Below, piece by piece: positions 1 to 64,000 of a stretch of 64,000 nt of DNA (positions within the stretch are counted from its first letter, which is position 1; each line of letters begins with the position of its first letter). The stretch comes from Glaciecola amylolytica. GTDB lineage: Bacteria; Bacteroidota; Bacteroidia; Flavobacteriales_D; Crocinitomicaceae. The DNA is taken from NCBI GenBank assembly GCA_003856375.1, contig CP034120.1, positions 2,046,001-2,110,000 on the forward strand. The letters run 5' to 3'. The translations under genes and the position numbers were made by a program. The notes beneath the pieces were generated by a model. That model did not search any database, was not told where the DNA came from, and was given only the letters and a program-made list of their open reading frames with translations.

Positions 1-1261
1 TGTCTTTGCGCGCCGTCTTCTGTTCATTACTTAGCTTCAACGCCGCAATCTTTTTTTCCTGCCCGATTTTGTTCAGCAATGCCTTTTTCTCATAGGCGTA
101 TTTCAATTCCTGCTGAGCCAGTACATTTTTCGCTTCTTCTTCGTTAAAAGCTTCTTTCTCCCGGATATACAATTCAAACATTTTCAAAGCCTGATCCGGC
201 TTCTTCATTGCTTTGTAGAGTTGATACAAATTGTCGTAACTCCTTTGCAGCATTCCCGAATCATGCGATTTCAAAGCTCTTTCCAATCCTTTCCGGGAAT
301 AAGACTCTGATTTCCCCAACATTCCTTTTTCCAGGTATAGCTCTCCCATGCTGAGTAGCAAACTTGTCGCGGAACGGTCTTCTGCCGCATAAAACAATCC
401 TTCTTCAAACAGCTTTAACGCTTCATCATAGTTTTTCTGATCGAGGTAAATGTCCCCAAGTTTGTTCGCATCAAAAGCCAAATGATTGGAAAAGCCGTTT
501 TCCTTTGCAATTTTCAAAGACTGGAAATAATAGTTTTTGGCTTCTTCCAAATTTTGTTTGTTATAATAGGCAAAACCGATGTTATGAAGGATCACTGCCA
601 TTTCAAACAGATCCTGCGTGGATTTCTCTTTGATTGAACGATACGTAATCAGTGCTTTTTTATAGTAATTGATTGCCTTCGAAAAATTGCCCTGATCCTC
701 ATAGACCTGCCCGATCGAAGAGTTTGTTGCCGCAACTCCAATAACATCACCGGTCAGTTCCTGATGCTTCAAAGCCTGAAAATAGCAGGTAATCGCATCT
801 TCATGCGCATTCATTTTTCGCAGAATGTTTCCTTTGTTTGTGACGGTAATCCAACGCTCTTCCTCCATTCCAAGGCGCTTGAACAGGCCGATAGCCTTAT
901 CGTAACAATAGAGAACCCGCTGACTGTTTTTGGCTGAGAATATTTCCGAAGCTTTGTCGCAATACCAATACGCTGCATACAAATAGTAGGTATTCCTCAA
1001 TTCAGCATTCAAATTCTTTTTCTTCAGATTCCGAAAAACGATTTTCCCCACAATTGTATTGTAATGCACACTGATCGAATCACCGGCTCTGGTATATCCA
1101 AGAATGGAACTGATGATTCCCAAACGGGTTGTATCGTGAATTTTAGTATCTGAGAGCAGGACTTTCAAAGAATCGATCTCCCTGTTCTGAGCATGCCCGT
1201 GAAATGACTGGAGAAGTAAAACGCAAAAAGTGAATGGATGGAGTTTTGCTAAGAGGGACAT
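1..1261 (-). CDS. TPR-repeat signalling protein, C-terminus cut by window edge
   Basis: About 420 codons are open from an ATG (complement of 1259-1261) to the window edge. The N-terminus is a signal peptide (hydrophobic LAKLHPFTFCVLLLQSFHG, ending near HAQN). It is followed by tetratricopeptide-type helices (for example INYYKKALITYRSIKEKS, EEAKNYYFQSLKIAKENG, DEALKLFEEGLFYA) up to about residue 370, then a charged, coiled-coil-like stretch (EKKALLNKIGQEKKIAAL). In Bacteroidota this layout normally continues into a transmembrane helix and a histidine kinase or a LuxR/LytTR output domain. That part lies outside the window, so the output type is unknown. The hybrid kinase at 13241-15847 has the same N-terminal design. 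The gene is transcribed away from the 1899-8536 cluster, with 637 bases between them. Confidence 0.8.
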   Translation of the reverse strand, partial: MSLLAKLHPFTFCVLLLQSFHGHAQNREIDSLKVLLSDTKIHDTTRLGIISSILGYTRAGDSISVHYNTIVGKIVFRNLKKKNLNAELRNTYYLYAAYWYCDKASEIFSAKNSQRVLYCYDKAIGLFKRLGMEEERWITVTNKGNILRKMNAHEDAITCYFQALKHQELTGDVIGVAATNSSIGQVYEDQGNFSKAINYYKKALITYRSIKEKSTQDLFEMAVILHNIGFAYYNKQNLEEAKNYYFQSLKIAKENGFSNHLAFDANKLGDIYLDQKNYDEALKLFEEGLFYAAEDRSATSLLLSMGELYLEKGMLGKSESYSRKGLERALKSHDSGMLQRSYDNLYQLYKAMKKPDQALKMFELYIREKEAFNEEEAKNVLAQQELKYAYEKKALLNKIGQEKKIAALKLSNEQKTARKD

Positions 1262-1462
1262 GCGCCTGGTTTAATCATTTTCTTCAAGTAAACAAAAATA
1301 GCAAAGTTCTGTAGAAAGCCAAAAGAAAGTCAGTCCGAACCCTAAGCACAACTATTTATTAATGTTCTATTGACTTGTCCGAGAATTTAGTTCATGATTT
1401 CTCAGGCAAAATGGTTTTCAAACACTAATCTTTCAGATAAAAACACATGATGTAAAACCCCG

Positions 1463-1550
1463 CAAATGCACAGATAAATACTCGCCTACCGGACTCGCTG
1501 GCTGGGTCGTAGCGACTGGTAAGCGCCACCAATACCTGTGCATCTGTAGA
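1463..1550. repeat. Dispersed hairpin repeat, copy A
   Basis: The outer arms ATGCACA (1466-1472) and TGTGCAT (1537-1543) are inverted. Inside lies a second imperfect hairpin: CGCCTACCGGACTCGCT pairs with AGCGACTGGTAAGCG. Very similar sequence occurs at 32974-33070, and a rearranged relative at 45652-45785. It is not coding in any convincing frame. Confidence 0.65.
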
Positions 1551-1735
1551 AAAAATCACCAGAATCTTTGTACAAGCCGATTCTATACAATACGTGATCA
1601 GACACTGTTCGATTGAAGTCATTTTTTTTTCGGAAAACCACATTAAAAAACCAGTATTTATACCCTAGTTTTTGTTTGGAATCTTTTATATTTTCGCCCT
1701 GAAAACTTTCTATTATTCGCTAAAACGACACTACT

Positions 1736-1885
1736 ATGCTATTCACTGAAACCCGTTGTTACGGACAATCCACTTACCATTCATCAAGGATTGCCCGCAT
1801 AACCAACCCATTTGCAACAAAACATGTGACCGGTCATTTTTCAAATTGTCCGGATCAACCAGCTATTCATATACCATTTATTTAA
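1736..1885 (+). CDS. Possible 49-residue small ORF upstream of the quinoprotein cluster
   Basis: An ATG-to-TAA frame of 49 codons ends 13 bases before the ferritin-like gene start. It begins MLFTETRCYGQ and contains two cysteines (residue 8 and in SNCPDQP). There is no signal peptide and no tryptophan. A partial TAnnTTTG-like element (TATTTTCG, 1689-1696) lies about 40 bases upstream. Small cysteine-containing proteins beside SPASM radical SAM genes can be substrates, which is why it is listed. However, a 49-codon open frame is not improbable by chance, and nothing beyond position and open frame supports it. It may simply be leader DNA. Confidence 0.2.
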   Translation: MLFTETRCYGQSTYHSSRIARITNPFATKHVTGHFSNCPDQPAIHIPFI

Positions 1886-1898
1886 CCGTCCGGCAACT

Positions 1899-3368
1899 AT
1901 GAACTACACAAAAAGAGACCGCTTTATTGCTCCGATCCTTGAATGGGCAAAAGCAAACAAGGAAGCAGAAGTACTTGAATTAGGTTTATTAAAATCAGGT
2001 AAATCTGCTTTAAAAGGTGTTGAAGCACCCGAGAATAAATTTGTTATTCCCGATGAATTCAACGGAAAAGACTACATCAGTATGCTGCTACACGTAGATG
2101 CAGAAATTGAACACGGATTGATGCTGCAGTATTTGTATGCTGCTTACAGCATTGGAAATCCGGATTTATCTGAAAAACACCAGCAAACTGTTTCCACCTG
2201 GAAAAACATCATTACCGGGATTGCAAAAGAGGAAATGGGACATTTTATTTCCGTGCAGAATGTATTGAAAGTGATTGGAGCTCCATTAAACTTCGGGCGC
2301 GAAAGTTATCCCTGGGACATTCCTTTCTATCCTTTTCCTTTTGCACTGGAAAAATTCTCATTGAATTCGCTGGCAAAATATGTGTATGCAGAAGCTCCTC
2401 AAAGCTGGCTGGATTCGGATGATCCCATTGCAAAGGAAGTCATCACCCTGGTTAAAGCTTCCACTTCCGATCCGCACACCGTTGGAGCATTGTTTAAGAT
2501 TTTGCTCCAGTTAATTCAAGATCCGAATGTGATTTCCGATGAAACATTTATGGCCAATACTTATCCGTTTCAGGCGAAATTCGATGAATGGGGACGTGGT
2601 TATGTTGGCGGGCAACGAGGTTCTGCCGGAGCGGGTGTTTACGGAAAAAGTCCGGATGTGCTGGTTGCTCCTTTGATGTGCCGCGACGATGCTTACAATG
2701 CGCTGAATGAAATTGCAGAGCAAGGTGAAGGAGAAGATGTGGATACAAAAACACCTTCCCATTTCGAGCGCTTTCTTTTCATTTTCAAGGAATACAAACT
2801 CTTACTGAAAGAAACAAAAGGAACTTTCGATCCTTCGCGGAACGTTGCAACCAATCCGTATATTTCTTCTGAAGCGGATGCCGATACCAGTTCTTCGTCT
2901 AACGAACCCGCATTGGAACTTGAAGCCGACGCTATTACCAGACCTGAAACGATTCTTTGGTGTAAACTTGCTGATATCCGGTACCGTTTGCTGCTCAATT
3001 TCTTAAATCACAGCTTTGCATTGGACGATGGCCTGAACCAATCCGGAGCTTACACACCGCGGGGAATGGTGATCAATTCCACCTTCGGAGAAATGTACAA
3101 CCTGCGCAGCCTGTCTACGATCGTTGTACAAAAACCAATCTCAGAAGGAAGTACCATCATGGCCGGACCGCCGTTTACTGCTCCTTACACATTCGATCTT
3201 CCGATTGGAGAATTAAACCGGTGGAATGCACACAAAGATCTGATTATTGCTTCCGGAAAGATCATTGAAGATCTGAAAAAATACAAGAAGCAAGCAGACC
3301 TTCAATTCCTGAATGCTCTTCAGGAAACGGATCAGCAATTACTTCAAAGTATCGAAAACCTTCAGTAA
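1899..3368 (+). CDS. VioB-type ferritin-like domain protein
   Basis: 489 residues. The region around residues 60-135 matches the ferritin-like domain of VioB, the iminophenylpyruvate dimer synthase of violacein synthesis. A helix with E71 followed by LMLQYLYAAYSIG is followed by AKEEMGHFISVQNVL, giving an EExxH pair (E111/E112, H115). These residues would be ligands of a metal site. Only the ferritin-like part of VioB is represented: the family's large N-terminal region is absent and the 998-residue length is halved. There is no signal peptide, so a cytoplasmic location is likely. It is the first gene of a same-strand run, with 36 bases to the LodA-like gene, so it probably works on or with that protein. 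Its reaction is unknown. It could be a catalytic partner, an oxygenase acting on the LodA-like protein or its substrate, or a structural subunit. Confidence 0.75.
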   Translation: MNYTKRDRFIAPILEWAKANKEAEVLELGLLKSGKSALKGVEAPENKFVIPDEFNGKDYISMLLHVDAEIEHGLMLQYLYAAYSIGNPDLSEKHQQTVSTWKNIITGIAKEEMGHFISVQNVLKVIGAPLNFGRESYPWDIPFYPFPFALEKFSLNSLAKYVYAEAPQSWLDSDDPIAKEVITLVKASTSDPHTVGALFKILLQLIQDPNVISDETFMANTYPFQAKFDEWGRGYVGGQRGSAGAGVYGKSPDVLVAPLMCRDDAYNALNEIAEQGEGEDVDTKTPSHFERFLFIFKEYKLLLKETKGTFDPSRNVATNPYISSEADADTSSSSNEPALELEADAITRPETILWCKLADIRYRLLLNFLNHSFALDDGLNQSGAYTPRGMVINSTFGEMYNLRSLSTIVVQKPISEGSTIMAGPPFTAPYTFDLPIGELNRWNAHKDLIIASGKIIEDLKKYKKQADLQFLNALQETDQQLLQSIENLQ

Positions 3369-3404
3369 AAAGCATTCGATTGATACTGACTTAAAATATT
3401 CAAG

Positions 3405-5648
3405 ATGAAAATTATAGAACTTCGCATATTACCTCCTATCGCAATCGGCCGCTTAGGAGAATCAGACAAACCTTTGGCTGCATACGATTTGGAATTGTCT
3501 AAAAACAAGCCCTTGGATTTCAGAACGATTGTTCCTGAAAAGACCTTTGAGGTAGATCCCAAAACAGGAATCATCAAGGCCATCAAACCAACGAAAGTGA
3601 TTTTTAAAAAGGCTAAATCCATTGATGACAAGTCAGGAAAAGTTCTTCCTGTGGCGCCTTTCCTGGAAGTATTTGCACTTACGGATAAAAGTCCGGATTT
3701 GTTGGTTCCTTTAACGCTGTCATTGCTGAAAGAAGCCGGATTAGGTCTGGAAGATCTCCGTTGGGATGTGGAGGTTGGAAACATGAAAATGTTTCGCAGA
3801 ACCAGTGATGAAAAAGACAAAATCATCGCGAAATTATCCGGGATCAAATCACACGAAGCGATGCCTTTACTGGGGGAATGTGACAATTTCGTTCAGGGAA
3901 AAAAACTGCCATTGGGAACCATCCAGTTTATTCAGCCTAATGCTGAATTTCCTGAGATTCGTCTGCGTTACACTCCAGGAGGAGGTCGTGTTTACGGAAC
4001 CAGTCTGGAAAGAGAAACAGCTCCGGGAACGTATGAAAAAGATCCGGTAATCGATTCAAAAGATAAAATCATCTACAAAAAAGAAGGAAAATGGTTAGGT
4101 TACAAAGAATCTGCTACTTCTCTTCCCTATTATACCAATCCGGCTCAGCTTTTCGCGGGCTACAACCTGGAAGACGGTACACGCGTGAGTTGGGGATATA
4201 TCGACGATGAATGTGACGGACATGTGAAAGTGAGCCTGAAATTATCGAAAACAAAAACACTCACGGCGAAAGCACATATCAGCGCAGGCCCGCCCGCATA
4301 TGCTCCAGACACATTACCCATCAGAGTAGTTTCCGATGAGTTGGAACAGATTTTTCTGGGCACTGATATTGACGGAACAGTGGATATTGAAGAAGCGGAA
4401 GACATTATCCGCAGAGCTTTTGAAACGATCCGGATCATGAATACAGCCATCATGAACGGAAACAGCTACGAAGGCAAATTCAATACTGCCAGTACGATGG
4501 TTCGGCAAAACACGAATGATTTTGGCCGTTTGTATGAACCAATCATGGCTACATCACTGGTAGACAATTATGCATTGCGTGTATTGCATGAACGCGTGTT
4601 CAACGGATTGAGCGCAGGTGCTTCTCCCTGGTTTGCCGATTTATTGCGCAGACCGGATGAAATCGGAGACCTTTCAAGCAGCGGATTGCGTAAAATGCCT
4701 GCTTTGATGCGTGGTGCCGATGGCCGCTCATTGACCTTTACTTACAGACAAATCAATAAGATTATCAAAGCGGCTGCTCAGATCATGTTCGCGAAAACCA
4801 ATCCGAACAACCTGCCGGAATCGTACGGATCTCCAATGATTCCGTCCAACAAAACAGCGCAGCTTCACTACCGTGCTGAAGGAAACCCGTATTCGACTGT
4901 TGCCCGCTCTGCGATCTCCAATTGTTTTCCGGGTCTGGAATTCGATTTCAGAAACCTGTGGAGAAGAGCTTTCAAAGGCTTGGTACTACTCGAAAGCAAC
5001 AATTATGTGGTCGACGCAACGGAACCTGCATTGAAAAAACTGATCGGACACCGGTTGGTTGCCATTGACGGAAAAGCCACCATGGTTTCTACAAGCGGGC
5101 CTGTTTTTCCGGATGGAGACAGTCAACCCTTGATTACTACTGCCAATCCGAACGGAGTTTCATTTATGGAATGGTCCAATTCGATGGTAGAAGTGCTTCA
5201 AAAGCAAGGACAGGAAGTTGTTTGTCATTTTACGGCAGATAAATCCCCGACTGAGGTCATGGTTGATCTGAAAGAATTAAAAGACAAAAAGAAATACATC
5301 GCCGTTAAGCTGAAAGTCAACGAACTTTTCGACGGGAACAGCGCAGCATTTTCCGACGAAATCCTGAAACCGGGTGAATTAACACAAAGTTTGTGTGCTC
5401 CCTGGCAAAACGATTACCGCGAATGCTCTTGCTATTACTGGGCTGCAAGCAGACCCGATTATGTAAACGTGGTTCCGGATGAAAATGGCTTGAGTACAGG
5501 TGATAACTGGATGGCCAAGAAACGAACCGGAAAATACATTCCCGATAACTGGTCCGACAGCCGAATGCAAACATATGACGATTTGTTTGAAAACTGGCAG
5601 GGAGAACTCAGTTTCATTATCAAAGGAAATGACGCACTCGAGAGCTAA
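3405..5648 (+). CDS. LodA/GoxA-like cysteine-tryptophylquinone oxidase
   Basis: 747 residues, close to LodA (L-lysine epsilon-oxidase) in length. The N-terminus (ELRILPPIAIGRLGES) fits the LodA N-terminal pattern. The C-terminal part has the family landmarks in order: a cysteine before FPGLEFD (C507), then PGELT, PWQNDY with W667, and WAASRPDYVNV. In LodA/GoxA a Cys and a Trp at the corresponding places form the CTQ cofactor that oxidises primary amines of amino acids, releasing H2O2 and ammonia. Here the two residues are 160 apart, wider than I recall for LodA, because of an insertion of roughly 95 residues. Additional cysteines cluster just after the Trp (ECSCYYW). There is no signal peptide; LodA-type proteins also lack a classical one. 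The next two genes are plausible cofactor-maturation enzymes. Substrate cannot be read from sequence. Family assignment is from remembered motifs and was not searched. Confidence 0.75.
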   Translation: MKIIELRILPPIAIGRLGESDKPLAAYDLELSKNKPLDFRTIVPEKTFEVDPKTGIIKAIKPTKVIFKKAKSIDDKSGKVLPVAPFLEVFALTDKSPDLLVPLTLSLLKEAGLGLEDLRWDVEVGNMKMFRRTSDEKDKIIAKLSGIKSHEAMPLLGECDNFVQGKKLPLGTIQFIQPNAEFPEIRLRYTPGGGRVYGTSLERETAPGTYEKDPVIDSKDKIIYKKEGKWLGYKESATSLPYYTNPAQLFAGYNLEDGTRVSWGYIDDECDGHVKVSLKLSKTKTLTAKAHISAGPPAYAPDTLPIRVVSDELEQIFLGTDIDGTVDIEEAEDIIRRAFETIRIMNTAIMNGNSYEGKFNTASTMVRQNTNDFGRLYEPIMATSLVDNYALRVLHERVFNGLSAGASPWFADLLRRPDEIGDLSSSGLRKMPALMRGADGRSLTFTYRQINKIIKAAAQIMFAKTNPNNLPESYGSPMIPSNKTAQLHYRAEGNPYSTVARSAISNCFPGLEFDFRNLWRRAFKGLVLLESNNYVVDATEPALKKLIGHRLVAIDGKATMVSTSGPVFPDGDSQPLITTANPNGVSFMEWSNSMVEVLQKQGQEVVCHFTADKSPTEVMVDLKELKDKKKYIAVKLKVNELFDGNSAAFSDEILKPGELTQSLCAPWQNDYRECSCYYWAASRPDYVNVVPDENGLSTGDNWMAKKRTGKYIPDNWSDSRMQTYDDLFENWQGELSFIIKGNDALES

Positions 5649-5675
5649 AAATTGACATCAACTAATGAAAACAGA

Positions 5676-7055
5676 ATGAATCTTTCTAAAGAGTCAACAA
5701 ATTATAATACAGATCAAATAGCGGGAATACTGGCCGGTGTTGTGATGCAGCAATCCAAACCGGTTTCGCCGGTGGCACATCTCATCAAGAGTCTCCATAC
5801 GACCCAATTGTTTCTTCCAAACGGAAGCCGCTTGTATTCCATCAATCAGGCTGTTGAAGAGCGCATTTCAAACCTCATCCACACACACGATGAAGCCGCT
5901 TTGCAGGAAGAATTGATTTTGCTTGGACTGGACGCTCCTACATATATCGACGATCAGCCACTGGAAAGCCCACCGCTTTATGCGCTGTCGCTTGCCATTG
6001 CGCAAAAATGCAATATGGGCTGCACATATTGTTATGCCAATCAGGGAGATTTTGGAGGACCATCGAAGAACATGTCTATCGAGTCGGCATTCAAAGCCAT
6101 TGATTTGCTGCTGAAAGATTGTCCGGAAGACGGAACCGTGCAATTGACTTTTTTAGGAGGCGAGCCTCTGATCAATCGAAAAGCAATCCGGGAGTCGGTT
6201 TCATATGCCGAAATGAAAGCGCGGGAAAAGAATATAAAAGTCCGCTATTCGATCACAACCAACGGTACTTTGCTCACGGAAGAAGACGCTGTTTTTTTCG
6301 AAACGTATGGATTTGCTGTTACCATTAGTTTAGATGGATTGAAGGAAGCCCATGATGCTCAGCGCCCTATGAAAGGTGGTAAAGGAAGTTTTGACCGCGT
6401 GATGCAGAATATTCGCCCGTTGTTAGCGATTCAGAAAAACATGCAGGTTTCTGCACGGGTAACTGTAACACCTGAAAACACCAATCTCGCCGAAGCACTG
6501 GACGAATTTATCCGGATGGGATTCCACAGCGTTGGTTTCTCTCCGCTGCTTCGTTCAAGTAACGGACAAGGAGAAATGACTCCCGAAAGTTTGGCGGTCA
6601 TGCTTGAAAATATGATTGCCTGCGGATTGAATTTTGAAAAAAATGTATTGGCCGGAAATCGATACCCTTTCTTAAACATGGTAAACGCCATGAAAGAAAT
6701 TTCAAAAGGAACGCATCGGCCCTATCCTTGCGGCGCAGGTGCAGGATACATGGGAGTTTCCGCCGACGAAGAATTATTTGCCTGTCACCGCTTCGTAAAT
6801 GAAGAAGCCGGCTATATGGGCGACTTAAATACAGGAATTAATCCTGAGAAGCAAAACAACTGGCTTTCAACACGCCATGTTCACAAACAAGATCCGTGTT
6901 CTCAGTGTTGGGCGCGTTACTTATGCAGCGGCGGCTGTCATCACGAAGTCATAGAAAAAGGACGACCGGCTTGTGATTATATCCGCTCGTGGCTGACCTA
7001 CTCGATTCAGGCTCATGAACGTTTGGCTCGCTTAAAACCCGACTGGTTTAATTGA
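5676..7055 (+). CDS. QhpD-like radical SAM/SPASM maturase
   Basis: 459 residues from ATG 5676; an in-frame TTG at 5652 would add eight. The radical SAM cluster motif is CNMGCTYC (C112, C116, C119). GGEP follows, and the C-terminal SPASM cysteines fit the family spacing: C352, C370, C408-x2-C411-x5-C417-x3-C421 and C433, for two auxiliary Fe-S clusters. The C-terminal phrases RPYPCGAGAGYMGVSAD, CHRFVNEEAG and CWARYLCSGGCHHEV are those I associate with the maturase of quinohemoprotein amine dehydrogenase. That enzyme installs thioether cross-links between Cys and Asp/Glu in the small catalytic subunit. No such subunit is encoded here; the adjacent LodA-like protein is the obvious substrate candidate. 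The N-terminal ~100 residues precede the barrel and may bind the substrate. The gap to the upstream stop is 27 bases, and the end lies 5 bases before the next ATG. Confidence 0.85.
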   Translation: MNLSKESTNYNTDQIAGILAGVVMQQSKPVSPVAHLIKSLHTTQLFLPNGSRLYSINQAVEERISNLIHTHDEAALQEELILLGLDAPTYIDDQPLESPPLYALSLAIAQKCNMGCTYCYANQGDFGGPSKNMSIESAFKAIDLLLKDCPEDGTVQLTFLGGEPLINRKAIRESVSYAEMKAREKNIKVRYSITTNGTLLTEEDAVFFETYGFAVTISLDGLKEAHDAQRPMKGGKGSFDRVMQNIRPLLAIQKNMQVSARVTVTPENTNLAEALDEFIRMGFHSVGFSPLLRSSNGQGEMTPESLAVMLENMIACGLNFEKNVLAGNRYPFLNMVNAMKEISKGTHRPYPCGAGAGYMGVSADEELFACHRFVNEEAGYMGDLNTGINPEKQNNWLSTRHVHKQDPCSQCWARYLCSGGCHHEVIEKGRPACDYIRSWLTYSIQAHERLARLKPDWFN

Positions 7056-7060
7056 CAGAC

Positions 7061-8536
7061 ATGAAATTGTTTCCTGAAAAATTGCATGTATGCATTCTCG
7101 GAGCCGGGCCTGCAGGATTGTGTGCAGCTTTGCGCTTACTGGAAATGGGACATACGGTCGGAATGATCGAATCGGAAATATTTCCCCGACAGCAGATCGG
7201 GGAATCTCTTTCACCCACCGTCCGGAATATTTTCGCTTATCTGAATGCTGAACATTTACTGAACCACGAGGGATTTCTACACGATTTACCTTCCAACGTT
7301 ATTTGGGAAAATAAGGGAACTGTTCAGCAGCAGCTCAAAAACCGGCCGGAGAATATTGTCGTCGACAGAAGTATTCTTGATCAGGAATTATTGCAACTAG
7401 CTGTAAGCAGAGGATTACATCTCTTACAACCTGCAAAATTAAAGGAGTTTCACCGCACGGAAGAAGGCTGGAAACTGGAAGTTCTTTCGGAAGAGAAAAC
7501 GGTTTCGATCCAAACGCTTGTTTTACTGGATGCCCGCGGGCGAAAAGGAACACTGGCTCAGGAACGTTTATCCGTTTCACCGCCATCCGTTGCAATCTGG
7601 TCGCACATCAACGCGGATCTGATGCCGGAAGAAACATTTGTTGAAGCCATTCGCGAAGGCTGGTTCTGGGGAGCAAAAGTTCCGGGAAACCGCTATCGCA
7701 TCATGGCTTTTACGGATGGAAAAACCATCCGACAGCATAACGGGAGGTCTCTGTCGGAATTAGCTAAAAACACCCGTTTTTTCAGTTCAATTGCCAAGCA
7801 TTTGGAAACTTCTCCGTTAGAAACGTGTTCCGTGACTTCATTTGTAAATCAGAATCCCTGGAACGAGCAATTGATCAAGTTGGGGGAAGCCGCTTTCACA
7901 CTCGACCCGTTGTCTTCAAACGGTGTTGAAAAAGCCATGCGCTTTTCACTGCAAGCTGCCATTGCCGTAAACACGTTCTTAAAAAATCCGGAATCATCAA
8001 ATGCGAAGGATTTCTATGAGGAAAAACTCATCGAATCTGTCAGTAATCATGGTCATTGGACAGCTTCATTTTATCAGACAGCATGGCCGTATCAGGACAA
8101 TGCCCCGTTTTGGAAAAGTAAATCGGAGCTTCATCTTTCAATTCCTGCAAATTCTTCTGAATTCCTGCAAAAATTACAGCAAGGATTCAATTCACCTCCG
8201 CCCTTTCCTTCTCATAAAGCGCCTGTTTCGATTCCTGTAGATTTGGTATTGAATCAAATCCGACACAGTAAAATCAGTCCTTCACCGTTGATTACTTTCA
8301 AAGAAGTATTTGCGGTCAATCACGATGTTGTTGAAGTCATTCAGGCTGTTTGCCACCCGGAATTGGAGCGGCCTGTCGGATACCTGGAACAGCTGCATTT
8401 GCCATTATTGCTGCAGGAAATCAATGGGCAAACGATTGAAACAGCAATCGAACTGGTGAACAGACAATTCCCCCTTGAAAAAGCAAAAAAGATCATTTTT
8501 CATTTGTGGCAAAACCAGCTGATTGTTCTCAATTGA
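7061..8536 (+). CDS. FAD-dependent monooxygenase, LodB/QhpG/tryptophan-halogenase type
   Basis: 491 residues from ATG 7061. An overlapping TTG at 7052 is in frame but would overlap the radical SAM gene. The dinucleotide motif GAGPAG (residues 14-19) is followed by ESEIFPRQQIGESLSP, the second FAD-contacting stretch typical of flavin monooxygenases of the tryptophan-halogenase/geranylgeranyl-reductase group. Later DPLSSNGVEKAM resembles the GD-type FAD site. LodB is required to make CTQ in LodA, and QhpG hydroxylates the Trp in QHNDH, so a role in Trp oxygenation of the neighbouring oxidase is a strong contextual inference. The last ~85 residues extend beyond the flavoprotein core. They include LLLQEINGQTIETAIELV and end KAKKIIFHLWQNQLIVLN, resembling a PqqD/RRE-like winged-helix peptide-binding module. 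A terminator follows directly. Confidence 0.8.
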   Translation: MKLFPEKLHVCILGAGPAGLCAALRLLEMGHTVGMIESEIFPRQQIGESLSPTVRNIFAYLNAEHLLNHEGFLHDLPSNVIWENKGTVQQQLKNRPENIVVDRSILDQELLQLAVSRGLHLLQPAKLKEFHRTEEGWKLEVLSEEKTVSIQTLVLLDARGRKGTLAQERLSVSPPSVAIWSHINADLMPEETFVEAIREGWFWGAKVPGNRYRIMAFTDGKTIRQHNGRSLSELAKNTRFFSSIAKHLETSPLETCSVTSFVNQNPWNEQLIKLGEAAFTLDPLSSNGVEKAMRFSLQAAIAVNTFLKNPESSNAKDFYEEKLIESVSNHGHWTASFYQTAWPYQDNAPFWKSKSELHLSIPANSSEFLQKLQQGFNSPPPFPSHKAPVSIPVDLVLNQIRHSKISPSPLITFKEVFAVNHDVVEVIQAVCHPELERPVGYLEQLHLPLLLQEINGQTIETAIELVNRQFPLEKAKKIIFHLWQNQLIVLN

Positions 8537-8561
8537 GCTACATGGTATTTCCCTATAAAAC

Positions 8562-8593
8562 AAAAGCCCCGACGGATAAATGTCGGGGCTTTT
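8562..8593. terminator. Bidirectional terminator between convergent genes
   Basis: A perfect 12-bp stem (AAAAGCCCCGAC, 8562-8573, with GTCGGGGCTTTT, 8582-8593) and an 8-base loop, with A and T runs on either side. It sits between the FAD monooxygenase (+) and the T9SS repeat protein (-), so it can end both transcripts. Confidence 0.9.
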
Positions 8594-8616
8594 TTGTAGT
8601 AACAGGGGCTTTAGTT

Positions 8617-11600
8617 CTAGTTCTTCACAAATTTCACATTCGCTCCGTATGTGGATTTGATGAAGTAAACTCCAGGGGTTAGTGAACTTACTTGAATGAT
8701 ATTATTTCCTGATTTCAGATCCGCTTGCTGAACGGTTTTTCCTGTCATGTCGATGATCGCAATTTCTACTGCTTCATTTACTTCGATGAACAACTGATCG
8801 CTTGCCGGATTCGGATAGACATTCCATCCGTTTTGTGTCAATGCTTCTAAACCTACAGTGGATATTATCACACAGCTTGAAGTTGCAGAACATCCGTTTT
8901 GAGTTACAACTACTGCATACGAACCGTTTTGAGTCGGTGTGAACGATGCATTTGTTGCTCCGTTGATCGGTTGATTGTCCGCACAATTGATCCAATGATA
9001 CGTTGCTCCTGTTGCCGATGCCGTGATGGTATTTCCCTGAACGGTTGTTCCTGCATTCACAGAATTAACAACAACAGTCATGGTTGCACTGGTAACACAT
9101 TGTCCGGAAGTTGCCGTAAATGTATACGTTGTAGTTGCTGTGTTATTTACCGCCGGACTCCACGTACCGCTGATTCCATTCGTAGAAGTGGTCGGTAAGG
9201 TGAATGATCCACCCGAACAAATCGCAGGAATCTGGTTAAATGTCGGTGTAACACTGTTGTTCACCGTTACGGTCATTGTTGTTGTCAAACCACATTGTCC
9301 TGCATTCGGTGTAAAAGTATACGTTGTCGTTGCAGTGTTGTTCGCCGCCGGACTCCATGTACCACTGATTCCATTGGTGGAAGTTGTCGGCAAGGTGAAC
9401 GATTCTCCGGAGCAAATTGCCGGAATTTGAGTAAACACCGGTGTTACAGAAGCTGTATTTACAGTGACGGTCATCGTAGTTGTTACTGCACACTGTCCTG
9501 CATTTGGCGTGAATGTATACGTTGTTGTGGCCATATTGTTGATTGCCGGACTCCATGTACCGTTGATTCCATTCGTGGAAGTGGCCGACAAGGTGAATGA
9601 TCCGCCTGAACAAATCGCAGGAACCTGATTAAACGTTGGCGTTGTAGATGTACTGTTTACCGTTACTGTCATGGTAGTTGCAGAAGCACATTGTCCCACA
9701 TTCGGCGTAAAGGTATACGTTGTTGTTGCAGTGTTGTTTACCGCCGGACTCCACGACCCATTGATTCCATTCGTGGAAGTAGTTGGTAATGTGAACGATC
9801 CTCCGGAACAAATTGCAGAAACCTGATTGAATGTCGGTGTTGTGGCGTTATTTACCGTTACCGTCATTGCAGCGTTCAAAACACACTGTCCTTGTCCTGA
9901 ATTCGGTGTGAAAGTATACGTCGTTGTTGCCGTGTTGTTCACTGCCGGACTCCATGTACCGTTGATTCCGTTGTTGGAAGTGGTCGGCAAGGTGATTGAT
10001 CCGCCTGAACAAATTGCAGGAATCTGTGTGAAAGCTGGTGTTACGGAAGCAGAAACAGTCATTGTAATTGCATTACTTGTAACACTCGTAGGTGAAGCAC
10101 AAGCCGCGTTGCTTACCATCACACAGGTAACAATACTTCCGTTTGTCAACGTGGTAGTTGTGTAGGACGAACTGTTTGTTCCAACATTTCCTCCGTTTAC
10201 TTTCCACTGATAAGACGGTGAGGCACCTCCGTGTGTTGGTGTTGCATTAAAGACAATGCTTTCTCCCTGACAAATGGTTGTTGCTGAAGCATTGATTGCA
10301 ACTGACGGAGTACATGCAGATGGCGGTGTTCCGATCAAACAGATCGTGAAAGTGCCTGTATTAAGTCCCGAAACAGTATTCAAAACACGGACGTAATATG
10401 TCTGACCAATTGTTAATGTAGTCATTGTCGCAGATTCGCTGAGTCCTGAACCGTTCTGATTGCGGCAAAGGATTTCAGCTCCGTTACAGCTTCCTTCAAG
10501 GACCTGGAAACCGTGATTCAATCCGGTAACAGCGCTTAGCTGGATGCTCATGTTTGCAGCGGTTGCAGTAAACTTATACCAAACATCCTGGGAAATAGAA
10601 GGTGCACAAGAAGGTGTATTTCCATTCAGCATTGCTCCGCTGAAAGTTCCTGAAATAGTGTTACAGCTGTTGTTTGGTGTCAATTCGATTGCATTCGCAC
10701 ACAAATCATTCACCGGAGTCGGATATTTGCGGATACAAATCCCGAAAGTCAAGGCATTTAATGAAGCCGACGTATTGAATACGCGTACATAATACACCTG
10801 TCCCGGGATGAAATTGTAATTGAAATAGTTCTCACTTAAACCAGAAGAATTACTATTTACACATTGCACAACAGGGCCGTTGCAGCTTCCCTGAATAATC
10901 TCAAAACCGTGGTTCAAATTTGAAACAGCCTCCAAACCAATGCTCATAGTGGAATCTGTAGCCGTAAACTTGTACCAAACATCCTGAGATGCGGAAGATG
11001 CACAAGAAGGAGTTCCTCCGTTCATCATCGCTCCGCTGAACGTTCCGTAAGTATAATTACATGTTGTTCCGGGAGTTAAAGTCGTTGCATTTACACAAAG
11101 ATCATTTACAGGAACCGGATAATTCTGAATACAAATTCCGAAAGTCAAGGTACTCAATGATGCCGACGCATTGAACACACGTACGTAATAAGTTTGTCCC
11201 GGAATGAAATTGTAATAGAAATACCCTTCACTTAAACCGAAACTGTTGCTGTTCACACATTGCAGAACAGGCCCGTTGCAGCTTCCCTGAATAACTTCAA
11301 AACCATGGTTCAGTGATGCTTCTGCTGAAAGCGAAATACGCATCGTGGAATCTGTTGCAATAAACTTATACCAAACATCCTGAGATGCGGAAGATGCACA
11401 AGAAGGAACTCCACCGTTCATCATTGCTCCGCTGAACGTTCCAATCGTATAATTACATGCTGTTCCGGGTGTTAAAGTTGTTGCATTCACACAGCGATCG
11501 TTTGCAGGAACCGAATAATTCTGAATACAAATTCCGAAAGTCAAAATACTTAATGATGCTGTTGTATTGAATACACGCACATAATAGGTTTGTCCCGGAA

Positions 11601-13143
11601 TGAAATCGTAATAGAAGTATCCTTCACTTAAGCCGAAGCTATTGTTGTTCACACATTGCATCACAGGGCCGTTGCAACTTCCCTGAATAACTTCAAAACC
11701 ATGGTTCAGTGATGTTTCTGCTGAAAGCGAAATGCGCATCGTGGAATCTGTTGCAATAAACTTGTACCAAACATCCTGAGAAGCGGAAGGTGCACAAGAA
11801 GGAACTCCACCATTCATCATTGCTCCGCTGAAGGTACCAATCGTATAATTACAAGCTGTTCCGGGTGTTAAAGTTGTTGCGTTTACACAACGGTCGTTTG
11901 CCGGAACGGGGTTATTCTGAATACAAATTCCGAAAGTCAAAATACTCAATGAACCGGAAGTATTGAATACACGCACATAATAGGTTTGTCCCGGAATGAA
12001 ATTGTAATAGAAATACCCTTCACTCACGCCGAAACTGTTGTTGTTCACACATTGCATCACAGGGCCGTTACAGCTTCCCTCGATAATCTCAAAACCATGG
12101 TTCAGTGATGTTTCTGCTGAAAGCGAAATGCGCATCGTGGAATCTGTTGCAATAAACTTGTACCAAACATCCTGAGAAGCGGAAGGTGCGCAAGAAGGAA
12201 CTCCGCCATTCATCATCGCTCCGCTGAAAGTTCCAATCGTATAATTACAAGCTGTTCCGGGTGTTAAAGTCGTTGCATTTACACAGCGATCGTTTGCCGG
12301 AACGGGATTATTCTGAATACAAATTCCGAAAGTCAAAATACTCAACGAACCGGAAACATTGAATACACGTACGTAATAAGTTTGTCCCGGAATGAAATTG
12401 TAATAGAAATACCCTTCACTCACGCCGAAACTGTTGTTGTTCACACATTGCATCACAGGGCCGTTGCAGCTTCCCTGAATAATCTCAAAACCATGGTTCA
12501 ATGATGTTTCTGCTGAAAGCGAAATGCGCATCGTGGAATCTGTTGCAACAAACTTGTACCAAACATCCTGAGAAGCGGAAGGTGCGCAAGAAGGAACTCC
12601 ACCGTTCATCATCGCTCCGCTGAAAGTTCCTGTAGTGTAATTACACGCCGCACCAGGTGTTAAAGTTGTTGCGTTTACGCAGCGGTCGTTTGCAGGAACA
12701 GGATTATTCTGAATACAGATTCCGAAAGTCAAAGTGCTCGGTGAACCGGAAACATTGAATACGCGTACGTAATACAATTGCCCGGGAATGAAATTGTAAT
12801 TGAAATAACCTTCACTCACACCGGAACTGTTGTTGTTCACGCATTGAAGCACTGTTCCGCCACATCCTCCCTGAACAATTTCAAATCCGTGATTCAAGCT
12901 GGATTGAGCCGACAACGAAATACGCATCGTGGAATCCGTTGCGGTAAACTTGTACCAAAGATCCTGAGAAGCTGACGGAGCACAAGCCGGAGCTGTGGTA
13001 CTGATCGTCATTCCGCTGAATGAACCCGTTGTATTGACACAGCTTGCACCTGGTGTCAATGTAACCGCATTCGCACATTCATCCTGGCCGTAGGTGGCAA
13101 AGACCGATGTGATAAAAGCAAATAAGATAAAAATTTTTGTCAT
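8617..13143 (-). CDS. Giant T9SS-secreted cell-surface repeat protein
   Basis: 1508 residues from the ATG at 13143, chosen because it starts a signal peptide (MTKIFILFAFITSVFATYGQ); the frame is open 65 codons further upstream. Seven tandem ~134-residue modules follow, each with ND-C-NA-TLTPG, SQDVWYKF, NHGFEI-QGSCNGP and YYVRVFN; each carries several cysteines. Then comes one Ig-like module (ICQGESIVFNATP) and five ~65-residue modules (PAICSGGSFTLPTTSTNGI). The end is a type A T9SS sorting domain (NVYPNPASDQLFIEV to VKFVKN). The protein is expected to be exported, cleaved and anchored outside the cell as an adhesin or stalk. Its function beyond that is not readable. The modules are nearly identical at the DNA level. 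The gene follows the hybrid kinase at 13241-15847 with a 97-base gap on the same strand and could be its target or be co-transcribed with it. Confidence 0.85.
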   Translation of the reverse strand: MTKIFILFAFITSVFATYGQDECANAVTLTPGASCVNTTGSFSGMTISTTAPACAPSASQDLWYKFTATDSTMRISLSAQSSLNHGFEIVQGGCGGTVLQCVNNNSSGVSEGYFNYNFIPGQLYYVRVFNVSGSPSTLTFGICIQNNPVPANDRCVNATTLTPGAACNYTTGTFSGAMMNGGVPSCAPSASQDVWYKFVATDSTMRISLSAETSLNHGFEIIQGSCNGPVMQCVNNNSFGVSEGYFYYNFIPGQTYYVRVFNVSGSLSILTFGICIQNNPVPANDRCVNATTLTPGTACNYTIGTFSGAMMNGGVPSCAPSASQDVWYKFIATDSTMRISLSAETSLNHGFEIIEGSCNGPVMQCVNNNSFGVSEGYFYYNFIPGQTYYVRVFNTSGSLSILTFGICIQNNPVPANDRCVNATTLTPGTACNYTIGTFSGAMMNGGVPSCAPSASQDVWYKFIATDSTMRISLSAETSLNHGFEVIQGSCNGPVMQCVNNNSFGLSEGYFYYDFIPGQTYYVRVFNTTASLSILTFGICIQNYSVPANDRCVNATTLTPGTACNYTIGTFSGAMMNGGVPSCASSASQDVWYKFIATDSTMRISLSAEASLNHGFEVIQGSCNGPVLQCVNSNSFGLSEGYFYYNFIPGQTYYVRVFNASASLSTLTFGICIQNYPVPVNDLCVNATTLTPGTTCNYTYGTFSGAMMNGGTPSCASSASQDVWYKFTATDSTMSIGLEAVSNLNHGFEIIQGSCNGPVVQCVNSNSSGLSENYFNYNFIPGQVYYVRVFNTSASLNALTFGICIRKYPTPVNDLCANAIELTPNNSCNTISGTFSGAMLNGNTPSCAPSISQDVWYKFTATAANMSIQLSAVTGLNHGFQVLEGSCNGAEILCRNQNGSGLSESATMTTLTIGQTYYVRVLNTVSGLNTGTFTICLIGTPPSACTPSVAINASATTICQGESIVFNATPTHGGASPSYQWKVNGGNVGTNSSSYTTTTLTNGSIVTCVMVSNAACASPTSVTSNAITMTVSASVTPAFTQIPAICSGGSITLPTTSNNGINGTWSPAVNNTATTTYTFTPNSGQGQCVLNAAMTVTVNNATTPTFNQVSAICSGGSFTLPTTSTNGINGSWSPAVNNTATTTYTFTPNVGQCASATTMTVTVNSTSTTPTFNQVPAICSGGSFTLSATSTNGINGTWSPAINNMATTTYTFTPNAGQCAVTTTMTVTVNTASVTPVFTQIPAICSGESFTLPTTSTNGISGTWSPAANNTATTTYTFTPNAGQCGLTTTMTVTVNNSVTPTFNQIPAICSGGSFTLPTTSTNGISGTWSPAVNNTATTTYTFTATSGQCVTSATMTVVVNSVNAGTTVQGNTITASATGATYHWINCADNQPINGATNASFTPTQNGSYAVVVTQNGCSATSSCVIISTVGLEALTQNGWNVYPNPASDQLFIEVNEAVEIAIIDMTGKTVQQADLKSGNNIIQVSSLTPGVYFIKSTYGANVKFVKN
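9080..10075 (-). repeat. Five tandem ~200-bp intragenic repeats
   Basis: Five copies of an Ig-like module (~65 codons each) inside the T9SS protein, recognisable by recurring CCGGACTCCA and GGAACAAAT/GAGCAAAT blocks on the + strand. Similarity is high enough for slippage or recombination. Confidence 0.8.
10330..13090 (-). repeat. Seven tandem ~400-bp intragenic repeats
   Basis: Seven copies of the ~134-codon cysteine-containing module, one every ~400 bp. The middle copies (about 11100-12700) share long near-identical runs such as TTTGTCCCGGAATGAAAT and GATCGTTTGC. The outer copies are more diverged, as expected from internal duplication. Confidence 0.85.
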
Positions 13144-13240
13144 ATCAATGTTTATTACGCAGCAAAGGTAATCTGCATGTTTATTTGTTCCGTGTAATGA
13201 TGTTGTAGATCTGTATACTATTGTTGCATCCTCAGTAAAT

Positions 13241-15847
13241 TCAAGACTTTCCACTGAATTGACTCGGGCTTTTTCCAAAATACTCGGTGAACGATTTCGT
13301 GAAATAAGACTGGCTGCTGAAACCACATTTGTATGCAATTTCGGTGATATTTCCCTCTTGATTCAACAACAAATCCTTCGCTTTTTCCAGACGGATCATC
13401 CGGATAAAATTGGTGGTGGAAAATCCCGTTAATGCTGCCAGTTTCCGGTGAAGCTGACTCCGGCTGACAGCCATATCGTCCGAAAGTTCATTCACGGAAT
13501 ATTCCGAATCATCGATGTGTTTGACAATGCAATCAATAACCTTGTTGACATAAGCATTCTGGCTTTTGATCCGTTCTTCAAATGTTTTTTCCGAATCAAT
13601 GGAATCTTTGTAAGCATCCTTGTTTCGCTGAACGGTTGTAAACAAATTCCGGATGGTCAGTTTCAATTCTTCGGGAGAAAATGGCTTGGAAACGTAGGCA
13701 TCTGCCCCATGCTGTAAGCCTTGCAAACGGCTTTCCAACGATGCTTTCGCGGAAAATAACACAACCGGCAGGTGGTTTGTCAATTCATTCGACCGGATTT
13801 CCTGCAGCAATTCAATTCCGTCTTTCTCAGGCATCATAATGTCTGAAAGAACGATATCCGGTAAATTCTCACGGATTAAATCAATCGCCTGCTGACCGTT
13901 TTTAGCGTGCATGATGTGAAAACTCTCTTTCAAAACAGAAATACTGAAAGCAGCCGTGTCCGGATCATCTTCCGCAAGCAAAAGAGTCGGAATATCGTCA
14001 TTCGGCACATTGGAATCCGCAACATCGCTTACTTCCTGCACCGGAATAGACACTACAAAAGTTGTCCCCGAAGCATTACTTTGAAGATTGATCGTTCCGC
14101 GGCTCAAATCCACCAATTCTTTCACCAAAGACAAACCTATTCCCGTACCCGTTACGTCAGAAGTATGTTTCCCTCTGAAAAAACGGCGGAACACTTTTTT
14201 CTGATCCTTTTCAGGAATTCCCGGGCCTGTGTCGCTTACCCGAATAAGTAATTGATTGTTCTCAACCTGAGAAACGACCTGAATTTCAGCATTCGCAGGG
14301 CAATATTTCACCGCATTTCCAACCAGGTTCGAAAGAATCTTTTCCAAGCCGTTGGAAGGAAATGAATAGTAATTCTCTGAACCAATCTTTTGATGAATGA
14401 TTTGAAGATTCCTTGATTTTGCCTCATTCGCGAAGCTGTTGAGGATGTTTTCGATAAACTCATCTATATCTCCGTTGGTAAAATGAAGCTGAAAACTTCC
14501 CTTCCCGAGTTTCGATGCATCCAGAAGTTCATTCACCAGATCAATCAGTTTTTTGGAATTCCGTTCCATCAATTCCAGTTCATTCTGATAAGTAGAAGCG
14601 GAATTTTGTTTCATCACCTGAATCGGACCGTCAATAAGTGTGAGCGGAGTTCTGATTTCATGAAAAATATTTTCAAAGAGCCGCAGTTTTTCCTGTTCAA
14701 ACTCCTGCGTGATCTTTCTCCGTTGAAACAGCAGATAGGTAATCGATCCTGCCACTAAAAACACCGAAATTGCGATAAACAAAAGGATATTCCGCTGGTT
14801 TTTGTTTTGTTGGATTTCCTGTTTGTGCAACTGAATTTCCTTTTCCTTTTTTTCACTTTGGTATTTGATTTCCAGCTCTTCAATTTCTTTTTGCTTGGCT
14901 ACAGAGAAAATTCGCTGACGCGCTTCGGTTTCCAGTTTTTTATAGTGATAAGCATTTTTAAAATCGTGAATGGAATCATACAAGGCACTGATCCTCTCGA
15001 ACAAAGCTGGTTTAAACTGATCTTCCGGCCGTCGTTCGTTCGTTGCAATTGCATTTTTCATATACTCAATTGCTTTCGGATAATTCTTTAAACCAAAATA
15101 ATAATCCCCCAGATTTTGGTATGTACTCGTCATCGTGAGATAATCCTTGTTTTTTGAAGAAAACTCCAAACTTTTATTGTAGTAATAAATACAGGAATCG
15201 GGATGAACCGTTTGATAGGCTGCCCCCAGTGAATTGTAGACAGCAGCTACATACTCGTATTGCTTTTTCTTCAGAAGTGTTTTCTCGGCTTCCTTCAAGG
15301 TTTTTATCGACTCATCGAAAGATTGATTCATGATTTGCAAACCCGCAAGATTCGCCATGATCAGCGCATAATACCTGTAATCATTCGCTTCTTTCTTCGC
15401 CTGAGCAGCCAGTTTCATGTATTTTTCCGCCTTGCCGAGATTGCTCAGATAAAAGTAGCAAACCCCTATTCCATTGTAAATGGTTCCTGCCAATGATTTT
15501 TCGTCATGCTTTTCAGCCAGTTCAAGCCCTTTCAAATAGGAAGAAATCGCTTTCTTCAGCTTGTTCTGTCTTTGATAAGCTTCTCCGATTACCGAATACG
15601 AGCGAATCACCAGCACATGATTGTTCGTTTCCTTTCCGATTGCTTTGGCTGCATTTCCGTAATAAAGGCTGGAATCCGGGTTTTCCGCCAAATGATAATT
15701 GGCTATTTCGATGTTCAACTCTCCCTTTCGCTGCTCATTAGACTTTTTCATTAAGGAACGTAGGGAATCTGCAGGATTCTGGCTCCACAACTGTTGTGGT
15801 AAAAAAGCGGAGAAGATCAGAAGGAAGGAAAAAACAAAATTTGCCAT
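13241..15847 (-). CDS. Hybrid two-component sensor (TPR, kinase, receiver, AraC)
   Basis: 868 residues from ATG 15847, which begins the signal peptide MANFVFSFLLIFSAFLPQQLWSQ; the upstream open extension is unlikely. Order of domains: TPR repeats (~30-330); a transmembrane helix near 345-365 (ILLFIAISVFLVAGSITYLLF) after a charged coiled coil; a HisKA domain with FHEIRTP (~residue 394); an HATPase with GTGIGLSLVKEL; a receiver (~620-735) with LAEDDPD and LSDIMMP, the phospho-acceptor being the Asp in SDI, and the conserved Lys in SKPF; and an AraC-type HTH (~760-866: AVSRSQLHRKL and AYKCGFSSQSYFTKSF). A single protein therefore senses, phosphorylates and binds DNA. Unlike SusR-type hybrid sensors it uses TPRs rather than a propeller. 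The T9SS repeat-protein gene lies immediately downstream. Confidence 0.93.
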   Translation of the reverse strand: MANFVFSFLLIFSAFLPQQLWSQNPADSLRSLMKKSNEQRKGELNIEIANYHLAENPDSSLYYGNAAKAIGKETNNHVLVIRSYSVIGEAYQRQNKLKKAISSYLKGLELAEKHDEKSLAGTIYNGIGVCYFYLSNLGKAEKYMKLAAQAKKEANDYRYYALIMANLAGLQIMNQSFDESIKTLKEAEKTLLKKKQYEYVAAVYNSLGAAYQTVHPDSCIYYYNKSLEFSSKNKDYLTMTSTYQNLGDYYFGLKNYPKAIEYMKNAIATNERRPEDQFKPALFERISALYDSIHDFKNAYHYKKLETEARQRIFSVAKQKEIEELEIKYQSEKKEKEIQLHKQEIQQNKNQRNILLFIAISVFLVAGSITYLLFQRRKITQEFEQEKLRLFENIFHEIRTPLTLIDGPIQVMKQNSASTYQNELELMERNSKKLIDLVNELLDASKLGKGSFQLHFTNGDIDEFIENILNSFANEAKSRNLQIIHQKIGSENYYSFPSNGLEKILSNLVGNAVKYCPANAEIQVVSQVENNQLLIRVSDTGPGIPEKDQKKVFRRFFRGKHTSDVTGTGIGLSLVKELVDLSRGTINLQSNASGTTFVVSIPVQEVSDVADSNVPNDDIPTLLLAEDDPDTAAFSISVLKESFHIMHAKNGQQAIDLIRENLPDIVLSDIMMPEKDGIELLQEIRSNELTNHLPVVLFSAKASLESRLQGLQHGADAYVSKPFSPEELKLTIRNLFTTVQRNKDAYKDSIDSEKTFEERIKSQNAYVNKVIDCIVKHIDDSEYSVNELSDDMAVSRSQLHRKLAALTGFSTTNFIRMIRLEKAKDLLLNQEGNITEIAYKCGFSSQSYFTKSFTEYFGKSPSQFSGKS

Positions 15848-16034
15848 ATTGTCTTTATAAGATGACTTTGATAGAACCGTTCGAATTGTTGCATAAAAGT
15901 ACTGAAATTCTTTGTAGCTCCCGTTCTTATTGATTTGAACCTGATTTTTCACTAGAGATTTAGTGTCATGAATTCTTTCCGATAAAAAATCAAATTGATT
16001 AATAAATAATCAAAAAAGTATTAATAATTTATCT

Positions 16035-16042
16035 TAATTTTG
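16035..16042 (+). promoter_or_regulatory. Bacteroidota -7 element (TAATTTTG)
   Basis: TAATTTTG matches TAnnTTTG and lies 26 bases before the ATG of the radical SAM gene at 16069. No TTTG was found at the usual -33 distance in this AT-rich stretch. Confidence 0.45.
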
Positions 16043-16068
16043 TAGAGCCACTTCAAATTCAAAGCAAT

Positions 16069-17133
16069 ATGTCGGACAATTTACTTTATAAAAATGGTCG
16101 CGGGGCACAAATTAATCCGCACAACCGCTTCTTTTCTCAGGAAAAAGGAGACGATTTTGACGATATTGATCCGTCAGAAGAACCCGAATTGAAAACCAAA
16201 TTCATCGACGTTCATCCGAAAACGATTGTAAACAAACTGACCAGTCCGGATGTAGGTATGTATTATTCGCTGAATCCTTACCAGGGCTGCGAACACGGCT
16301 GCACTTATTGTTATGCCCGGCCCACGCATGAATATTGGGGCTACAGCGCCGGAACTGATTTCGAGCGCGTAATTCTCGTCAAGAAAAACACCCCTGAATT
16401 ACTGGAAGAAGCTCTGAACAAAAAGTCATGGAAGGTTCAGACCATTTCCATTTCCGGAAATACCGATTGTTATCAGCCCTGTGAGCGGGAATACAAAATC
16501 ACGCGGAGATTGCTGGAAATCATGCTGAAATACAAGCACCCTGTGGGAATTATTACCAAGAATTCCCTCATCACGAGAGACCTCGATATTCTCGAGGAAC
16601 TGGCCAAATTGGATTTGGTGGCGGTAAATATCAGCATCACGAGTTTAAAAGAAGAACTGCGAAGAAAATTAGAACCCCGAACCGCCAGCAGCCGCAAGAA
16701 ACTGGAAGCTATTCAATTGCTTTCCCAACATGGAATTCCGGTAAATGTGCTGATGGCCCCCATCATTCCGGCTTTAAATGACGATGAGATTTTTTCGATC
16801 GCAAAAGAAGCAGCAAACCACGGAGCTTTGAGTATGTTTCATCAAATTGTGCGCTTAAATGGTCCGAACGGAGAAATTTTCACCGATTGGGTTACCAAAA
16901 ACTATCCCGACCGGGCCGAAAAAGTCTTGAACCAGCTGCGGGAAATGCACGGAGGAAAACTGAGCGACAGCAGATTCGGAACACGCATGAAAGGAGAAGG
17001 AATTTACGCCTTGAATATCCAACGACAAGTGCAGCTTGCCCGGAAACGCTTTCTCCCCGCCTATCCTTTCCCCCGACTTAGAAACGATTTGTTTGCCATC
17101 CCCGACACCAGCGGACAAATGAAGTTGTTTTGA
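16069..17133 (+). CDS. PA0069-family (SplB-like) radical SAM protein
   Basis: 354 residues. The radical SAM motif is CEHGCTYC (C74, C78, C81), followed by YARPTHEYWG, the signature of the PA0069/SplB-like group. SGNTDCYQPCE and ITKNSLITRD follow in the usual order. No SPASM extension is present. Members are widespread and of uncertain function; they resemble spore photoproduct lyase but lack proof of DNA repair. It has its own likely promoter and is followed by an M1 peptidase gene after 124 bases that contain a palindrome. The neighbourhood gives no further clue. Confidence 0.85.
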   Translation: MSDNLLYKNGRGAQINPHNRFFSQEKGDDFDDIDPSEEPELKTKFIDVHPKTIVNKLTSPDVGMYYSLNPYQGCEHGCTYCYARPTHEYWGYSAGTDFERVILVKKNTPELLEEALNKKSWKVQTISISGNTDCYQPCEREYKITRRLLEIMLKYKHPVGIITKNSLITRDLDILEELAKLDLVAVNISITSLKEELRRKLEPRTASSRKKLEAIQLLSQHGIPVNVLMAPIIPALNDDEIFSIAKEAANHGALSMFHQIVRLNGPNGEIFTDWVTKNYPDRAEKVLNQLREMHGGKLSDSRFGTRMKGEGIYALNIQRQVQLARKRFLPAYPFPRLRNDLFAIPDTSGQMKLF

Positions 17134-17183
17134 GTAATTCCTTGTTAAAAGGATTCAAAAGTTTAAAAGTTCAATGATTCGCA

Positions 17184-17201
17184 TCCCGATAGCTATCGGG
17201 A
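17184..17201. repeat. 18-bp perfect palindrome
   Basis: TCCCGATAGCTATCGGGA is a perfect inverted repeat with no loop, in the gap between the PA0069-type gene and the M1 peptidase. It is followed by AATTCG/AATTCAT-rich short repeats (17202-17231). As I recall, this palindrome recurs between genes in many flavobacterial genomes. It is not followed by a T run, so it is a poor terminator. Confidence 0.7.
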
Positions 17202-17257
17202 CGTAATTCGCAATTCATAATTCGTAATTCCCTATATTTAACCTTTATTTCTAAACT

Positions 17258-19624
17258 ATGAATCGTACTGCTATCCTTGGTTTTCGTTTGATTTTGATCT
17301 TCTTTTCAGGTCTATTCAGCATTGCAAATGCCCAAACTGCCTTTCCCTACGATACACGCAGCGACAGTATTTCCATTCAGCACTACAATGTTCAGCTGGA
17401 TCTTCGCGATTTCAGCACCTTCATCGTAAAAGGTCAAACAGAAATCATTTTCGAGCCTTTGGTCAATAATATTTCCGAAATCAAACTGGATTTGGTGGGA
17501 CTCACAATCGACAGTGTTCACGATGCCAACGGAGATTTACTTTCATTTACAGCAGCTTCTCTCGGTTACAAAATCAATCTGGGAGGAACATACAATACGG
17601 GAAACTCCACTTCAATAACCGTTTTCTATCACGGATCGACCGTTCATGATCCAACCTTCGGAGGATTTTACTTCAACAGCGCTTACGCCTACAATGTCGG
17701 AGTTTCACTCGATGACATTCCGCACAATTACGGTAAAACCTGGTTTCCGTGTTTCGATAATTTCACCACCAGATCTACCTACGATTTGTTTGTAACCACA
17801 CTTCCGAACCACAATGCATCCTGCGGCGGTGTTTTTCAATCTACGGTAGTCAATCCGGATTTATCAAAAACACACCACTGGAAAATCAATCAGACGATTC
17901 CTACTTACCTCGTTTCTGTTGCCGTATCAAACTACGTTTTCGTAAACGACACATTTACAGATTATCAAAACAATCCCGTTCCGGTGAAATTGGCTGCACG
18001 CGCTGCTGACACGACCAATATGAAGAATTCTTTCACGAATCTTGAAAGCGCTTTTGATATTTTCGAAGACAAATTCGGACCTTACCGCTGGGACAGAGTG
18101 GGCTATGTACTTGTTCCGATGACTGCCGGAGCAATGGAACACGCCATGAATATTGCTTATCCGCAAACGGCTGCAAACGGCGGTCTTTCCTGGCAATCCG
18201 TTATGGCACACGAGCTTTCTCATCATTGGTGGGGAAATCTGGTAACCTGCCGGACAGCAGAAGATATGTGGATCAACGAAGGAAGTGCGGTTTATTGCGA
18301 ATACGTTTTTACCGAAGAATTCTCCGGAAGAAGCGCTTACGAAGCTGCAGTTCGAAACGAACACAAAGATCTGATTCAAAATTGCCACATTACCGACGGA
18401 GGTTACTGGCCGCTTTCGGGAGTTCCGCAGGAACATACTTACGGAACAACGACCTACTCGAAAGGAGCCGATATCATTCATACGCTCAGGGCATATTTGG
18501 GAGATTCTTTATTTTTCAACGGTTTGTCTGAATTGCTGGAACAAAACAAATTTTCAGATATCGACGCAATCGAATACCGCGATGATCTGAGCGCAATTAC
18601 CGAAGTAGACCTCACTAATTATTTTGCAGACTGGATCTTTCAGGGAGGGTGGCCACATGTTTCCATCGACTCTTTAACTGTTGTTCAGAACGGAATCCAA
18701 TACGATGTGACAATTCACCTGAAACAAAAACTGGTCGGCAGAACAGCATACGGAAATCAAATTCCGGTGACACTGACCTTGCGTGATGACAGCTGGAATA
18801 CATTTGAAAAAACAATCTACTCATCCGGAATGAACAATACGGTGACGCTTACAGTTCCCTTTCCCCCAACAACAGGTTATCTGAATCGCGACGAGTTGAT
18901 CTCTCATGCAGTCACAGCCACATATTCTACCTTTCACACAACCGGAACTCAGACTTTGAGTCATTCCAACCTGACCTTGCAGATTCAAAACATCACAGAT
19001 TCTGCTTTTGTGGTGGTTGAACACAATTGGGCGGCTCCGGATCCTGTTCTGAACTGGACATCAGGATACCTGATTTCTCCGCAGCGTTATTGGCGGATTG
19101 ACGGAATATGGAATTCCGGATTCAGTACAAACGCAAGCTTCCGATACAGCGGTCAAACAAGTGGTCCGATTGGTTATCTCGATCATTTGCTGATCACGGG
19201 AGCTGAAGACAGCATTGTTCTTTTATATCGACCAAACCGTTCGGTAGATTGGTATGAATTTCCTACCTACACAAAAGCCATGGGGAATGTGAATGACAAA
19301 ACCGGAATGTTGAATGTGACCAATCTTCAAAAAGGAGAATATGCCATTGCATTAAAAGGACAGAATTTGGCATTGAATGAAAAAACGAAGGAAGCAGATG
19401 TAACACTTTATCCGAACCCAGCTTCCGGTTTCGTAACAATCGAAACGAATGTTGTTTCAGATCGGATGGTGGTTTGTGATGCCATGGGCAGATTGGTGGA
19501 TCAGCATTTGAAGCCCGGAACAAAAACAGGTTTCGCTACTACTTCCTGGGAAAAAGGAACGTATTGGGTTACCGGATACAATCAGGATAAGCCGGTGTTT
19601 CATAAGTTACTGATCGTACAGTAA
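17258..19624 (+). CDS. Secreted M1-family metallopeptidase with T9SS tail
   Basis: 788 residues with a signal peptide (hydrophobic LGFRLILIFFSGLFSIANA). The M1 catalytic block is present: GAMEHA (~residue 290, a variant of GAMEN), HELSHHWWG (HExxH, zinc ligands, ~317) and NEG with the third ligand about 20 residues on (~341). The expected aminopeptidase beta-domain precedes these. The large C-terminal helical domain of classical aminopeptidase N is replaced by beta-rich sequence. The end (~716-788: LYPNPASGFVTIET to VFHKLLIVQ) is a type A T9SS sorting domain. The enzyme should therefore act outside the cell or on its surface. It would degrade peptides as a zinc exopeptidase. It is separated by 76 bases from the sensor kinase that follows. 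Confidence 0.9.
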   Translation: MNRTAILGFRLILIFFSGLFSIANAQTAFPYDTRSDSISIQHYNVQLDLRDFSTFIVKGQTEIIFEPLVNNISEIKLDLVGLTIDSVHDANGDLLSFTAASLGYKINLGGTYNTGNSTSITVFYHGSTVHDPTFGGFYFNSAYAYNVGVSLDDIPHNYGKTWFPCFDNFTTRSTYDLFVTTLPNHNASCGGVFQSTVVNPDLSKTHHWKINQTIPTYLVSVAVSNYVFVNDTFTDYQNNPVPVKLAARAADTTNMKNSFTNLESAFDIFEDKFGPYRWDRVGYVLVPMTAGAMEHAMNIAYPQTAANGGLSWQSVMAHELSHHWWGNLVTCRTAEDMWINEGSAVYCEYVFTEEFSGRSAYEAAVRNEHKDLIQNCHITDGGYWPLSGVPQEHTYGTTTYSKGADIIHTLRAYLGDSLFFNGLSELLEQNKFSDIDAIEYRDDLSAITEVDLTNYFADWIFQGGWPHVSIDSLTVVQNGIQYDVTIHLKQKLVGRTAYGNQIPVTLTLRDDSWNTFEKTIYSSGMNNTVTLTVPFPPTTGYLNRDELISHAVTATYSTFHTTGTQTLSHSNLTLQIQNITDSAFVVVEHNWAAPDPVLNWTSGYLISPQRYWRIDGIWNSGFSTNASFRYSGQTSGPIGYLDHLLITGAEDSIVLLYRPNRSVDWYEFPTYTKAMGNVNDKTGMLNVTNLQKGEYAIALKGQNLALNEKTKEADVTLYPNPASGFVTIETNVVSDRMVVCDAMGRLVDQHLKPGTKTGFATTSWEKGTYWVTGYNQDKPVFHKLLIVQ

Positions 19625-19700
19625 ATTGCATATAAGAAAGATATTACAAACAATAATGGTAATGAATACGTGTCTGACCGGCATTCATCATTTCACCAGA

Positions 19701-22577
19701 ATGTTCATTTCAACCGCAGGAAAAATACAATTATTGCTGCTTCTGCTGTGCTTTGGTTTTCAAGCTAAGGCACAACAACCCGCTTCTTTTCAGCTAGGTG
19801 AAAATCAATTTCGCGGAATCCAGATTTACGATGTGATTCAGGACAAATTGTTCAATTACTGGTTCGCGACCAATGAAGGCATTTACTGTTTCAACGGCGT
19901 GACATACGAACAGATTGTCTGCCGCAACGCCAAAAGCAGTTCGGCTTTTAATTTCCTGATGGATAAAAGCGGGACGATTTATTGCCACAACCTGAATAAT
20001 CAGATCTTCAAGATCAAAAACAGAAAATGTTATCTGTTTTACGAACTGACCGAAGAAGAAGGAAGCGCCGACATTAGTCTGGCACTCGATCCATCGGAAA
20101 ACCTGCTGGTTGCTTCAAGAAAGATCATTGTATTGAACAAATCCGGGAAAGTACTGTCGCGAAAAATGGTTTCGAAGCGCTATATCGGTCCGCCTTTTGT
20201 GACGGATGCAGGATCTGTGATTTATCACCTGAATAACACAGATTCACTACTGATCTACGCCAATGGGCTTTTCACAATCAAACAACTCACATTGAACGGA
20301 AAACACTTTGTACCAACAAGTGTCTTGAAATCGTTTAAATCCAACAACAGACAATTTTTCATTGACCTCAAAGCAAAAAAATTGTACCGCTTCGATCCCA
20401 CCACCTTTCGTTTGTACAAACTCCCTGATGACAGCACTTTCATGCGGAGTGAAGCTCTGCGCATCTATGAAACTTCTCACGGATTCTGGGTTGCGGGTTC
20501 ACTTCCGGGAATCTGTTTTTTCAGTTCGAAAACATTCGTTTCCAAAGGAGTGTTCTTCCCCTCCCGATTCATTTCCGATGTTTTCGAAGACGCCGAAGGA
20601 AATGTATTGCTCAGCACCTTCGACAAAGGAATCCTTGTAATTCCGGACATGAACATTCCGGATGTCATTCACCGGTCTGAAAATGATCCCGTCACTTCCC
20701 TGTATTCCGATGAATCCGGCGGGCTGATTATGGGAACATCTCAAGGAAAACTCTTGTGTTATTCCAACGCGAAACTATCTGTGCTTCGCTCTACCGGAAA
20801 ACGACCTATTGAATCAATAACCGGTTTTTCCAACCAATCATTGTACATTTTTGATGATGGTCATATACGCTCCTATAACCGACTCACGGGAATCACAACC
20901 GACATTGCCGAAGCATCATTGAAAGATGCAGCATTTATTTCTAAAAACCATTACTATCTTGGTACAAACCTCGGAGTTCTTGAAGTTCACTTTCGCAACA
21001 AAACCGCAGAGGTAAATCGGTTTGAACAATGTAAAAGTCGTGTTCATTTGATGGAATACGACTCTGTGCATCACTTACTCTACATATCCACCGCACTTGG
21101 AATGATTACCCTGGATGATTCGCAAAAATGCAGGTCTTTACGTTATCGCGGAAAAGAACTTTTCCCCAATGGAATTCACGTATATAATGGGTTGGCTTAT
21201 CTCAGTTCGAAAGATGAAGGCATCCTGATCTTCAAAAACGGGAAGTTTATCCGCCGGATTATTCCACGCGTCAATCACAAGCAGATTACTGTTAAAAAAC
21301 TGATGGTTTACAGCAATACCCTGCTTGCCAACACCGGAATTGGTTTTTTCCAGTTCGATCTCAATGGAAAGCTGTTACGCTCCATCAGTTCAACGTATGG
21401 TTTTTCTTCCAATCGGGTGATTGACTTCGTTTTCCACCACGGAAAGCTTTGGGTCAGTCATTCCGGAGGCGTGCAGCAGATTGATCCTGAATACCGTTAT
21501 CCCAACCGAAACATTTCCGGACTTAGAATTGACAAAGTACTGGTCAACGACCGGGAAATAAATCGTTCTGGAAACCTTGTTTTTTCTCCTGACCAGCGCA
21601 AATTTCAGTTTTTAGTCTCCTCTTCCACTCTTCGCAATCGCGAAACGATGGAATTCCATTACCGGCTTTTGGGTGCTGAAAAACGATGGAATATTGCCGA
21701 TCAAAACACACGGCAGCTTACCTACAACGCACTAGCTCCCGGAAAATACACTTTTCAAATCCGGATTAAAAATCAGGAAGGTTTCAGTGAAACGCGCTCA
21801 CTGACCTTTACCATTACTTCTCCACTATACATGCGATGGTGGTTTATAACCTTGGCTGCGATGATACTGGCCGGAGCAATTCTTTTCAGTTACCGCTGGC
21901 AATTAGCCATTCAACGGCGCAAAGCAGAACGCATCAACGAATTGAATGCATCAAAACTCACCGCCATTCAATCACAGATGAATCCGCATTTCATTTTTAA
22001 TTCGCTGAATTCCATACAGGATCTGATTTTGAAAGGTGATGTAGAGCATTCGTATTCCTATATCACCACGTTTTCCAATCTGGTAAGGCGAACACTGAAC
22101 TATTCGGAAAAGGACTTCATTGATTTCGATCAGGAATTGAAGCTATTGGAACTGTACCTTTCTCTGGAAAAACTCCGCTTTAAAAAAGAGTTCGATTACA
22201 GTATTCACATTGATCAGGTAGAAGATGATGTGATGATTCCTCCCTTGTTGATTCAACCGTTTGTCGAAAATGCATTGGTTCATGGTTTACTCCACAAAGA
22301 AGGAGAAAAACGACTTTCTATTTCATTCCGGATGGAAGATGTTCTCCTGTGTATCATTGAAGACAATGGAATTGGTCGTGAAGCAGCCGGTAAAATCAGG
22401 CAGCGGCAACGTTCAGATCACGAATCGTTCTCCGGAAAAGCCATACAGCGCAGGTTTGAAATTTTAAGTGGTGTTTTCGGCGGAAAGTTTGGTTATGACT
22501 ACGAAGACCTGAATGATGGTGATCAATCCTCCGGAACACGTGTGATCATAAGAATCCCTGTTAAACAACAATATTGA
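19701..22577 (+). CDS. Propeller-type sensor histidine kinase, LytS class
   Basis: 958 residues from ATG 19701, which begins a signal peptide (MFISTAGKIQLLLLLLCF to AKAQ). The frame is open upstream to 19626, and ATG 19662 is also possible. The periplasmic part is a two-component regulator propeller (for example NYWFATNEGIYCFNG) ending in a Y_Y_Y-type beta domain (EFHYRLLGAEKRWN). A transmembrane helix lies near 711-733. The cytoplasmic kinase has the LytS/YehU-type motif MNPHFIFNSLNSIQ (phospho-acceptor His) and an HATPase with LIQPFVENALVHG and EDNGIGR. It has no receiver or DNA-binding domain of its own; the LytTR regulator 75 bases downstream is its natural partner. Confidence 0.93.
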   Translation: MFISTAGKIQLLLLLLCFGFQAKAQQPASFQLGENQFRGIQIYDVIQDKLFNYWFATNEGIYCFNGVTYEQIVCRNAKSSSAFNFLMDKSGTIYCHNLNNQIFKIKNRKCYLFYELTEEEGSADISLALDPSENLLVASRKIIVLNKSGKVLSRKMVSKRYIGPPFVTDAGSVIYHLNNTDSLLIYANGLFTIKQLTLNGKHFVPTSVLKSFKSNNRQFFIDLKAKKLYRFDPTTFRLYKLPDDSTFMRSEALRIYETSHGFWVAGSLPGICFFSSKTFVSKGVFFPSRFISDVFEDAEGNVLLSTFDKGILVIPDMNIPDVIHRSENDPVTSLYSDESGGLIMGTSQGKLLCYSNAKLSVLRSTGKRPIESITGFSNQSLYIFDDGHIRSYNRLTGITTDIAEASLKDAAFISKNHYYLGTNLGVLEVHFRNKTAEVNRFEQCKSRVHLMEYDSVHHLLYISTALGMITLDDSQKCRSLRYRGKELFPNGIHVYNGLAYLSSKDEGILIFKNGKFIRRIIPRVNHKQITVKKLMVYSNTLLANTGIGFFQFDLNGKLLRSISSTYGFSSNRVIDFVFHHGKLWVSHSGGVQQIDPEYRYPNRNISGLRIDKVLVNDREINRSGNLVFSPDQRKFQFLVSSSTLRNRETMEFHYRLLGAEKRWNIADQNTRQLTYNALAPGKYTFQIRIKNQEGFSETRSLTFTITSPLYMRWWFITLAAMILAGAILFSYRWQLAIQRRKAERINELNASKLTAIQSQMNPHFIFNSLNSIQDLILKGDVEHSYSYITTFSNLVRRTLNYSEKDFIDFDQELKLLELYLSLEKLRFKKEFDYSIHIDQVEDDVMIPPLLIQPFVENALVHGLLHKEGEKRLSISFRMEDVLLCIIEDNGIGREAAGKIRQRQRSDHESFSGKAIQRRFEILSGVFGGKFGYDYEDLNDGDQSSGTRVIIRIPVKQQY

Positions 22578-22652
22578 TCCGTTTGTAAACAAAACGGCAA
22601 CTTTTATGAAGAACACAAGTAAGTTAATCAATTGCTTTGCATCTTTACACTA

Positions 22653-23396
22653 GTGAAACGAATAAGAGCCATACTAGTAGACGATGAAGAAAGTGCAAGG
22701 GATGTACTTGAAAATCTCCTGTTGCGTTTCTGTCCGGATGTAGAGCTGTTGAAAAAATGCGAGAACATCCCGCAAGCCGTTGAAATCATCAAAGAACTTC
22801 AGCCTGATCTCGTTTTCCTAGATATCGAAATGCCGCAGTACGCAGGTTTTGAGATTGCACGTTTTTTTGATGAACTACCTTTTCACATCATTTTTGTAAC
22901 TGCTTACGATCGCTATGCGATTCGGGCCTTCGACCTTGCAGCGATTGACTATCTGTTAAAACCGGTTGATATTCCACGATTGAAACTAGCAGTGGAGCGT
23001 GCACATCAACGCGTTGATAGCGAAAAACAGACACAACAAATTGCTTCCTTGAAAGAGAACATGGAGAGTCAATCAGTAAGTAACATCATTGTAAGTGATA
23101 AAAATCAGCAACACCTCATTCCTACTTCCGGGTTGATTGCCATCGAAGCACAGGAATCCTACTGCATTTTGCATACTACTGACAAAACCTATCTTGCAAG
23201 TAAAAACCTGAAGCATTTCGAAACAATTCTGGAAAGTTCTACCGATTTTTTCCGCGTGCATAAATCCTGGATCATCAATAAAAAGCATCTGAAACATTAC
23301 TCCAAATCGGAGCTCAGCATTCACATGAGCAATGGCATTGTTACCCGTTTATCCAAATACAAAAAAGCGGAATTCGAAGCTGCTATTCTTTCCTGA
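22653..23396 (+). CDS. LytTR-family response regulator
   Basis: 247 residues from GTG 22653 (VKRIRAILVDDEES); the longer TTG frame from 22632 adds seven residues of unlikely coding sequence. The receiver domain has VDDEES, VFLDIEMP (phospho-acceptor Asp) and YLLKPVD. The C-terminal LytTR DNA-binding domain runs from about 140 (LIAIEAQESYCILHTTD, FFRVHKSWIINKKHL, LSKYKKAEFE). Directly downstream of the LytS-type kinase, it forms a classical pair with it. Targets cannot be identified here. Residues from the receiver that contact the kinase are intact. Confidence 0.93.
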   Translation: MKRIRAILVDDEESARDVLENLLLRFCPDVELLKKCENIPQAVEIIKELQPDLVFLDIEMPQYAGFEIARFFDELPFHIIFVTAYDRYAIRAFDLAAIDYLLKPVDIPRLKLAVERAHQRVDSEKQTQQIASLKENMESQSVSNIIVSDKNQQHLIPTSGLIAIEAQESYCILHTTDKTYLASKNLKHFETILESSTDFFRVHKSWIINKKHLKHYSKSELSIHMSNGIVTRLSKYKKAEFEAAILS

Positions 23397-23833
23397 TTTT
23401 TCAGGTTATTCTGCCTATACCTGAAAAAGAAATGAAGAGAGTGAAAGTGAGTTGAGTGTTTGAAAACACGTATCGGTGGTGGCGTGATTCCGGTTTAAAT
23501 ATTAACTAATATCTTAGGTTTAACAATGTAAAAATCGATCAAATTTGCAATATCGCAATATTACGAACCGACTTAAAGTTAAACACTACACAAACAACAA
23601 TAATAAATTGATTATCAATAATTAGCAAGATAAATCATCTCCATTACCAACCCCACCAAAACCCAAACACCCCTTAACTCAACACATCTTCTATATCCTT
23701 CTGCACAACACATTTTCGTATCCCACATTCCGGAATTACACATCAAAATTTAGATCCGTCACTTGGTTTCAGACACGTTTATTTCCTTCAGTTAGACGGA
23801 ATTAAACTACTTTTGTATTCAGAAAAACAACAG
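23397..23833. other. Intergenic AT-rich region with dispersed repeat copy
   Basis: 437 bases without a credible gene. It holds copy A of the 86-bp element (23540-23625), a C-rich, G-poor stretch (23640-23760), and TACTTTTG (23808-23815), which fits TAnnTTTG for the AraC gene. Confidence 0.6.
23540..23625. repeat. 86-bp dispersed AT-rich repeat, copy A
   Basis: It contains CAAATTTGCAATATCGCAAT followed by ATTACGAACC, and further on CTACACAAACAA and GATTATCAA. The same order occurs at 61478-61560. The core CGCAATATTACG (23554-23565) also occurs in reverse at 35942-35953. Confidence 0.7.
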
Positions 23834-24610
23834 ATGTATCAAACGATAAGTCCTCCCAATCATCTTAAAAACTATATCCAATACTTTTGGGAGGGAAAAG
23901 TGGAACTTGACGGAAAGTCGTTTTTCACCAATACGGCCACTGCGGCAAGTTGTCCTGTCTGGATATTCTATTTGAAGGGAGAATTTATTTCTGATAATAC
24001 GAAGTTGAAAAACACCTCCTTGTTTTACGGACAAACCAATCGTTACGGAGATTATTCTGCTTTTCAGGATGCACAGATTTTTGGAGTTCAGTTTCATCCT
24101 TACGCTTTGTCTTACCTGTTTTCGATCCCCACTGTTGAACTAACCAATTCCGTATTGGATGTTCAAACCCTTCTTGGAAAAGAAGGAAAAGAAATTGAAG
24201 AACAATTGTTTTTAGCTGAAACGATTGAAGAAAGAGCACGTTTGATTTCTACTTATTTCGAATCAAAATTGAGCGGAATTTCCGAAAAAGATCAAACGAT
24301 CATCACGGCCATTGAAACGGTGAATCAATCAGGAAGCAACCTCAACATGGATCTTTTGGCCAAAGAAACGTACTTGTCTCAGCGACAATTTGAGCGCAGA
24401 TTCAAAGAATTGTCGGGCTTCTCTCCCATTTCCTATTCCCGCATTGTGCGTTTCGAAAAAGCATTGAACAGCCTGATCACAAATCAACAACTCACTGATA
24501 TCCCATTTGCCCATGGTTATTATGATCAGGCGCATTTCAACAATGATTTTAAATCATTTACGGGCTATAACCCGAAGAAATACCTGCAGGTAAACGAGTT
24601 GGTCATCTGA
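23834..24610 (+). CDS. AraC-family transcriptional regulator
   Basis: 258 residues from ATG 23834 (MYQTISPPNHLKNYIQYFW); seven upstream codons are in frame but lie in the promoter. The N-terminal ~150 residues are of the DUF6597-like type that begins with the P-HLKNYIQYFW motif. The C-terminal AraC HTH (~165-255) has ETYLSQRQFERRFKELSGFSP and FAHGYYDQAHFNNDFKSFTGYNP. The UvrA-like gene follows after 76 bases and has its own -7 element, so regulator and repair gene may be linked in function. The effector is unknown. Confidence 0.88.
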   Translation: MYQTISPPNHLKNYIQYFWEGKVELDGKSFFTNTATAASCPVWIFYLKGEFISDNTKLKNTSLFYGQTNRYGDYSAFQDAQIFGVQFHPYALSYLFSIPTVELTNSVLDVQTLLGKEGKEIEEQLFLAETIEERARLISTYFESKLSGISEKDQTIITAIETVNQSGSNLNMDLLAKETYLSQRQFERRFKELSGFSPISYSRIVRFEKALNSLITNQQLTDIPFAHGYYDQAHFNNDFKSFTGYNPKKYLQVNELVI

Positions 24611-24656
24611 TCTTTTTTATGTCGAATATTTCCAATTTTTAATCGGCAGCCATTCC

Positions 24657-24664
24657 TATTTTTG
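24657..24664 (+). promoter_or_regulatory. -7 element (TATTTTTG) for the UvrA-like gene
   Basis: It matches TAnnTTTG and lies 22 bases before ATG 24687, which implies a very short leader. A clear TTTG at -33 is not present. Confidence 0.45.
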
Positions 24665-24686
24665 CATTTCAAAAATTCTATTTTCA

Positions 24687-26948
24687 ATGACAGACGACTT
24701 CATTCTCATTCAAGGTGCCAAAGAAAACAACCTGAAAAACGTTTCCTTACAGATCCCCAAAAACAAAATAACTGTTTTCACAGGTGTTTCCGGATCCGGT
24801 AAATCATCCTTGGTTTTTGATACGATCGCAACGGAAACCCAAAGACAATTGAACGAAACCTACTCTGCTTTCATTCGGAATTTCTTGCCGAAATACAGCA
24901 AGCCGGATGTTGAACTGATCGAAAACCTGTCTGTTTCCATTGTTGTAGATCAAAAGCCTCTGGGCGGTAATTCGCGTTCCACTTTAGGCACCATTACCGA
25001 TATTTACAGCTCTTTGCGTCTTTTGTATGCAAAAGCAGGATTGCCCCATATTGGTTCGGCTCATCTGTTTTCATTTAACGATGCAGCAGGAATGTGTCCG
25101 GATTGTCAGGGAATCGGTGTCAGCAGCATAGTGGATTTGGAAACGGTTTTTGACAAGACCAAATCGCTCAATGAAGGTGCTATTTTACTGCCAACTTTCA
25201 AAGTTGATGCAATTGACTGGAAAATTCTCACACATCCGGGCTACTTTGATTTGAACAAAAAACTGTCTGAATACTCAGCCGAAGAATGGGACTTGCTCGT
25301 AAATGGCAACGGCGGTGTGAAAATAGCCATGGACAGCGGATGGGCAGCCGGAATGAATGTGAAATTCGAAGGAGTCGTTGAGAAATTTGCGCGGAGATAC
25401 ATCGGTACCGAAATTTCTGAAAAGAATAAGGCGAAAATCGCCAAATACATGACCCGCGGAATTTGTCAAAGCTGTCAGGGTGCGCGATTGAATCCGGTGG
25501 TTTTGAGCTCCAAAGTACAAGGATATTCGATTGCTGAAATGACAGCCATGGAAGTATCTATGCTGAAGGGAATCATCGATTCTATTCAGGATGAAAAGGT
25601 TGAACCGATTACACAATCTATTTCCCTCCAGCTCGACCATCTGATTTCCATGGGATTGGATTACATCAGTCTGAACAGGGAAACCACAACCCTTTCCGGA
25701 GGTGAATCTCAGCGGATAAAAATGGTGAAATACCTGAACAGCAGTTTGACAGGAATGATTTATATTTTCGATGAACCAAGTATCGGTTTACACCCGCGGG
25801 ATGTTGTGAGATTAAATACTTTGCTCCAAAAACTGCGGGATAAAGGAAATACCATTTTGGTGGTGGAACACGATCCGGACGTGATCAAAATTGCCGATAA
25901 CATTGTTGATGTTGGCCCTTTTGCCGGAAACAAAGGCGGAGAAATTGTGTATCAGGGAAGTCTCGAAAACCTGCTTCAAAGCGATACTTTGACAGGAAAA
26001 TACTTAAACCATGCTTTTGAATTAAAAAAATCAAGCAGAAAAACTGCCGGACATTATTCCCTGAAGAATGTTAAACACAACAACCTGAAAAATGTCAGTG
26101 TTGAAATTCCCAAAAACGTGCTCACAGTCGTAACCGGTGTTGCAGGTTCAGGAAAAAGCAGTTTGATTAACAAAGCATTTTTGAAGGAATATCCGGATGC
26201 TATTGTGATTAATCAGGATGCTGTTAGCGCGAATGTGAGATCCAATCCGGCAACTTACAGCGGCATCATGGATGAAATCAGAACGCTCTTCGCCAAAAAC
26301 AACAAGGTGCAACCCGCTTATTTCAGCCCGAATTCCAAAAGCGGCGGAGCTTGCTCCAATTGCCAGGGCTTAGGCTTTGTTTCTACGGATTTAGCTTATC
26401 TCGATTCTGTGAAATCCGTTTGTGAAATCTGTGAAGGAAAACGTTTTACGGACGAAACACTGACCTACTTACTGGATGGCAAAGCAATCAATGAAGTATT
26501 GGATATGACTTTCAACGAAGCCTTGCTCTTTTTCAAAACACCAGGTTTGCAAAAGATTCTTCAAAGTTTGGTCGATGTAGGAATCGGATATCTGACACTT
26601 GGACAACCCCTCAGCACGTTATCCGGTGGTGAATGTCAACGCATCAAGTTAGCGAAGGAACTTCATAAAAAAGGAAGTATTTATGTGATGGATGAACCGA
26701 CTACCGGTTTGCACATGTCCGACATCGAAAAAATTCTCGGCATTATGAACATGCTCGTAGACAAAGGAAATACGGTTATCGTCATTGAACACAATCTGGA
26801 TATCATTAAAAATGCAGATTGGATTATTGATATCGGGCCGGAAGGCGGAAAGAACGGTGGTGAAATTATTTTTGAAGGAACTCCCGCCGAAATTATTCAG
26901 TCTGAAAAGTCACTGACCGGAAAGTATTTAAAGGAATCCATCAATTAA
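24687..26948 (+). CDS. Short UvrA-like excinuclease ATPase (UvrA2 type)
   Basis: 753 residues, nearly 200 shorter than canonical UvrA (~940). Two ABC ATPase modules are intact: Walker A GVSGSGKSSL (~33-42) and GVAGSGKSSL (~481-490), and signature LSGGESQRIKM with DEPSIGLHPRD and LSGGECQRIKL with DEPTTGLHMSD. Zinc-type CxxC pairs are present (CPDCQGIG, CQSCQGARL, CSNCQGLGF, CEICEGKRF). The missing length falls in the first half, where UvrB-binding and DNA-inspection insertions sit in UvrA. It therefore belongs to the UvrA2-like group found beside regulators and resistance genes, not the housekeeping copy. Role is probably DNA-damage or drug tolerance; this is inference. Confidence 0.88.
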   Translation: MTDDFILIQGAKENNLKNVSLQIPKNKITVFTGVSGSGKSSLVFDTIATETQRQLNETYSAFIRNFLPKYSKPDVELIENLSVSIVVDQKPLGGNSRSTLGTITDIYSSLRLLYAKAGLPHIGSAHLFSFNDAAGMCPDCQGIGVSSIVDLETVFDKTKSLNEGAILLPTFKVDAIDWKILTHPGYFDLNKKLSEYSAEEWDLLVNGNGGVKIAMDSGWAAGMNVKFEGVVEKFARRYIGTEISEKNKAKIAKYMTRGICQSCQGARLNPVVLSSKVQGYSIAEMTAMEVSMLKGIIDSIQDEKVEPITQSISLQLDHLISMGLDYISLNRETTTLSGGESQRIKMVKYLNSSLTGMIYIFDEPSIGLHPRDVVRLNTLLQKLRDKGNTILVVEHDPDVIKIADNIVDVGPFAGNKGGEIVYQGSLENLLQSDTLTGKYLNHAFELKKSSRKTAGHYSLKNVKHNNLKNVSVEIPKNVLTVVTGVAGSGKSSLINKAFLKEYPDAIVINQDAVSANVRSNPATYSGIMDEIRTLFAKNNKVQPAYFSPNSKSGGACSNCQGLGFVSTDLAYLDSVKSVCEICEGKRFTDETLTYLLDGKAINEVLDMTFNEALLFFKTPGLQKILQSLVDVGIGYLTLGQPLSTLSGGECQRIKLAKELHKKGSIYVMDEPTTGLHMSDIEKILGIMNMLVDKGNTVIVIEHNLDIIKNADWIIDIGPEGGKNGGEIIFEGTPAEIIQSEKSLTGKYLKESIN

Positions 26949-26967
26949 ACGATAAAGGCATCAGAAA

Positions 26968-27000
26968 AGCGCTTGTTATACCAAACGTACAACAAGCGCT
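26968..27000. terminator. Bidirectional terminator
   Basis: A perfect 10-bp stem, AGCGCTTGTT (26968-26977) and AACAAGCGCT (26991-27000), between the convergent UvrA-like and M56-TonB genes. Confidence 0.85.
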
Positions 27001-27006
27001 GCTTTA

Positions 27007-28203
27007 TTACAATTGAAATGAGATCGGTAAAACCATTTCAGCATCTACTTTTTCTTTACCCTTTTCGCCCGGAATCCAATTCGGCATAGCGGAAATCACA
27101 CGCAAAGCTTCTGCATCGAGTTCTTTGTCAACGCCTCTTTTCACAACAGCTTTGGTCACTTTACCTTCTTTTGTTACCACAAACGAAACCATCACTCTTC
27201 CGGTTATTTTTGCTTTTGCCGCAGCTTCCGGATAGCGGACATTACTAATCAGGTATTTCGTCAGAGCTTCCATTCCTCCAACAAACTCAGGCATTTTATC
27301 TACTTCCGTTTCAACTTGCGTCCGGTCTCTTCGAGGAGAAGAATTTCCGTTCGTTTCAGAGCGGTCGGCTGTAAAAGAAACAAGGGTCAATGCACCTGCA
27401 ATAAGTGGTAAAGCAAGTACTGTCATCCAGGTTTTTTTTGAATTATTTTTCATGATTTTGATGCGTTTAATCAGTGTGAGTTCTGTCACAAACTGATTGG
27501 TGAATAAATATAATGTAGAACTAGTTCCAAGAGTATATGCCAGCAGAAATTCCATGTAGCCGGCTTTGTGTTTGTTGTACATGATTCGATCCACTTCAAA
27601 TTCATGGACATAAATCAATTCTTTTTTCATAAAAGGAAAGACTGGATTGAACCAGGAAAGGCAATGCAACGCTTCGAAATACAAACGATCAGCCGAATGC
27701 ATTTTCTCAGCGTGAATCCTTTCGTGCTGGAAAATAATCTGGCGGTCGTGCTCCGGAATTCCGGCAGGAAGTTGAATGAAACGAAAGAATGAATACGCTT
27801 CCTGATCAGGCAGTTCAACCACTGTAAAACCATCTTCCCTGCTTCGTTTGTTCTTCAGAAAAATCCGGAAAATCCTGTAAAGACTAAAGAGTGTCCATAC
27901 CGAAAGAGCAATGACTCCCAACCAGTAAGCTATTTCAATGAAAGACCAGTTAAAACCAACTTCTACTGTTGAATTCCGGTTTATTTCCACCGATTCCAGT
28001 TCGATAACCGGAATCCGGTAACTCCACGTTCCTGAAGCGGGTAAATGTTTGATCCAAACCGTCAGAATAGCAAGTAAAGGAATCGAAAGCAGGGAAAACC
28101 GCTGCCACCCGAAAGAAAGAGAACCTTTGATTAGCTTGAAAACAGCGAACAGCAGGACCATCGCCAGGTTTACTTCGATAATATACCACAGATAATCACT
28201 CAT
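27007..28203 (-). CDS. M56 (BlaR1-type) membrane metallopeptidase with TonB C-terminus
   Basis: 398 residues. N-terminal transmembrane helices (LWYIIEVNLAMVLLFAVF, FSLLSIPLLAILTVWI, YWLGVIALSVWTLFSLY) surround the M56 zinc site HERIHAEK (~158-162), followed by the conserved FEALHCLSWFNP. A further transmembrane helix (VLALPLIAGALTLVSF) leads to a periplasmic TonB C-terminal domain (~300-398: MPEFVGGMEALTKYL, ITGRVMVSFVVTKEGKV, NWIPGEKG). BlaR1 has a beta-lactam sensor domain in that place. The fusion is common in Bacteroidota. It overlaps the BlaI gene by 8 bases, so the two are translated together; by analogy the peptidase inactivates the BlaI repressor. Confidence 0.9.
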   Translation of the reverse strand: MSDYLWYIIEVNLAMVLLFAVFKLIKGSLSFGWQRFSLLSIPLLAILTVWIKHLPASGTWSYRIPVIELESVEINRNSTVEVGFNWSFIEIAYWLGVIALSVWTLFSLYRIFRIFLKNKRSREDGFTVVELPDQEAYSFFRFIQLPAGIPEHDRQIIFQHERIHAEKMHSADRLYFEALHCLSWFNPVFPFMKKELIYVHEFEVDRIMYNKHKAGYMEFLLAYTLGTSSTLYLFTNQFVTELTLIKRIKIMKNNSKKTWMTVLALPLIAGALTLVSFTADRSETNGNSSPRRDRTQVETEVDKMPEFVGGMEALTKYLISNVRYPEAAAKAKITGRVMVSFVVTKEGKVTKAVVKRGVDKELDAEALRVISAMPNWIPGEKGKEKVDAEMVLPISFQL

Positions 28204-28564
28204 CGCGTTCTTTTTTAATGATGTCCAGAATTTCGTTCAAATCCTTCAGATCAATGTTGTTTTCTTTGATAAAAAAGGAAAGCAGTTTTGCATTGGAGTT
28301 TTCAAAATAATTCTCCTTCAATGATTGAACACGCTGTCCGGAATAGGCTTCTTTTGAAATAAGCGGATAATACTCGTTCGATTTCCCGTAAGTCTTATAC
28401 TTGACAAAACCTTTCTGCACAAGCACCCGAATCACAGTCAATACGGTATTGTATGCCGGTCTTGGTTCTTCCAGCTGTTCGTGGATATCTTTGGCAAAAC
28501 CTTTTCCTACCGACCAAATGGCCTGCATAATCTGTTCTTCTGCACGTGTCAATTCCTTTTTCAT
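28196..28564 (-). CDS. BlaI/MecI/CopY-family repressor
   Basis: 122 residues beginning MKKELTRAEEQIMQAIW, the usual start of this family. The winged helix (PAYNTVLTVIRVLVQKGFVKY) is followed by a C-terminal dimerisation helix region. In BlaI the repressor is cleaved in that region by the M56 partner. The partner gene overlaps its end by 8 bases. A promoter and a pair of direct repeats lie immediately upstream, suggesting autoregulation. Confidence 0.92.
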   Translation of the reverse strand: MKKELTRAEEQIMQAIWSVGKGFAKDIHEQLEEPRPAYNTVLTVIRVLVQKGFVKYKTYGKSNEYYPLISKEAYSGQRVQSLKENYFENSNAKLLSFFIKENNIDLKDLNEILDIIKKERDE

Positions 28565-28568
28565 GAAA

Positions 28569-28602
28569 CAAACATATAACTATTTTCCTAAACATACAAC
28601 TA
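28569..28602 (-). promoter_or_regulatory. BlaI promoter/operator with direct repeat
   Basis: On the minus strand TAGTTGTATGTTT and TAGTTATATGTTT (complements of 28590-28602 and 28570-28582) repeat every 20 bases. The second contains TATGTTTG (complement of 28569-28576), a TAnnTTTG -7 element only 4 bases from the ATG. Transcription would start at or next to the start codon, so the mRNA may be leaderless. Confidence 0.5.
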
Positions 28603-28752
28603 TATTTATAAATATAATTATAAAATAATCCCGAATCGGTTCAAATCGCCCTGTTTAACCTACTCAAACCTTCCATTCAAACATTTAATTCGAAGACAGT
28701 GTATCAACAAGCGTTATTTTTCTAAATTAGTTTTAGAAAGAATTTTTTGACA

Positions 28753-29775
28753 ATGGATTTAAACCGGAACAACTACGTGAAAAGAAGCAATCACATTTCG
28801 ACAGGAAAACTCATCATTCCTTTTATGACTTGTCTTTTACTCTTTGTTACTTCCTGTTCCGGGCTGAAAAATGCCGCATTGAAATCGGCAAGAGATCCGG
28901 GAAATTGCAACCAGCAGAATGCTTATACTTATACGGTAAGCGATCTTCCGAAACCGATCTATGAAATAGAACTGGATACTTGCCTGACGAATCGTTTCAG
29001 CGCGAAGAGCTTGAATATCGCCAATGCGATCGGAGTTTTGGGATACCTGGAAAAGTATGTCAAGGCGAAGAAAGAATCTTCGAAGAATCCAAGTACTGAA
29101 AAGCGTCTCGAGCTGATCGAACTGGCTTTAAAGATCAATCAGCGGATCAATATTTCGTCTATTGAGATTTCTGCCGTGACTTCCGAAATAGATTGTGAGG
29201 AAGAGCGCGCCGACCAAATCGGGAATTACCTGGAAGGAAAAGAAGGTGAAACGGAATCCCGGCTCACAGTAGGAACGATCATTGTTGGAGCAGTTGGAAC
29301 CATTGTTACGGGAGCTTTGATTACCAATGAAAAGAATGGAAATGCCGGAGATATTATCGGAATCGGAACCGGGTTAACGGAAACAACTTTGGGTATTTTG
29401 ATCCTGCTCAACAAGCGAAGTGTCGAATTCCTGCATCCCCGGAATATTCTCAGAGAAGTTTGGGAAGGAAAAGCAACCTCGCCCGTCTTCCCTACTTTCA
29501 TCTGGTATTACCTGAATTATTACAACCCGGCAGATTCCGGAACAAGCTCTATCCGCGACCAAATCATAGCGCACTGGATGGATTTCGGACAAATTTCGGT
29601 TGCAAGCACCAAAGAGAAAACCAAACTGATCAATATTTACTTCGGAAGCGGAGGAAAATATTCGGCAGAGCAGCTCAAGAACAGATCCAATATGCTGGAT
29701 CAGCTGGAAGCTCAGATTTCACTGATGAAACAGGAAATTAAAAGTCTGGCAATTGAAGTCGAAAGTTTTGAGTAG
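28753..29775 (+). CDS. Predicted lipoprotein of unknown function
   Basis: 340 residues from ATG 28753; an in-frame TTG sits two codons earlier. The N-terminus is positively charged and is followed by a hydrophobic run ending in the lipobox LFVTSC, so the mature protein is a lipid-anchored protein. The middle is helical and charged. One hydrophobic segment with glycine-rich repeats (TIIVGAVGTIVTGALI, then GIGTGLTETTLGILILL) resembles a membrane-inserting hairpin. The C-terminal third contains coiled-coil-like sequence (LKNRSNMLDQLEAQISLMKQEIKSL). I do not recognise the family. It stands alone, convergent with the alcohol dehydrogenase gene, with 36 bases between the stops. Confidence 0.7.
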   Translation: MDLNRNNYVKRSNHISTGKLIIPFMTCLLLFVTSCSGLKNAALKSARDPGNCNQQNAYTYTVSDLPKPIYEIELDTCLTNRFSAKSLNIANAIGVLGYLEKYVKAKKESSKNPSTEKRLELIELALKINQRINISSIEISAVTSEIDCEEERADQIGNYLEGKEGETESRLTVGTIIVGAVGTIVTGALITNEKNGNAGDIIGIGTGLTETTLGILILLNKRSVEFLHPRNILREVWEGKATSPVFPTFIWYYLNYYNPADSGTSSIRDQIIAHWMDFGQISVASTKEKTKLINIYFGSGGKYSAEQLKNRSNMLDQLEAQISLMKQEIKSLAIEVESFE

Positions 29776-29811
29776 AAGTTTCTTTCCTACTCAGATCCGG
29801 GCAAAGAGATC

Positions 29812-30837
29812 TTAAGGAACCAATACGGCTCTTCCCTTAATCTGCCCTTTTCTCAACTTGTCGTACACTTCCAGAGCCTGATCCAGACCGTATTTTTCAA
29901 CCTCGATGTGAATCTTCTTTTGTCTGGCAAGTCCCACTACTTCCATCAATTCTGTTCGCGAACCCCAATAAGGATTTGTCAGTCTCACGCCAAAAGGCAG
30001 GCCATTCATATTGTACTCGTATTTTCCGCCACCTAAACCAACAATGGTTAAATCGCCTTCCAGTCCGATCACTTTGGTTCCCAAATCAATGGTGGAAGAA
30101 GCTCCTACAAAATCAATCACCACTTTCGCTTTCTTGATTCCTGTGATCGCCCGGATTTGTTCCGCGGCATCTTTATCCATCGAATTAATGACATATTTAG
30201 CTCCCAGTTTCTTGGCAAAATCCAATCTTTCCGGCGTGATGTCACAGGCAATAATGGTCGCTCCGGTCATTGCCGACAGAATTTGCAATGCCACATGCCC
30301 CAATCCTCCTACTCCGATAACAACTACATACTCGTCGGGCATTAACTTATGCAGGGAATGTTTGATTGCCGCATAGGGCGTTAAAGCCGCATCGGTCAAC
30401 GGCGCTGCAATTACCGGATCCAAATCGTGAATCGGAACCAACAAGCGGGAAGAAGGAACGAGCATATAATCTGCCATACCGCCATTCAACCCAAGTCCTC
30501 CCCCAAAAGCTTGCTCCGATTGATGATCGCAATAATTTTCCTGTGAATGCTGACACGGCTTACAATGTCCGCAACCCCACGGACCATAAACCAACACAGC
30601 ATCTCCTTTTTTGAAGCCTTTGACGTCTGATCCCATTTCTTCTACCCATCCGGCATTTTCGTGACCCAATGTAAATGTCACACCCGATACGATGCCATCA
30701 TCAATAATATGTAAATCAGAATGGCACACACCGGCTCCACCGATTTTTAATAATACTTCATCTCCTTTTGGTGCAGGAATTTCCAAATCCGTTACTACCC
30801 GAACATCTTTATGTCCATAAAATCGTACTGCTTTCAT
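29812..30837 (-). CDS. Zinc-dependent alcohol dehydrogenase
   Basis: 341 residues, the usual length for the medium-chain dehydrogenase family. Catalytic-zinc residues appear in GVCHSDLH and GHENAG, and the structural zinc cysteines in CGHCKPCQHSQENYC. The Rossmann motif is GVGGLGHVALQIL. Closest in motif order to AdhP/AdhA-type NAD-dependent alcohol dehydrogenases that oxidise primary alcohols; exact substrate cannot be told. It is a single-gene unit. Confidence 0.9.
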   Translation of the reverse strand: MKAVRFYGHKDVRVVTDLEIPAPKGDEVLLKIGGAGVCHSDLHIIDDGIVSGVTFTLGHENAGWVEEMGSDVKGFKKGDAVLVYGPWGCGHCKPCQHSQENYCDHQSEQAFGGGLGLNGGMADYMLVPSSRLLVPIHDLDPVIAAPLTDAALTPYAAIKHSLHKLMPDEYVVVIGVGGLGHVALQILSAMTGATIIACDITPERLDFAKKLGAKYVINSMDKDAAEQIRAITGIKKAKVVIDFVGASSTIDLGTKVIGLEGDLTIVGLGGGKYEYNMNGLPFGVRLTNPYWGSRTELMEVVGLARQKKIHIEVEKYGLDQALEVYDKLRKGQIKGRAVLVP

Positions 30838-30958
30838 ATGACTGTTTTTACATGCTGTGTCTCCAATTTACCGAAATTGGACGGCATAAAAAAGTCATTC
30901 TTAAAGATTGGAGAAATTTCACAGTTCTTCCCAAGCTTCCGATATGTTAAAACAAAAA

Positions 30959-30981
30959 AGCCGCCCAAATAGTGAGCGGCT
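30959..30981 (-). terminator. Terminator of the ankyrin gene
   Basis: Stem AGCCGC / GCGGCT (30959-30964, 30976-30981). Read on the minus strand it is followed by TTTTTTG. It lies 16 bases past the stop of the ankyrin gene. Confidence 0.75.
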
Positions 30982-30997
30982 CTTCAAATAGTTTCGT

Positions 30998-32485
30998 TTA
31001 AAATAACTCCAGAATTTCCTGGTTCCGGGATTTCGAAGCAATTGCTTTTGCATCGTCTCCTTTTACATACGCACCATCCGCGCGGTAAATTGCGTGATTT
31101 ACATCTGCACCATTTTCAATCAGGTATTTCGTATTCTGATAACTTCCGGCAATAATTGCCTCATGAAGCGGAAGAAATCCGTAATCTTCCGGAAGATTGA
31201 TATTCGCTCCTGCGTTTACCAACATTTGAATGGTTTCCAGTTTTCCGGAGCGAACTCCCGTATGCATTGCCGTAAATCCGTCTGAATCCTGATGATCCAA
31301 TTCTTCTTTGAATGTGGGCAATGACTTAAGTTTTCCCAAAATAGCGGCAGTTATTTCAGGCGAAATTTCCGCTGCATCTCTCAGTGCTTTCTGGTTTGAG
31401 CCTGCTTTTGCCTGCGTAAGATCAATTCCGGCATCGATCAATATTTTCGCGATTTTCACATGCTCCATATATTCCCCATCGAAAGCGGGAATGCGCGGCC
31501 CTTTTCTATACAAGCTATTGATACAGAGCATCAAGGCATTGAACCCGTTGCTATCCGTGGCATTCACATTTGCTCCGTGTTTCAACAACAAACGCACCAT
31601 TTCTGCCGTATTATCCAACCCGTTATTGTTTCTGGAAACATCGCATAAAACAGATGCAGAATCTTCCGCATCAATCAATTCTACATTGCCACCTGCTTTC
31701 AGGTATTTCTCTACTACCGACAGTTTTCCGTTCAGAGCAGCATTCCTGATTTCGTCAGCAGTAAAATCTGTTTTGTCCGTATCCAATAAAGGAAGGATTT
31801 CCGTCCGTGCTTTTTCTTTCGCGATATCCAATGCTGAAGTTCCTGCAGAAAAACCGGATTTATCGGCAGTTGAAACGATTTTTGAATCGATTTTGAGCTT
31901 CTGAAGTAATTGAAAGATTCCCACTTCATCTCCGGCATCCGTCAAGTGGTGTAAAGCTGTCCACCCCGCTTGATCTGATAGATTTATATCCGTAACATAC
32001 TCTTTTTTCAGAAACAATTTGGCAGCATCTTCTCTCCCCGATCTTGCGATGAAATGAAGGGCAGTTTCTCCGTTTTTGTTCGCGGTCAAAACCTCTTTGC
32101 TTTCCGCCAGAATCGGTTTCATCAAACGAGGCTCCCCGATTCGGCAAGCCAGCATCAAAGCCGTATTTCCATCTGCATCTTTCTCCTCAAAATCAACTCC
32201 TTTTTTGATAATCGCAAGCGCAATATCAATGGCATTGTAATAATCCAACTGTCCGGAAGGTCCCCAGCTTTGAGAAGCACAATACTTCTGACTGGAAAGC
32301 GCAAACGGGCGTTTTTCTTTATTAACGTGATAGGTAAATAAACCGTTGTGGATCTTGTATTGAACGTAATTATCTCCGTTATGTCCTTCAGATTCCCAGC
32401 TTTCAACACGATTTTCCAGGATCATTTTCAGAATATTCAGCAAAGGTTTTGCTGCTTCCAACAATTCTTTTTTGTCTAATTTCAT
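30998..32485 (-). CDS. Ankyrin-repeat protein
   Basis: 495 residues. Ankyrin repeats occupy about residues 85 to the end, with the typical DGNTALMLACRIG, NGETALHFIARSG, AGWTALHHLTDAGD, NGFNALMLCINS, DGFTAMHTGVRSG and YGFLPLHEAII phrases, roughly ten or more units. No signal peptide or membrane helix is seen, so it is likely cytoplasmic. The N-terminal ~80 residues are not ankyrin and are unfamiliar. Ankyrin stacks bind proteins; no partner gene is adjacent. The neighbour on the other strand is a small membrane protein that shares the upstream region. Confidence 0.88.
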   Translation of the reverse strand: MKLDKKELLEAAKPLLNILKMILENRVESWESEGHNGDNYVQYKIHNGLFTYHVNKEKRPFALSSQKYCASQSWGPSGQLDYYNAIDIALAIIKKGVDFEEKDADGNTALMLACRIGEPRLMKPILAESKEVLTANKNGETALHFIARSGREDAAKLFLKKEYVTDINLSDQAGWTALHHLTDAGDEVGIFQLLQKLKIDSKIVSTADKSGFSAGTSALDIAKEKARTEILPLLDTDKTDFTADEIRNAALNGKLSVVEKYLKAGGNVELIDAEDSASVLCDVSRNNNGLDNTAEMVRLLLKHGANVNATDSNGFNALMLCINSLYRKGPRIPAFDGEYMEHVKIAKILIDAGIDLTQAKAGSNQKALRDAAEISPEITAAILGKLKSLPTFKEELDHQDSDGFTAMHTGVRSGKLETIQMLVNAGANINLPEDYGFLPLHEAIIAGSYQNTKYLIENGADVNHAIYRADGAYVKGDDAKAIASKSRNQEILELF

Positions 32486-32589
32486 TAGGTTTTACATTAA
32501 GTTTTAACAGAATCAAAGATAATTTTCTTTCCCGAAATCAGTTACAATAAGTCCATGTTTCCTGCGTTTTCAATTTAAATTTGCTTTGT

Positions 32590-32934
32590 ATGAAAACCTG
32601 GAAAATTCTCCTGATCACTTTTGGATTAACACCCTGGCCTTTTATTATTTCATTATCAGCATTTTTCTTTCACGCCGGAAATATCTTGAACTACTCACCT
32701 TCTTATGGTAATCCTGATCCGAAGGAATTGGCTATTTATTCAGATTACAGTCTTTTCATCAATACAAGCGCCCTGACATGGATCTACTCCTTCCTTGTCT
32801 GGTTGCTGTTGATTATTCTGTATCTGATTATGAATCGAAAGAACATCCGGTGGAAGACGATCGGATTTGGAGCCATCGGTCATTTTTTCGCTATTTGCCT
32901 TTTATTTTCCGGTGTTTTTGAATGGTATATTGAT
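32590..32934 (+). CDS. Small membrane protein, unknown function
   Basis: About 115 residues from ATG 32590; the TTG at 32581 would add three. Three hydrophobic segments: WKILLITFGLTPWPFIISLSAF, WIYSFLVWLLLIILYLIM and GFGAIGHFFAICLLFSG. The family is not recognised. It is divergent from the ankyrin gene and followed by a repeat and a terminator. Confidence 0.6.
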
Positions 32935-32973
32935 TAAAATCACCTAATAATTTAAGGTTTTGCATAAACAATT

Positions 32974-33070
32974 TTGGTGTTTTTTTCCACAGATGCACAG
33001 ATAAAAGCTCGCTTACCAGACTCGCTGGTTGAATTGTGGCGACTGATAAGCGCCACCAATATCTACGCAT
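32974..33070. repeat. Dispersed hairpin repeat, copy B
   Basis: It begins TGGTGTTTTTTTCCACAGAT and continues GCACAGATAAAAGC, with the inner hairpin CGCTTACCAGACTCGC / GCGACTGATAAGCG and then CCACCAATATCTACGCAT. It shares most of its length with copy A at 1463-1550, and its first 20 bases with 50239-50258. Confidence 0.7.
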
Positions 33071-33077
33071 TCAAAAC

Positions 33078-33103
33078 GCAAGCAGAGTCATCGCTCCGCT
33101 TGC
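33078..33103. terminator. Terminator between convergent genes
   Basis: GCAAGCAGAG (33078-33087) pairs with CTCCGCTTGC (33094-33103) with one A-C mismatch and a 6-base loop, followed by ATTGTTTGTTTT. It can end the + strand membrane-protein transcript. Confidence 0.6.
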
Positions 33104-33122
33104 ATTGTTTGTTTTCAGGATT

Positions 33123-34016
33123 TTATCCTCTATGATAAACCGCAGCAAACTCCGCAGCAAACTCTTCCAATTTCACCGTGTCTGATTGTACCGGTTTATT
33201 CAGCAGGAAATCTTCCTGTGCTCTTCCTTCCCGGAATGCTTTCCCCATCGCCACATAACGTTCTGCCATGTCTTTGCTCAATCCTGCCTGCAACATTCCC
33301 TGCAAAGATTCTTCGTCACTGAACGGAACCCAAACCAATTCGGGGCGATTGATCACTTTCCCCAATACTTGCGCTATTTCGCCAGAAGTTCGTTCATCAC
33401 TGACGATGTATTGCACCGTTTTTCCTTTAAAATCAAGAGCCAGCAAATTTTTCGCCGCTTCATTTGCAATATCACGTGTGTGGGTCAACGCGATTTTCTC
33501 TTCCGTTCCTCCGAAATTAGATCCTAAAATTCCGGCTTGCTGAGCCATACCGGCCATCCCGTTTAAATTGTAGAAAAAATAAGTCGGACGCAGCATTCGA
33601 ACATTCACGTCTGCTAATTTTTCCAGTTGGTCTTCCAAATATCCTAAACCATCAATTGGGCCGGCTCCCTGGCGTAAATGCGCGCCGATACTGCTCAATA
33701 ACACCACATTTTTCACTCCCGATCTGTTCAATGCTTCCACATAATTGTCAGATACTTGTTTCTGGTAGTTCAGGAAATTTTCCTGTGCGAAATTATTCGG
33801 GATCATGAGATAAACGGCATCTGCCCCTTTAAAGGTCTCAGCCAGAAAATCAACATCACTTACAGAACCGATTGCCGGTTTTGCTCTCAATTGTTCAATT
33901 TCCGGTATCAATTCAGCTCTGCTGCTGATTACGGTTACGTTCTGTCCTGCTTCTGTTAATTTTTCGATCATTGGTTTGCTGATGTTTCCTAATGATCCTG
34001 TGATAATGTAATTCAT
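33123..34016 (-). CDS. NmrA-like NAD(P)-binding protein
   Basis: 297 residues. The N-terminal MNYIITGSLGNISKPMIEKL is a Rossmann motif of the NmrA/atypical short-chain dehydrogenase group. GADAVYLMIPNN and VVLLSSIGAHLRQG follow as in QOR2-like quinone oxidoreductases and redox sensors. It is divergently transcribed from an HxlR-type regulator with 79 bases between, a common arrangement in which the regulator controls the oxidoreductase. The reaction is probably NAD(P)H-dependent reduction of a quinone or aldehyde; not shown by the sequence. Confidence 0.85.
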   Translation of the reverse strand: MNYIITGSLGNISKPMIEKLTEAGQNVTVISSRAELIPEIEQLRAKPAIGSVSDVDFLAETFKGADAVYLMIPNNFAQENFLNYQKQVSDNYVEALNRSGVKNVVLLSSIGAHLRQGAGPIDGLGYLEDQLEKLADVNVRMLRPTYFFYNLNGMAGMAQQAGILGSNFGGTEEKIALTHTRDIANEAAKNLLALDFKGKTVQYIVSDERTSGEIAQVLGKVINRPELVWVPFSDEESLQGMLQAGLSKDMAERYVAMGKAFREGRAQEDFLLNKPVQSDTVKLEEFAAEFAAVYHRG

Positions 34017-34043
34017 TTTCTAATACTTTAAAATTTGATGAAA

Positions 34044-34078
34044 CAAAGTTATATTTGTACTTACCTTTATACAAGTAC
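34044..34078. promoter_or_regulatory. Divergent promoter/operator of the NmrA-HxlR pair
   Basis: GTACTT (34057-34062) and AAGTAC (34073-34078) form a perfect inverted repeat with a 10-base spacer, a plausible HxlR site. A minus-strand -7 element TAACTTTG (complement of 34044-34051) serves the NmrA-like gene, and TATATTTG (34050-34057) fits the + strand. The operator would cover both promoters. Confidence 0.5.
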
Positions 34079-34095
34079 TAACCAAAAAGTAGGTA

Positions 34096-34494
34096 ATGAG
34101 AAAAATTAAAGAAACATCTTCCAACAACGAAAATAAAAAGACAATTATGGAATTCTGTCCGGTAAGTTTCACTTTGGATAAAATCAGCGGACGCTGGAAA
34201 CCTTTAATTATGTGGAACCTGCGAAACGGAAAGAAACGATACAGCGAATTGAAAAAATCCATTCCTTCGATCACTGAAAAAATGCTCATTCAGCATCTGA
34301 AACAATTGGAAAATGATGCATTGGTCATTCGTGAGGTTATTCTGATTATGCCTCCTCATGTAGAATACAGTTTATCAGATTCAGGCAAAGAAATTATCCC
34401 TGCCTTGGATGCAATGGCTGTTTGGGGATTGAAAAACGGAACTCCTGTACCGGAAATCACAGGTTTAAACATGGATGTAAATCGTTTGGAATAA
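34096..34494 (+). CDS. HxlR-family transcriptional regulator
   Basis: 132 residues. The winged-helix core is typical: CPVSFTLDKISGRWKPLIMWNLRNGKKRYSEL is the family start, with ISGRWK and FSEL-like motifs, then SITEKMLIQHLKQLENDALVIREV and VEYSLSDSGKEIIP. The cysteine at about residue 21 sits where redox-sensing HxlR/YodB/QorR proteins carry a reactive Cys, consistent with control of the divergent NmrA-like gene by quinones or oxidants. That function is inference. Confidence 0.92.
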   Translation: MRKIKETSSNNENKKTIMEFCPVSFTLDKISGRWKPLIMWNLRNGKKRYSELKKSIPSITEKMLIQHLKQLENDALVIREVILIMPPHVEYSLSDSGKEIIPALDAMAVWGLKNGTPVPEITGLNMDVNRLE

Positions 34495-34536
34495 ATTCTT
34501 CCTATCTTCGTTCACCATTCATAAAACTACCGCTAC

Positions 34537-35895
34537 ATGTTTTTTTCATTCCGTTTGCTCATTGCCACTGTTCTTGTTCTACAGACTTTTTACTCGTCCG
34601 CACAAACCAAAGTTGCTGTTATCGGAGGTGGAATAGCCGGAGTTTCCAGTGCTTACTATATCACGGAATTTGATTCCACAGCGCAGATCATTCTTTTCGA
34701 AAAGGAAGCCAAACTCGGAGGAAATGCCCAAACGGTCTTAATAAAAAACAAACTGGGAGAATCTGTTTCCGTAGATGCCGGACCTCAATATTTTGTGGAA
34801 GGACCATGGGACGATTACATTGATTTTTTGAAGAAAACGCTTGGACCCAATCCTTATCAATCCGAGTCGATGGCGGGAACATTGCTCATTCAGCGGGAAA
34901 AAGCATCCAAACCGGTTTTGGTTTCACCTTTGGGAATGAAACTGCGAGGAGAGAAATTGGGAAAACTCCTGAAATTGAAGCGTTTCAACAAAGAAGCGTA
35001 TCTGATGTATAAGCATCCGGAAAAATGGAAAGGAATCACTATCGAAACCTGGGTAAAGGGATTGAAGTTTGAGGAATCTTACAAGAACGAAATCATCTAT
35101 CCTTTTCTGGCCGCTTCATTGGGAACAACAGTTGGCGAAATCAAGGGAACTTCAGCAGTAGATATTGTGAAATTATTCGCATTCAGAAAACCGAAAGCAT
35201 CCAATAAGTTTAAAGTCATGTCGGAGGGAATGGGCACACTGATTGAGCGTGTCGGCAAGAAAATCAGTTCCGAAAACCTCGAAATTCGCTGCAGTTCACC
35301 GGTCATGAAAGTTGTCCGGTCAAAAGAAAAATGGCTGGTCACCTACTCTAAAAACGGAACACTGGAAACCGAATTGGTAGACTTCGTTGTTTTTGCCACT
35401 CATGCAGATCAGGCTGCTAAAATTTTAAATCAGGAACCCAGCTTATCGGAAATTACCCAAACGCTCAAACACCTGACTTACTTTGAAGCAAAAATTGCAC
35501 TTCATTCGGATTCCGGTTTTGTCAATAACGAAAAACCTTCTTTTCTGAACATCATCACTAACGATTCGAATCAATTGGTTTCAAGCACCATGAATCTGAG
35601 CATGATCTCGGATCGTTTGAGCGGAATCTATAAAAGCTGGGTAAGTTCAGAAACTGTATCAGAATTGAAAGCATCCGGAAAACTCTTGCACATCGTCAGT
35701 TTCTGGCATCCGCTGATCACCACCAAATTTATGGAACAGCTGACCGTTCTATCGTCAAAAACGGCTGAAATTCCTTCGCTTTATCTTTCGGGAGGTTGGT
35801 CTGAAGGATTGGAAACGCAAAACAGTGCTGTTATTTCCGGGCAACATGCTTTGGATAAATACAAAATCTTCTTCGGCTCAAAACCGAAAAATTAA
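34537..35895 (+). CDS. Exported FAD-dependent oxidoreductase (amine-oxidase-like)
   Basis: 452 residues. A signal peptide (MFFSFRLLIATVLVLQTFYSSAQ) is followed at once by the FAD-binding motif KVAVIGGGIAGVSSAYYI and EKEAKLGGNAQTV. The C-terminal FAD part is SLYLSGGWSEG. The overall order is that of flavin amine oxidases, phytoene desaturase-like and prenylcysteine-oxidase-like enzymes. I cannot choose between them. An FAD protein with a Sec-type signal is unusual, since FAD is normally inserted in the cytoplasm; an alternative is an uncleaved membrane anchor. It follows the HxlR gene by 42 bases but is probably independent. Confidence 0.8.
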   Translation: MFFSFRLLIATVLVLQTFYSSAQTKVAVIGGGIAGVSSAYYITEFDSTAQIILFEKEAKLGGNAQTVLIKNKLGESVSVDAGPQYFVEGPWDDYIDFLKKTLGPNPYQSESMAGTLLIQREKASKPVLVSPLGMKLRGEKLGKLLKLKRFNKEAYLMYKHPEKWKGITIETWVKGLKFEESYKNEIIYPFLAASLGTTVGEIKGTSAVDIVKLFAFRKPKASNKFKVMSEGMGTLIERVGKKISSENLEIRCSSPVMKVVRSKEKWLVTYSKNGTLETELVDFVVFATHADQAAKILNQEPSLSEITQTLKHLTYFEAKIALHSDSGFVNNEKPSFLNIITNDSNQLVSSTMNLSMISDRLSGIYKSWVSSETVSELKASGKLLHIVSFWHPLITTKFMEQLTVLSSKTAEIPSLYLSGGWSEGLETQNSAVISGQHALDKYKIFFGSKPKN

Positions 35896-36091
35896 GAGGT
35901 TTTCTTAAAAAGACAGAACGACACTTTCATTCTATCACAGACGTAATATTGCGGAATTACTCCTGATTTCTCAATTAAGAATCATTACAATAAAACGCTT
36001 CATACACCCGAAAAACAAACCATTTTAATATCACAAGGCTGAATTTCAACCGGACGTAATATTACTACCAGCACCCCATCTTAAAACAAAA

Positions 36092-36121
36092 AAAGCTGCT
36101 GATCAATCGACCAACAGCTTT
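36092..36121 (-). terminator. Terminator of the giant adhesin gene
   Basis: On the minus strand AAAGCTGTTG pairs with CAGCAGCTTT (one G-U pair), followed by a TTTTTGTTTT run. It lies 23 bases past the stop of the 36144-42923 gene. Confidence 0.75.
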
Positions 36122-36143
36122 CTCTTTTTATCAGTTAAATAAT

Positions 36144-39100
36144 CTATTGAAGTTTATTCACATGCCCTACGAAGCGTTCACTCTTACTCTTCAACCCGTC
36201 TTTGAGATCAATCACCCACGTATACGTTCCGTCTTGTACAAACTCCGCATTGTAAGTTCCATCCCAGCCAAACTCAGGATCGTGAGATTCAAACAGCAAT
36301 TCTCCCCAACGATTGAAGATCATCAAAGTGTAATTATCAATCATTCTGTCTTTTGAGAAAACAGGTTTGAATTGATTGTTAAACTCATCTCCATCCGGCG
36401 TGAAAGTGTTCGGAACCCAAACCAGCAAGTCTCCATAGAATTTGATTTGTCTGCAAACCGTATCCATACAACCGTGTTCTGAAACTACCGTCATACAAAC
36501 CGTAACTGATTGATCCGGCTCAACACCGTAAAACGCATGACTCGGATGTTCATTGGATGAAGTTCCGTAAGAACCGAAGTTCCAGTGATAAGTAGAACCG
36601 CCATAAGAAAGGTTTGTAAACTGAATCACGTTATTTAATTCTGTTGGCATATTCGGTGAGTATGTGAAATTCGCAATCGGATTGTCATACACACAAATAG
36701 CAGAATTAAACGTTCCGGTAACCGGACAACCATCTGTTGTATTCCCTGTAAATGTCACGTCATAACATCCCGGATTTACAAATGTTGCATTTAAACTTCC
36801 ACAACCATTGAACACTTGTCCATTTGAGAATGTCCAGGTGCAATTCTGCAGGTTTGTGATTGCAAGATCATTGGAGAATGTAATATTCAAAGGGCTACAC
36901 CCTGTTGAAGCATTGGTAACAAACTGTGCCGTCGGAACAGCATAGAAATCCACCAAAACAGTTGTATCTACCGTCACACACACATCCGAAACACTCACAT
37001 TGTAAGTTGTCGGAGCAGTTGGTGAAACAGTGATCTTGTTTAAAGTATCATTTACAGCAGTACTCCATTGATAGGAATATGCAGGTACCCCGGCACTTAC
37101 ATTGACCTGAAGCTGAATACTGCTTCCACTGCAAATCGATGTATCGCCTGTTAACGTAAATGCAAGTGCAGTCAACATCGTAAGATCTACTGTGTTTGGT
37201 GCTGCAGTCGTACAGCCATTTTGATCCGTTACCGAAACCGTATAACTTCCGGGAGTAGTTTGAACAACATCTTGTGTTTGTCCCACAAATCCGTTACTCC
37301 ACGTATAAGTATACGGAGCTGTTCCACCAAAAGCAACCGCATACAATGGAATCGTATCTCCGGTACACATTAAACTATCCAAAGTAGAGAATAATTGAAC
37401 CGGAAGTGGTTCTTCGATTGCGACAGAACTTAAAGCGATACACCCGGCAGCATTTGTTGCCTGAATCTGGTAAGCCCCCATGCAAAGACCTGCAATCGTA
37501 TTGGAAGGTCCAAATGTCGTACCGTTATCAAAACTATAAGACGCTCCTCCTGCGGCATAAACCGTTGCCGTACCATCGCAGAAAGTATTACATGTCGCAT
37601 TCACATGAGCAATCGAATCGATCACAAATTCAACAGGATTGGTAATTGCATAAGTTGTATCGAAAGAACAATTGTTTGCATCCATCACTTCCAGCGTATA
37701 CATTCCACTGCATAAGTTCGAATTCGTATTTGAAACTCCTGCAACTCCACTCCAATGGTAAGTATATGCCAAGGTTCCGCCAGTTACATTTGCAACAGCA
37801 GATCCATCGCAAAAAGCAAAGCAAGTAGGATCGGTAATATTCAGCGTTGCCGTAAGCAAAGCAGGCTGCGTAAGTATCTGAGTTCCGTTCGCAGAACAGT
37901 TATTGTCATCACGAACAACGATCGCATAATTTCCGGCAGCAAGCACCTGCGCACTGTTTGCAGCAGCAAAAGTTGCCCCATTGTCGAAAGAATACTCAAA
38001 CGGAGCCGTACCACCCTGAACAGTTGCCGTGATCGATCCGGATTGATTCTGGAAACAAGTCAGATTCACTGCAGCAGTTGTAAACGTAAGCGTATCCGGC
38101 TGATCGATCGTTACACTCAATGTATCCTTACAGGTATTCACATCCGTAACGATTACATCGTACGTTCCAGCACACAAACCATTGAAAGTAGTATCTGTTT
38201 GAGAAATACCGTTCATTTCAAAGCTCAATGCTCCGGTTCCTCCTACCGCACTGATTTGTGCAATTCCGTCACAAAGACTGAAACAAGTTGGTTCGGTAAC
38301 ATACACACCCGAAATTACCGGCGAAGACAAATCAACAACAGCAACAATGGAATCAACACTACAACCGTTCGCATCCTGAGCTTCCAGCGGATAATTATTT
38401 GCCAAAAGTCCTGTAAACGTTCCCGAAGCTGTAAACGTAGTTCCATTATCAATACTATAACTATATGGTATTGTTCCACCGCTCAGATTCATGCTGATCT
38501 CTCCATTCGGGTTACTGCAAGTTGAAGGCGTTAGAGCAACAGTCAATGTTACTCCTGTCGGGGTGCCGATTGCTGTACTAACCGTGTCAGCACATACATT
38601 GAAATCTCGAACGATCAAATTGTAAGTTCCGGAACATAAATCCGTAAAGTTTCCTGTGACATTAAAAATCGTACCTCCATCAACACTGAACATGTAGGAA
38701 GGAGTTCCACCGGTTCCTGTTCCTGAAACCGCACCATCACAAGCGTTGTTACATAACACATCGGTTGAACTCACACCAGCTGCCAATACAACAGGTTCGG
38801 TCAAAGTAACAGTTGTATCCTGAAGACAGCCCGCCTGGTCCATCACTACGATATTGTAAACCTGTGCACTTAAGTTAAAGAACGAACTTCCGGCACTAAA
38901 AGTAACTCCGTTATCGATGGAATACTGATACCCGGAATTTCCTCCTGTTGCACCCAATTGAATAAATCCGGTACTATTTTGAAAACACGTCAGATTGGTT
39001 TTGTTATTTGAGATTTCCATCGGAAGCACCTGCAGAATCTCAACTGTTGCAGCTCCCATACAACCATGATCATCCATCACCATCAGATCATAGGTTCCGG

Positions 39101-42100
39101 TTGGTAAATTTGCAAAGTTTGCTCCCGGATCAAAATTGTTTCCGTTATCTACACTGAACATATATGGAGCTGTTCCTCCGGTTGTGTTTGTAAATTCAAT
39201 CTCTCCTGTTGCAGCGCCGAAACATGCTACGTCTGTAATCGTGTTATCAAAAGCGATCGGAGCAGGCTGAACCAGAATTACAGGAATTGTAAATACACAA
39301 AAACCTGCATCATAAATTGTTACAATGTGACTTCCAACACTCAAACCTCCAAAGAAACCTGAGGATTGAGTATTTCCTGAATTATCCAACTCGTAACTAA
39401 TCGGTGCAACCCCGTTCACATTCGTAACTTCTACCGTTCCGTCTAAAGAACCAAAACACAACGGATCGGATTGAGCGATCAGGACTCCATTCATTTGAAT
39501 ATCGTTCACCCCGAAGAATACCTGAGCTTCACATCCCAGATTATCTACCGCCAAAACCTGATAAGCTCCCGCAAATAAATTCGAAAACGTTCCGGATGAC
39601 TGAAGTACGCCACTATTGATTGAATAATTGAAAGGCGGATTCGGACTTACAGCATTTACAACCAATTCCCCGCTGTTAAATCCACAACTGGATTCTGTCA
39701 TCGATACCATATTGATCTGTACAGCCGGCGGATTCACCAATACCGGGTTCACTTCAATCGCACAACCATTCGCATCAGTTATTTCCACATCCTGAGTTCC
39801 TCCACAAACATTTAAAATCACATTGGAAGTCTGTGCAGTTCCTCCGTTTAAGCTATAAGAATAAGCAGGCGTTCCCCCGGCAGCATTTACTGTGATCGAA
39901 CCGTCACAAGAACCATTACAAATAGGATCTACCTTGGTGAAGGTTGCAGACAGTGCTGCAGGTTGAGTAATCGCAACGGTAGAATTTGTCAAACACCCTT
40001 TTGAATCACGAACCACCAAATCAACGTTTCCTGCACACAAATTAGTAATCGGATTAGCAAGCGTAAAAGTCAATCCGTTATCATGAGAATAATCATAAGG
40101 AGCAGTACCTCCAGCCGGAGTAATTTGAATTTGTCCGTTACAAAGTCCAAAACAGGAAACATTTGTAATTGCTGTAGTATAAGTCAATTGAGTAGGTTGG
40201 GTTATAATCACCGGAACTGTTGCAACACATCCGTTTACATCAGTAACTGTAGCAGTATAGGATCCTGCCGCCAGGTTATTAAATACGTTGGATGCCTGTG
40301 TTGGACCGGGGGTCAGTGAGAATGTATATGGAGCTGTTCCACCAACAATCCCGATAATCGCGGAACCATTTACACCTCCAAAACAACTAACCGGCTGCTG
40401 ACTTGAAACGGATGCTGTTGGTGAAACTGTTGATGCAACTGTAGCAGCAATTGTAGCTGTACAACCGTTTGCATCTGTCGCCGTAACGGTATATGTTCCC
40501 GGAGCCAATCCTGTAAATGTTCCTGTAGTATTGTTCACAGTGCCCAACGTATAAGTATAAGTCGGAGTTCCACCGGATGCGCTCACTGTTACCGAACCGC
40601 TGTTTGTGCCACAAGTAGCCGGCACAGAAGTAACCAAAGTCGCATTCAAAACAGGAGGCTCTGTAATGGTCGCATTTACCGTAACCGTACAGTTGTTAGC
40701 ATCAGTTACCAACACATTATAAGCCCCGTCACAAAGTGCGGAGAAATTATTCAATGCCTGATTCGGAGCTCCGTTCAAACTGTATTGGTATCCGGCGGTT
40801 CCTCCTGAAGCAGTTACCGTAATGGATCCGTTACACGTATTATTACAGGTTGCATCTGTTTTTGCAATTGTTGCAGTTACAGGAACCGGAGCAGTAATTG
40901 CCGTGTTGGCAGTTGCCGTACAAGTATTGGCATCTGTTACTGTCACCGAATAAGATCCGGCACAAACACCTGAAATGTTCTGGGTTACAGCGCCGTTATT
41001 CCATAAATAAGTATAAGGTGCTATAGTCGTTGTTGTAAAATTTAGCGCCACACTTCCGTTACATGGAGTTGCACAGGATAAATTCGTTCCGGCTAAGTTG
41101 ATTACCGGATTGGGATTCACTACAGCAGCAAGAAGAAAAGTGTCTTTACAACCTCCCGGAGTCGTATAAATAACCTGATAAGTTCCGGTATGAGCCACAA
41201 CAGCACCAGCAATAGTAGGATTTGCGTTTGTAGAAGTAAATCCGTTCGGGCCAGTCCATTGATAAGTTCCTCCCGGGGTTGTAACAATGGTTGTGAAGTT
41301 TAAGGCTGAACCAACACAAACGGGAGTATTTACCGTTGCAGTGATATCCGTAACAGTATAATTAATAAAAGTATTCGGAATAGATGCCAATTCTCCGGCT
41401 CCACCATCCGTTGAGCCATTTTGCACAAATTCCGTTAAGGATGTCGACAAAGTCATTCCACTTGAGCCTCCTGCAATATTTTGTGTCGGTGTACCGGAAG
41501 TAATCGCGATAAAACCGCCGCCGCCGCCGCCGCCAGGTCCTTCACTTTCGTTTACAATATTTCCCTGGTCGCCACCTTTTCCACCAACAGCACTTAATGT
41601 CAGTGAATTGGCAACCGCTCCTTTGATAATGATCGTTCCACCGCCGCCGCCGCCGGCTGGTGCATCATTGTTGGCACCTGTACTATTTGCTATTTGATTG
41701 ACAGCTTGACCTCCTTCTGAGCGAATACTTCCCGAACCTGCAATAGCCGGTGCAATGATGTAAACAATTCCACCACCGCTTCCTCCCGGTAAGTTGGATC
41801 CGTTGTTAGAGTCTCCGGCTCCACCTCCACCTCCGAAGAAGATTCTGGTTTCCGGAACAATGGTTAAAGGTCTTCCTCCGTAACCTCCTACCGGGTCGCG
41901 GTAATCTCCTCCCCAGTTCGAATTACTTGGAGCAACTGTCAGGGCATTTTGATTACTTGATCCGTAAGAATATCCTCCGCGTCCACCACCGGACGAATTG
42001 GTCAATGCATTTCCGTTCGCAATCACATACGGATCTAATGCCCAGGCCGCAGCTCCGGGACAAGTTGAACACATCACACCCTGGCCATTCCATGGAGTTC

Positions 42101-42923
42101 CGTTAGTTCCGTTGGATCCGCCACCACCGCCGGCATTGTGTCCGTTTCCGCCGCCGCCGCCATTAGCCGGTGCACCTCTGTTATATTGTCCGTTGGTATA
42201 TTCTATTCCAAAACCGGCGATACTTTCTCCCTTTTCACCACCATCATATGAATTGGCAGATACAAAAGAAGCTACCAATCCGCCACCTGCAGGTGAAGTA
42301 TTCTGTTCCGTTGCTCCGGGTCTGAATCCGAAAGAAGTTGCGTGAATCGTTCCGTTTACGGTTACCGTGCCCAGACTGTGGATTGCAACTACGCCTCCTT
42401 TTCTGAAGCTCCCATTTTCCTGCCATAAGATCGGAACAATTGATGCTCCGGCATTAACCGTTAAAGTCGTGTAAGAAGGAACCTTTATCAGCTGAACCCT
42501 TCCGGTAGCTGTATAATTGTTCGCCAGAGGATTTTGAAGATTCACTGTGTTTCCCGTCGCAAAGGTCACATAGTTAAATTCATACAATCCTGAGTTGTTG
42601 TAACTGTTAATTGTACCGTAAGCATCTGAGTTTGCAGTGCTGATTGAAGCACCCTGAGCCTGATAAATCATGACCATGTCGCCGCATTCCCAATTGCAAT
42701 TACTCCCACCGGAATTATTAACAGTAACAGAAGTAGCCCCGGCAACAGCGTTGTTAGTCACAGGGCTATAACAGTTTACCACAGTGTTGAGAGCAGAAAT
42801 GGTTACTGCTCCACTCTTTCCAGGCTGTCCAAAAGAAAAATAAGAGAACATCAAGAGAACGACAGAGAGTGCATAGCGGATACATCCCATATCCGGGTTT
42901 GCTGGTAGTTTTTTCGTTTTCAT
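36144..42923 (-). CDS. Giant SprB-like adhesin with gliding-motility C-terminal domain
   Basis: 2259 residues. The N-terminus carries a signal peptide (CIRYALSVVLLMFSYFSFGQ). Residues ~40-560 are rich in glycine (runs such as GGGGGNG and GGGGGS) and read as a beta-solenoid-like region. About seventeen ~80-residue SprB-type repeats follow, each with TCNN-CNGSITVTASGGTAGYQYSLN-like sequence and V-VTDANGC. A PKD-like domain follows (IANFTYSPNM, YHWNFGSYG). The end (VWVPNTFTPDGDEFNNQF, FNRWGELLF, WDGTYNAEFVQDGTYTWVIDL) is the gliding-motility/CHU_C domain, exported by T9SS as a type B substrate. It is a candidate moving surface adhesin. A single-gene unit with a terminator behind it and a 790-base AT-rich region before it. 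Confidence 0.92.
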   Translation of the reverse strand: MKTKKLPANPDMGCIRYALSVVLLMFSYFSFGQPGKSGAVTISALNTVVNCYSPVTNNAVAGATSVTVNNSGGSNCNWECGDMVMIYQAQGASISTANSDAYGTINSYNNSGLYEFNYVTFATGNTVNLQNPLANNYTATGRVQLIKVPSYTTLTVNAGASIVPILWQENGSFRKGGVVAIHSLGTVTVNGTIHATSFGFRPGATEQNTSPAGGGLVASFVSANSYDGGEKGESIAGFGIEYTNGQYNRGAPANGGGGGNGHNAGGGGGSNGTNGTPWNGQGVMCSTCPGAAAWALDPYVIANGNALTNSSGGGRGGYSYGSSNQNALTVAPSNSNWGGDYRDPVGGYGGRPLTIVPETRIFFGGGGGAGDSNNGSNLPGGSGGGIVYIIAPAIAGSGSIRSEGGQAVNQIANSTGANNDAPAGGGGGGTIIIKGAVANSLTLSAVGGKGGDQGNIVNESEGPGGGGGGGFIAITSGTPTQNIAGGSSGMTLSTSLTEFVQNGSTDGGAGELASIPNTFINYTVTDITATVNTPVCVGSALNFTTIVTTPGGTYQWTGPNGFTSTNANPTIAGAVVAHTGTYQVIYTTPGGCKDTFLLAAVVNPNPVINLAGTNLSCATPCNGSVALNFTTTTIAPYTYLWNNGAVTQNISGVCAGSYSVTVTDANTCTATANTAITAPVPVTATIAKTDATCNNTCNGSITVTASGGTAGYQYSLNGAPNQALNNFSALCDGAYNVLVTDANNCTVTVNATITEPPVLNATLVTSVPATCGTNSGSVTVSASGGTPTYTYTLGTVNNTTGTFTGLAPGTYTVTATDANGCTATIAATVASTVSPTASVSSQQPVSCFGGVNGSAIIGIVGGTAPYTFSLTPGPTQASNVFNNLAAGSYTATVTDVNGCVATVPVIITQPTQLTYTTAITNVSCFGLCNGQIQITPAGGTAPYDYSHDNGLTFTLANPITNLCAGNVDLVVRDSKGCLTNSTVAITQPAALSATFTKVDPICNGSCDGSITVNAAGGTPAYSYSLNGGTAQTSNVILNVCGGTQDVEITDANGCAIEVNPVLVNPPAVQINMVSMTESSCGFNSGELVVNAVSPNPPFNYSINSGVLQSSGTFSNLFAGAYQVLAVDNLGCEAQVFFGVNDIQMNGVLIAQSDPLCFGSLDGTVEVTNVNGVAPISYELDNSGNTQSSGFFGGLSVGSHIVTIYDAGFCVFTIPVILVQPAPIAFDNTITDVACFGAATGEIEFTNTTGGTAPYMFSVDNGNNFDPGANFANLPTGTYDLMVMDDHGCMGAATVEILQVLPMEISNNKTNLTCFQNSTGFIQLGATGGNSGYQYSIDNGVTFSAGSSFFNLSAQVYNIVVMDQAGCLQDTTVTLTEPVVLAAGVSSTDVLCNNACDGAVSGTGTGGTPSYMFSVDGGTIFNVTGNFTDLCSGTYNLIVRDFNVCADTVSTAIGTPTGVTLTVALTPSTCSNPNGEISMNLSGGTIPYSYSIDNGTTFTASGTFTGLLANNYPLEAQDANGCSVDSIVAVVDLSSPVISGVYVTEPTCFSLCDGIAQISAVGGTGALSFEMNGISQTDTTFNGLCAGTYDVIVTDVNTCKDTLSVTIDQPDTLTFTTAAVNLTCFQNQSGSITATVQGGTAPFEYSFDNGATFAAANSAQVLAAGNYAIVVRDDNNCSANGTQILTQPALLTATLNITDPTCFAFCDGSAVANVTGGTLAYTYHWSGVAGVSNTNSNLCSGMYTLEVMDANNCSFDTTYAITNPVEFVIDSIAHVNATCNTFCDGTATVYAAGGASYSFDNGTTFGPSNTIAGLCMGAYQIQATNAAGCIALSSVAIEEPLPVQLFSTLDSLMCTGDTIPLYAVAFGGTAPYTYTWSNGFVGQTQDVVQTTPGSYTVSVTDQNGCTTAAPNTVDLTMLTALAFTLTGDTSICSGSSIQLQVNVSAGVPAYSYQWSTAVNDTLNKITVSPTAPTTYNVSVSDVCVTVDTTVLVDFYAVPTAQFVTNASTGCSPLNITFSNDLAITNLQNCTWTFSNGQVFNGCGSLNATFVNPGCYDVTFTGNTTDGCPVTGTFNSAICVYDNPIANFTYSPNMPTELNNVIQFTNLSYGGSTYHWNFGSYGTSSNEHPSHAFYGVEPDQSVTVCMTVVSEHGCMDTVCRQIKFYGDLLVWVPNTFTPDGDEFNNQFKPVFSKDRMIDNYTLMIFNRWGELLFESHDPEFGWDGTYNAEFVQDGTYTWVIDLKDGLKSKSERFVGHVNKLQ

Positions 42924-43712
42924 CGGAGTGTATTAGTTACTTTAATGACGCTAAAATGATTTAGTAAAGACAAGGCCTTTGAACATTTATTGGCATTTCT
43001 TTTTCAATTCATTATTGCAATCGAATATTAACATTTAAGAATCCAATTTATAAGGACAAAATTGAGTATTATAATTCAATTGATAAACTAGTTGAGTTGC
43101 ATTAACAAATTATAAATAATTGATAATCAGTTATTTAAATAAAATTATGTGATATATCAATTAATTTAGCTATGCTTACATGTAATTTTTAACATTCCCA
43201 TTTTTTATTTTACGTTTTAATTAACAAAAAGCGCTATAAATGTTCTCAAATTAACAATTAGGATTCCTGTTTTATTTTTATTCAAACAGAAGTACAAAGC
43301 TACGTTAATATTCCGCATAATCCATACACAAAACCCAACAAATACCAGATAAAAAAACAACCTAAACCATTTAAAACACTATAAAACAAGATATTGATCA
43401 TTAAGAAAAAATAATTTTCATTTGTTTTGATTTAACACTCGGAAAACCGGGTAAAAAGATCCTGAAAAGCAGATAATTTTCAATTTAGGATTTCAATTTT
43501 TTAAAGATCAATCAGTTGAACAACTAAAAACTACTTAAATCTTTCTGATAATACAGGTGTAAATTCTTTACTCAACTCTTTGTAAATAAAAGTAATAGTT
43601 GTATCTTTGCACCCGTTTTTGTTTGAAGACGCTGTAGTTTCGATTTGTGCAGTTATTATTCATTTCTTTCAGGATTCACGAAACAGCCTGAAATACAAGT
43701 AGAAAAAGCCAA
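42924..43712. other. Long AT-rich intergenic region upstream of rpsA
   Basis: 789 bases between divergent genes, with long A/T stretches and no credible gene. The right end holds the rpsA promoter and an ~98-base leader. Nothing repeat-like was recognised in the rest. Confidence 0.7.
43579..43609 (+). promoter_or_regulatory. Consensus Bacteroidota promoter of rpsA
   Basis: TTTG (43579-43582), a 19-base spacer and TATCTTTG (43602-43609) match the -33 TTTG / -7 TAnnTTTG consensus exactly. The transcript would carry a leader of about 98 bases, long enough for S1 autoregulation. Confidence 0.8.
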
Positions 43713-45509
43713 ATGGCAAAACAAATTAGCACGCAGGGATCTGCGGATTTTGATTGGGACGCATTAGCGTTAGACGGGTACACTTTAATTAAACGTGCAG
43801 AGCTTTCTGATGTTTATGAAAAGACCCTTACTTCAATTAACGAGAAAGAAGTAATTGAAGGTACTGTTATTGCAGTTTCCAAAAAAGAAGTAATCATTAA
43901 TGTTGGTTACAAATCTGAAGGAGTTGTTCCTGCTTCAGAATTTCGTTACAATCCGGATTTAAAAGCTGGTGACGTAGTAGATGTATTCGTAGAATGCCAG
44001 GAAGACAAAAGTGGTCAGTTGGTTATCTCTCACCGTACAGCTCGTATGCACAAAGCATGGATCCGTGTGAACGAAGTATTGCGTTCAGGTGAAGTAATCA
44101 CAGGATACGTGAAGTGTCGTACTAAAGGAGGTTTAATTGTTGACGTATTCGGAATCGAAGCATTCTTGCCAGGTTCTCAAATCGATGTTAAGCCAATCCG
44201 TGACTACGATGTATATGTTGGTAAAAACATGGAATTCAAAGTTGTTAAGATTAACCAGGAGTTCAGAAACGTAGTTGTTTCTCACAAAGCGTTGATCGAA
44301 GCAGAATTGGAAGAACAAAAGAAACAAATTATCTCTGGCCTGGAGAAAGGACAAGTATTGGAAGGAACTGTGAAAAACATTACTTCTTATGGTGTGTTCA
44401 TCGATTTAGGTGGTGTAGATGGATTGATTCACATCACAGATTTGTCTTGGGGACGTGTTAACCACCCGGAAGAAATCGTTGAATTGGATCAAAAACTGAA
44501 CGTAGTTATCTTAGACTTCGATGATGATAAGAAACGTATCGCTTTAGGTTTAAAACAATTACAACCACATCCATGGGATGCTTTAGATGCTAACTTAGCT
44601 GTTGGTGATAAAGTTTCAGGAAAAGTTGTTGTTTTAGCTGATTACGGTGCATTCGTTGAAATCGCTGCTGGAGTTGAAGGATTGATTCACGTATCTGAAA
44701 TGAGCTGGTCTCAACATTTACGTTCTGCTCAGGATTTCATGCAAGTTGGTGATACAGTTGAGGCTGTTATCTTGACTTTGGATCGTGAAGAGCGCAAAAT
44801 GTCTTTAGGAATTAAGCAATTGATGCCAGATCCATGGTCTGCAATCGAAGCGAAATATGCAGTTGGAACGAAGCACCAGGCTAAAGTTCGTAACTTCACT
44901 AACTTCGGTGTATTCGTAGAATTGGAAGAAGGTGTTGACGGATTGATTCACATTTCTGATCTTTCTTGGCAAAAGAAAATCAAGCACCCATCTGAATTCT
45001 GTAAGGTAGGTGACGAAATGGAAGTAGTTGTTTTGGAAATCGATCGTGAAAACCGTCGTATTTCTCTTGGACACAAACAATTGGAAGAAAATCCATGGGA
45101 TGTGTTTGAAACAATCTTCGGAGAAGGTTCTGTTCACCAGGGTACTATTATCGAAACAAAAGATAAAGCTGGTATCGTAGCTCTTCCTTACGGTGTTGAA
45201 GGTATTTGTCCTTCTAAGCACTTACGTAAAGAAGACGGAAGTAACGCTAAAGTTGAAGAGACACTTGATTTCAAAGTGATCGAATTCAACAAAGAATCTA
45301 AGAAAATTGTTGTTTCTCATACACGTACTTTCGAAGAAGGAACGGATGAGAAAACTGCAAAACCTGCAGCTGGTAAGAAAGGTGCAGCAGGAGCAGGTTC
45401 TTCTACATCACAAGCTGTTAAGGCAATCAACCAAAGTAATGAGAAATCAACTTTAGGTGATTTGGATGCTTTAGCTGCATTGAAAGAAAAAATGGAAGGA
45501 GGAGAGTAA
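43713..45509 (+). CDS. rpsA: 30S ribosomal protein S1
   Basis: 598 residues with about six S1/OB-fold repeats. The clearest carry VLEGTVKNITSYGVFIDLGGVDGLIHITDLSWGRVNHP, then related copies at GKVVVLADYGAFVEI, AKVRNFTNFGVFVELEEG and GTIIETKDKAGIVALPYG. Each is followed by ISLG or related strands. The tail is Ala/Gly/Lys rich and Bacteroidota-like. Bacteroidota mRNAs rarely use Shine-Dalgarno pairing, so S1 is central to their initiation. Codon choice (for example GGT, GTT, GAA) differs from its neighbours, as expected for a highly expressed gene. It is monocistronic with its own promoter and terminator. Confidence 0.97.
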   Translation: MAKQISTQGSADFDWDALALDGYTLIKRAELSDVYEKTLTSINEKEVIEGTVIAVSKKEVIINVGYKSEGVVPASEFRYNPDLKAGDVVDVFVECQEDKSGQLVISHRTARMHKAWIRVNEVLRSGEVITGYVKCRTKGGLIVDVFGIEAFLPGSQIDVKPIRDYDVYVGKNMEFKVVKINQEFRNVVVSHKALIEAELEEQKKQIISGLEKGQVLEGTVKNITSYGVFIDLGGVDGLIHITDLSWGRVNHPEEIVELDQKLNVVILDFDDDKKRIALGLKQLQPHPWDALDANLAVGDKVSGKVVVLADYGAFVEIAAGVEGLIHVSEMSWSQHLRSAQDFMQVGDTVEAVILTLDREERKMSLGIKQLMPDPWSAIEAKYAVGTKHQAKVRNFTNFGVFVELEEGVDGLIHISDLSWQKKIKHPSEFCKVGDEMEVVVLEIDRENRRISLGHKQLEENPWDVFETIFGEGSVHQGTIIETKDKAGIVALPYGVEGICPSKHLRKEDGSNAKVEETLDFKVIEFNKESKKIVVSHTRTFEEGTDEKTAKPAAGKKGAAGAGSSTSQAVKAINQSNEKSTLGDLDALAALKEKMEGGE

Positions 45510-45531
45510 TCTTCATTCTTTTAGAATAATG

Positions 45532-45564
45532 AAATCCCGTTTCGGCTTTGCTGAGACGGGATTT
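45532..45564 (+). terminator. rpsA terminator
   Basis: A 9-bp stem AAATCCCGT (45532-45540) / ACGGGATTT (45556-45564) followed by a T run, 23 bases after the rpsA stop. Confidence 0.9.
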
Positions 45565-45651
45565 TTTTATTTCCCCTTTGTTGGGACGCGATGCACCAGA
45601 CACATATATTATTTGTGCCCAAATCATTTAAAATACAACTGCGTTATGTTT

Positions 45652-45785
45652 TACCACAAATGCGCAAATGTTGGAGGCGCTTACCAGTCGCCTCTATCTC
45701 TTTTAAAAACGAATAAATATTACTTACTTATCTGGTTCAAAAGCGAGCCGCGGTAGCCGAGCTGAAAATTTGTGCATTTGCGGTA
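45652..45785. repeat. Dispersed hairpin repeat, rearranged copy C
   Basis: The outer arms TACCACAAATGCGCAAAT (45652-45669) and ATTTGTGCATTTGCGGTA (45768-45785) are inverted with two mismatches. Inside is GAGGCGCTTACCAGTCGCCTC, the same CGCTTACCAGTCGC motif found in copies A and B, but in another order. It lies in the rpsA-patatin gap. Confidence 0.65.
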
Positions 45786-45935
45786 GAAAATTAAGTTTAG
45801 GCGTGAATTGCGATTAACTACCAATACATCGCGTTCCAATATTTTTAACGTTTAAGTTCTGATACAGAGCTCACCACCGTTGTTTATTTCATCTTTTTCC
45901 TTATTTTTAAGCCGCTTTAACCATTATTATTCACT

Positions 45936-47879
45936 ATGTACGAAAAAAATACCATTACTACTGACCCCGGTTTACTTGAAACACCTTTTCAATCCATTGC
46001 ACTTGCGTTTTCCGGCGGTGGATTCAGAGCAGGAACCTTTGCATTGGGAGTTCTCTCCTACCTCCAGCAAACGAAACTGAAAGAAAACGAATCCAAAACC
46101 TTGCTCGACAATGTCCATTATATTTCTTCTGCATCCGGAGGTACGATTACAGCTGCTATGTATTCGCTCTATTCTGCAGACGGAAAATCCTTTGAAGTTT
46201 TCTACAAAGCCCTTTTTGAACATACCGACGGAACCTTATTGGTATCAGAAGCGCTACGTATCTTAAATGACAAGAAAGAATGGAAGAGTCGTCCCGATAA
46301 ACGCCGGAATCTGATCAATTCATTCGCTTTGGCCTATGATAAATTCTTATTTCAGGGAGCTTCCGTTGAAGCGCTGAATAAAAACCAACAATCCAAAAAT
46401 TCTCATCTGGAAGAAGTTTGTTTCAATGCAACCGAACTCTATAATGGTCTCTTGTTTCGGCAAACCGTTGAGATGAAGAAAGATCATTGGCAATCAGGAG
46501 TACTTTACGGAAACTTCAACCTTGCCCTGAATCACGATACAGCAAAGCATTTACTTCTATCGGATCTGCTTGCTGCATCATCTTGTTTTCCGGGAGGTTT
46601 CGAACCCATTGTTTTTCCTCAGGATTTTGAAAACTCAACTGTTTCTTCCACCAAATTGCTCAATGCATTAAATATCAACTTACAGGAATTGGATTGGGAT
46701 GAATTACTCTTATTGTATTCTAAAAAAGACATTGAAAACGTCATAAACTCCCTTCCGAAACCATTGGATTTGGTGGAATTCAAAACAAGACTTCAACAAT
46801 TAAGGAAAAAGGATAGTCTTCAGATCTCACTCATGGATGGAGGAATTACCGATAATCAGGGGGTTGAAAGTATGATGCAGGCAAATACCCGTAAAATGGA
46901 AGAAAGCGGAAAAGCCTTCGACTTAATGATGGTATGCGACGTGGCAAGCCATTACATGGAATCGTATCAGCTTCCCAAGGAAGATAAAACCAGTTTCTGG
47001 AGTATCAACCGCATCCGGATTTTCTCACTGATCGTTTCAGTATTGGGAATCACTTCGCTTTGCCTGATGTGGAAATTTGCACCTCACACAATCTGGTGGT
47101 ATGTTATTCAATGTATCATCGCTATTGTTGCAGCCGTTACAGGAGTATTATTTTTCATCAGTGAAAAGATTAAAAACACCATCACAGGGCAAGTTCGCGG
47201 AAATTCGGGGCTTGATCTGAGAAAAACCTTCCCGACCAAAATTCTGGAGATGCTCTTCAAACATTTCGGAAATCTGAGATTGAACTTCCTTAAAAACATG
47301 ATCCTAACCCGTTTAACAACCTTGCTTGTTTTGAGTAATGATGTGTTTTTGAAACGAATCCGCTATTTGCTGTACAATCAGTTCTTCCAGCTTAAAGGCT
47401 TAAAATCTACCGGAAGAGCGAAAGCAAATCACATCTACGATTTGAGTTTCTCGAACGATTTACAACGCAAAAAAAGCTATTGCGCTGATTACATTCCATC
47501 TTATTCCATGCAGAAAGTGGCTGAAAATGCCTTCGGAATGAGCACCACGCTTTGGTTCAGCGAAGAAAACGACAAAGAATTCCGCAAAGCCTCTATCCTT
47601 GCCTGCGGACAATTCAACACTTGCTTCAATTTATTGGATTACATCTGGAAACTGAAACAATCTTTTGGCGGACGACCGCCGGTTTACGAAAATTTCTCAG
47701 AAGAAAACAAACAAATGGTCGATCAGCTTCAGAAGCGCCTGGAAGTCGATTTCAAAAAGTTTTATGACGATCCGTTTTGGATGTACAACCATTTGGGAAG
47801 AACTTATCAAATAGACAACTTCAAGGAAGTCAATGCGCGGGAAGTTCCCGATCCGAAAGAATTCAAAGGATTACGATAA
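45936..47879 (+). CDS. Membrane-anchored patatin-like phospholipase
   Basis: 647 residues. The oxyanion loop SGGGFRAGTFALG (~26-38), the nucleophile serine in SSASGGT (S67, in place of the usual GxSxG) and the dyad aspartate in LMDGGITDNQG (~300) are in the right order. Two closely spaced transmembrane helices (IFSLIVSVLGITSLCLMW, then WWYVIQCIIAIVAAVTGVLFFI) split the protein after the catalytic domain. They are followed by a ~230-residue cytoplasmic or periplasmic region. The helices and C-terminal extension are not typical of ordinary patatins. It is a lone gene with a terminator behind it. Activity (phospholipase or acylesterase) is inferred from the catalytic residues. Confidence 0.85.
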   Translation: MYEKNTITTDPGLLETPFQSIALAFSGGGFRAGTFALGVLSYLQQTKLKENESKTLLDNVHYISSASGGTITAAMYSLYSADGKSFEVFYKALFEHTDGTLLVSEALRILNDKKEWKSRPDKRRNLINSFALAYDKFLFQGASVEALNKNQQSKNSHLEEVCFNATELYNGLLFRQTVEMKKDHWQSGVLYGNFNLALNHDTAKHLLLSDLLAASSCFPGGFEPIVFPQDFENSTVSSTKLLNALNINLQELDWDELLLLYSKKDIENVINSLPKPLDLVEFKTRLQQLRKKDSLQISLMDGGITDNQGVESMMQANTRKMEESGKAFDLMMVCDVASHYMESYQLPKEDKTSFWSINRIRIFSLIVSVLGITSLCLMWKFAPHTIWWYVIQCIIAIVAAVTGVLFFISEKIKNTITGQVRGNSGLDLRKTFPTKILEMLFKHFGNLRLNFLKNMILTRLTTLLVLSNDVFLKRIRYLLYNQFFQLKGLKSTGRAKANHIYDLSFSNDLQRKKSYCADYIPSYSMQKVAENAFGMSTTLWFSEENDKEFRKASILACGQFNTCFNLLDYIWKLKQSFGGRPPVYENFSEENKQMVDQLQKRLEVDFKKFYDDPFWMYNHLGRTYQIDNFKEVNAREVPDPKEFKGLR

Positions 47880-47889
47880 CCAAAATAGA

Positions 47890-47924
47890 AAACCGGCATT
47901 TCGACCTCGCTCAATGACCGGTTT
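47890..47924 (+). terminator. Terminator of the patatin gene
   Basis: AAACCGG (47890-47896) pairs with CCGGTTT (47918-47924), with inner CATT/AATG pairing around one bulge, followed by a T run. Confidence 0.8.
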
Positions 47925-48177
47925 TTTTATTTTTCTAAACCACCACACTCGCTCAGTCAAGCAATTAAATCGATCTTTTGCTATCTAACGCTTTTGCGTT
48001 AAAACCACCCGCTACCTCATTATTTCTTTGTATGAAACGCAAAGAAGAAAAACAAAACGCTCGAAATTCCCGGCAGGAAAAAGAGCAGTTCAAATAATTT
48101 CATTTTCAAATTAAATTATTAAATAACTGTAAATCAATAATATAACAGACTTAATTGAAATTATTTTTCATTTTTAT

Positions 48178-48234
48178 AGTACTTTGTATTGCATAGTACT
48201 AATTTATACATATATTTGTGTCATAAATAGTACT
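48178..48234 (+). promoter_or_regulatory. PadR operon promoter with three AGTACT sites
   Basis: ATAGTACT occurs at 48176-48183, 48193-48200 and 48227-48234. Their palindromic AGTACT cores lie 17 and 34 bases apart. A -7 element TATATTTG (48211-48218) lies between the second and third sites, and the third covers the expected start of transcription. The arrangement suggests autorepression by PadR. Confidence 0.6.
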
Positions 48235-48238
48235 TGTT

Positions 48239-48571
48239 ATGAATGTAGAAAATACTCAGGCCCAAATGCGGAAAGGAATCCTGGAATTCTGTATTCTCAG
48301 CATCCTAAATAATCAGGAAGCTTATCCTTCCGAAATATTGGAACAGCTGAAAAAAGCAAAGCTGATTGTTGTGGAGGGAACCCTCTACCCGCTTTTGACT
48401 CGCTTGAAGAATATCGAACTCCTTACCTATCGCTGGGAAGAATCAACTTCCGGGCCGCCAAGAAAATATTACTCCATCACAGATGGTGGAAAAAACACAT
48501 TGGAAGCTTTACAAATTACATGGAATGAGCTTCAACATGCTGTAGAAACATTAACTACTAAAAAGAACTGA
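48239..48571 (+). CDS. PadR-family transcriptional regulator
   Basis: 110 residues, the short PadR form. The winged helix has MRKGILEFCILSILNNQEAYPSEILEQLKKA and the family motif VVEGTLYPLLTRLKNIELLTYRWEES with PPRKYYSITDGG. Its stop is 2 bases before the PspC gene, so they are one operon. The AGTACT sites upstream are likely its operator. The signal is probably envelope-related, judging from the partner. Confidence 0.95.
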   Translation: MNVENTQAQMRKGILEFCILSILNNQEAYPSEILEQLKKAKLIVVEGTLYPLLTRLKNIELLTYRWEESTSGPPRKYYSITDGGKNTLEALQITWNELQHAVETLTTKKN

Positions 48572-48573
48572 TC

Positions 48574-50070
48574 ATGAAAAAAACACTTTCAATACATTTA
48601 GGCCGTCAATTGTTTGTTATCGAGGAAGATGCATACGACCGCCTGCAGACTTATCTGAAGAAACTGGAAGCTTCTTTAGAAAACGAATCCGGAAGCAATG
48701 AAATTGTGGAAGATATCGAAATGCGTTTTGCAGAATTATTGTCTCAATACTTAGGTGATACCCGTCAGGTTGTAACCATCAGCGATATCGAAAATGCCAT
48801 TTCTTCGTTGGGAGAACCGGAAGAAATCACGGAAGAAGCTGAACAACCGAAACAACAGACGCAAAATCAATACGAAAACAGTGGAAGCAAAAGAATGTAC
48901 CGCGATATGGACAACGGTGTTCTCGGAGGTTTGGCAGCAGGACTCGCAGCTTACCTTAGCATTGATCCGGTAATCGTTCGAATCATCTTTGTAATCTTCG
49001 GATTTATGGGATTCGGGGTTCCACTCTACATCATTCTGTGGATCATTGTTCCGAGTGCTAAAACACCATCCGAACGCTTACAAATGCGTGGAAAGCCGGT
49101 CAACATCGACACTTTAAGAGAAGAATTCGAAAAATCGGCAGGGCGCATAAAAGACGATACCATTCAGGCTGCGAACAAATTCAAGGCAAACAATGCGCAT
49201 CTGACCAAACAAGCATCTCAATTCGTACGCTTAATCGGTAAAATAATCGGAATTTTCCTGATCGGAGGAGCTTTGATCTGGCTGGTTGTCTTCACATTTA
49301 TCGTAACAGGAATCATTGACATTGTTCCAATGACAGGAGATCAGGAGTTTGCCTCTTTATACGAATTCCTTCACCTGGTAACTCCGGTAAGCAAATCATT
49401 TTCGCTGATCTGGGTCGGAATCCTGCTCGTTGGTTTTGCCGGACCATTGCTTTCCATTGCAATTGGCGTGAGACTCCTTCTTGGAAACGTGAACAAATAT
49501 TTCAAACTGAATTTCATTATTCTACCCGCATTCATCTTCATCGGAATCATTCTGGGAATCATGGGATCTATTAATTCTGCACGTGATTACGAAGTTTACT
49601 CGGAAGTTGAAAACCAGCATCTGACAATCAACGCAAACGAATTGCAATTGGAAGAACTTCCGTTGATCGTGAATAACAGAAGAATTGTAAGCAATGGCGG
49701 AATTGATTTCATTTCGGTTCAAAACGGACAGATTATGGAACATGGAGTTCACATCAAATACCGCGAATCAAACGACAGTTCATTCCATGTATCTCAGGTT
49801 TTCAGCGCACACGGAATCGACCGTACTTCTGCTCAAAAAAGAAGCATGCACATCAAACACAAACTGAATCTGGAAGGAAACAAATTATTGGTTGATCCTT
49901 ACTATTCCTTCCCTGTTTCCGACGGATTGCGCAATCAGGAAATCGAAATCGTAATCGAAGTTCCGAAAGGAAAAAAATTCTTCGTCAACAACCTGGAAGT
50001 GAAAGTGGATGAAAAGGATTATGTCGGAGTGATGTATGCAGACGAACCCTTTGAAGCTTACGAAGACTGA
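48574..50070 (+). CDS. PspC-domain membrane protein
   Basis: 498 residues. An N-terminal cytoplasmic part (1-100, with an HAAS-like signalling helix region) leads to the PspC domain (~110-165: MYRDMDNGVLGGLAAGLAAYL, VIVRIIFVIFGFMGFGVPLYIILWIIVP). Three further transmembrane segments lie around 225-250, 280-305 and 315-330. The C-terminal 160 residues are a soluble, beta-rich domain. It belongs to the PadR-PspC modules of Bacteroidota that sense envelope stress or control membrane integrity by analogy with phage-shock PspC. The gene follows PadR by 2 bases. Confidence 0.88.
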   Translation: MKKTLSIHLGRQLFVIEEDAYDRLQTYLKKLEASLENESGSNEIVEDIEMRFAELLSQYLGDTRQVVTISDIENAISSLGEPEEITEEAEQPKQQTQNQYENSGSKRMYRDMDNGVLGGLAAGLAAYLSIDPVIVRIIFVIFGFMGFGVPLYIILWIIVPSAKTPSERLQMRGKPVNIDTLREEFEKSAGRIKDDTIQAANKFKANNAHLTKQASQFVRLIGKIIGIFLIGGALIWLVVFTFIVTGIIDIVPMTGDQEFASLYEFLHLVTPVSKSFSLIWVGILLVGFAGPLLSIAIGVRLLLGNVNKYFKLNFIILPAFIFIGIILGIMGSINSARDYEVYSEVENQHLTINANELQLEELPLIVNNRRIVSNGGIDFISVQNGQIMEHGVHIKYRESNDSSFHVSQVFSAHGIDRTSAQKRSMHIKHKLNLEGNKLLVDPYYSFPVSDGLRNQEIEIVIEVPKGKKFFVNNLEVKVDEKDYVGVMYADEPFEAYED

Positions 50071-50086
50071 TTCGGGCAAGCCCGAA
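50071..50086. repeat. Short perfect hairpin TTCGGGC-AA-GCCCGAA
   Basis: A 7-bp stem with a 2-base loop directly after the PspC stop codon (50071-50077, 50080-50086), not followed by a T run. The loop is too small for an RNA hairpin to fold fully, so it is more likely a DNA palindrome. Confidence 0.5.
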
Positions 50087-50169
50087 AGTCAAAAGGTAAA
50101 AGTTCAAATGTAAAAGTCATTTTCACCTTTGAACCTTCTATTTAAAATCAAACCCAACCCAACATAAGT

Positions 50170-50218
50170 AAAGCAAAGTGAGCGGTATTCAGGTAAAACT
50201 GAGTACCGCTTTTGCTTT
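50170..50218. terminator. Bidirectional terminator
   Basis: AAAGCAAAGTGAGCGGTA pairs with TACCGCTTTTGCTTT (small bulge) between the PspC gene and the convergent MORN-like gene. Confidence 0.75.
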
Positions 50219-50238
50219 GTGTATTGTATTAAAATTCT

Positions 50239-50258
50239 GGTGTTTTTTTCCACAGATA
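50239..50258. repeat. Fragment of the dispersed hairpin repeat, copy D
   Basis: TGGTGTTTTTTTCCACAGAT is identical to the first 20 bases of copy B (32974). The rest of the element is missing here and the stop codon of the next minus-strand gene follows. Confidence 0.55.
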
Positions 50259-50263
50259 ATGAA

Positions 50264-51940
50264 TCATAGTTCTTTTTTCTCCGGTAGAATAAATTCTTCC
50301 ACGCGCGACAATTGCCCGTATGGATTAAAATGCTGCCATTTCCCGATCTTTTCATTCCGCTCATTCACAAAACCAACACTTTTCATCCGTTGAAACGGAG
50401 TCAGTCGTTGTCTTCCTCTGTGAAATTGTCTTCCATCGAAATAATTGTACCCTTCCAATTGTATGTAATCCTGTTCAGGATACCATTCAAACTCCATGCG
50501 GAAACGTTGTTTGTTGTAGAATCCGTTGAAAACATCCACATTTCCATCCGAATAACTCACCCGAAGTGAATCAAATTCCGGAATCTGATGTGTATTTCCG
50601 AAATGATTTGTCCGAAGCACGATATCCGATCCGAAACGGCTGAATCGCTTGGTGAAAAGATACAGGCTCTGTCCATGCGGACGAGCATCAAGATAATCAT
50701 TTGAAGCATCAATAAAATAAATCCAATCTCCTTGTTTGATGTATTCTACCAAAGGTGGCTCATCATACAAACGCACAACATTCTCTCCGGAATTCGCTTG
50801 ACCATTTGCATGTGTTTGAGTATAACTTTGTGAAGCCAGCGACATCGTATTTAAAGCAGTCAGTTCAATATTCTGAAACCATTGCAGGTTTCCCGGATTG
50901 TGAATCGATTCATGGCCCGAGGCAATCAATCTTCCTCCCAAATTATAGATTTCCGTCCAAACCTTGTTCTCTCCGATCGGTTTGCGAACAAATTTCAATG
51001 ATTGATTCAGTTCGTAATTGGTTTTCACAATTGCAGCTCCGTTTTCAAACTGAATTTCCTCAATCACATTTCCTGCGCGGTCAAAACGCGTACGAATCCC
51101 GTTCAATTTATCGTCTCTCCAATGCTCCGTGCGACACAAAGCATCCGTTCCCTGATAATATTCCATCCATTTTCCTTCGCGTTCACCATCCTGGTAAAAC
51201 CCAACGATCCACGGCAAAGCGGGAGAATAATTCTGTTCCCATCTTCCATGCAGCACACCTTCCTTCCCTTCTCCACGAATCCAAATGCGGTCCGTTCCAG
51301 TTTTGCTATTGCTTCTTGCAAGGTCTTTTTGCTTGAAATTCATACAAATAACTTCCGGTTTTTGAGGAATCTCAATCCGGTTAGGCTGCTCCAAAGCAAA
51401 AGGCATATACGATTCATAAGCTCCCTGAATCAACTTCAGTTCTTCCAAAGTGAAGCCCGACATTGCCTGCCATTTCAGCACTTCTTCCCCGCTCAGATCC
51501 TTCACCCAGATATAATTATCAGCTTTCGAGATCTGGCGAGCCAGGTTTTCGTATCCCGTTTCTTTCATCAGAAAACCAACCGCGCAATGACGATCCATTT
51601 CATCGATAAACACGGGAATACGCTCCGATTGATGGTAATTCACAGGGAACATTCCCTGCAGACGATAATCTGAAAGAACTTCAATTAAATGAACTCTCAT
51701 TTTGCGCTGAGTCTTTGTGAAATTTGATAAATCAGCCGATTTCAAGGTCGACAATACAAACTCCAAATGCGTCTGAATGTATTGTTTATCTGACAGAAAT
51801 ACGCGTTCGCGTTCAGCGGGAACTTTTTGCGGATAATTTTTCCAGTTCGGATTAAAGGCACACAATTGTTCGAAAAGTGTGCCGGCCTGCGAGGATAAAC
51901 CGAATCCCGACAAGGCAGCTAAAAGGATGATAGTTTTCAT
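50264..51940 (-). CDS. Secreted MORN-like repeat protein
   Basis: About 558 residues from ATG 51940, which begins a signal peptide (MKTIILLAALSGFGLSSQAG); the longest frame starts three codons earlier. The N-terminal ~200 residues are unfamiliar. The middle has MORN-like units of the toxin-antitoxin YwqK/MORN type (HGRWEQNYSPALPWIVGFYQDGEREGKWMEYY, RTEHWRDDKLNGIRTRFDRAGN, GGRLIASG). The C-terminus adds GNVDVFNGFYNKQRFRMEFEWYP. No catalytic motif was found. Location is probably periplasm or outer surface; no T9SS tail is present. Confidence 0.7.
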   Translation of the reverse strand: MKTIILLAALSGFGLSSQAGTLFEQLCAFNPNWKNYPQKVPAERERVFLSDKQYIQTHLEFVLSTLKSADLSNFTKTQRKMRVHLIEVLSDYRLQGMFPVNYHQSERIPVFIDEMDRHCAVGFLMKETGYENLARQISKADNYIWVKDLSGEEVLKWQAMSGFTLEELKLIQGAYESYMPFALEQPNRIEIPQKPEVICMNFKQKDLARSNSKTGTDRIWIRGEGKEGVLHGRWEQNYSPALPWIVGFYQDGEREGKWMEYYQGTDALCRTEHWRDDKLNGIRTRFDRAGNVIEEIQFENGAAIVKTNYELNQSLKFVRKPIGENKVWTEIYNLGGRLIASGHESIHNPGNLQWFQNIELTALNTMSLASQSYTQTHANGQANSGENVVRLYDEPPLVEYIKQGDWIYFIDASNDYLDARPHGQSLYLFTKRFSRFGSDIVLRTNHFGNTHQIPEFDSLRVSYSDGNVDVFNGFYNKQRFRMEFEWYPEQDYIQLEGYNYFDGRQFHRGRQRLTPFQRMKSVGFVNERNEKIGKWQHFNPYGQLSRVEEFILPEKKEL

Positions 51941-52081
51941 ACGAATCAATTTGGGACTTACTACAAACTCAAAAAACTTTCGTTCAAATCATAAGAAATA
52001 AAATTCCTAATTTTCGAAATTGATTCCCGTTTCTTCCAACAAAACCGGGCAACTGCAACAAAGACTAAAAAGATCAACTTT

Positions 52082-54292
52082 ATGATACAAAAACTAATCA
52101 ATGAATACTTCGACCATTTGGCAGTAATGAGTGCCGAAGAAGGTTTCAACAATGATCATTGGGATAAATTCAGAGAACTGAACGACAATTTAGTCCAAAA
52201 AGTCCCCAAATTTCCGGGTGATGCAGACAAAGCATCTATCGCCAAAGTCTTCAAACAACTGAACCTGGAGAAGATTCTGAAAAAAGCCGATAAAATTCCC
52301 ACCGACATACTCCTGATTCTGAAAGAAGTCTATCCACCCGAAGAAGAATACAATTATTTTGATTCCGGGATTGCTGTTGAATTCCTGCAGCTTTTTGACG
52401 GAAACAAGCAATGGCACGACCAATGGAAGCAAACTACCGCAATTCTCAGAAAGATCTCGAGCTACGAATATGTTCCGGACAAAAAGAAAGTTCCTCAGTT
52501 GAAAGAACTGGCTCAGGGAGCAATTTTAGATCCCTGGATAAATGTTCTGAAGAATTACAAACAACATACATTTTCCGATATTGATCCGCAGCGATTAATC
52601 GATAGAGACCGGCCCGTTAAAATATCACTGATTCTTTTGCTGACAGAAACATTCACACAGGAACGATTTGACTTTCTGGAACTATTTATCGCACAAACCG
52701 AAGACGAAAGCGATTTAATTCATTTGCACGAAATTCTGAATCAGGGAGACAAAAGATATCATTCCCTGAATGGAAAAATTATTGAAAAACTCAAGCAAAT
52801 CAATCAGGGTGCTTTTGCACTTGAAGTACTTGAAAAGGCAGGTATTGAACCCAATTGGCTGGAAAAACCCGGATACCTTTCTCTGGAAGTAAATGACAAA
52901 ACCTACGACAAAGGATATTGGGCTCCGACGGCTCTTACTTTCTCGGTCAGTAAAACCAATCAATTCGATGTACAGGCGCGGATTAATCAGGATGACGTTA
53001 CTTTAGAAACCATTCAGTGGGAGCCGAAGCCGGAAAATATTCAATCATATCTGGATGCTCTGGCGGCACAAATCGGGATTTCACTCGACTGGTATACCCT
53101 TTCTTCCAACGGAAACAAAAAAGACAAGCCGAAAATTGAAAGTTTCATTGCAGGCAAAATCGTTTCCGTTTCTGCAAAACCCAAATCAGATGCAATTTCC
53201 CAGGCAGAAGAAGCCATGAACAATTATTTGGATCAGGAAATCACATCCATCGGTTCTTTGCAAGAAGCCCATCTGATCAAAGAATTGAGAAAACTGCCTT
53301 CCGGAATTGATCCGCAAAAATTGCATGATGCGATTCTGAAAGTGGGCGGAATTTCACTCTTCAGATATGTCAAAAACATGAAGGAAGAATACCTTCCTAT
53401 TGTCAAAAAAGCGGTGGATCATTTCAAAACCGATTATCCGTACAGCTTACTCATGATCGACTGCCTGCAAACAGCACTGGAAGATTATTTAAACGACAAA
53501 AACAAATTTTCTGCATTTGTAGAAACCGCAGCCTATCTGCAATATATCCAGTCACTTTCCATGACAGCCTACAGCGCTTCCGACCTTGCAAGAGCGGATA
53601 AATTCATCACTGAAGCAGCAGCAGAAAACGCAGGAAAAACACTTTCAAAGTACGCGTATGAAGACACGGATTACATCGAGCACAACACAACCATTTTCAG
53701 CGGAGGCGACATCATTGCATTCAACCTGCTTTTTTACGCTTTGGGGAAAATGAACCTTCCAATTGTAAATGATGCGGTGAACACGCAACTCCTTTCCAAT
53801 CCGAAATCACGTGAATTGTACTGTGTTTTGTCGACACTGGAACCGAACAAAGATCTGGAAAACAACCAAAAACCCTATCAATTGGTGCTTCATGTATTGA
53901 CAAAAGCAGAAGAACAGCGCATTCCATACAAACTCGCACAACAAATCGGACTTCAGGTGCAGGCAACTGATTCCTGGCGGATCTATATCACAGTCGGAAA
54001 CGGCGAACAGAGCTATGTACGTTCCTGTTCGGCCTTTATCGGAGTGGATATCCGTTCCATTTGGTCCGATTATCTGAAAGTGGAAATTCAGAAAAATCAT
54101 TCATTGAACAGCTACGATTATAAGCAGGCAGCGGAAACCCTGAATTTTGATCCTTTTCATATCCGCGCTGAAATAGAACGTCTGGCGCAATTAGAGGGAA
54201 TTGAAGATTTAGTTTGGGAGAAAGCGGATATTACCGTCATCGGTTTGGAGAAAACAGCCAAAAACCAAATCAAAAACTGGTTAAACAGCTGA
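52082..54292 (+). CDS. Large cytoplasmic protein of unknown function
   Basis: 736 residues, no signal peptide or membrane helix. The sequence alternates helical charged blocks (IEKLKQINQGAFALEVLEKAG) with a beta-containing middle (NQFDVQARINQDDVTLETIQWEPKPENIQ). It has few cysteines and no recognisable catalytic motif. I do not know this family. It stands on the + strand with its own start close to the divergent MORN-like gene and is followed by the E1 dehydrogenase gene after 95 bases; there is no visible link to either. Confidence 0.65.
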   Translation: MIQKLINEYFDHLAVMSAEEGFNNDHWDKFRELNDNLVQKVPKFPGDADKASIAKVFKQLNLEKILKKADKIPTDILLILKEVYPPEEEYNYFDSGIAVEFLQLFDGNKQWHDQWKQTTAILRKISSYEYVPDKKKVPQLKELAQGAILDPWINVLKNYKQHTFSDIDPQRLIDRDRPVKISLILLLTETFTQERFDFLELFIAQTEDESDLIHLHEILNQGDKRYHSLNGKIIEKLKQINQGAFALEVLEKAGIEPNWLEKPGYLSLEVNDKTYDKGYWAPTALTFSVSKTNQFDVQARINQDDVTLETIQWEPKPENIQSYLDALAAQIGISLDWYTLSSNGNKKDKPKIESFIAGKIVSVSAKPKSDAISQAEEAMNNYLDQEITSIGSLQEAHLIKELRKLPSGIDPQKLHDAILKVGGISLFRYVKNMKEEYLPIVKKAVDHFKTDYPYSLLMIDCLQTALEDYLNDKNKFSAFVETAAYLQYIQSLSMTAYSASDLARADKFITEAAAENAGKTLSKYAYEDTDYIEHNTTIFSGGDIIAFNLLFYALGKMNLPIVNDAVNTQLLSNPKSRELYCVLSTLEPNKDLENNQKPYQLVLHVLTKAEEQRIPYKLAQQIGLQVQATDSWRIYITVGNGEQSYVRSCSAFIGVDIRSIWSDYLKVEIQKNHSLNSYDYKQAAETLNFDPFHIRAEIERLAQLEGIEDLVWEKADITVIGLEKTAKNQIKNWLNS

Positions 54293-54358
54293 TTCCGAAA
54301 ATGAAATAATTGTTCCCTTTCTTCGTCTGAAACCGCCTCTACTTTGGCGAAGATTTAG

Positions 54359-54366
54359 TATATTTG
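54359..54366 (+). promoter_or_regulatory. -7 element (TATATTTG) of the E1 gene
   Basis: It matches TAnnTTTG 22 bases before ATG 54388. A TTTG at 54343-54346 is too close (12-base spacer) to be a good -33 element. Confidence 0.5.
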
Positions 54367-54387
54367 TGCAACTTTATTAGGAAAGCT

Positions 54388-56832
54388 ATGGCATCACAAA
54401 CACCCCAGGAAGAATTGATCGCAGTTGACTTTAATACCTTCAAATCGGAAGTATTGAAAGACTTTCATTTGGCAAGTATTTCAAGAGAAACCTCTTTGTT
54501 AGGGCGAAAAGAAGTTCTTACCGGAAAAGCAAAGTTTGGAATTTTCGGTGACGGAAAGGAATTGGCTCAAATTGCATTGGCAAAACAATTCAAGGACGGC
54601 GACTTCCGCTCAGGATATTACCGCGATCAAACCCTGATGATGGCTATTGACCAATTGAATGTGCGTGAGTATTTCTCAGGTTTATTCGGTCATACAGACG
54701 AAATTATCGAACCACAATCCGCTGGTCGCCAAATGGGCGGGCATTTCTCTACACGTAATCTGGACGAGAACGGAAATTGGAAAGATTTGACAAAACAAAA
54801 AAATTCATCCGCAGATATTTCACCAACTGCCGGGCAAATGCCGCGTTTACTTGGTTTGGCGCAAGCTTCCAAAGTATATCGTGAACACCCGACATTGAAA
54901 GACCTCGAAGCATTCAAAAAATTCTCCAACGGAGGAAATGAAGTTGCTTTCGGAACAATCGGTGATGCTTCCACTTCAGAAGGACCTTTCTGGGAAACCA
55001 TCAACGCAGCAGGAGTTTTACAGGTTCCGATGGTAATGTCCGTTTGGGACGACGGTTACGGAATTTCCGTTCCGCGTGAACATCAGACAACCAAAGGAAG
55101 TATTTCAGAAGCTTTGAGCGGAATGCAGCGCACAGCAGATTCCAATGGTTACGAAATTTTCGTGACAAAAGGCTGGGATTATGCTCATTTGTGTGAAACC
55201 TATGAAAAAGCAGTTGATTTAGCCCGCAGAGAACATATTCCTGTGTTGGTTCACGTAAAAGAAGTGAATCAGCCGCAAGGACATTCTACTTCCGGTTCGC
55301 ACGAGCGTTACAAAAACGAAGAGCGTTTGAAATGGGAATCCGAATTCGATTGTATCAACAAATTCAAAGAATGGATTCTGAACTTCGATGCAGACGGTCA
55401 GAAACTGGCAACAGAAGAAGAATTAGCTCAAATCGCAAGCGAAGCAAAAGCTTACGTGAACGAACAAAAGAAAGAAGCATGGGCTTTGTTTACGCAGGAT
55501 TTGAAACAAGATTTGGATCATGCTGTGGCAGTTTTGGAGAGTTTAGCTTCCGAAAGCCCGAACGGAGTTTTCATCAAAAAAGAAATCGAAGCATTGCAAA
55601 AAACCATGAATCCGATCCGCAAGGACGTTTTCAATACGGTTCGCAAAGTATTGCGCATGGTTCGCACCGAGAATTCGGCAGCAAAAACCGCTTTGATTTC
55701 CTGGTTGAAACAAGAAACAGCAAGCAATTACAATCGTTACAGCGATTATTTATACTCCAACTCCGAAAACAGCGCTTTGAAAGTGCAGGAAGTTGCTCCA
55801 ACTTACGGTTCGGACAATCGTCAGGAAGACGGAAGAATCATTCTTCGCGACAATTTCAAGGCAATCTTTGAAAAGTATCCTGAGTCATTGATCTTCGGAG
55901 AAGATGCCGGAAAAATCGGAGGTGTGAACCAATCGTTGGAAGGTTTGCAGGAAGAGTTCGGAACATTGCGCGTATCCGATGTCGGAATTCGTGAATGTAC
56001 GATTATCGGACAAGGAATCGGAATGGCGATGCGCGGACTGAGACCAATCGCAGAAATTCAATACCTGGATTATTTGCTTTACGGAATTCAGATCATGTCT
56101 GACGATTTGGCAACGGTTCAATACCGCACGAAAGGCGGACAAAAAGCTCCGTTGATCGTTTCTACCCGCGGACACCGTTTGGAAGGAATCTGGCACAGTG
56201 GTTCTCCGATGGGAATGATCATCAACTCCATTCGCGGAATTCATGTCTGCGTTCCGAGAAATATGACAAAAGCAGCAGGTTTTTACAATACTTTGATGCA
56301 GGCTGACGAACCGGCTTTGGTTATTGAGCCTTTGAACGGATACCGAATTAAAGAAGCTATGCCGACAAACATCGGTACTTTCACTACTCCGCTTGGAGTT
56401 CCTGAAATCGTTGCGGAAGGAACTGATTTGACAATCGTTTCTTACGGATCGACCTTCAACTTGTGTGAAGCAGCAGCAAAAACACTGACAGAAATGGGAG
56501 TTTCAGTTGAGTTGATCGACGCACAAACGCTTCTCCCTTTTGATATCAACGGAATGGTTGCAGAATCTTTGAAGAAAACAAACCGTTTGATGATTGTAGA
56601 CGAAGATGTCAGCTCAGGCGCAACGGCATTCCTGTTAGATCAGATTTTGGTGAAACAAGGCGGATACAACTTCCTGGATTCAGCTCCGGTAACTTTGAGT
56701 GCGAAAGATCACAGACCGGCTTACGGAACGGACGGAGATTATTTCTCCAAACCAAGCATCGATGATATTGTAGAGGCAGCTTATGGGATTATGAACGAGG
56801 CTGATCCGAACGCATTTCCTCCGATTTACTAA
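54388..56832 (+). CDS. Fused alpha/beta E1 component of a 2-oxoacid dehydrogenase
   Basis: 814 residues from ATG 54388 (MASQTPQEELIAVDF); the frame is open eight codons further up. The first ~370 residues are the E1 alpha part: a TPP motif GDASTSEGPFWETIN (GDG variant) and NDGYG-like sequence (VWDDGYGISVPREHQT). The rest is the beta part: FGEDAGKIGG, DVGIRECTIIGQGIGMAMRGLRPIAEIQY, then HSGSPMGM and the C-terminal LIDAQTLLPFDI. The fusion is typical of Bacteroidota branched-chain 2-oxoacid dehydrogenase E1, which decarboxylates 2-oxoacids from Val, Leu and Ile, feeding E2/E3. The E2 and E3 genes are not in the window. Substrate is inferred. Confidence 0.9.
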   Translation: MASQTPQEELIAVDFNTFKSEVLKDFHLASISRETSLLGRKEVLTGKAKFGIFGDGKELAQIALAKQFKDGDFRSGYYRDQTLMMAIDQLNVREYFSGLFGHTDEIIEPQSAGRQMGGHFSTRNLDENGNWKDLTKQKNSSADISPTAGQMPRLLGLAQASKVYREHPTLKDLEAFKKFSNGGNEVAFGTIGDASTSEGPFWETINAAGVLQVPMVMSVWDDGYGISVPREHQTTKGSISEALSGMQRTADSNGYEIFVTKGWDYAHLCETYEKAVDLARREHIPVLVHVKEVNQPQGHSTSGSHERYKNEERLKWESEFDCINKFKEWILNFDADGQKLATEEELAQIASEAKAYVNEQKKEAWALFTQDLKQDLDHAVAVLESLASESPNGVFIKKEIEALQKTMNPIRKDVFNTVRKVLRMVRTENSAAKTALISWLKQETASNYNRYSDYLYSNSENSALKVQEVAPTYGSDNRQEDGRIILRDNFKAIFEKYPESLIFGEDAGKIGGVNQSLEGLQEEFGTLRVSDVGIRECTIIGQGIGMAMRGLRPIAEIQYLDYLLYGIQIMSDDLATVQYRTKGGQKAPLIVSTRGHRLEGIWHSGSPMGMIINSIRGIHVCVPRNMTKAAGFYNTLMQADEPALVIEPLNGYRIKEAMPTNIGTFTTPLGVPEIVAEGTDLTIVSYGSTFNLCEAAAKTLTEMGVSVELIDAQTLLPFDINGMVAESLKKTNRLMIVDEDVSSGATAFLLDQILVKQGGYNFLDSAPVTLSAKDHRPAYGTDGDYFSKPSIDDIVEAAYGIMNEADPNAFPPIY

Positions 56833-56839
56833 TGGAAAT

Positions 56840-57238
56840 TTGAAACGATTCGCGGGCATATTGAGTATCCTGTTCGTAATAGCTTTGCTTTGGAAAGATA
56901 TTGCGGCATTCTCATGGAACATCTGGTTCTATAACAATCAGATCGAGCTCGCGGCAAAATATTGTGTCAATAAGAAAAAACCGATGCTTCATTGTGACGG
57001 TAAGTGTTATTTGGCCAGGCAACTGAAAAAATTGGAACAGGAAGAGAAAAAGAATCAACCTGTTCCAAAAATGCCTTTGAAACTGAAAGAAACCGTTTGG
57101 AATTTAGATTCTCAAATAAGTACTTCTTTCGAACGATCAGAAACCTGCATTCCGAAAGAAAATGCTTATTTCTTCTACCAAAACAAAGAATTGATTTCTT
57201 TTTCGGGGACTATTTTCCATCCACCAACTATCGGGTAA
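56840..57238 (+). CDS. Small membrane protein with GKCYL cysteine motif
   Basis: 132 residues from a TTG start 7 bases after the E1 stop; no ATG in this frame is near. One transmembrane helix (FAGILSILFVIALLW) is followed by YCVNKKKPMLHCDGKCYLARQLKKL, a conserved cysteine cluster that I recall from Bacteroidota proteins upstream of outer membrane and metal-related genes. The C-terminal half is soluble. The three clustered Cys could bind metal or form disulfides. It may be translationally coupled to the E1 gene, but more likely belongs with the 57474-58761 genes, although 235 bases separate them. Its function is unknown. Confidence 0.6.
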   Translation: MKRFAGILSILFVIALLWKDIAAFSWNIWFYNNQIELAAKYCVNKKKPMLHCDGKCYLARQLKKLEQEEKKNQPVPKMPLKLKETVWNLDSQISTSFERSETCIPKENAYFFYQNKELISFSGTIFHPPTIG

Positions 57239-57473
57239 CTCCATTTTTTGAATATTTCCTGCAGACAGCACCGATTACGCTGATTTTTTTGGTGTACCTT
57301 TTAAATTAATCGATAGCTTATCTGTGTATATTATTCATGGAATGAATATACGAAATGAATGTTGTTTTAAGAGCTCTCAAGGTTCCGCGCAATCAGCGTA
57401 ATACGTGGGCTAAAAATCACACCCTTCCTTTTTCGTATAGAACACATTTTAGAAATTAGTTAAATGCAAAATC

Positions 57474-58373
57474 ATGAAAAAAAGCATGCTCTTTTTCGTG
57501 TGTCTTGTGCTGTCCTCCTACAAAGCATATTCCTGTGATGTATGCGGATGCGGAGCTTTCAATTCCACTCAGGGATTGGGAACTCTGGCGCAAGGCAACC
57601 GAACGAGTATCGGATTGAATTATCAATACCGTTTATATAAAAGTCAGCACCCGAAAGTATTTGGGACTGGAATGGAAAGAAGTACGGATTACTTTCAACG
57701 CATCGATCTCACCGGACAAATCCGTCTGGCAAACAAATGGCAGCTGCAACTCAATGTTCCTTTCGGTTTCAACACACACATTGCAGACGATACCACATCC
57801 CGCAAAAACGGATTGGGAGATCCCATTCTGACAGTCAATTACTTTTTGTTCAATCGTCAGGATAGTCTTCAAACCCGTTTATTTCGCTGGATCATTGGCG
57901 CAGGAGTGAAAAGTCCGTTGGGAAAATTCACACAACCAAACGATACCGATCTGTATCTCTATCCCGGAACCGGAACCTTCGATGCAGTATTCCAAAACTC
58001 CTTCTTCTTTCAAAAAAAGAAATGGAGCTTGTTGCAAACCAGTCAGTACATTCTGCGCGGAGAAAACAAATACAAATACATTCCGGGTTCCCTGTTCAGC
58101 GCCAGTTTATTCGGACAATACAAATTCCGGACCTGGGGAATCTATGCCGGAGCGCAATATTCCTGGAGCGGGGTTGATTATCTGAACAGAAAACCCATCG
58201 CCAGTTCTCCTACTCAGGGCCAAATCCTCACCGGAATTATCGGTGCATCATTCCAGTGGAACTCCTGGATTATTCAGGGAAATTATCACATTCCTGTTGT
58301 TCAGAGTTTAGGAGACGGAAACTCGCACCAAAAAACCGCATTCAGTATTTCACTTAATTATTTTTTCAATTAG
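57474..58373 (+). CDS. Outer-membrane-type beta-barrel with CDVCGCG N-terminus
   Basis: 299 residues. A signal peptide (MLFFVCLVLSSYKAYS) is followed directly by CDVCGCGAF, a cysteine cluster at the start of the mature protein. The remainder alternates aromatic and polar residues in beta strands (SIGLNYQYRLYK, WQLQLNVPFGFNTHI, YKFRTWGIYAGAQYSW), and the end is GISLNYFF-like, as expected for an outer-membrane barrel of the transporter/MetA type. The three Cys resemble metal-binding motifs in Bacteroidota barrels I recall from copper and heme clusters. Start of an operon with the lipoprotein that follows by 1 base. Confidence 0.7.
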   Translation: MKKSMLFFVCLVLSSYKAYSCDVCGCGAFNSTQGLGTLAQGNRTSIGLNYQYRLYKSQHPKVFGTGMERSTDYFQRIDLTGQIRLANKWQLQLNVPFGFNTHIADDTTSRKNGLGDPILTVNYFLFNRQDSLQTRLFRWIIGAGVKSPLGKFTQPNDTDLYLYPGTGTFDAVFQNSFFFQKKKWSLLQTSQYILRGENKYKYIPGSLFSASLFGQYKFRTWGIYAGAQYSWSGVDYLNRKPIASSPTQGQILTGIIGASFQWNSWIIQGNYHIPVVQSLGDGNSHQKTAFSISLNYFFN

Positions 58374-58374
58374 T

Positions 58375-58761
58375 ATGAAACCAATATTATTAGTCGTTCT
58401 TGCAGGAAGTTTTAGTTTGTTCTCCTGTAAAAAAGAAAAAAAATCAGAGCCTGAAAAAGTTTCGGCTGTCGTTACGCTCACCAACCCACATGAAGGCGAT
58501 ACCATTCAGGGAAATTTCACCATAAACGGAAGCATTTCCGGGACCGCAAATCTGCACGGATATCAGATCACGATTACCAACACCACAAATGATTCGATCA
58601 TTTATCAGAATGAAATTCACGATCATTTGGCTGATTTCACGGTAAACCAAGCGGTAAATCATGGTTTTTCAAGCTATACCCCGCTCAAACTGGATTTGGT
58701 AGTGGCTTTGGATCACGATGGAAATACAGCATCAAAATCTGTTCAGTTTACTGTACATTGA
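58375..58761 (+). CDS. DUF4625-like periplasmic lipoprotein
   Basis: 128 residues. The signal sequence MKPILLVVLAGSFSLFSC ends in a lipobox (LFSC) and is followed by KKEKKSEPEKV. The mature part is an Ig-like beta fold (VTLTNPHEGDTIQGNFTINGSISGTANLHGYQI, EIHDHLADFTVNQAVNH) resembling DUF4625. Histidines (DHLA, NHGF, LDHDGN) are frequent, so metal binding is possible. Its start lies 2 bases from the end of the barrel gene, indicating an operon. Confidence 0.65.
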   Translation: MKPILLVVLAGSFSLFSCKKEKKSEPEKVSAVVTLTNPHEGDTIQGNFTINGSISGTANLHGYQITITNTTNDSIIYQNEIHDHLADFTVNQAVNHGFSSYTPLKLDLVVALDHDGNTASKSVQFTVH

Positions 58762-58849
58762 TCAGGTCTTTTGAAAAACAGTGGGGACACTATGCATCGC
58801 GTCTCCACTGTTCTTTACTCCATCATTTTTTTATTTACTTTTACCGACC

Positions 58850-59494
58850 ATGACAAAAAAAGAAAAAGCACAATACGTTATTGAAGAATTGGAGAAATGT
58901 TATCCGGAAACACCCGTTCCCCTGGATCACTGGAGTCCTTATACCTTATTGATTGCTGTTCTTTTATCGGCTCAATGTACGGATGAACGCGTCAATAAAA
59001 TCACTCCGATTTTGTTCAGACGTGCTTCCCGGCCGCAGGACATGATTAAACTTTCTGTAGAAGAAATTCGTGATATCATCAAACCTTGCGGACTTTCTCC
59101 AAGAAAATCTCAGGCTATTTACGATTTGTCGCACATGATCATTGATCTGCACGGTGGCGAAGTTCCTCAAAGTTTCGAAGCTTTGGAGGAAATGCCGGGA
59201 GTTGGTCACAAAACGGCTTCCGTGGTTATGTCTCAGGCATTTGGTGTTCCAGCCTTCCCGGTCGATACGCACATTCATCGTTTGCTGACCCGATGGGGCC
59301 TTACGAGTGGAAAAAACGTAGAAGAAACCGAACGTGACGCGAAAAAACTCTTTCCGAAAGAATTGTGGAATAAACTTCATCTGCAGATTATTTTCTATGG
59401 TCGAAGTCACTCTCCTGCCCGCTCTCCAAAGCGCGATGTGGATTATATCACTGCAAAAATCGGAACGAAGAAGGCTTTGGAGGAATTGAAGTAA
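58850..59494 (+). CDS. nth: Endonuclease III family, lacking the Fe-S cluster cysteines
   Basis: 214 residues from ATG 58850 (MTKKEKAQYVIEELEKCYP); the upstream frame is not coding-like. The helix-hairpin-helix and catalytic Lys are in MPGVGHKTASVV, and the catalytic Asp is in FPVDTHIHRL. In E. coli Nth four cysteines after HGRYTC bind a [4Fe-4S] cluster; here the region reads FYGRSHSPARSPKRDVDYI and contains no cysteine. It should still act as a DNA glycosylase/AP lyase on oxidised pyrimidines. It follows the lipoprotein gene on the same strand by 88 bases. Confidence 0.9.
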   Translation: MTKKEKAQYVIEELEKCYPETPVPLDHWSPYTLLIAVLLSAQCTDERVNKITPILFRRASRPQDMIKLSVEEIRDIIKPCGLSPRKSQAIYDLSHMIIDLHGGEVPQSFEALEEMPGVGHKTASVVMSQAFGVPAFPVDTHIHRLLTRWGLTSGKNVEETERDAKKLFPKELWNKLHLQIIFYGRSHSPARSPKRDVDYITAKIGTKKALEELK

Positions 59495-59533
59495 GGCTTT
59501 GTCGCTTTGTGAACCTCTGCTTTATCAGAAGTT

Positions 59534-59776
59534 TTATCCGTTGCATAACCGTTAAAAACCTTTAGAGGTGCGGTATCACTGAGTTTCAGAAAATCTGATA
59601 GATTCTCTAATGAGTTCAAACCTATTAAAAAGATAAATAGATATGCATCTATTTCCCCAGCGGCAGCAAGGGATACAGCGGGCAAAAGCCAGAATTAGAT
59701 TATACTTCCCATATTTATCCGTTGCGTAACCGTTAAAAACAGTTAGAGGCCCAGTATCAGTGAGTTTCAGGAAATC
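59534..59776. repeat. Direct repeat pair, 62 bp, spacing 181 bp
   Basis: Both copies (59534-59595, 59715-59776) contain TTATCCGTTGC, TAACCGTTAAAAAC, TTAGAGG, GTATCA and GAGTTTCAG, with about nine differences overall. They are in the same orientation and outside any gene. Confidence 0.7.
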
Positions 59777-59808
59777 AAGCCTAAATTACCTGACAATTCC
59801 AAACAAAA

Positions 59809-59834
59809 AAAGCGCAGAAAATATCCGCGCCTTT
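59809..59834 (-). terminator. Terminator of the secreted unknown gene
   Basis: AAAGCGC (59809-59815) and GCGCCTTT (59827-59834) form a short stem, followed on the minus strand by TTTTTTTG. Confidence 0.6.
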
Positions 59835-59856
59835 AGTTTCAATACCCTCGACTCTC

Positions 59857-61326
59857 TTAATAAGTAATCGTCAAGAATTGCTCCAGATTTTTTCCAGTGA
59901 GAGAATACCGTACAATAAGCTTTTTATTCTTATTGTAAAGAACAGCTGTCGGAATAAATTTCTCCGACGGGTTTGGAATCAATTTACTTGACAATTCAGT
60001 TCCTGTTTCCAAATCCAATACACGCTCAGACAGAGATACCGTTTTACCACTTACGGGAGAATTAATCGCTTTATAAGCATAAGTCCCCGTTTCAAATGAC
60101 TTTATGAAATCCTGAACAAGAAGATGCACTTTGTTTTCAGAAATATAGAAATTGGCATCTCTGTAAAGTCCGTTTGAAGTATATGGCAGCATTTTTTGCC
60201 AGATCATTTTTCCTTCAGGTGAAAGCACAAACATCATTTTACTGTTTTCCATTTCTCCAATGTATTTCCCCAAAGAAGTTGCTACAAAAAAGACATTTCC
60301 GTTTTCTAAAAAACGAATATTTGAATATTGACGGTACGTCAACCATTTGTTCAGTTCACACTTCTCAGGTTTCAATCCCGCAGACTCCAGGCATTTTTTC
60401 ATGTTCTCATCCAGAAAATCGGTAAATGAGAAATCGTGTTTTTCGTGGGAAATCACAACTCCTTCCTTATTCCATTTCAGAAATACATATCCGATTCCTT
60501 TAATAAAGGATGACTCAGGATTCGAATTCGGTTCTTTCGCTGTAATAAACAATCCTTTCAATTGTTTGGATGCATCATCATAATTAAAACGTGCTGCCTG
60601 AACAGCCATACTTTCCGGGATTTCCGGGCTAATTATATCAGGATCATTCCCTTCCGGGTCTGTGATAACAAAAAGCAAAGATGATCTTCTCGGTGTTGAT
60701 CCGAAGAATTTTGATTTCACCTTCTCATCAACTGAAACAGTCATTAATACATTTCGGTTGTCGTCAATCTCCATGGAGCTCAAACTAACACTGTTATCCT
60801 TGAACATTTCATACTCTCTGCTCCAAAGAACCTGTAAATCCAAACTAATCCGATACAACTTTATTCCCGAAAACAAATAGAATCCGTCTTCGTCACCTTT
60901 TACAAACTTACATCCTGTATCATTCAGCTCTAAATGCTCTCCAACCTCCTTCAGAGTATTCATATCGCGTTTAATCACACCCAGCAGTTTATAGTCTGTT
61001 GACAGATAAACTTCATAAATATGACCTCCTTCAACAAACAATCTTGTTAAAGACATCGGAGAGTTTGAATTAAATTCCGTTTTAGCTTTGAATGTTTTCT
61101 TTTTCTCCTCCGGATTTTTCGTGTTTACAGTGATGTATTCAGCAGTTACAACGCTGTTCATAGGGTTTATCAGCTGATTGCAATAGATCATTTTGTCTTC
61201 AGTTGCACCAACAAATTCTTCACGAACCTCTGGCAATTCTGCTGAAATTGTGGATTCCTGAGAAATACTTCGGTGGGCAAAACTCAAGAAGAATAATGCA
61301 CAGGTGATGATATAAGTGTTTTTCAT
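59857..61326 (-). CDS. Secreted protein of unknown function, propeller-like
   Basis: 489 residues from ATG 61326, which starts a signal peptide (MKNTYIITCALFFLSFAHRS to ISQ). The frame is open seven codons further upstream. The mature sequence is full of short beta strands with repeated YEVYLSTDYKL, GDEDGFYLFSGIKLYRI and NVFFVATSLGKYIGE-like units, suggesting a beta-propeller. No catalytic or T9SS motif is visible; export to periplasm or surface is likely. Not recognised. Confidence 0.65.
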   Translation of the reverse strand: MKNTYIITCALFFLSFAHRSISQESTISAELPEVREEFVGATEDKMIYCNQLINPMNSVVTAEYITVNTKNPEEKKKTFKAKTEFNSNSPMSLTRLFVEGGHIYEVYLSTDYKLLGVIKRDMNTLKEVGEHLELNDTGCKFVKGDEDGFYLFSGIKLYRISLDLQVLWSREYEMFKDNSVSLSSMEIDDNRNVLMTVSVDEKVKSKFFGSTPRRSSLLFVITDPEGNDPDIISPEIPESMAVQAARFNYDDASKQLKGLFITAKEPNSNPESSFIKGIGYVFLKWNKEGVVISHEKHDFSFTDFLDENMKKCLESAGLKPEKCELNKWLTYRQYSNIRFLENGNVFFVATSLGKYIGEMENSKMMFVLSPEGKMIWQKMLPYTSNGLYRDANFYISENKVHLLVQDFIKSFETGTYAYKAINSPVSGKTVSLSERVLDLETGTELSSKLIPNPSEKFIPTAVLYNKNKKLIVRYSLTGKNLEQFLTITY

Positions 61327-61935
61327 TAAATTGATTTTTAGGCGCAAACTTACTTCAAATAATTCAAATGTGATTAAAACCTGATGTTTTCCAGCCCTGT
61401 ATACATTTGCAAGGGGATTCCGGTAGAAATCATTTTGATTTGGGAAATGAGATGTTTCATAATCAAAGCATCAATCTCAAATTTGCAATATCGCAATATT
61501 ACGAACCCACCTCAAGTTTAGCATTACACAAACAAATTTAAACAACTGATTATCAACAAACAAAACCATGGATTATCCGAGAATTTAGTTGATCCATTTC
61601 CACCACTTCTCTAATGGCATTTCCCCTCAGAATGAATGGATTACATCACCATAAAATCAGAGTAAAAAATTGGATAATTTGAAATAATGAAAGTTTTTCT
61701 CTCTTTGAGACTTCAATAATTAACCTTATGCTATTCCTTATCATCTTATCTCCCTATCACTGTATCCTGTAAATTAAGGATTCCTTAAAATATCTCCTGT
61801 CAGAATCCAAAATTTAAAAGCAATCATTTTTTTTGTTAGTTTCAACTATTCAAAATCACCACGTTTACAGAATCTTCTTCCTGATTTTATTTCTGAGATG
61901 ATTTCTACTAAGTGGTATAAAAACAAGAATCACTC
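61327..61935. other. Intergenic region with dispersed repeat copy B
   Basis: 609 bases. They hold copy B of the 86-bp element (61478-61560), and TCCGAGAATTTAGTTGAT at 61577, which shares TCCGAGAATTTAGTT with the region near 1379 upstream of the quinoprotein cluster. No reading frame of note was seen. No clear promoter was recognised for the 61936 gene. Confidence 0.55.
61478..61560. repeat. 86-bp dispersed AT-rich repeat, copy B
   Basis: CAAATTTGCAATATCGCAAT then ATTACGAACC are identical to copy A (23540-23625); the remainder, including TTACACAAACAAA and GATTATCAA, is diverged. Core CGCAATATTACG is at 61492-61503. Confidence 0.7.
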
Positions 61936-62637
61936 ATGAAACTGACAAATTATTTAAAAGACGCCGGATACGATTTGATCGAAGGTCCGATTCGAAATCA
62001 AAAACCGTTACAGTTGTGGCTGAAACAGGATTTGAATGAAGCCGAATTGTATTATTCCGATATTAATCATGCATTTACGAGTTCGGTGGCGTTGAACATT
62101 GAAGAGGATGCAGCTTTGTCTGTTGACACTACCAAAACCGACGAATACAATTTCAATATCGGGATTTCCTTACTGGAAGACATTTTAAAATCAATCGGTA
62201 TGGGATCATTTGAAGTTTCAGCCAATATCAAATCGGGAAAGAAAGTAACAATCAGCTACAACAATTCCGTTACACGCGTCATTCCTCTGGGAGAAATCAC
62301 GGATTACCTGGCAACGGCAGATTTCAAACACGTCAATCCGGTTTTGCTCAAGAATGCCAATCGCAACAACATTCTGATTATCACAGGAGTCGTAATGGCT
62401 AAGAATTTGAATGTAGAAATTGAAACTGATTTTAATGTCGATGCAGGAGTTGTGGCTTCACTCAATCAAGCGGCAGAAGGAAAACTGGATTTTACTTCCA
62501 AATCAGAACAAACCTTGAAAATGGTTTCCAATGCCAATTCCCTTTTCCCGATAGCAGTAAAAGCGAGCCGTATTCAATTCGAAAAAGGAATTTTTAAAGG
62601 ATTGAAACTGGTTACGGACAACCGCAACTTTTTTTAA
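61936..62637 (+). CDS. Gasdermin-like pore-forming candidate
   Basis: 233 residues, no signal peptide, no membrane helix and no cysteine. Motif order reminds me of bacterial gasdermins: a short start MKLTNYLKDAGYDLIEGP, KPLQLWLKQD, a NIGISLLEDILKSIGMGSF block, IPLGEITDYLATADF, ILIITGVVMAKNLNVEIE and the C-terminal LFPIAVKASRIQFEKGIFKGLKL. Amphipathic strand pairs fill the rest. Bacterial gasdermins are ~260 residues with a short C-terminal inhibitory peptide cleaved by a neighbouring protease and often a palmitoylated N-terminal Cys. Here the cysteine is absent, the end is short, and no protease gene is adjacent. It may be a stripped or non-lytic relative, or another beta-rich family. The match is from memory, so the call is tentative. 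Confidence 0.45.
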   Translation: MKLTNYLKDAGYDLIEGPIRNQKPLQLWLKQDLNEAELYYSDINHAFTSSVALNIEEDAALSVDTTKTDEYNFNIGISLLEDILKSIGMGSFEVSANIKSGKKVTISYNNSVTRVIPLGEITDYLATADFKHVNPVLLKNANRNNILIITGVVMAKNLNVEIETDFNVDAGVVASLNQAAEGKLDFTSKSEQTLKMVSNANSLFPIAVKASRIQFEKGIFKGLKLVTDNRNFF

Positions 62638-62679
62638 ATTAATAGATCAAATGGTGGCTGAGCAAAGTTGAAGCCGCCA

Positions 62680-63258
62680 TTAATCTTTCTTCTTCTCCAA
62701 ACGACTCAAAGTTTCTCTGGAAACTCCCAGGTAATGAGCAATCATTGTCTTGGAAACGCGCTGAAAAAGCTCCGGATATTGATTCAACAATAGTTCGTAT
62801 TTCTCTTTTGCGGAGTTCTTAAGCAGGGATAAAACCCGTTTTTGCAAAGCCACATAACCGCTAAACGATTTCTGTCCGAAAAAAGACATCATTGCAGGAA
62901 TTTCTGAGATCAGTTTTTGTTTGTTTTCAGCCGTCAACTCCAAAACCACACAATCTTCCAAAGCCTGAATACAAGTCGTTGATTTGGTTTTGAAATGATA
63001 GGCCGGATAATCCGAAATCCACCAATTTTCCATCGCAAACTGAATGATGTATTCTTTATCGGCTTCGTCAACCATAAACAATTTCATACATCCTTCAACC
63101 ACCAGATATTCTCTGAAAACAGGTTGATCACAGGAAAGTAAACTGGTCTTTTTTGGAACGAAAACGGGAGTAAAACAGCTTGTGATCAGTTCCAGTTCTT
63201 CTTCCGTAAGGGAAACAACGCTGCCGATATGGTTACGTAAAAAAGAAGCATATTCCAT
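62680..63258 (-). CDS. Crp/Fnr-family transcriptional regulator
   Basis: 192 residues. The N-terminal cyclic-nucleotide-binding fold (VFVPKKTSLLSCDQPVFREYLVVEGCMKLFM) lacks the usual cAMP phosphate-binding Arg-Ser motif and reads as a Bacteroidota ligand-free type. The C-terminal HTH is short (RVSKTMIAHYLGVSRETLSRLEKK). No Fe-S cysteine set of Fnr type is present. The DJ-1/PfpI gene lies 53 bases upstream on the same strand, in the right order for the regulator to be transcribed with it. Confidence 0.88.
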   Translation of the reverse strand: MEYASFLRNHIGSVVSLTEEELELITSCFTPVFVPKKTSLLSCDQPVFREYLVVEGCMKLFMVDEADKEYIIQFAMENWWISDYPAYHFKTKSTTCIQALEDCVVLELTAENKQKLISEIPAMMSFFGQKSFSGYVALQKRVLSLLKNSAKEKYELLLNQYPELFQRVSKTMIAHYLGVSRETLSRLEKKKD

Positions 63259-63311
63259 TTCATAAAAATACGAAAGAAATATGCTTCCCGAATTCCAAAA
63301 AAGGAAAATGA

Positions 63312-63986
63312 CTATTTTGCCAGAGCCTTTTTAATGGCTTCTCCTACAGCTTTTGCAGATTGCGGATTTTGTCCGGTAATCAAACGTCCGTCCACTGTAA
63401 CGTGTTCACTCCATGGAGCTGATTTCTCATAAATCCCACCTTGTTTCTTCATTTGATCTTCCAAAAGGAACGGAACTACGTTTGTCAGTTTCACCAACTC
63501 TTCCTCTTCATTTGAGAATCCGTTTACTTTCTTTCCGGAAATCAGGTAAGCGCCGTTACTCAATTTGATATTCACCAAACCTGCCGGGCCGTGACAAACA
63601 GCAGCTACAATTCCGTTATTCTCATAAATTTTCGCTGCGATTTGTGCAATATCAGAATTATCGGGCAAATCCCACATCGCTCCATGGCCTCCGGCATAAA
63701 ATATTCCTGCATACTCTTCCGGTTTCACTTCAGAAGGCTTCATGGTGTTTGTAATTTTCTGATGGTAATGCTCATTTTCCCAAAACTCTTTGTTCTCCGC
63801 ATCAGAGAGATCAAAACCATCAACCGGAGGATTTCCACCTTTCGGACTCACGAAATCAATTTCATAACCTGCTTCGGTCAATACTTTCCAGGGATGAGAA
63901 ACTTCAGCCAGGTAATACCCTGTTTTTTCACCCGTACTTCCTTTCGTATCGTGGCTTGTTACCACAAATAAAATTTTTGCTTTCAT
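63312..63986 (-). CDS. DJ-1/PfpI-type glutamine amidotransferase-like protein
   Basis: 224 residues, complete (ATG at 63986). The nucleophile elbow AAVCHGPAGL (Cys near residue 130) and GGHGAMWDL match the Hsp31/type 1 glutamine-amidotransferase-like family. Family members act as glyoxalase III, deglycases or chaperones; the exact role cannot be told. ENEHYHQKITNTMKPSEV and NGFSNEEEELVKLTNVVPFLLEDQM are typical for the ~225-residue Bacteroidota group. It is followed on the same strand by the Crp/Fnr regulator. Confidence 0.9.
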   Translation of the reverse strand: MKAKILFVVTSHDTKGSTGEKTGYYLAEVSHPWKVLTEAGYEIDFVSPKGGNPPVDGFDLSDAENKEFWENEHYHQKITNTMKPSEVKPEEYAGIFYAGGHGAMWDLPDNSDIAQIAAKIYENNGIVAAVCHGPAGLVNIKLSNGAYLISGKKVNGFSNEEEELVKLTNVVPFLLEDQMKKQGGIYEKSAPWSEHVTVDGRLITGQNPQSAKAVGEAIKKALAK

Positions 63987-64000
63987 ATGTTTGTTCGTTT

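Follow-up and report, generated by a model that had tools for sequence, protein, structure and literature searches.

Two families of cysteine tryptophylquinone (CTQ) enzymes are known. LodA needs only LodB; quinohemoprotein amine dehydrogenase (QHNDH) uses QhpD and QhpG. The accessible portion of PMC8172795 describes QhpD as the maker of Cys-Asp/Glu thioethers, with bonds in QhpC, the QHNDH gamma subunit, at Cys7-Glu16, Cys27-Asp33 and Cys41-Asp49. QhpD binding requires the 28-residue leader of QhpC according to the available text of PMC7876137, which also gives a mass difference of about +28 Da for CTQ in QhpC and presents tryptophylquinone cofactors as having arisen convergently in different proteins. 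In fungi, lodA-like, lodB-like and PF12902 ferritin-like genes have already been reported together; the text of that report at hand mentions no radical SAM gene and has lodA and lodB oppositely oriented (PMC4417212).

We analyzed a 64,000-nucleotide stretch of the Glaciecola amylolytica genome (the window), in which four open reading frames lie on the plus strand between positions 1899 and 8536, separated by gaps of 36, 27 and 5 bases, as a sequence-only reading of this DNA had described. These encode a ferritin-like protein of 489 aa, considered a partner protein (1899–3368); a LodA/GoxA-like CTQ protein of 747 aa with its N and C parts fused (3405–5648); a QhpD-like radical SAM/SPASM enzyme of 459 aa from its ATG, predicted to be a thioether-forming maturase (5676–7055); and a QhpG/LodB-type flavoprotein of 491 aa from its ATG, a predicted Trp hydroxylase that would complete CTQ (7061–8536). 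A terminator-like hairpin with a 12-pair stem (8562–8593), called on the minus strand and flanked by an A run and a T run, is the probable 3′ end of the unit; in a sigma-70 and terminator scan of the region, site counts did not exceed those of shuffles. The cluster probably encodes a LodA/GoxA-type oxidase that undergoes QhpC-like maturation of its catalytic C-terminal part, acquires CTQ through the flavoprotein, and works with the ferritin-like partner.

This gene set is conserved in bacteria and apparently undescribed in the literature. The sequence-only reading was aware of no such described system; we found no description of the four-gene composition, but the pairing of lodA with a PF12902 gene had been reported in fungi, as far as the available text of PMC4417212 goes. 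We confirmed 210 genome loci and read the best 80, which span seven phyla. In 76 of these, the genes run from ferritin-like through LodA-like N part, LodA-like C part and radical SAM to flavoprotein, and among the 80 the two LodA-like parts are fused, as in the window, in 43 and encoded by separate genes in 37. A ferritin-like gene is present in 77/80 and so is not universal. Lack of linkage between the radical SAM and LodA-like genes elsewhere had been named as evidence that would count against the proposal; the two lie within 6 kb of each other in 79/80 genome loci and ~9 kb apart in the 80th. A radical SAM relative likewise adjoins a relative of the 747-aa protein in 20/20 plasmid records, one of them truncated (16 were read as loci and the other four judged by coordinates). 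Given this recurrence of gene order and of the radical SAM neighbor, the composition of the cluster is more than chance. The genome-scan loci are biased toward conserved Cys, because the scan patterns contain some of them; a BLAST search of plasmids carried no such filter and recovered the Cys motif in 15/15 loci having the C part, a count drawn from the 16 loci read with L012, a decayed copy lacking this part, left out.

The ferritin-like gene varies among plasmids: it is detected by profile in six of nine loci with the usual arrangement, two of the three negative loci encode a PF12902 domain through another, divergent gene, and in six plasmid loci the CTQ part and a PF12902 domain form one fused protein, all six above the Pfam cut-off. 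Two scans of viral contigs returned no relative. Close relatives occurred in 1/100 genomes from the window's family and 1/392 in a sample of its phylum; since the sole match in both was the window's own genome, the cluster is sporadic at these levels. A profile search covering 300 genomes from a single order and 195 from a single family returned two centers already known and three weak, short matches. An upstream gene encoding 517 aa, without a Pfam match, accompanies 12/80 loci.

Both the predicted fold and the profile comparisons group the 747-aa protein with LodA/GoxA. All 50 PDB matches of its AF2 model at E ≤ 0.001 in Foldseek were GoxA or LodA (best 3e-12); the model has a pLDDT of 83.7, falling below 50 in the CTQ segment (residues 665–685), and its TM-score to GoxA is low (~0.33). 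The AF2 alignments comprised 60 and 52 rows picked for diversity, with split relatives entered as separate N and C rows. HH comparison with 16 classical LodA proteins gave 98.9% probability for the N part, and the C part reached 96.1% against classical LodA with the CTQ site in register. Curated models nonetheless score the protein below threshold: LodA_C (PF18417) at 1.5e-4 and 22 bits against a cut-off of 25, NF038172 at 20.5 bits against 600, and NF038173 at 21 against 750. The sequence-only reading had allowed that profile searches might place this protein outside LodA/GoxA; the fold search places it inside, and it lies outside only in the limited sense of scoring under every LodA-family cut-off. 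Because it is LodA/GoxA by fold yet under all of these cut-offs, we regard it as a separate branch.

As in LodA and GoxA, the protein shows N-terminal similarity and the PGxE and PWQxD...C...W motifs in register, with Asp670 corresponding to LodA Asp512 and GoxA Asp678, and Cys674 to LodA Cys516; the residue just before PGxE is Phe here, versus Cys448 in LodA and His583 in GoxA. Cys674 and Trp679 (5424–5441, plus strand), the predicted CTQ-forming pair, are present in 96/96 sequences, bearing out the LodA-type Cys and Trp landmarks noted earlier. Their spacing is five residues, in contrast to 65 in LodA and 13–37 in 19 classical proteins from the same genomes. Three candidate thioether pairs, all encoded on the plus strand, accompany this site: Cys507...Glu512 (NCFPGLE; 4923–4940; Cys in 89/96, Glu in 95/96), Cys664...Asp670 (CAPWQND; 5394–5414; 96/96) and Cys676...Asp685 (5430–5459; 96/96), which would correspond to QhpC Cys7-Glu16, Cys27-Asp33 and Cys41-Asp49, respectively. 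One of the seven sequences without Cys507 is a truncated copy. Cys664 and Cys676, the two extra Cys, are absent from all 19 classical LodA proteins, in which neither a Cys at the Asp-6 position nor a CxC occurs. The family thus departs from LodA/GoxA in its Cys-Trp spacing, its two or three extra Cys-Asp/Glu pairs, its scores under every family cut-off, its QhpD-like and ferritin-like genes, and its division into two genes in 37/80 genome loci.

The protein resembles QhpC in its compact CTQ segment, whose Cys-Asp pairs keep the QhpC order and nearly its spacing. In sequence comparison, QhpC Cys37 and Trp43 line up with Cys674 and Trp679, and the residues expected of a QhpC-type substrate occur in sequence, namely three Cys-Asp/Glu pairs plus the candidate Cys and Trp of CTQ, with two pairs in 96/96 and the third Cys in 89/96. 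Unlike QhpC, the CTQ part sits in a LodA-type body and its Cys-Trp interval is one residue shorter. Similarity to QhpC alone is weak: the QhpC model scores 14 bits against a cut-off of 50, and when the C part is compared directly with QhpC by profile, the probability is 1.5%, with 1/100 shuffles equally high. Searches for the QhpC family in 30 host genomes and 185 genomes of one class gave no hit, nor did their controls, so these negatives do not bear on absence. The pairs lend residue-level support to the extra thioether cross-link that the sequence-only reading had predicted on the oxidase. One could instead suppose that the conserved Cys bind a metal or an Fe-S cluster rather than form thioethers and CTQ, given that three of them fall within a span of 13 residues and that the neighboring gene encodes a ferritin-like protein. 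Asp670, Asp685 and Trp679 are, however, as invariant as the Cys (96/96), and the residues follow QhpC in order and near spacing; we give metal binding very little chance.

A putative enzyme for such cross-links is encoded directly downstream of the oxidase. The best of 81 families matched by the radical SAM protein is QhpD (TIGR03906; 1.3e-93, 314 bits, under the cut-off of 453), in line with its earlier description as QhpD-like, and the second best is PapB (NF047865; 275 bits, cut-off 340). PapB and the ranthipeptide maturases also belong to the radical SAM enzymes that form Cys-Asp/Glu thioethers, according to the available part of PMC9413430; PapB differs in acting on a RiPP precursor peptide. 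CxxxCxxC is found in 95/95 sequences and the seven C-terminal Cys in 93 or 94 of 95, so the full seven-Cys SPASM pattern recognized in the window is a family feature. A defense function was rejected, since the similarities reported by PADLOC were no more than generic ones to radical SAM (viperin) and FAD proteins.

Many of the radical SAM/SPASM families matched are peptide maturases, which could mean that this enzyme modifies a short peptide, or else the ferritin-like protein, and that the flavoprotein alone matures the LodA-like protein as LodB does LodA. Classical lodA loci do make do with a LodB-type gene and no QhpD-like enzyme: among 19 such loci from the same genomes, 19/19 encode a LodB-type flavoprotein and 0/19 a QhpD-like gene within the stretch read. 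These controls are 19 of 20 classical places in 14 host genomes having classical LodA; L114 was excluded because a new cluster lies within ~5 kb of its classical locus. L139, L141 and L144 are shorter stretches (8.4–11 kb), L147 contains a single weak radical SAM match of 33 bits that was not taken as QhpD-like, and L153 also holds a partial new cluster (ferritin-like gene, N and C parts) whose radical SAM gene lies beyond the stretch. Several observations make the peptide or ferritin target improbable. With gaps of so few bases, the cluster has no room within it for a precursor gene; an 85-row alignment of the ferritin-like protein contains no column above 70% Cys, making it a poor radical SAM target; and the extra Cys-Asp/Glu pairs occur in the family that has the radical SAM gene, not in the classical LodA loci without one.

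The flavoprotein adjoins the oxidase gene as LodB and GoxB do and belongs to the same superfamily. It exceeds the cut-off of QhpG (NF049967; 270 versus 240 bits) and scores 139 and 120 bits with LodB and GoxB (both cut-offs 400), which upholds its identification as a flavin monooxygenase. In a tree with an outgroup (20 of 90 flavoproteins, each trimmed to residues 1–380), the new, QhpG and LodB clades are separate, with a branching order that the tree does not settle; the tree without an outgroup (34 of 90) cannot tell sister clades. The trees included 13/16 LodB-type flavoproteins, short ones being left out.

We infer a maturation in which the QhpD-like enzyme would staple the C-terminal part of the oxidase with Cys-Asp/Glu thioethers, after which the flavoprotein would hydroxylate Trp679 for its conversion with Cys674 into CTQ. 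The mature enzyme would bind its substrate, a primary amine or an amino acid, as a Schiff base at CTQ, oxidize it and pass electrons to O2, yielding imine or aldehyde, ammonia and H2O2. Its QhpD- and QhpG-like genes recall a qhp operon, and this QHNDH-like maturation might suggest a dehydrogenase whose electrons go to a carrier other than O2, such as the ferritin-like protein. We consider this unlikely: the body fold is that of LodA/GoxA, and no relative of the QhpA heme subunit, the QhpB propeller or QhpE was found in the searched stretch of the window or the 97 other loci searched. BLASTP queries for QhpA and QhpB, taken from two qhp operons, found matches in these two operons and in no other of the 100 stretches, and QhpF-like matches, in four loci, were distant ABC transporters.

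Either the H2O2 or the imine would then be the substrate of the ferritin-like protein. Its PF12902 match is strong (6.6e-29, 101.8 bits; gathering cut-off 22.3), its AF2 model has a pLDDT of 81.8 with 3hl1 as best Foldseek match, and E71, E111, E112, H115, E165, E277 and H288 are invariant in 52/52 aligned sequences. The EExxH motif detected earlier is retained alongside other likely metal-ligand positions, and the diiron-type ligand set appears complete. "VioB-type," as the protein had been called, is too strong: the two share the PF12902 part alone, and VioB (TIGR04492) matches over part of the model only (5e-12), scoring 44 bits where the cut-off is 1250. VioB-type enzymes couple or oxidize imine products. 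A similar role here, in a small natural-product pathway rather than a catabolic or antimicrobial oxidase system, would suit the PF12902 domain, the weak VioB match and the CTQ-ferritin fusions of six plasmid loci, and is the less likely but still a serious possibility. Apart from the low VioB score, it is opposed by the neighborhoods, in which no family occurs in more than 17/80 loci and the few neighbors named are not biosynthetic. Peroxide is favored as the substrate by the DyP peroxidases that neighbor two of the six fusion-type clusters and by the catalase-fold fusions of other LodA-like proteins described in the available text of PMC4417212.

With LodA-type and QhpC-type features in one protein, the cluster may link both known CTQ enzyme families. 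Against both the combined and the classical CTQ profiles, QhpC outscores 100/100 column shuffles, which supports a common origin; we see about an even chance that LodA-type oxidases and the QHNDH gamma subunit inherited their CTQ sites from a common source, the new family being the surviving intermediate. Such an intermediate would have a LodA body and QhpD/QhpG-type maturases, with a CTQ segment of QhpC type stapled by thioethers, and QhpC would be a stripped-down LodA catalytic core retaining only PGxE, P(W/M)xxD...C and W....P. This reading would contradict the convergent origin put forward in the accessible part of PMC7876137.

If the proposed maturation is correct, QhpD-type chemistry would reach from a ~9 kDa subunit to a protein of up to ~750 residues. 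It would also be the first LodA-type oxidase known to us to require cross-linking by a radical SAM enzyme. Homology of the two CTQ families becomes testable, as does the need for thioether staples where only a short interval separates the CTQ Cys from the Trp, and the best 80 of the 210 genome loci supply natural fused (43) and split (37) oxidases. In the annotated plasmid records read, each LodA-like part is named "hypothetical protein," while the flavoprotein appears as "tryptophan 7-halogenase" or "FAD-dependent monooxygenase," labels behind which the system is hidden.

The four genes lie on the + strand between 1899 and 8536 with intergenic gaps of 36, 27, and 5 bases, as the sequence-only reading had described, and a terminator-like hairpin with a 12-pair stem (8562–8593) lies 3′ of them. 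The cluster has a GC content of 44.5%, versus 41.7% for the window, and the source genome is a single contig of 4.6 Mb. An opposite-strand open reading frame at 8617–13338, outside the cluster, encodes a repetitive 1573-aa protein.

Profile searches placed the product of gene 1 (1899–3368) in the ferritin-like family PF12902 (101.8 bits). Gene 3 (5676–7055) encodes a radical SAM/SPASM protein with QhpD as its top model (314 bits, cut-off 453) and PapB as its second (275 bits, cut-off 340), and the flavoprotein encoded by gene 4 (7061–8536) exceeds the cut-off of the QhpG model (270 bits, cut-off 240), with LodB and GoxB at 139 and 120 bits (cut-offs 400). The 747-aa product of gene 2 (3405–5648) belongs to the LodA/GoxA fold class. 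Its LodA_C match is sub-threshold (22 versus a cut-off of 25 bits), as are its LodA and GoxA matches; all 50 Foldseek matches of its AlphaFold2 model (pLDDT 83.7, pTM 0.88) at E ≤ 0.001 are GoxA or LodA crystal structures (best 3e-12), with a TM-score of approximately 0.33 that indicates poorly superposed domains. When the protein was compared at profile level with 16 classical LodA sequences, the probability was 98.9% (N part) and 96.1% (C part).

The cluster is real and widespread. BLAST of plasmids with gene 2 returned 20 records, 13 covering at least 80% of the gene; a radical SAM relative, in one case truncated, adjoins the gene 2 relative in all 20, and the N and C parts are separate genes in each of the 15 plasmid loci read that contain a C part. 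An alignment of C parts scanned against a collection of 84,980 species yielded 210 confirmed loci, and the counts that follow rest on the best 80 of these, a component being counted when it lay on the same strand no more than 6 kb away. All 80 have both the N and the C part (fused in 43, separate in 37); the flavoprotein is present in 79/80, the ferritin-like gene in 77/80, and the complete gene order in 76/80. The pairing of a LodA-like gene with a radical SAM gene of putative maturase function, proposed from the sequence alone, recurs in 79/80. At L072 the radical SAM gene is approximately 9 kb away and no flavoprotein matched; L038 and the short contigs L082 and L091 gave no ferritin-like match. 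By submitters' titles, the 80 loci come from Bacteroidota (38), Pseudomonadota (29), Myxococcota (5), Actinomycetota (3), Acidobacteriota (2), Planctomycetota (2), and Verrucomicrobiota (1), with the fused form in 37/38 Bacteroidota loci and the split form in 27/29 Pseudomonadota loci. Distribution within the window's family and phylum is sporadic: the cluster is present in 1/100 and 1/392 genomes, respectively, in both cases the window's own. An Azospirillum plasmid holds a decayed copy (L012:7998–11504), with an N part, a truncated radical SAM gene, and then an IS3 transposase, and no C part found; in a Chitinophaga pinensis assembly (L084), the cluster genes are split into several open reading frames, through assembly error or decay. 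Immediately upstream, the ferritin-like gene of L021 is preceded by a gene (L021:5386–6939) for a 517-aa protein that matched no Pfam family; relatives occur in 12/80 loci.

Alignment of 96 C parts (80 genome, 15 plasmid, and the window) showed Cys664, Asp670, Cys674, Cys676, Trp679, Pro684, and Asp685 to be invariant, with Cys507 kept in 89/96 and Glu512 in 95/96; Asp670 aligns with LodA Asp512 and GoxA Asp678, and Cys674 with LodA Cys516. The resulting order, Cys507-x4-Glu512, Cys664-x5-Asp670, Cys674, Cys676, Trp679, Asp685, is in register with that of five proteins of QhpC, the gamma subunit of quinohemoprotein amine dehydrogenase: Cys7-x8-Glu16, Cys27-x5-Asp33, Cys37, Cys41, Trp43, Asp49. 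QhpC numbering starts after the 28-residue leader named in PMC7876137; four of the five proteins are from Rhodobacterales, three of these with Ala in place of Pro48. According to PMC8172795, QhpC carries Cys7-Glu16, Cys27-Asp33, and Cys41-Asp49 thioethers, the last also described in PMC7876137, and CTQ arises from Cys37-Trp43. Each QhpC thioether therefore has a counterpart in the new family, although one residue fewer separates the CTQ Cys from Trp than in QhpC. The CTQ segment of the gene 2 model (665–685) has pLDDT <50, which could fit a loop requiring covalent staples or plain poor prediction.

Classical LodA-like proteins occur at 20 places (E < 1e-30) in 14 of 30 host genomes, and 19 of these, in stretches of 8.4–15.5 kb, served as a control. 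A LodB-type flavoprotein lies within all 19 stretches and a QhpD-like radical SAM gene (at least 60 bits) in none; a Cys six before Asp and a CxC are likewise each found in 0/19, and the Cys-to-Trp distance is 13–37 (65 in LodA itself). An overlapping set of 16 classical proteins agrees, and none of its 15 members with a PGxE motif has a Cys two residues ahead of it. By this control, the radical SAM gene travels with a compact CTQ site and additional Cys-Asp/Glu pairs. Several of these residues were part of the patterns used in the genome scan. The BLAST of plasmids involved no such pattern, and the motif is present in 15/15 plasmid loci with a C part.

Alongside the observed gene composition, conservation, fold class, and residue register, we propose a mechanism in which gene 3 would form the thioethers in the LodA-like protein and gene 4 would hydroxylate Trp, so that CTQ would form and the protein would work as an oxidase. 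The residue preceding PGxE is Phe508 in the window protein, versus Cys448 in LodA and His583 in GoxA, both active-site residues, and the substrate is therefore probably other than lysine and glycine. PDB entry 6vl7 is titled as an H583C mutant.

The gene 1 model (pLDDT 81.8) best matches 3hl1, a ferritin-like protein from Caulobacter (E 1.4e-4), followed by ferritins at E 0.4 or worse. Of 14 control genomes, one gave a LodA_C match, and that one is likewise a Caulobacter, C. vibrioides. Glu71, Glu111, Glu112, His115, Glu165, Glu277, and His288, invariant in 52/52 ferritin-like sequences, would constitute the ligand set expected for a diiron four-helix site. Of the nine plasmid loci arranged in the usual way, six gave a profile match for the ferritin-like gene; at two rhizobial loci, PF12902 sits instead in a longer divergent gene of 909–915 aa with BNR-like repeats (L007:4742–7489, L008:4863–7592), and no PF12902 gene was seen at L009, also rhizobial. 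Tyrosinase neighbors at L008 and L009 and a multicopper oxidase at L009 resemble the Bradyrhizobium lodA locus described in PMC4417212. Six further plasmid loci (L010, L011, L013–L016; Streptomyces, Nostoc, Rhizobium, Microvirga) have a second arrangement, in which an N part and a QhpD-like radical SAM gene accompany a CTQ part fused to a PF12902 domain (35–46 bits, above cut-off in 6/6). All six also have, close by, a flavoprotein from the superfamily of the gene 4 product (E 7e-7 to 1e-25), with QhpG the top NCBIfam model in 3/3 tested. This fusion argues that the oxidase, or what it produces, is the target of the ferritin-like partner. The likeliest role is in dealing with H2O2 or imine, since PMC4417212 describes catalase-fold or iron redox domains fused to other LodA-like proteins and fungal lodA genes with a PF12902 neighbor. 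DyP-type peroxidase genes near 2/6 fusion clusters (L010:6692–7957, L014:15654–17086) are in line with peroxide production.

QhpC scored above 100/100 column shuffles against both the combined CTQ profile (HH probability 43%) and the classical profile (58%), and above 99/100 against the new family alone (1.5%), the HH probabilities themselves being modest. These excesses suggest that the CTQ sites of LodA and QhpC are homologous, with the new family intermediate; a flavoprotein tree resolved no branching order. The new clusters have maturase-like genes but, unlike the qhp operon, lack QhpA, QhpB, and QhpE relatives: across 100 stretches, BLASTP matched these three nowhere but in the two qhp operons included. 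Within the literature covered (few subscription journals, and longer result lists in part), no title or opening described the cluster. At three places (L018, genome G490 contig C20; L002 with L100; L153), a classical lodA-lodB pair is found within approximately 5–9 kb of the new cluster, the hosts being Flavobacterium branchiicola, Mycetohabitans endofungorum, and Bradyrhizobium macuxiense.
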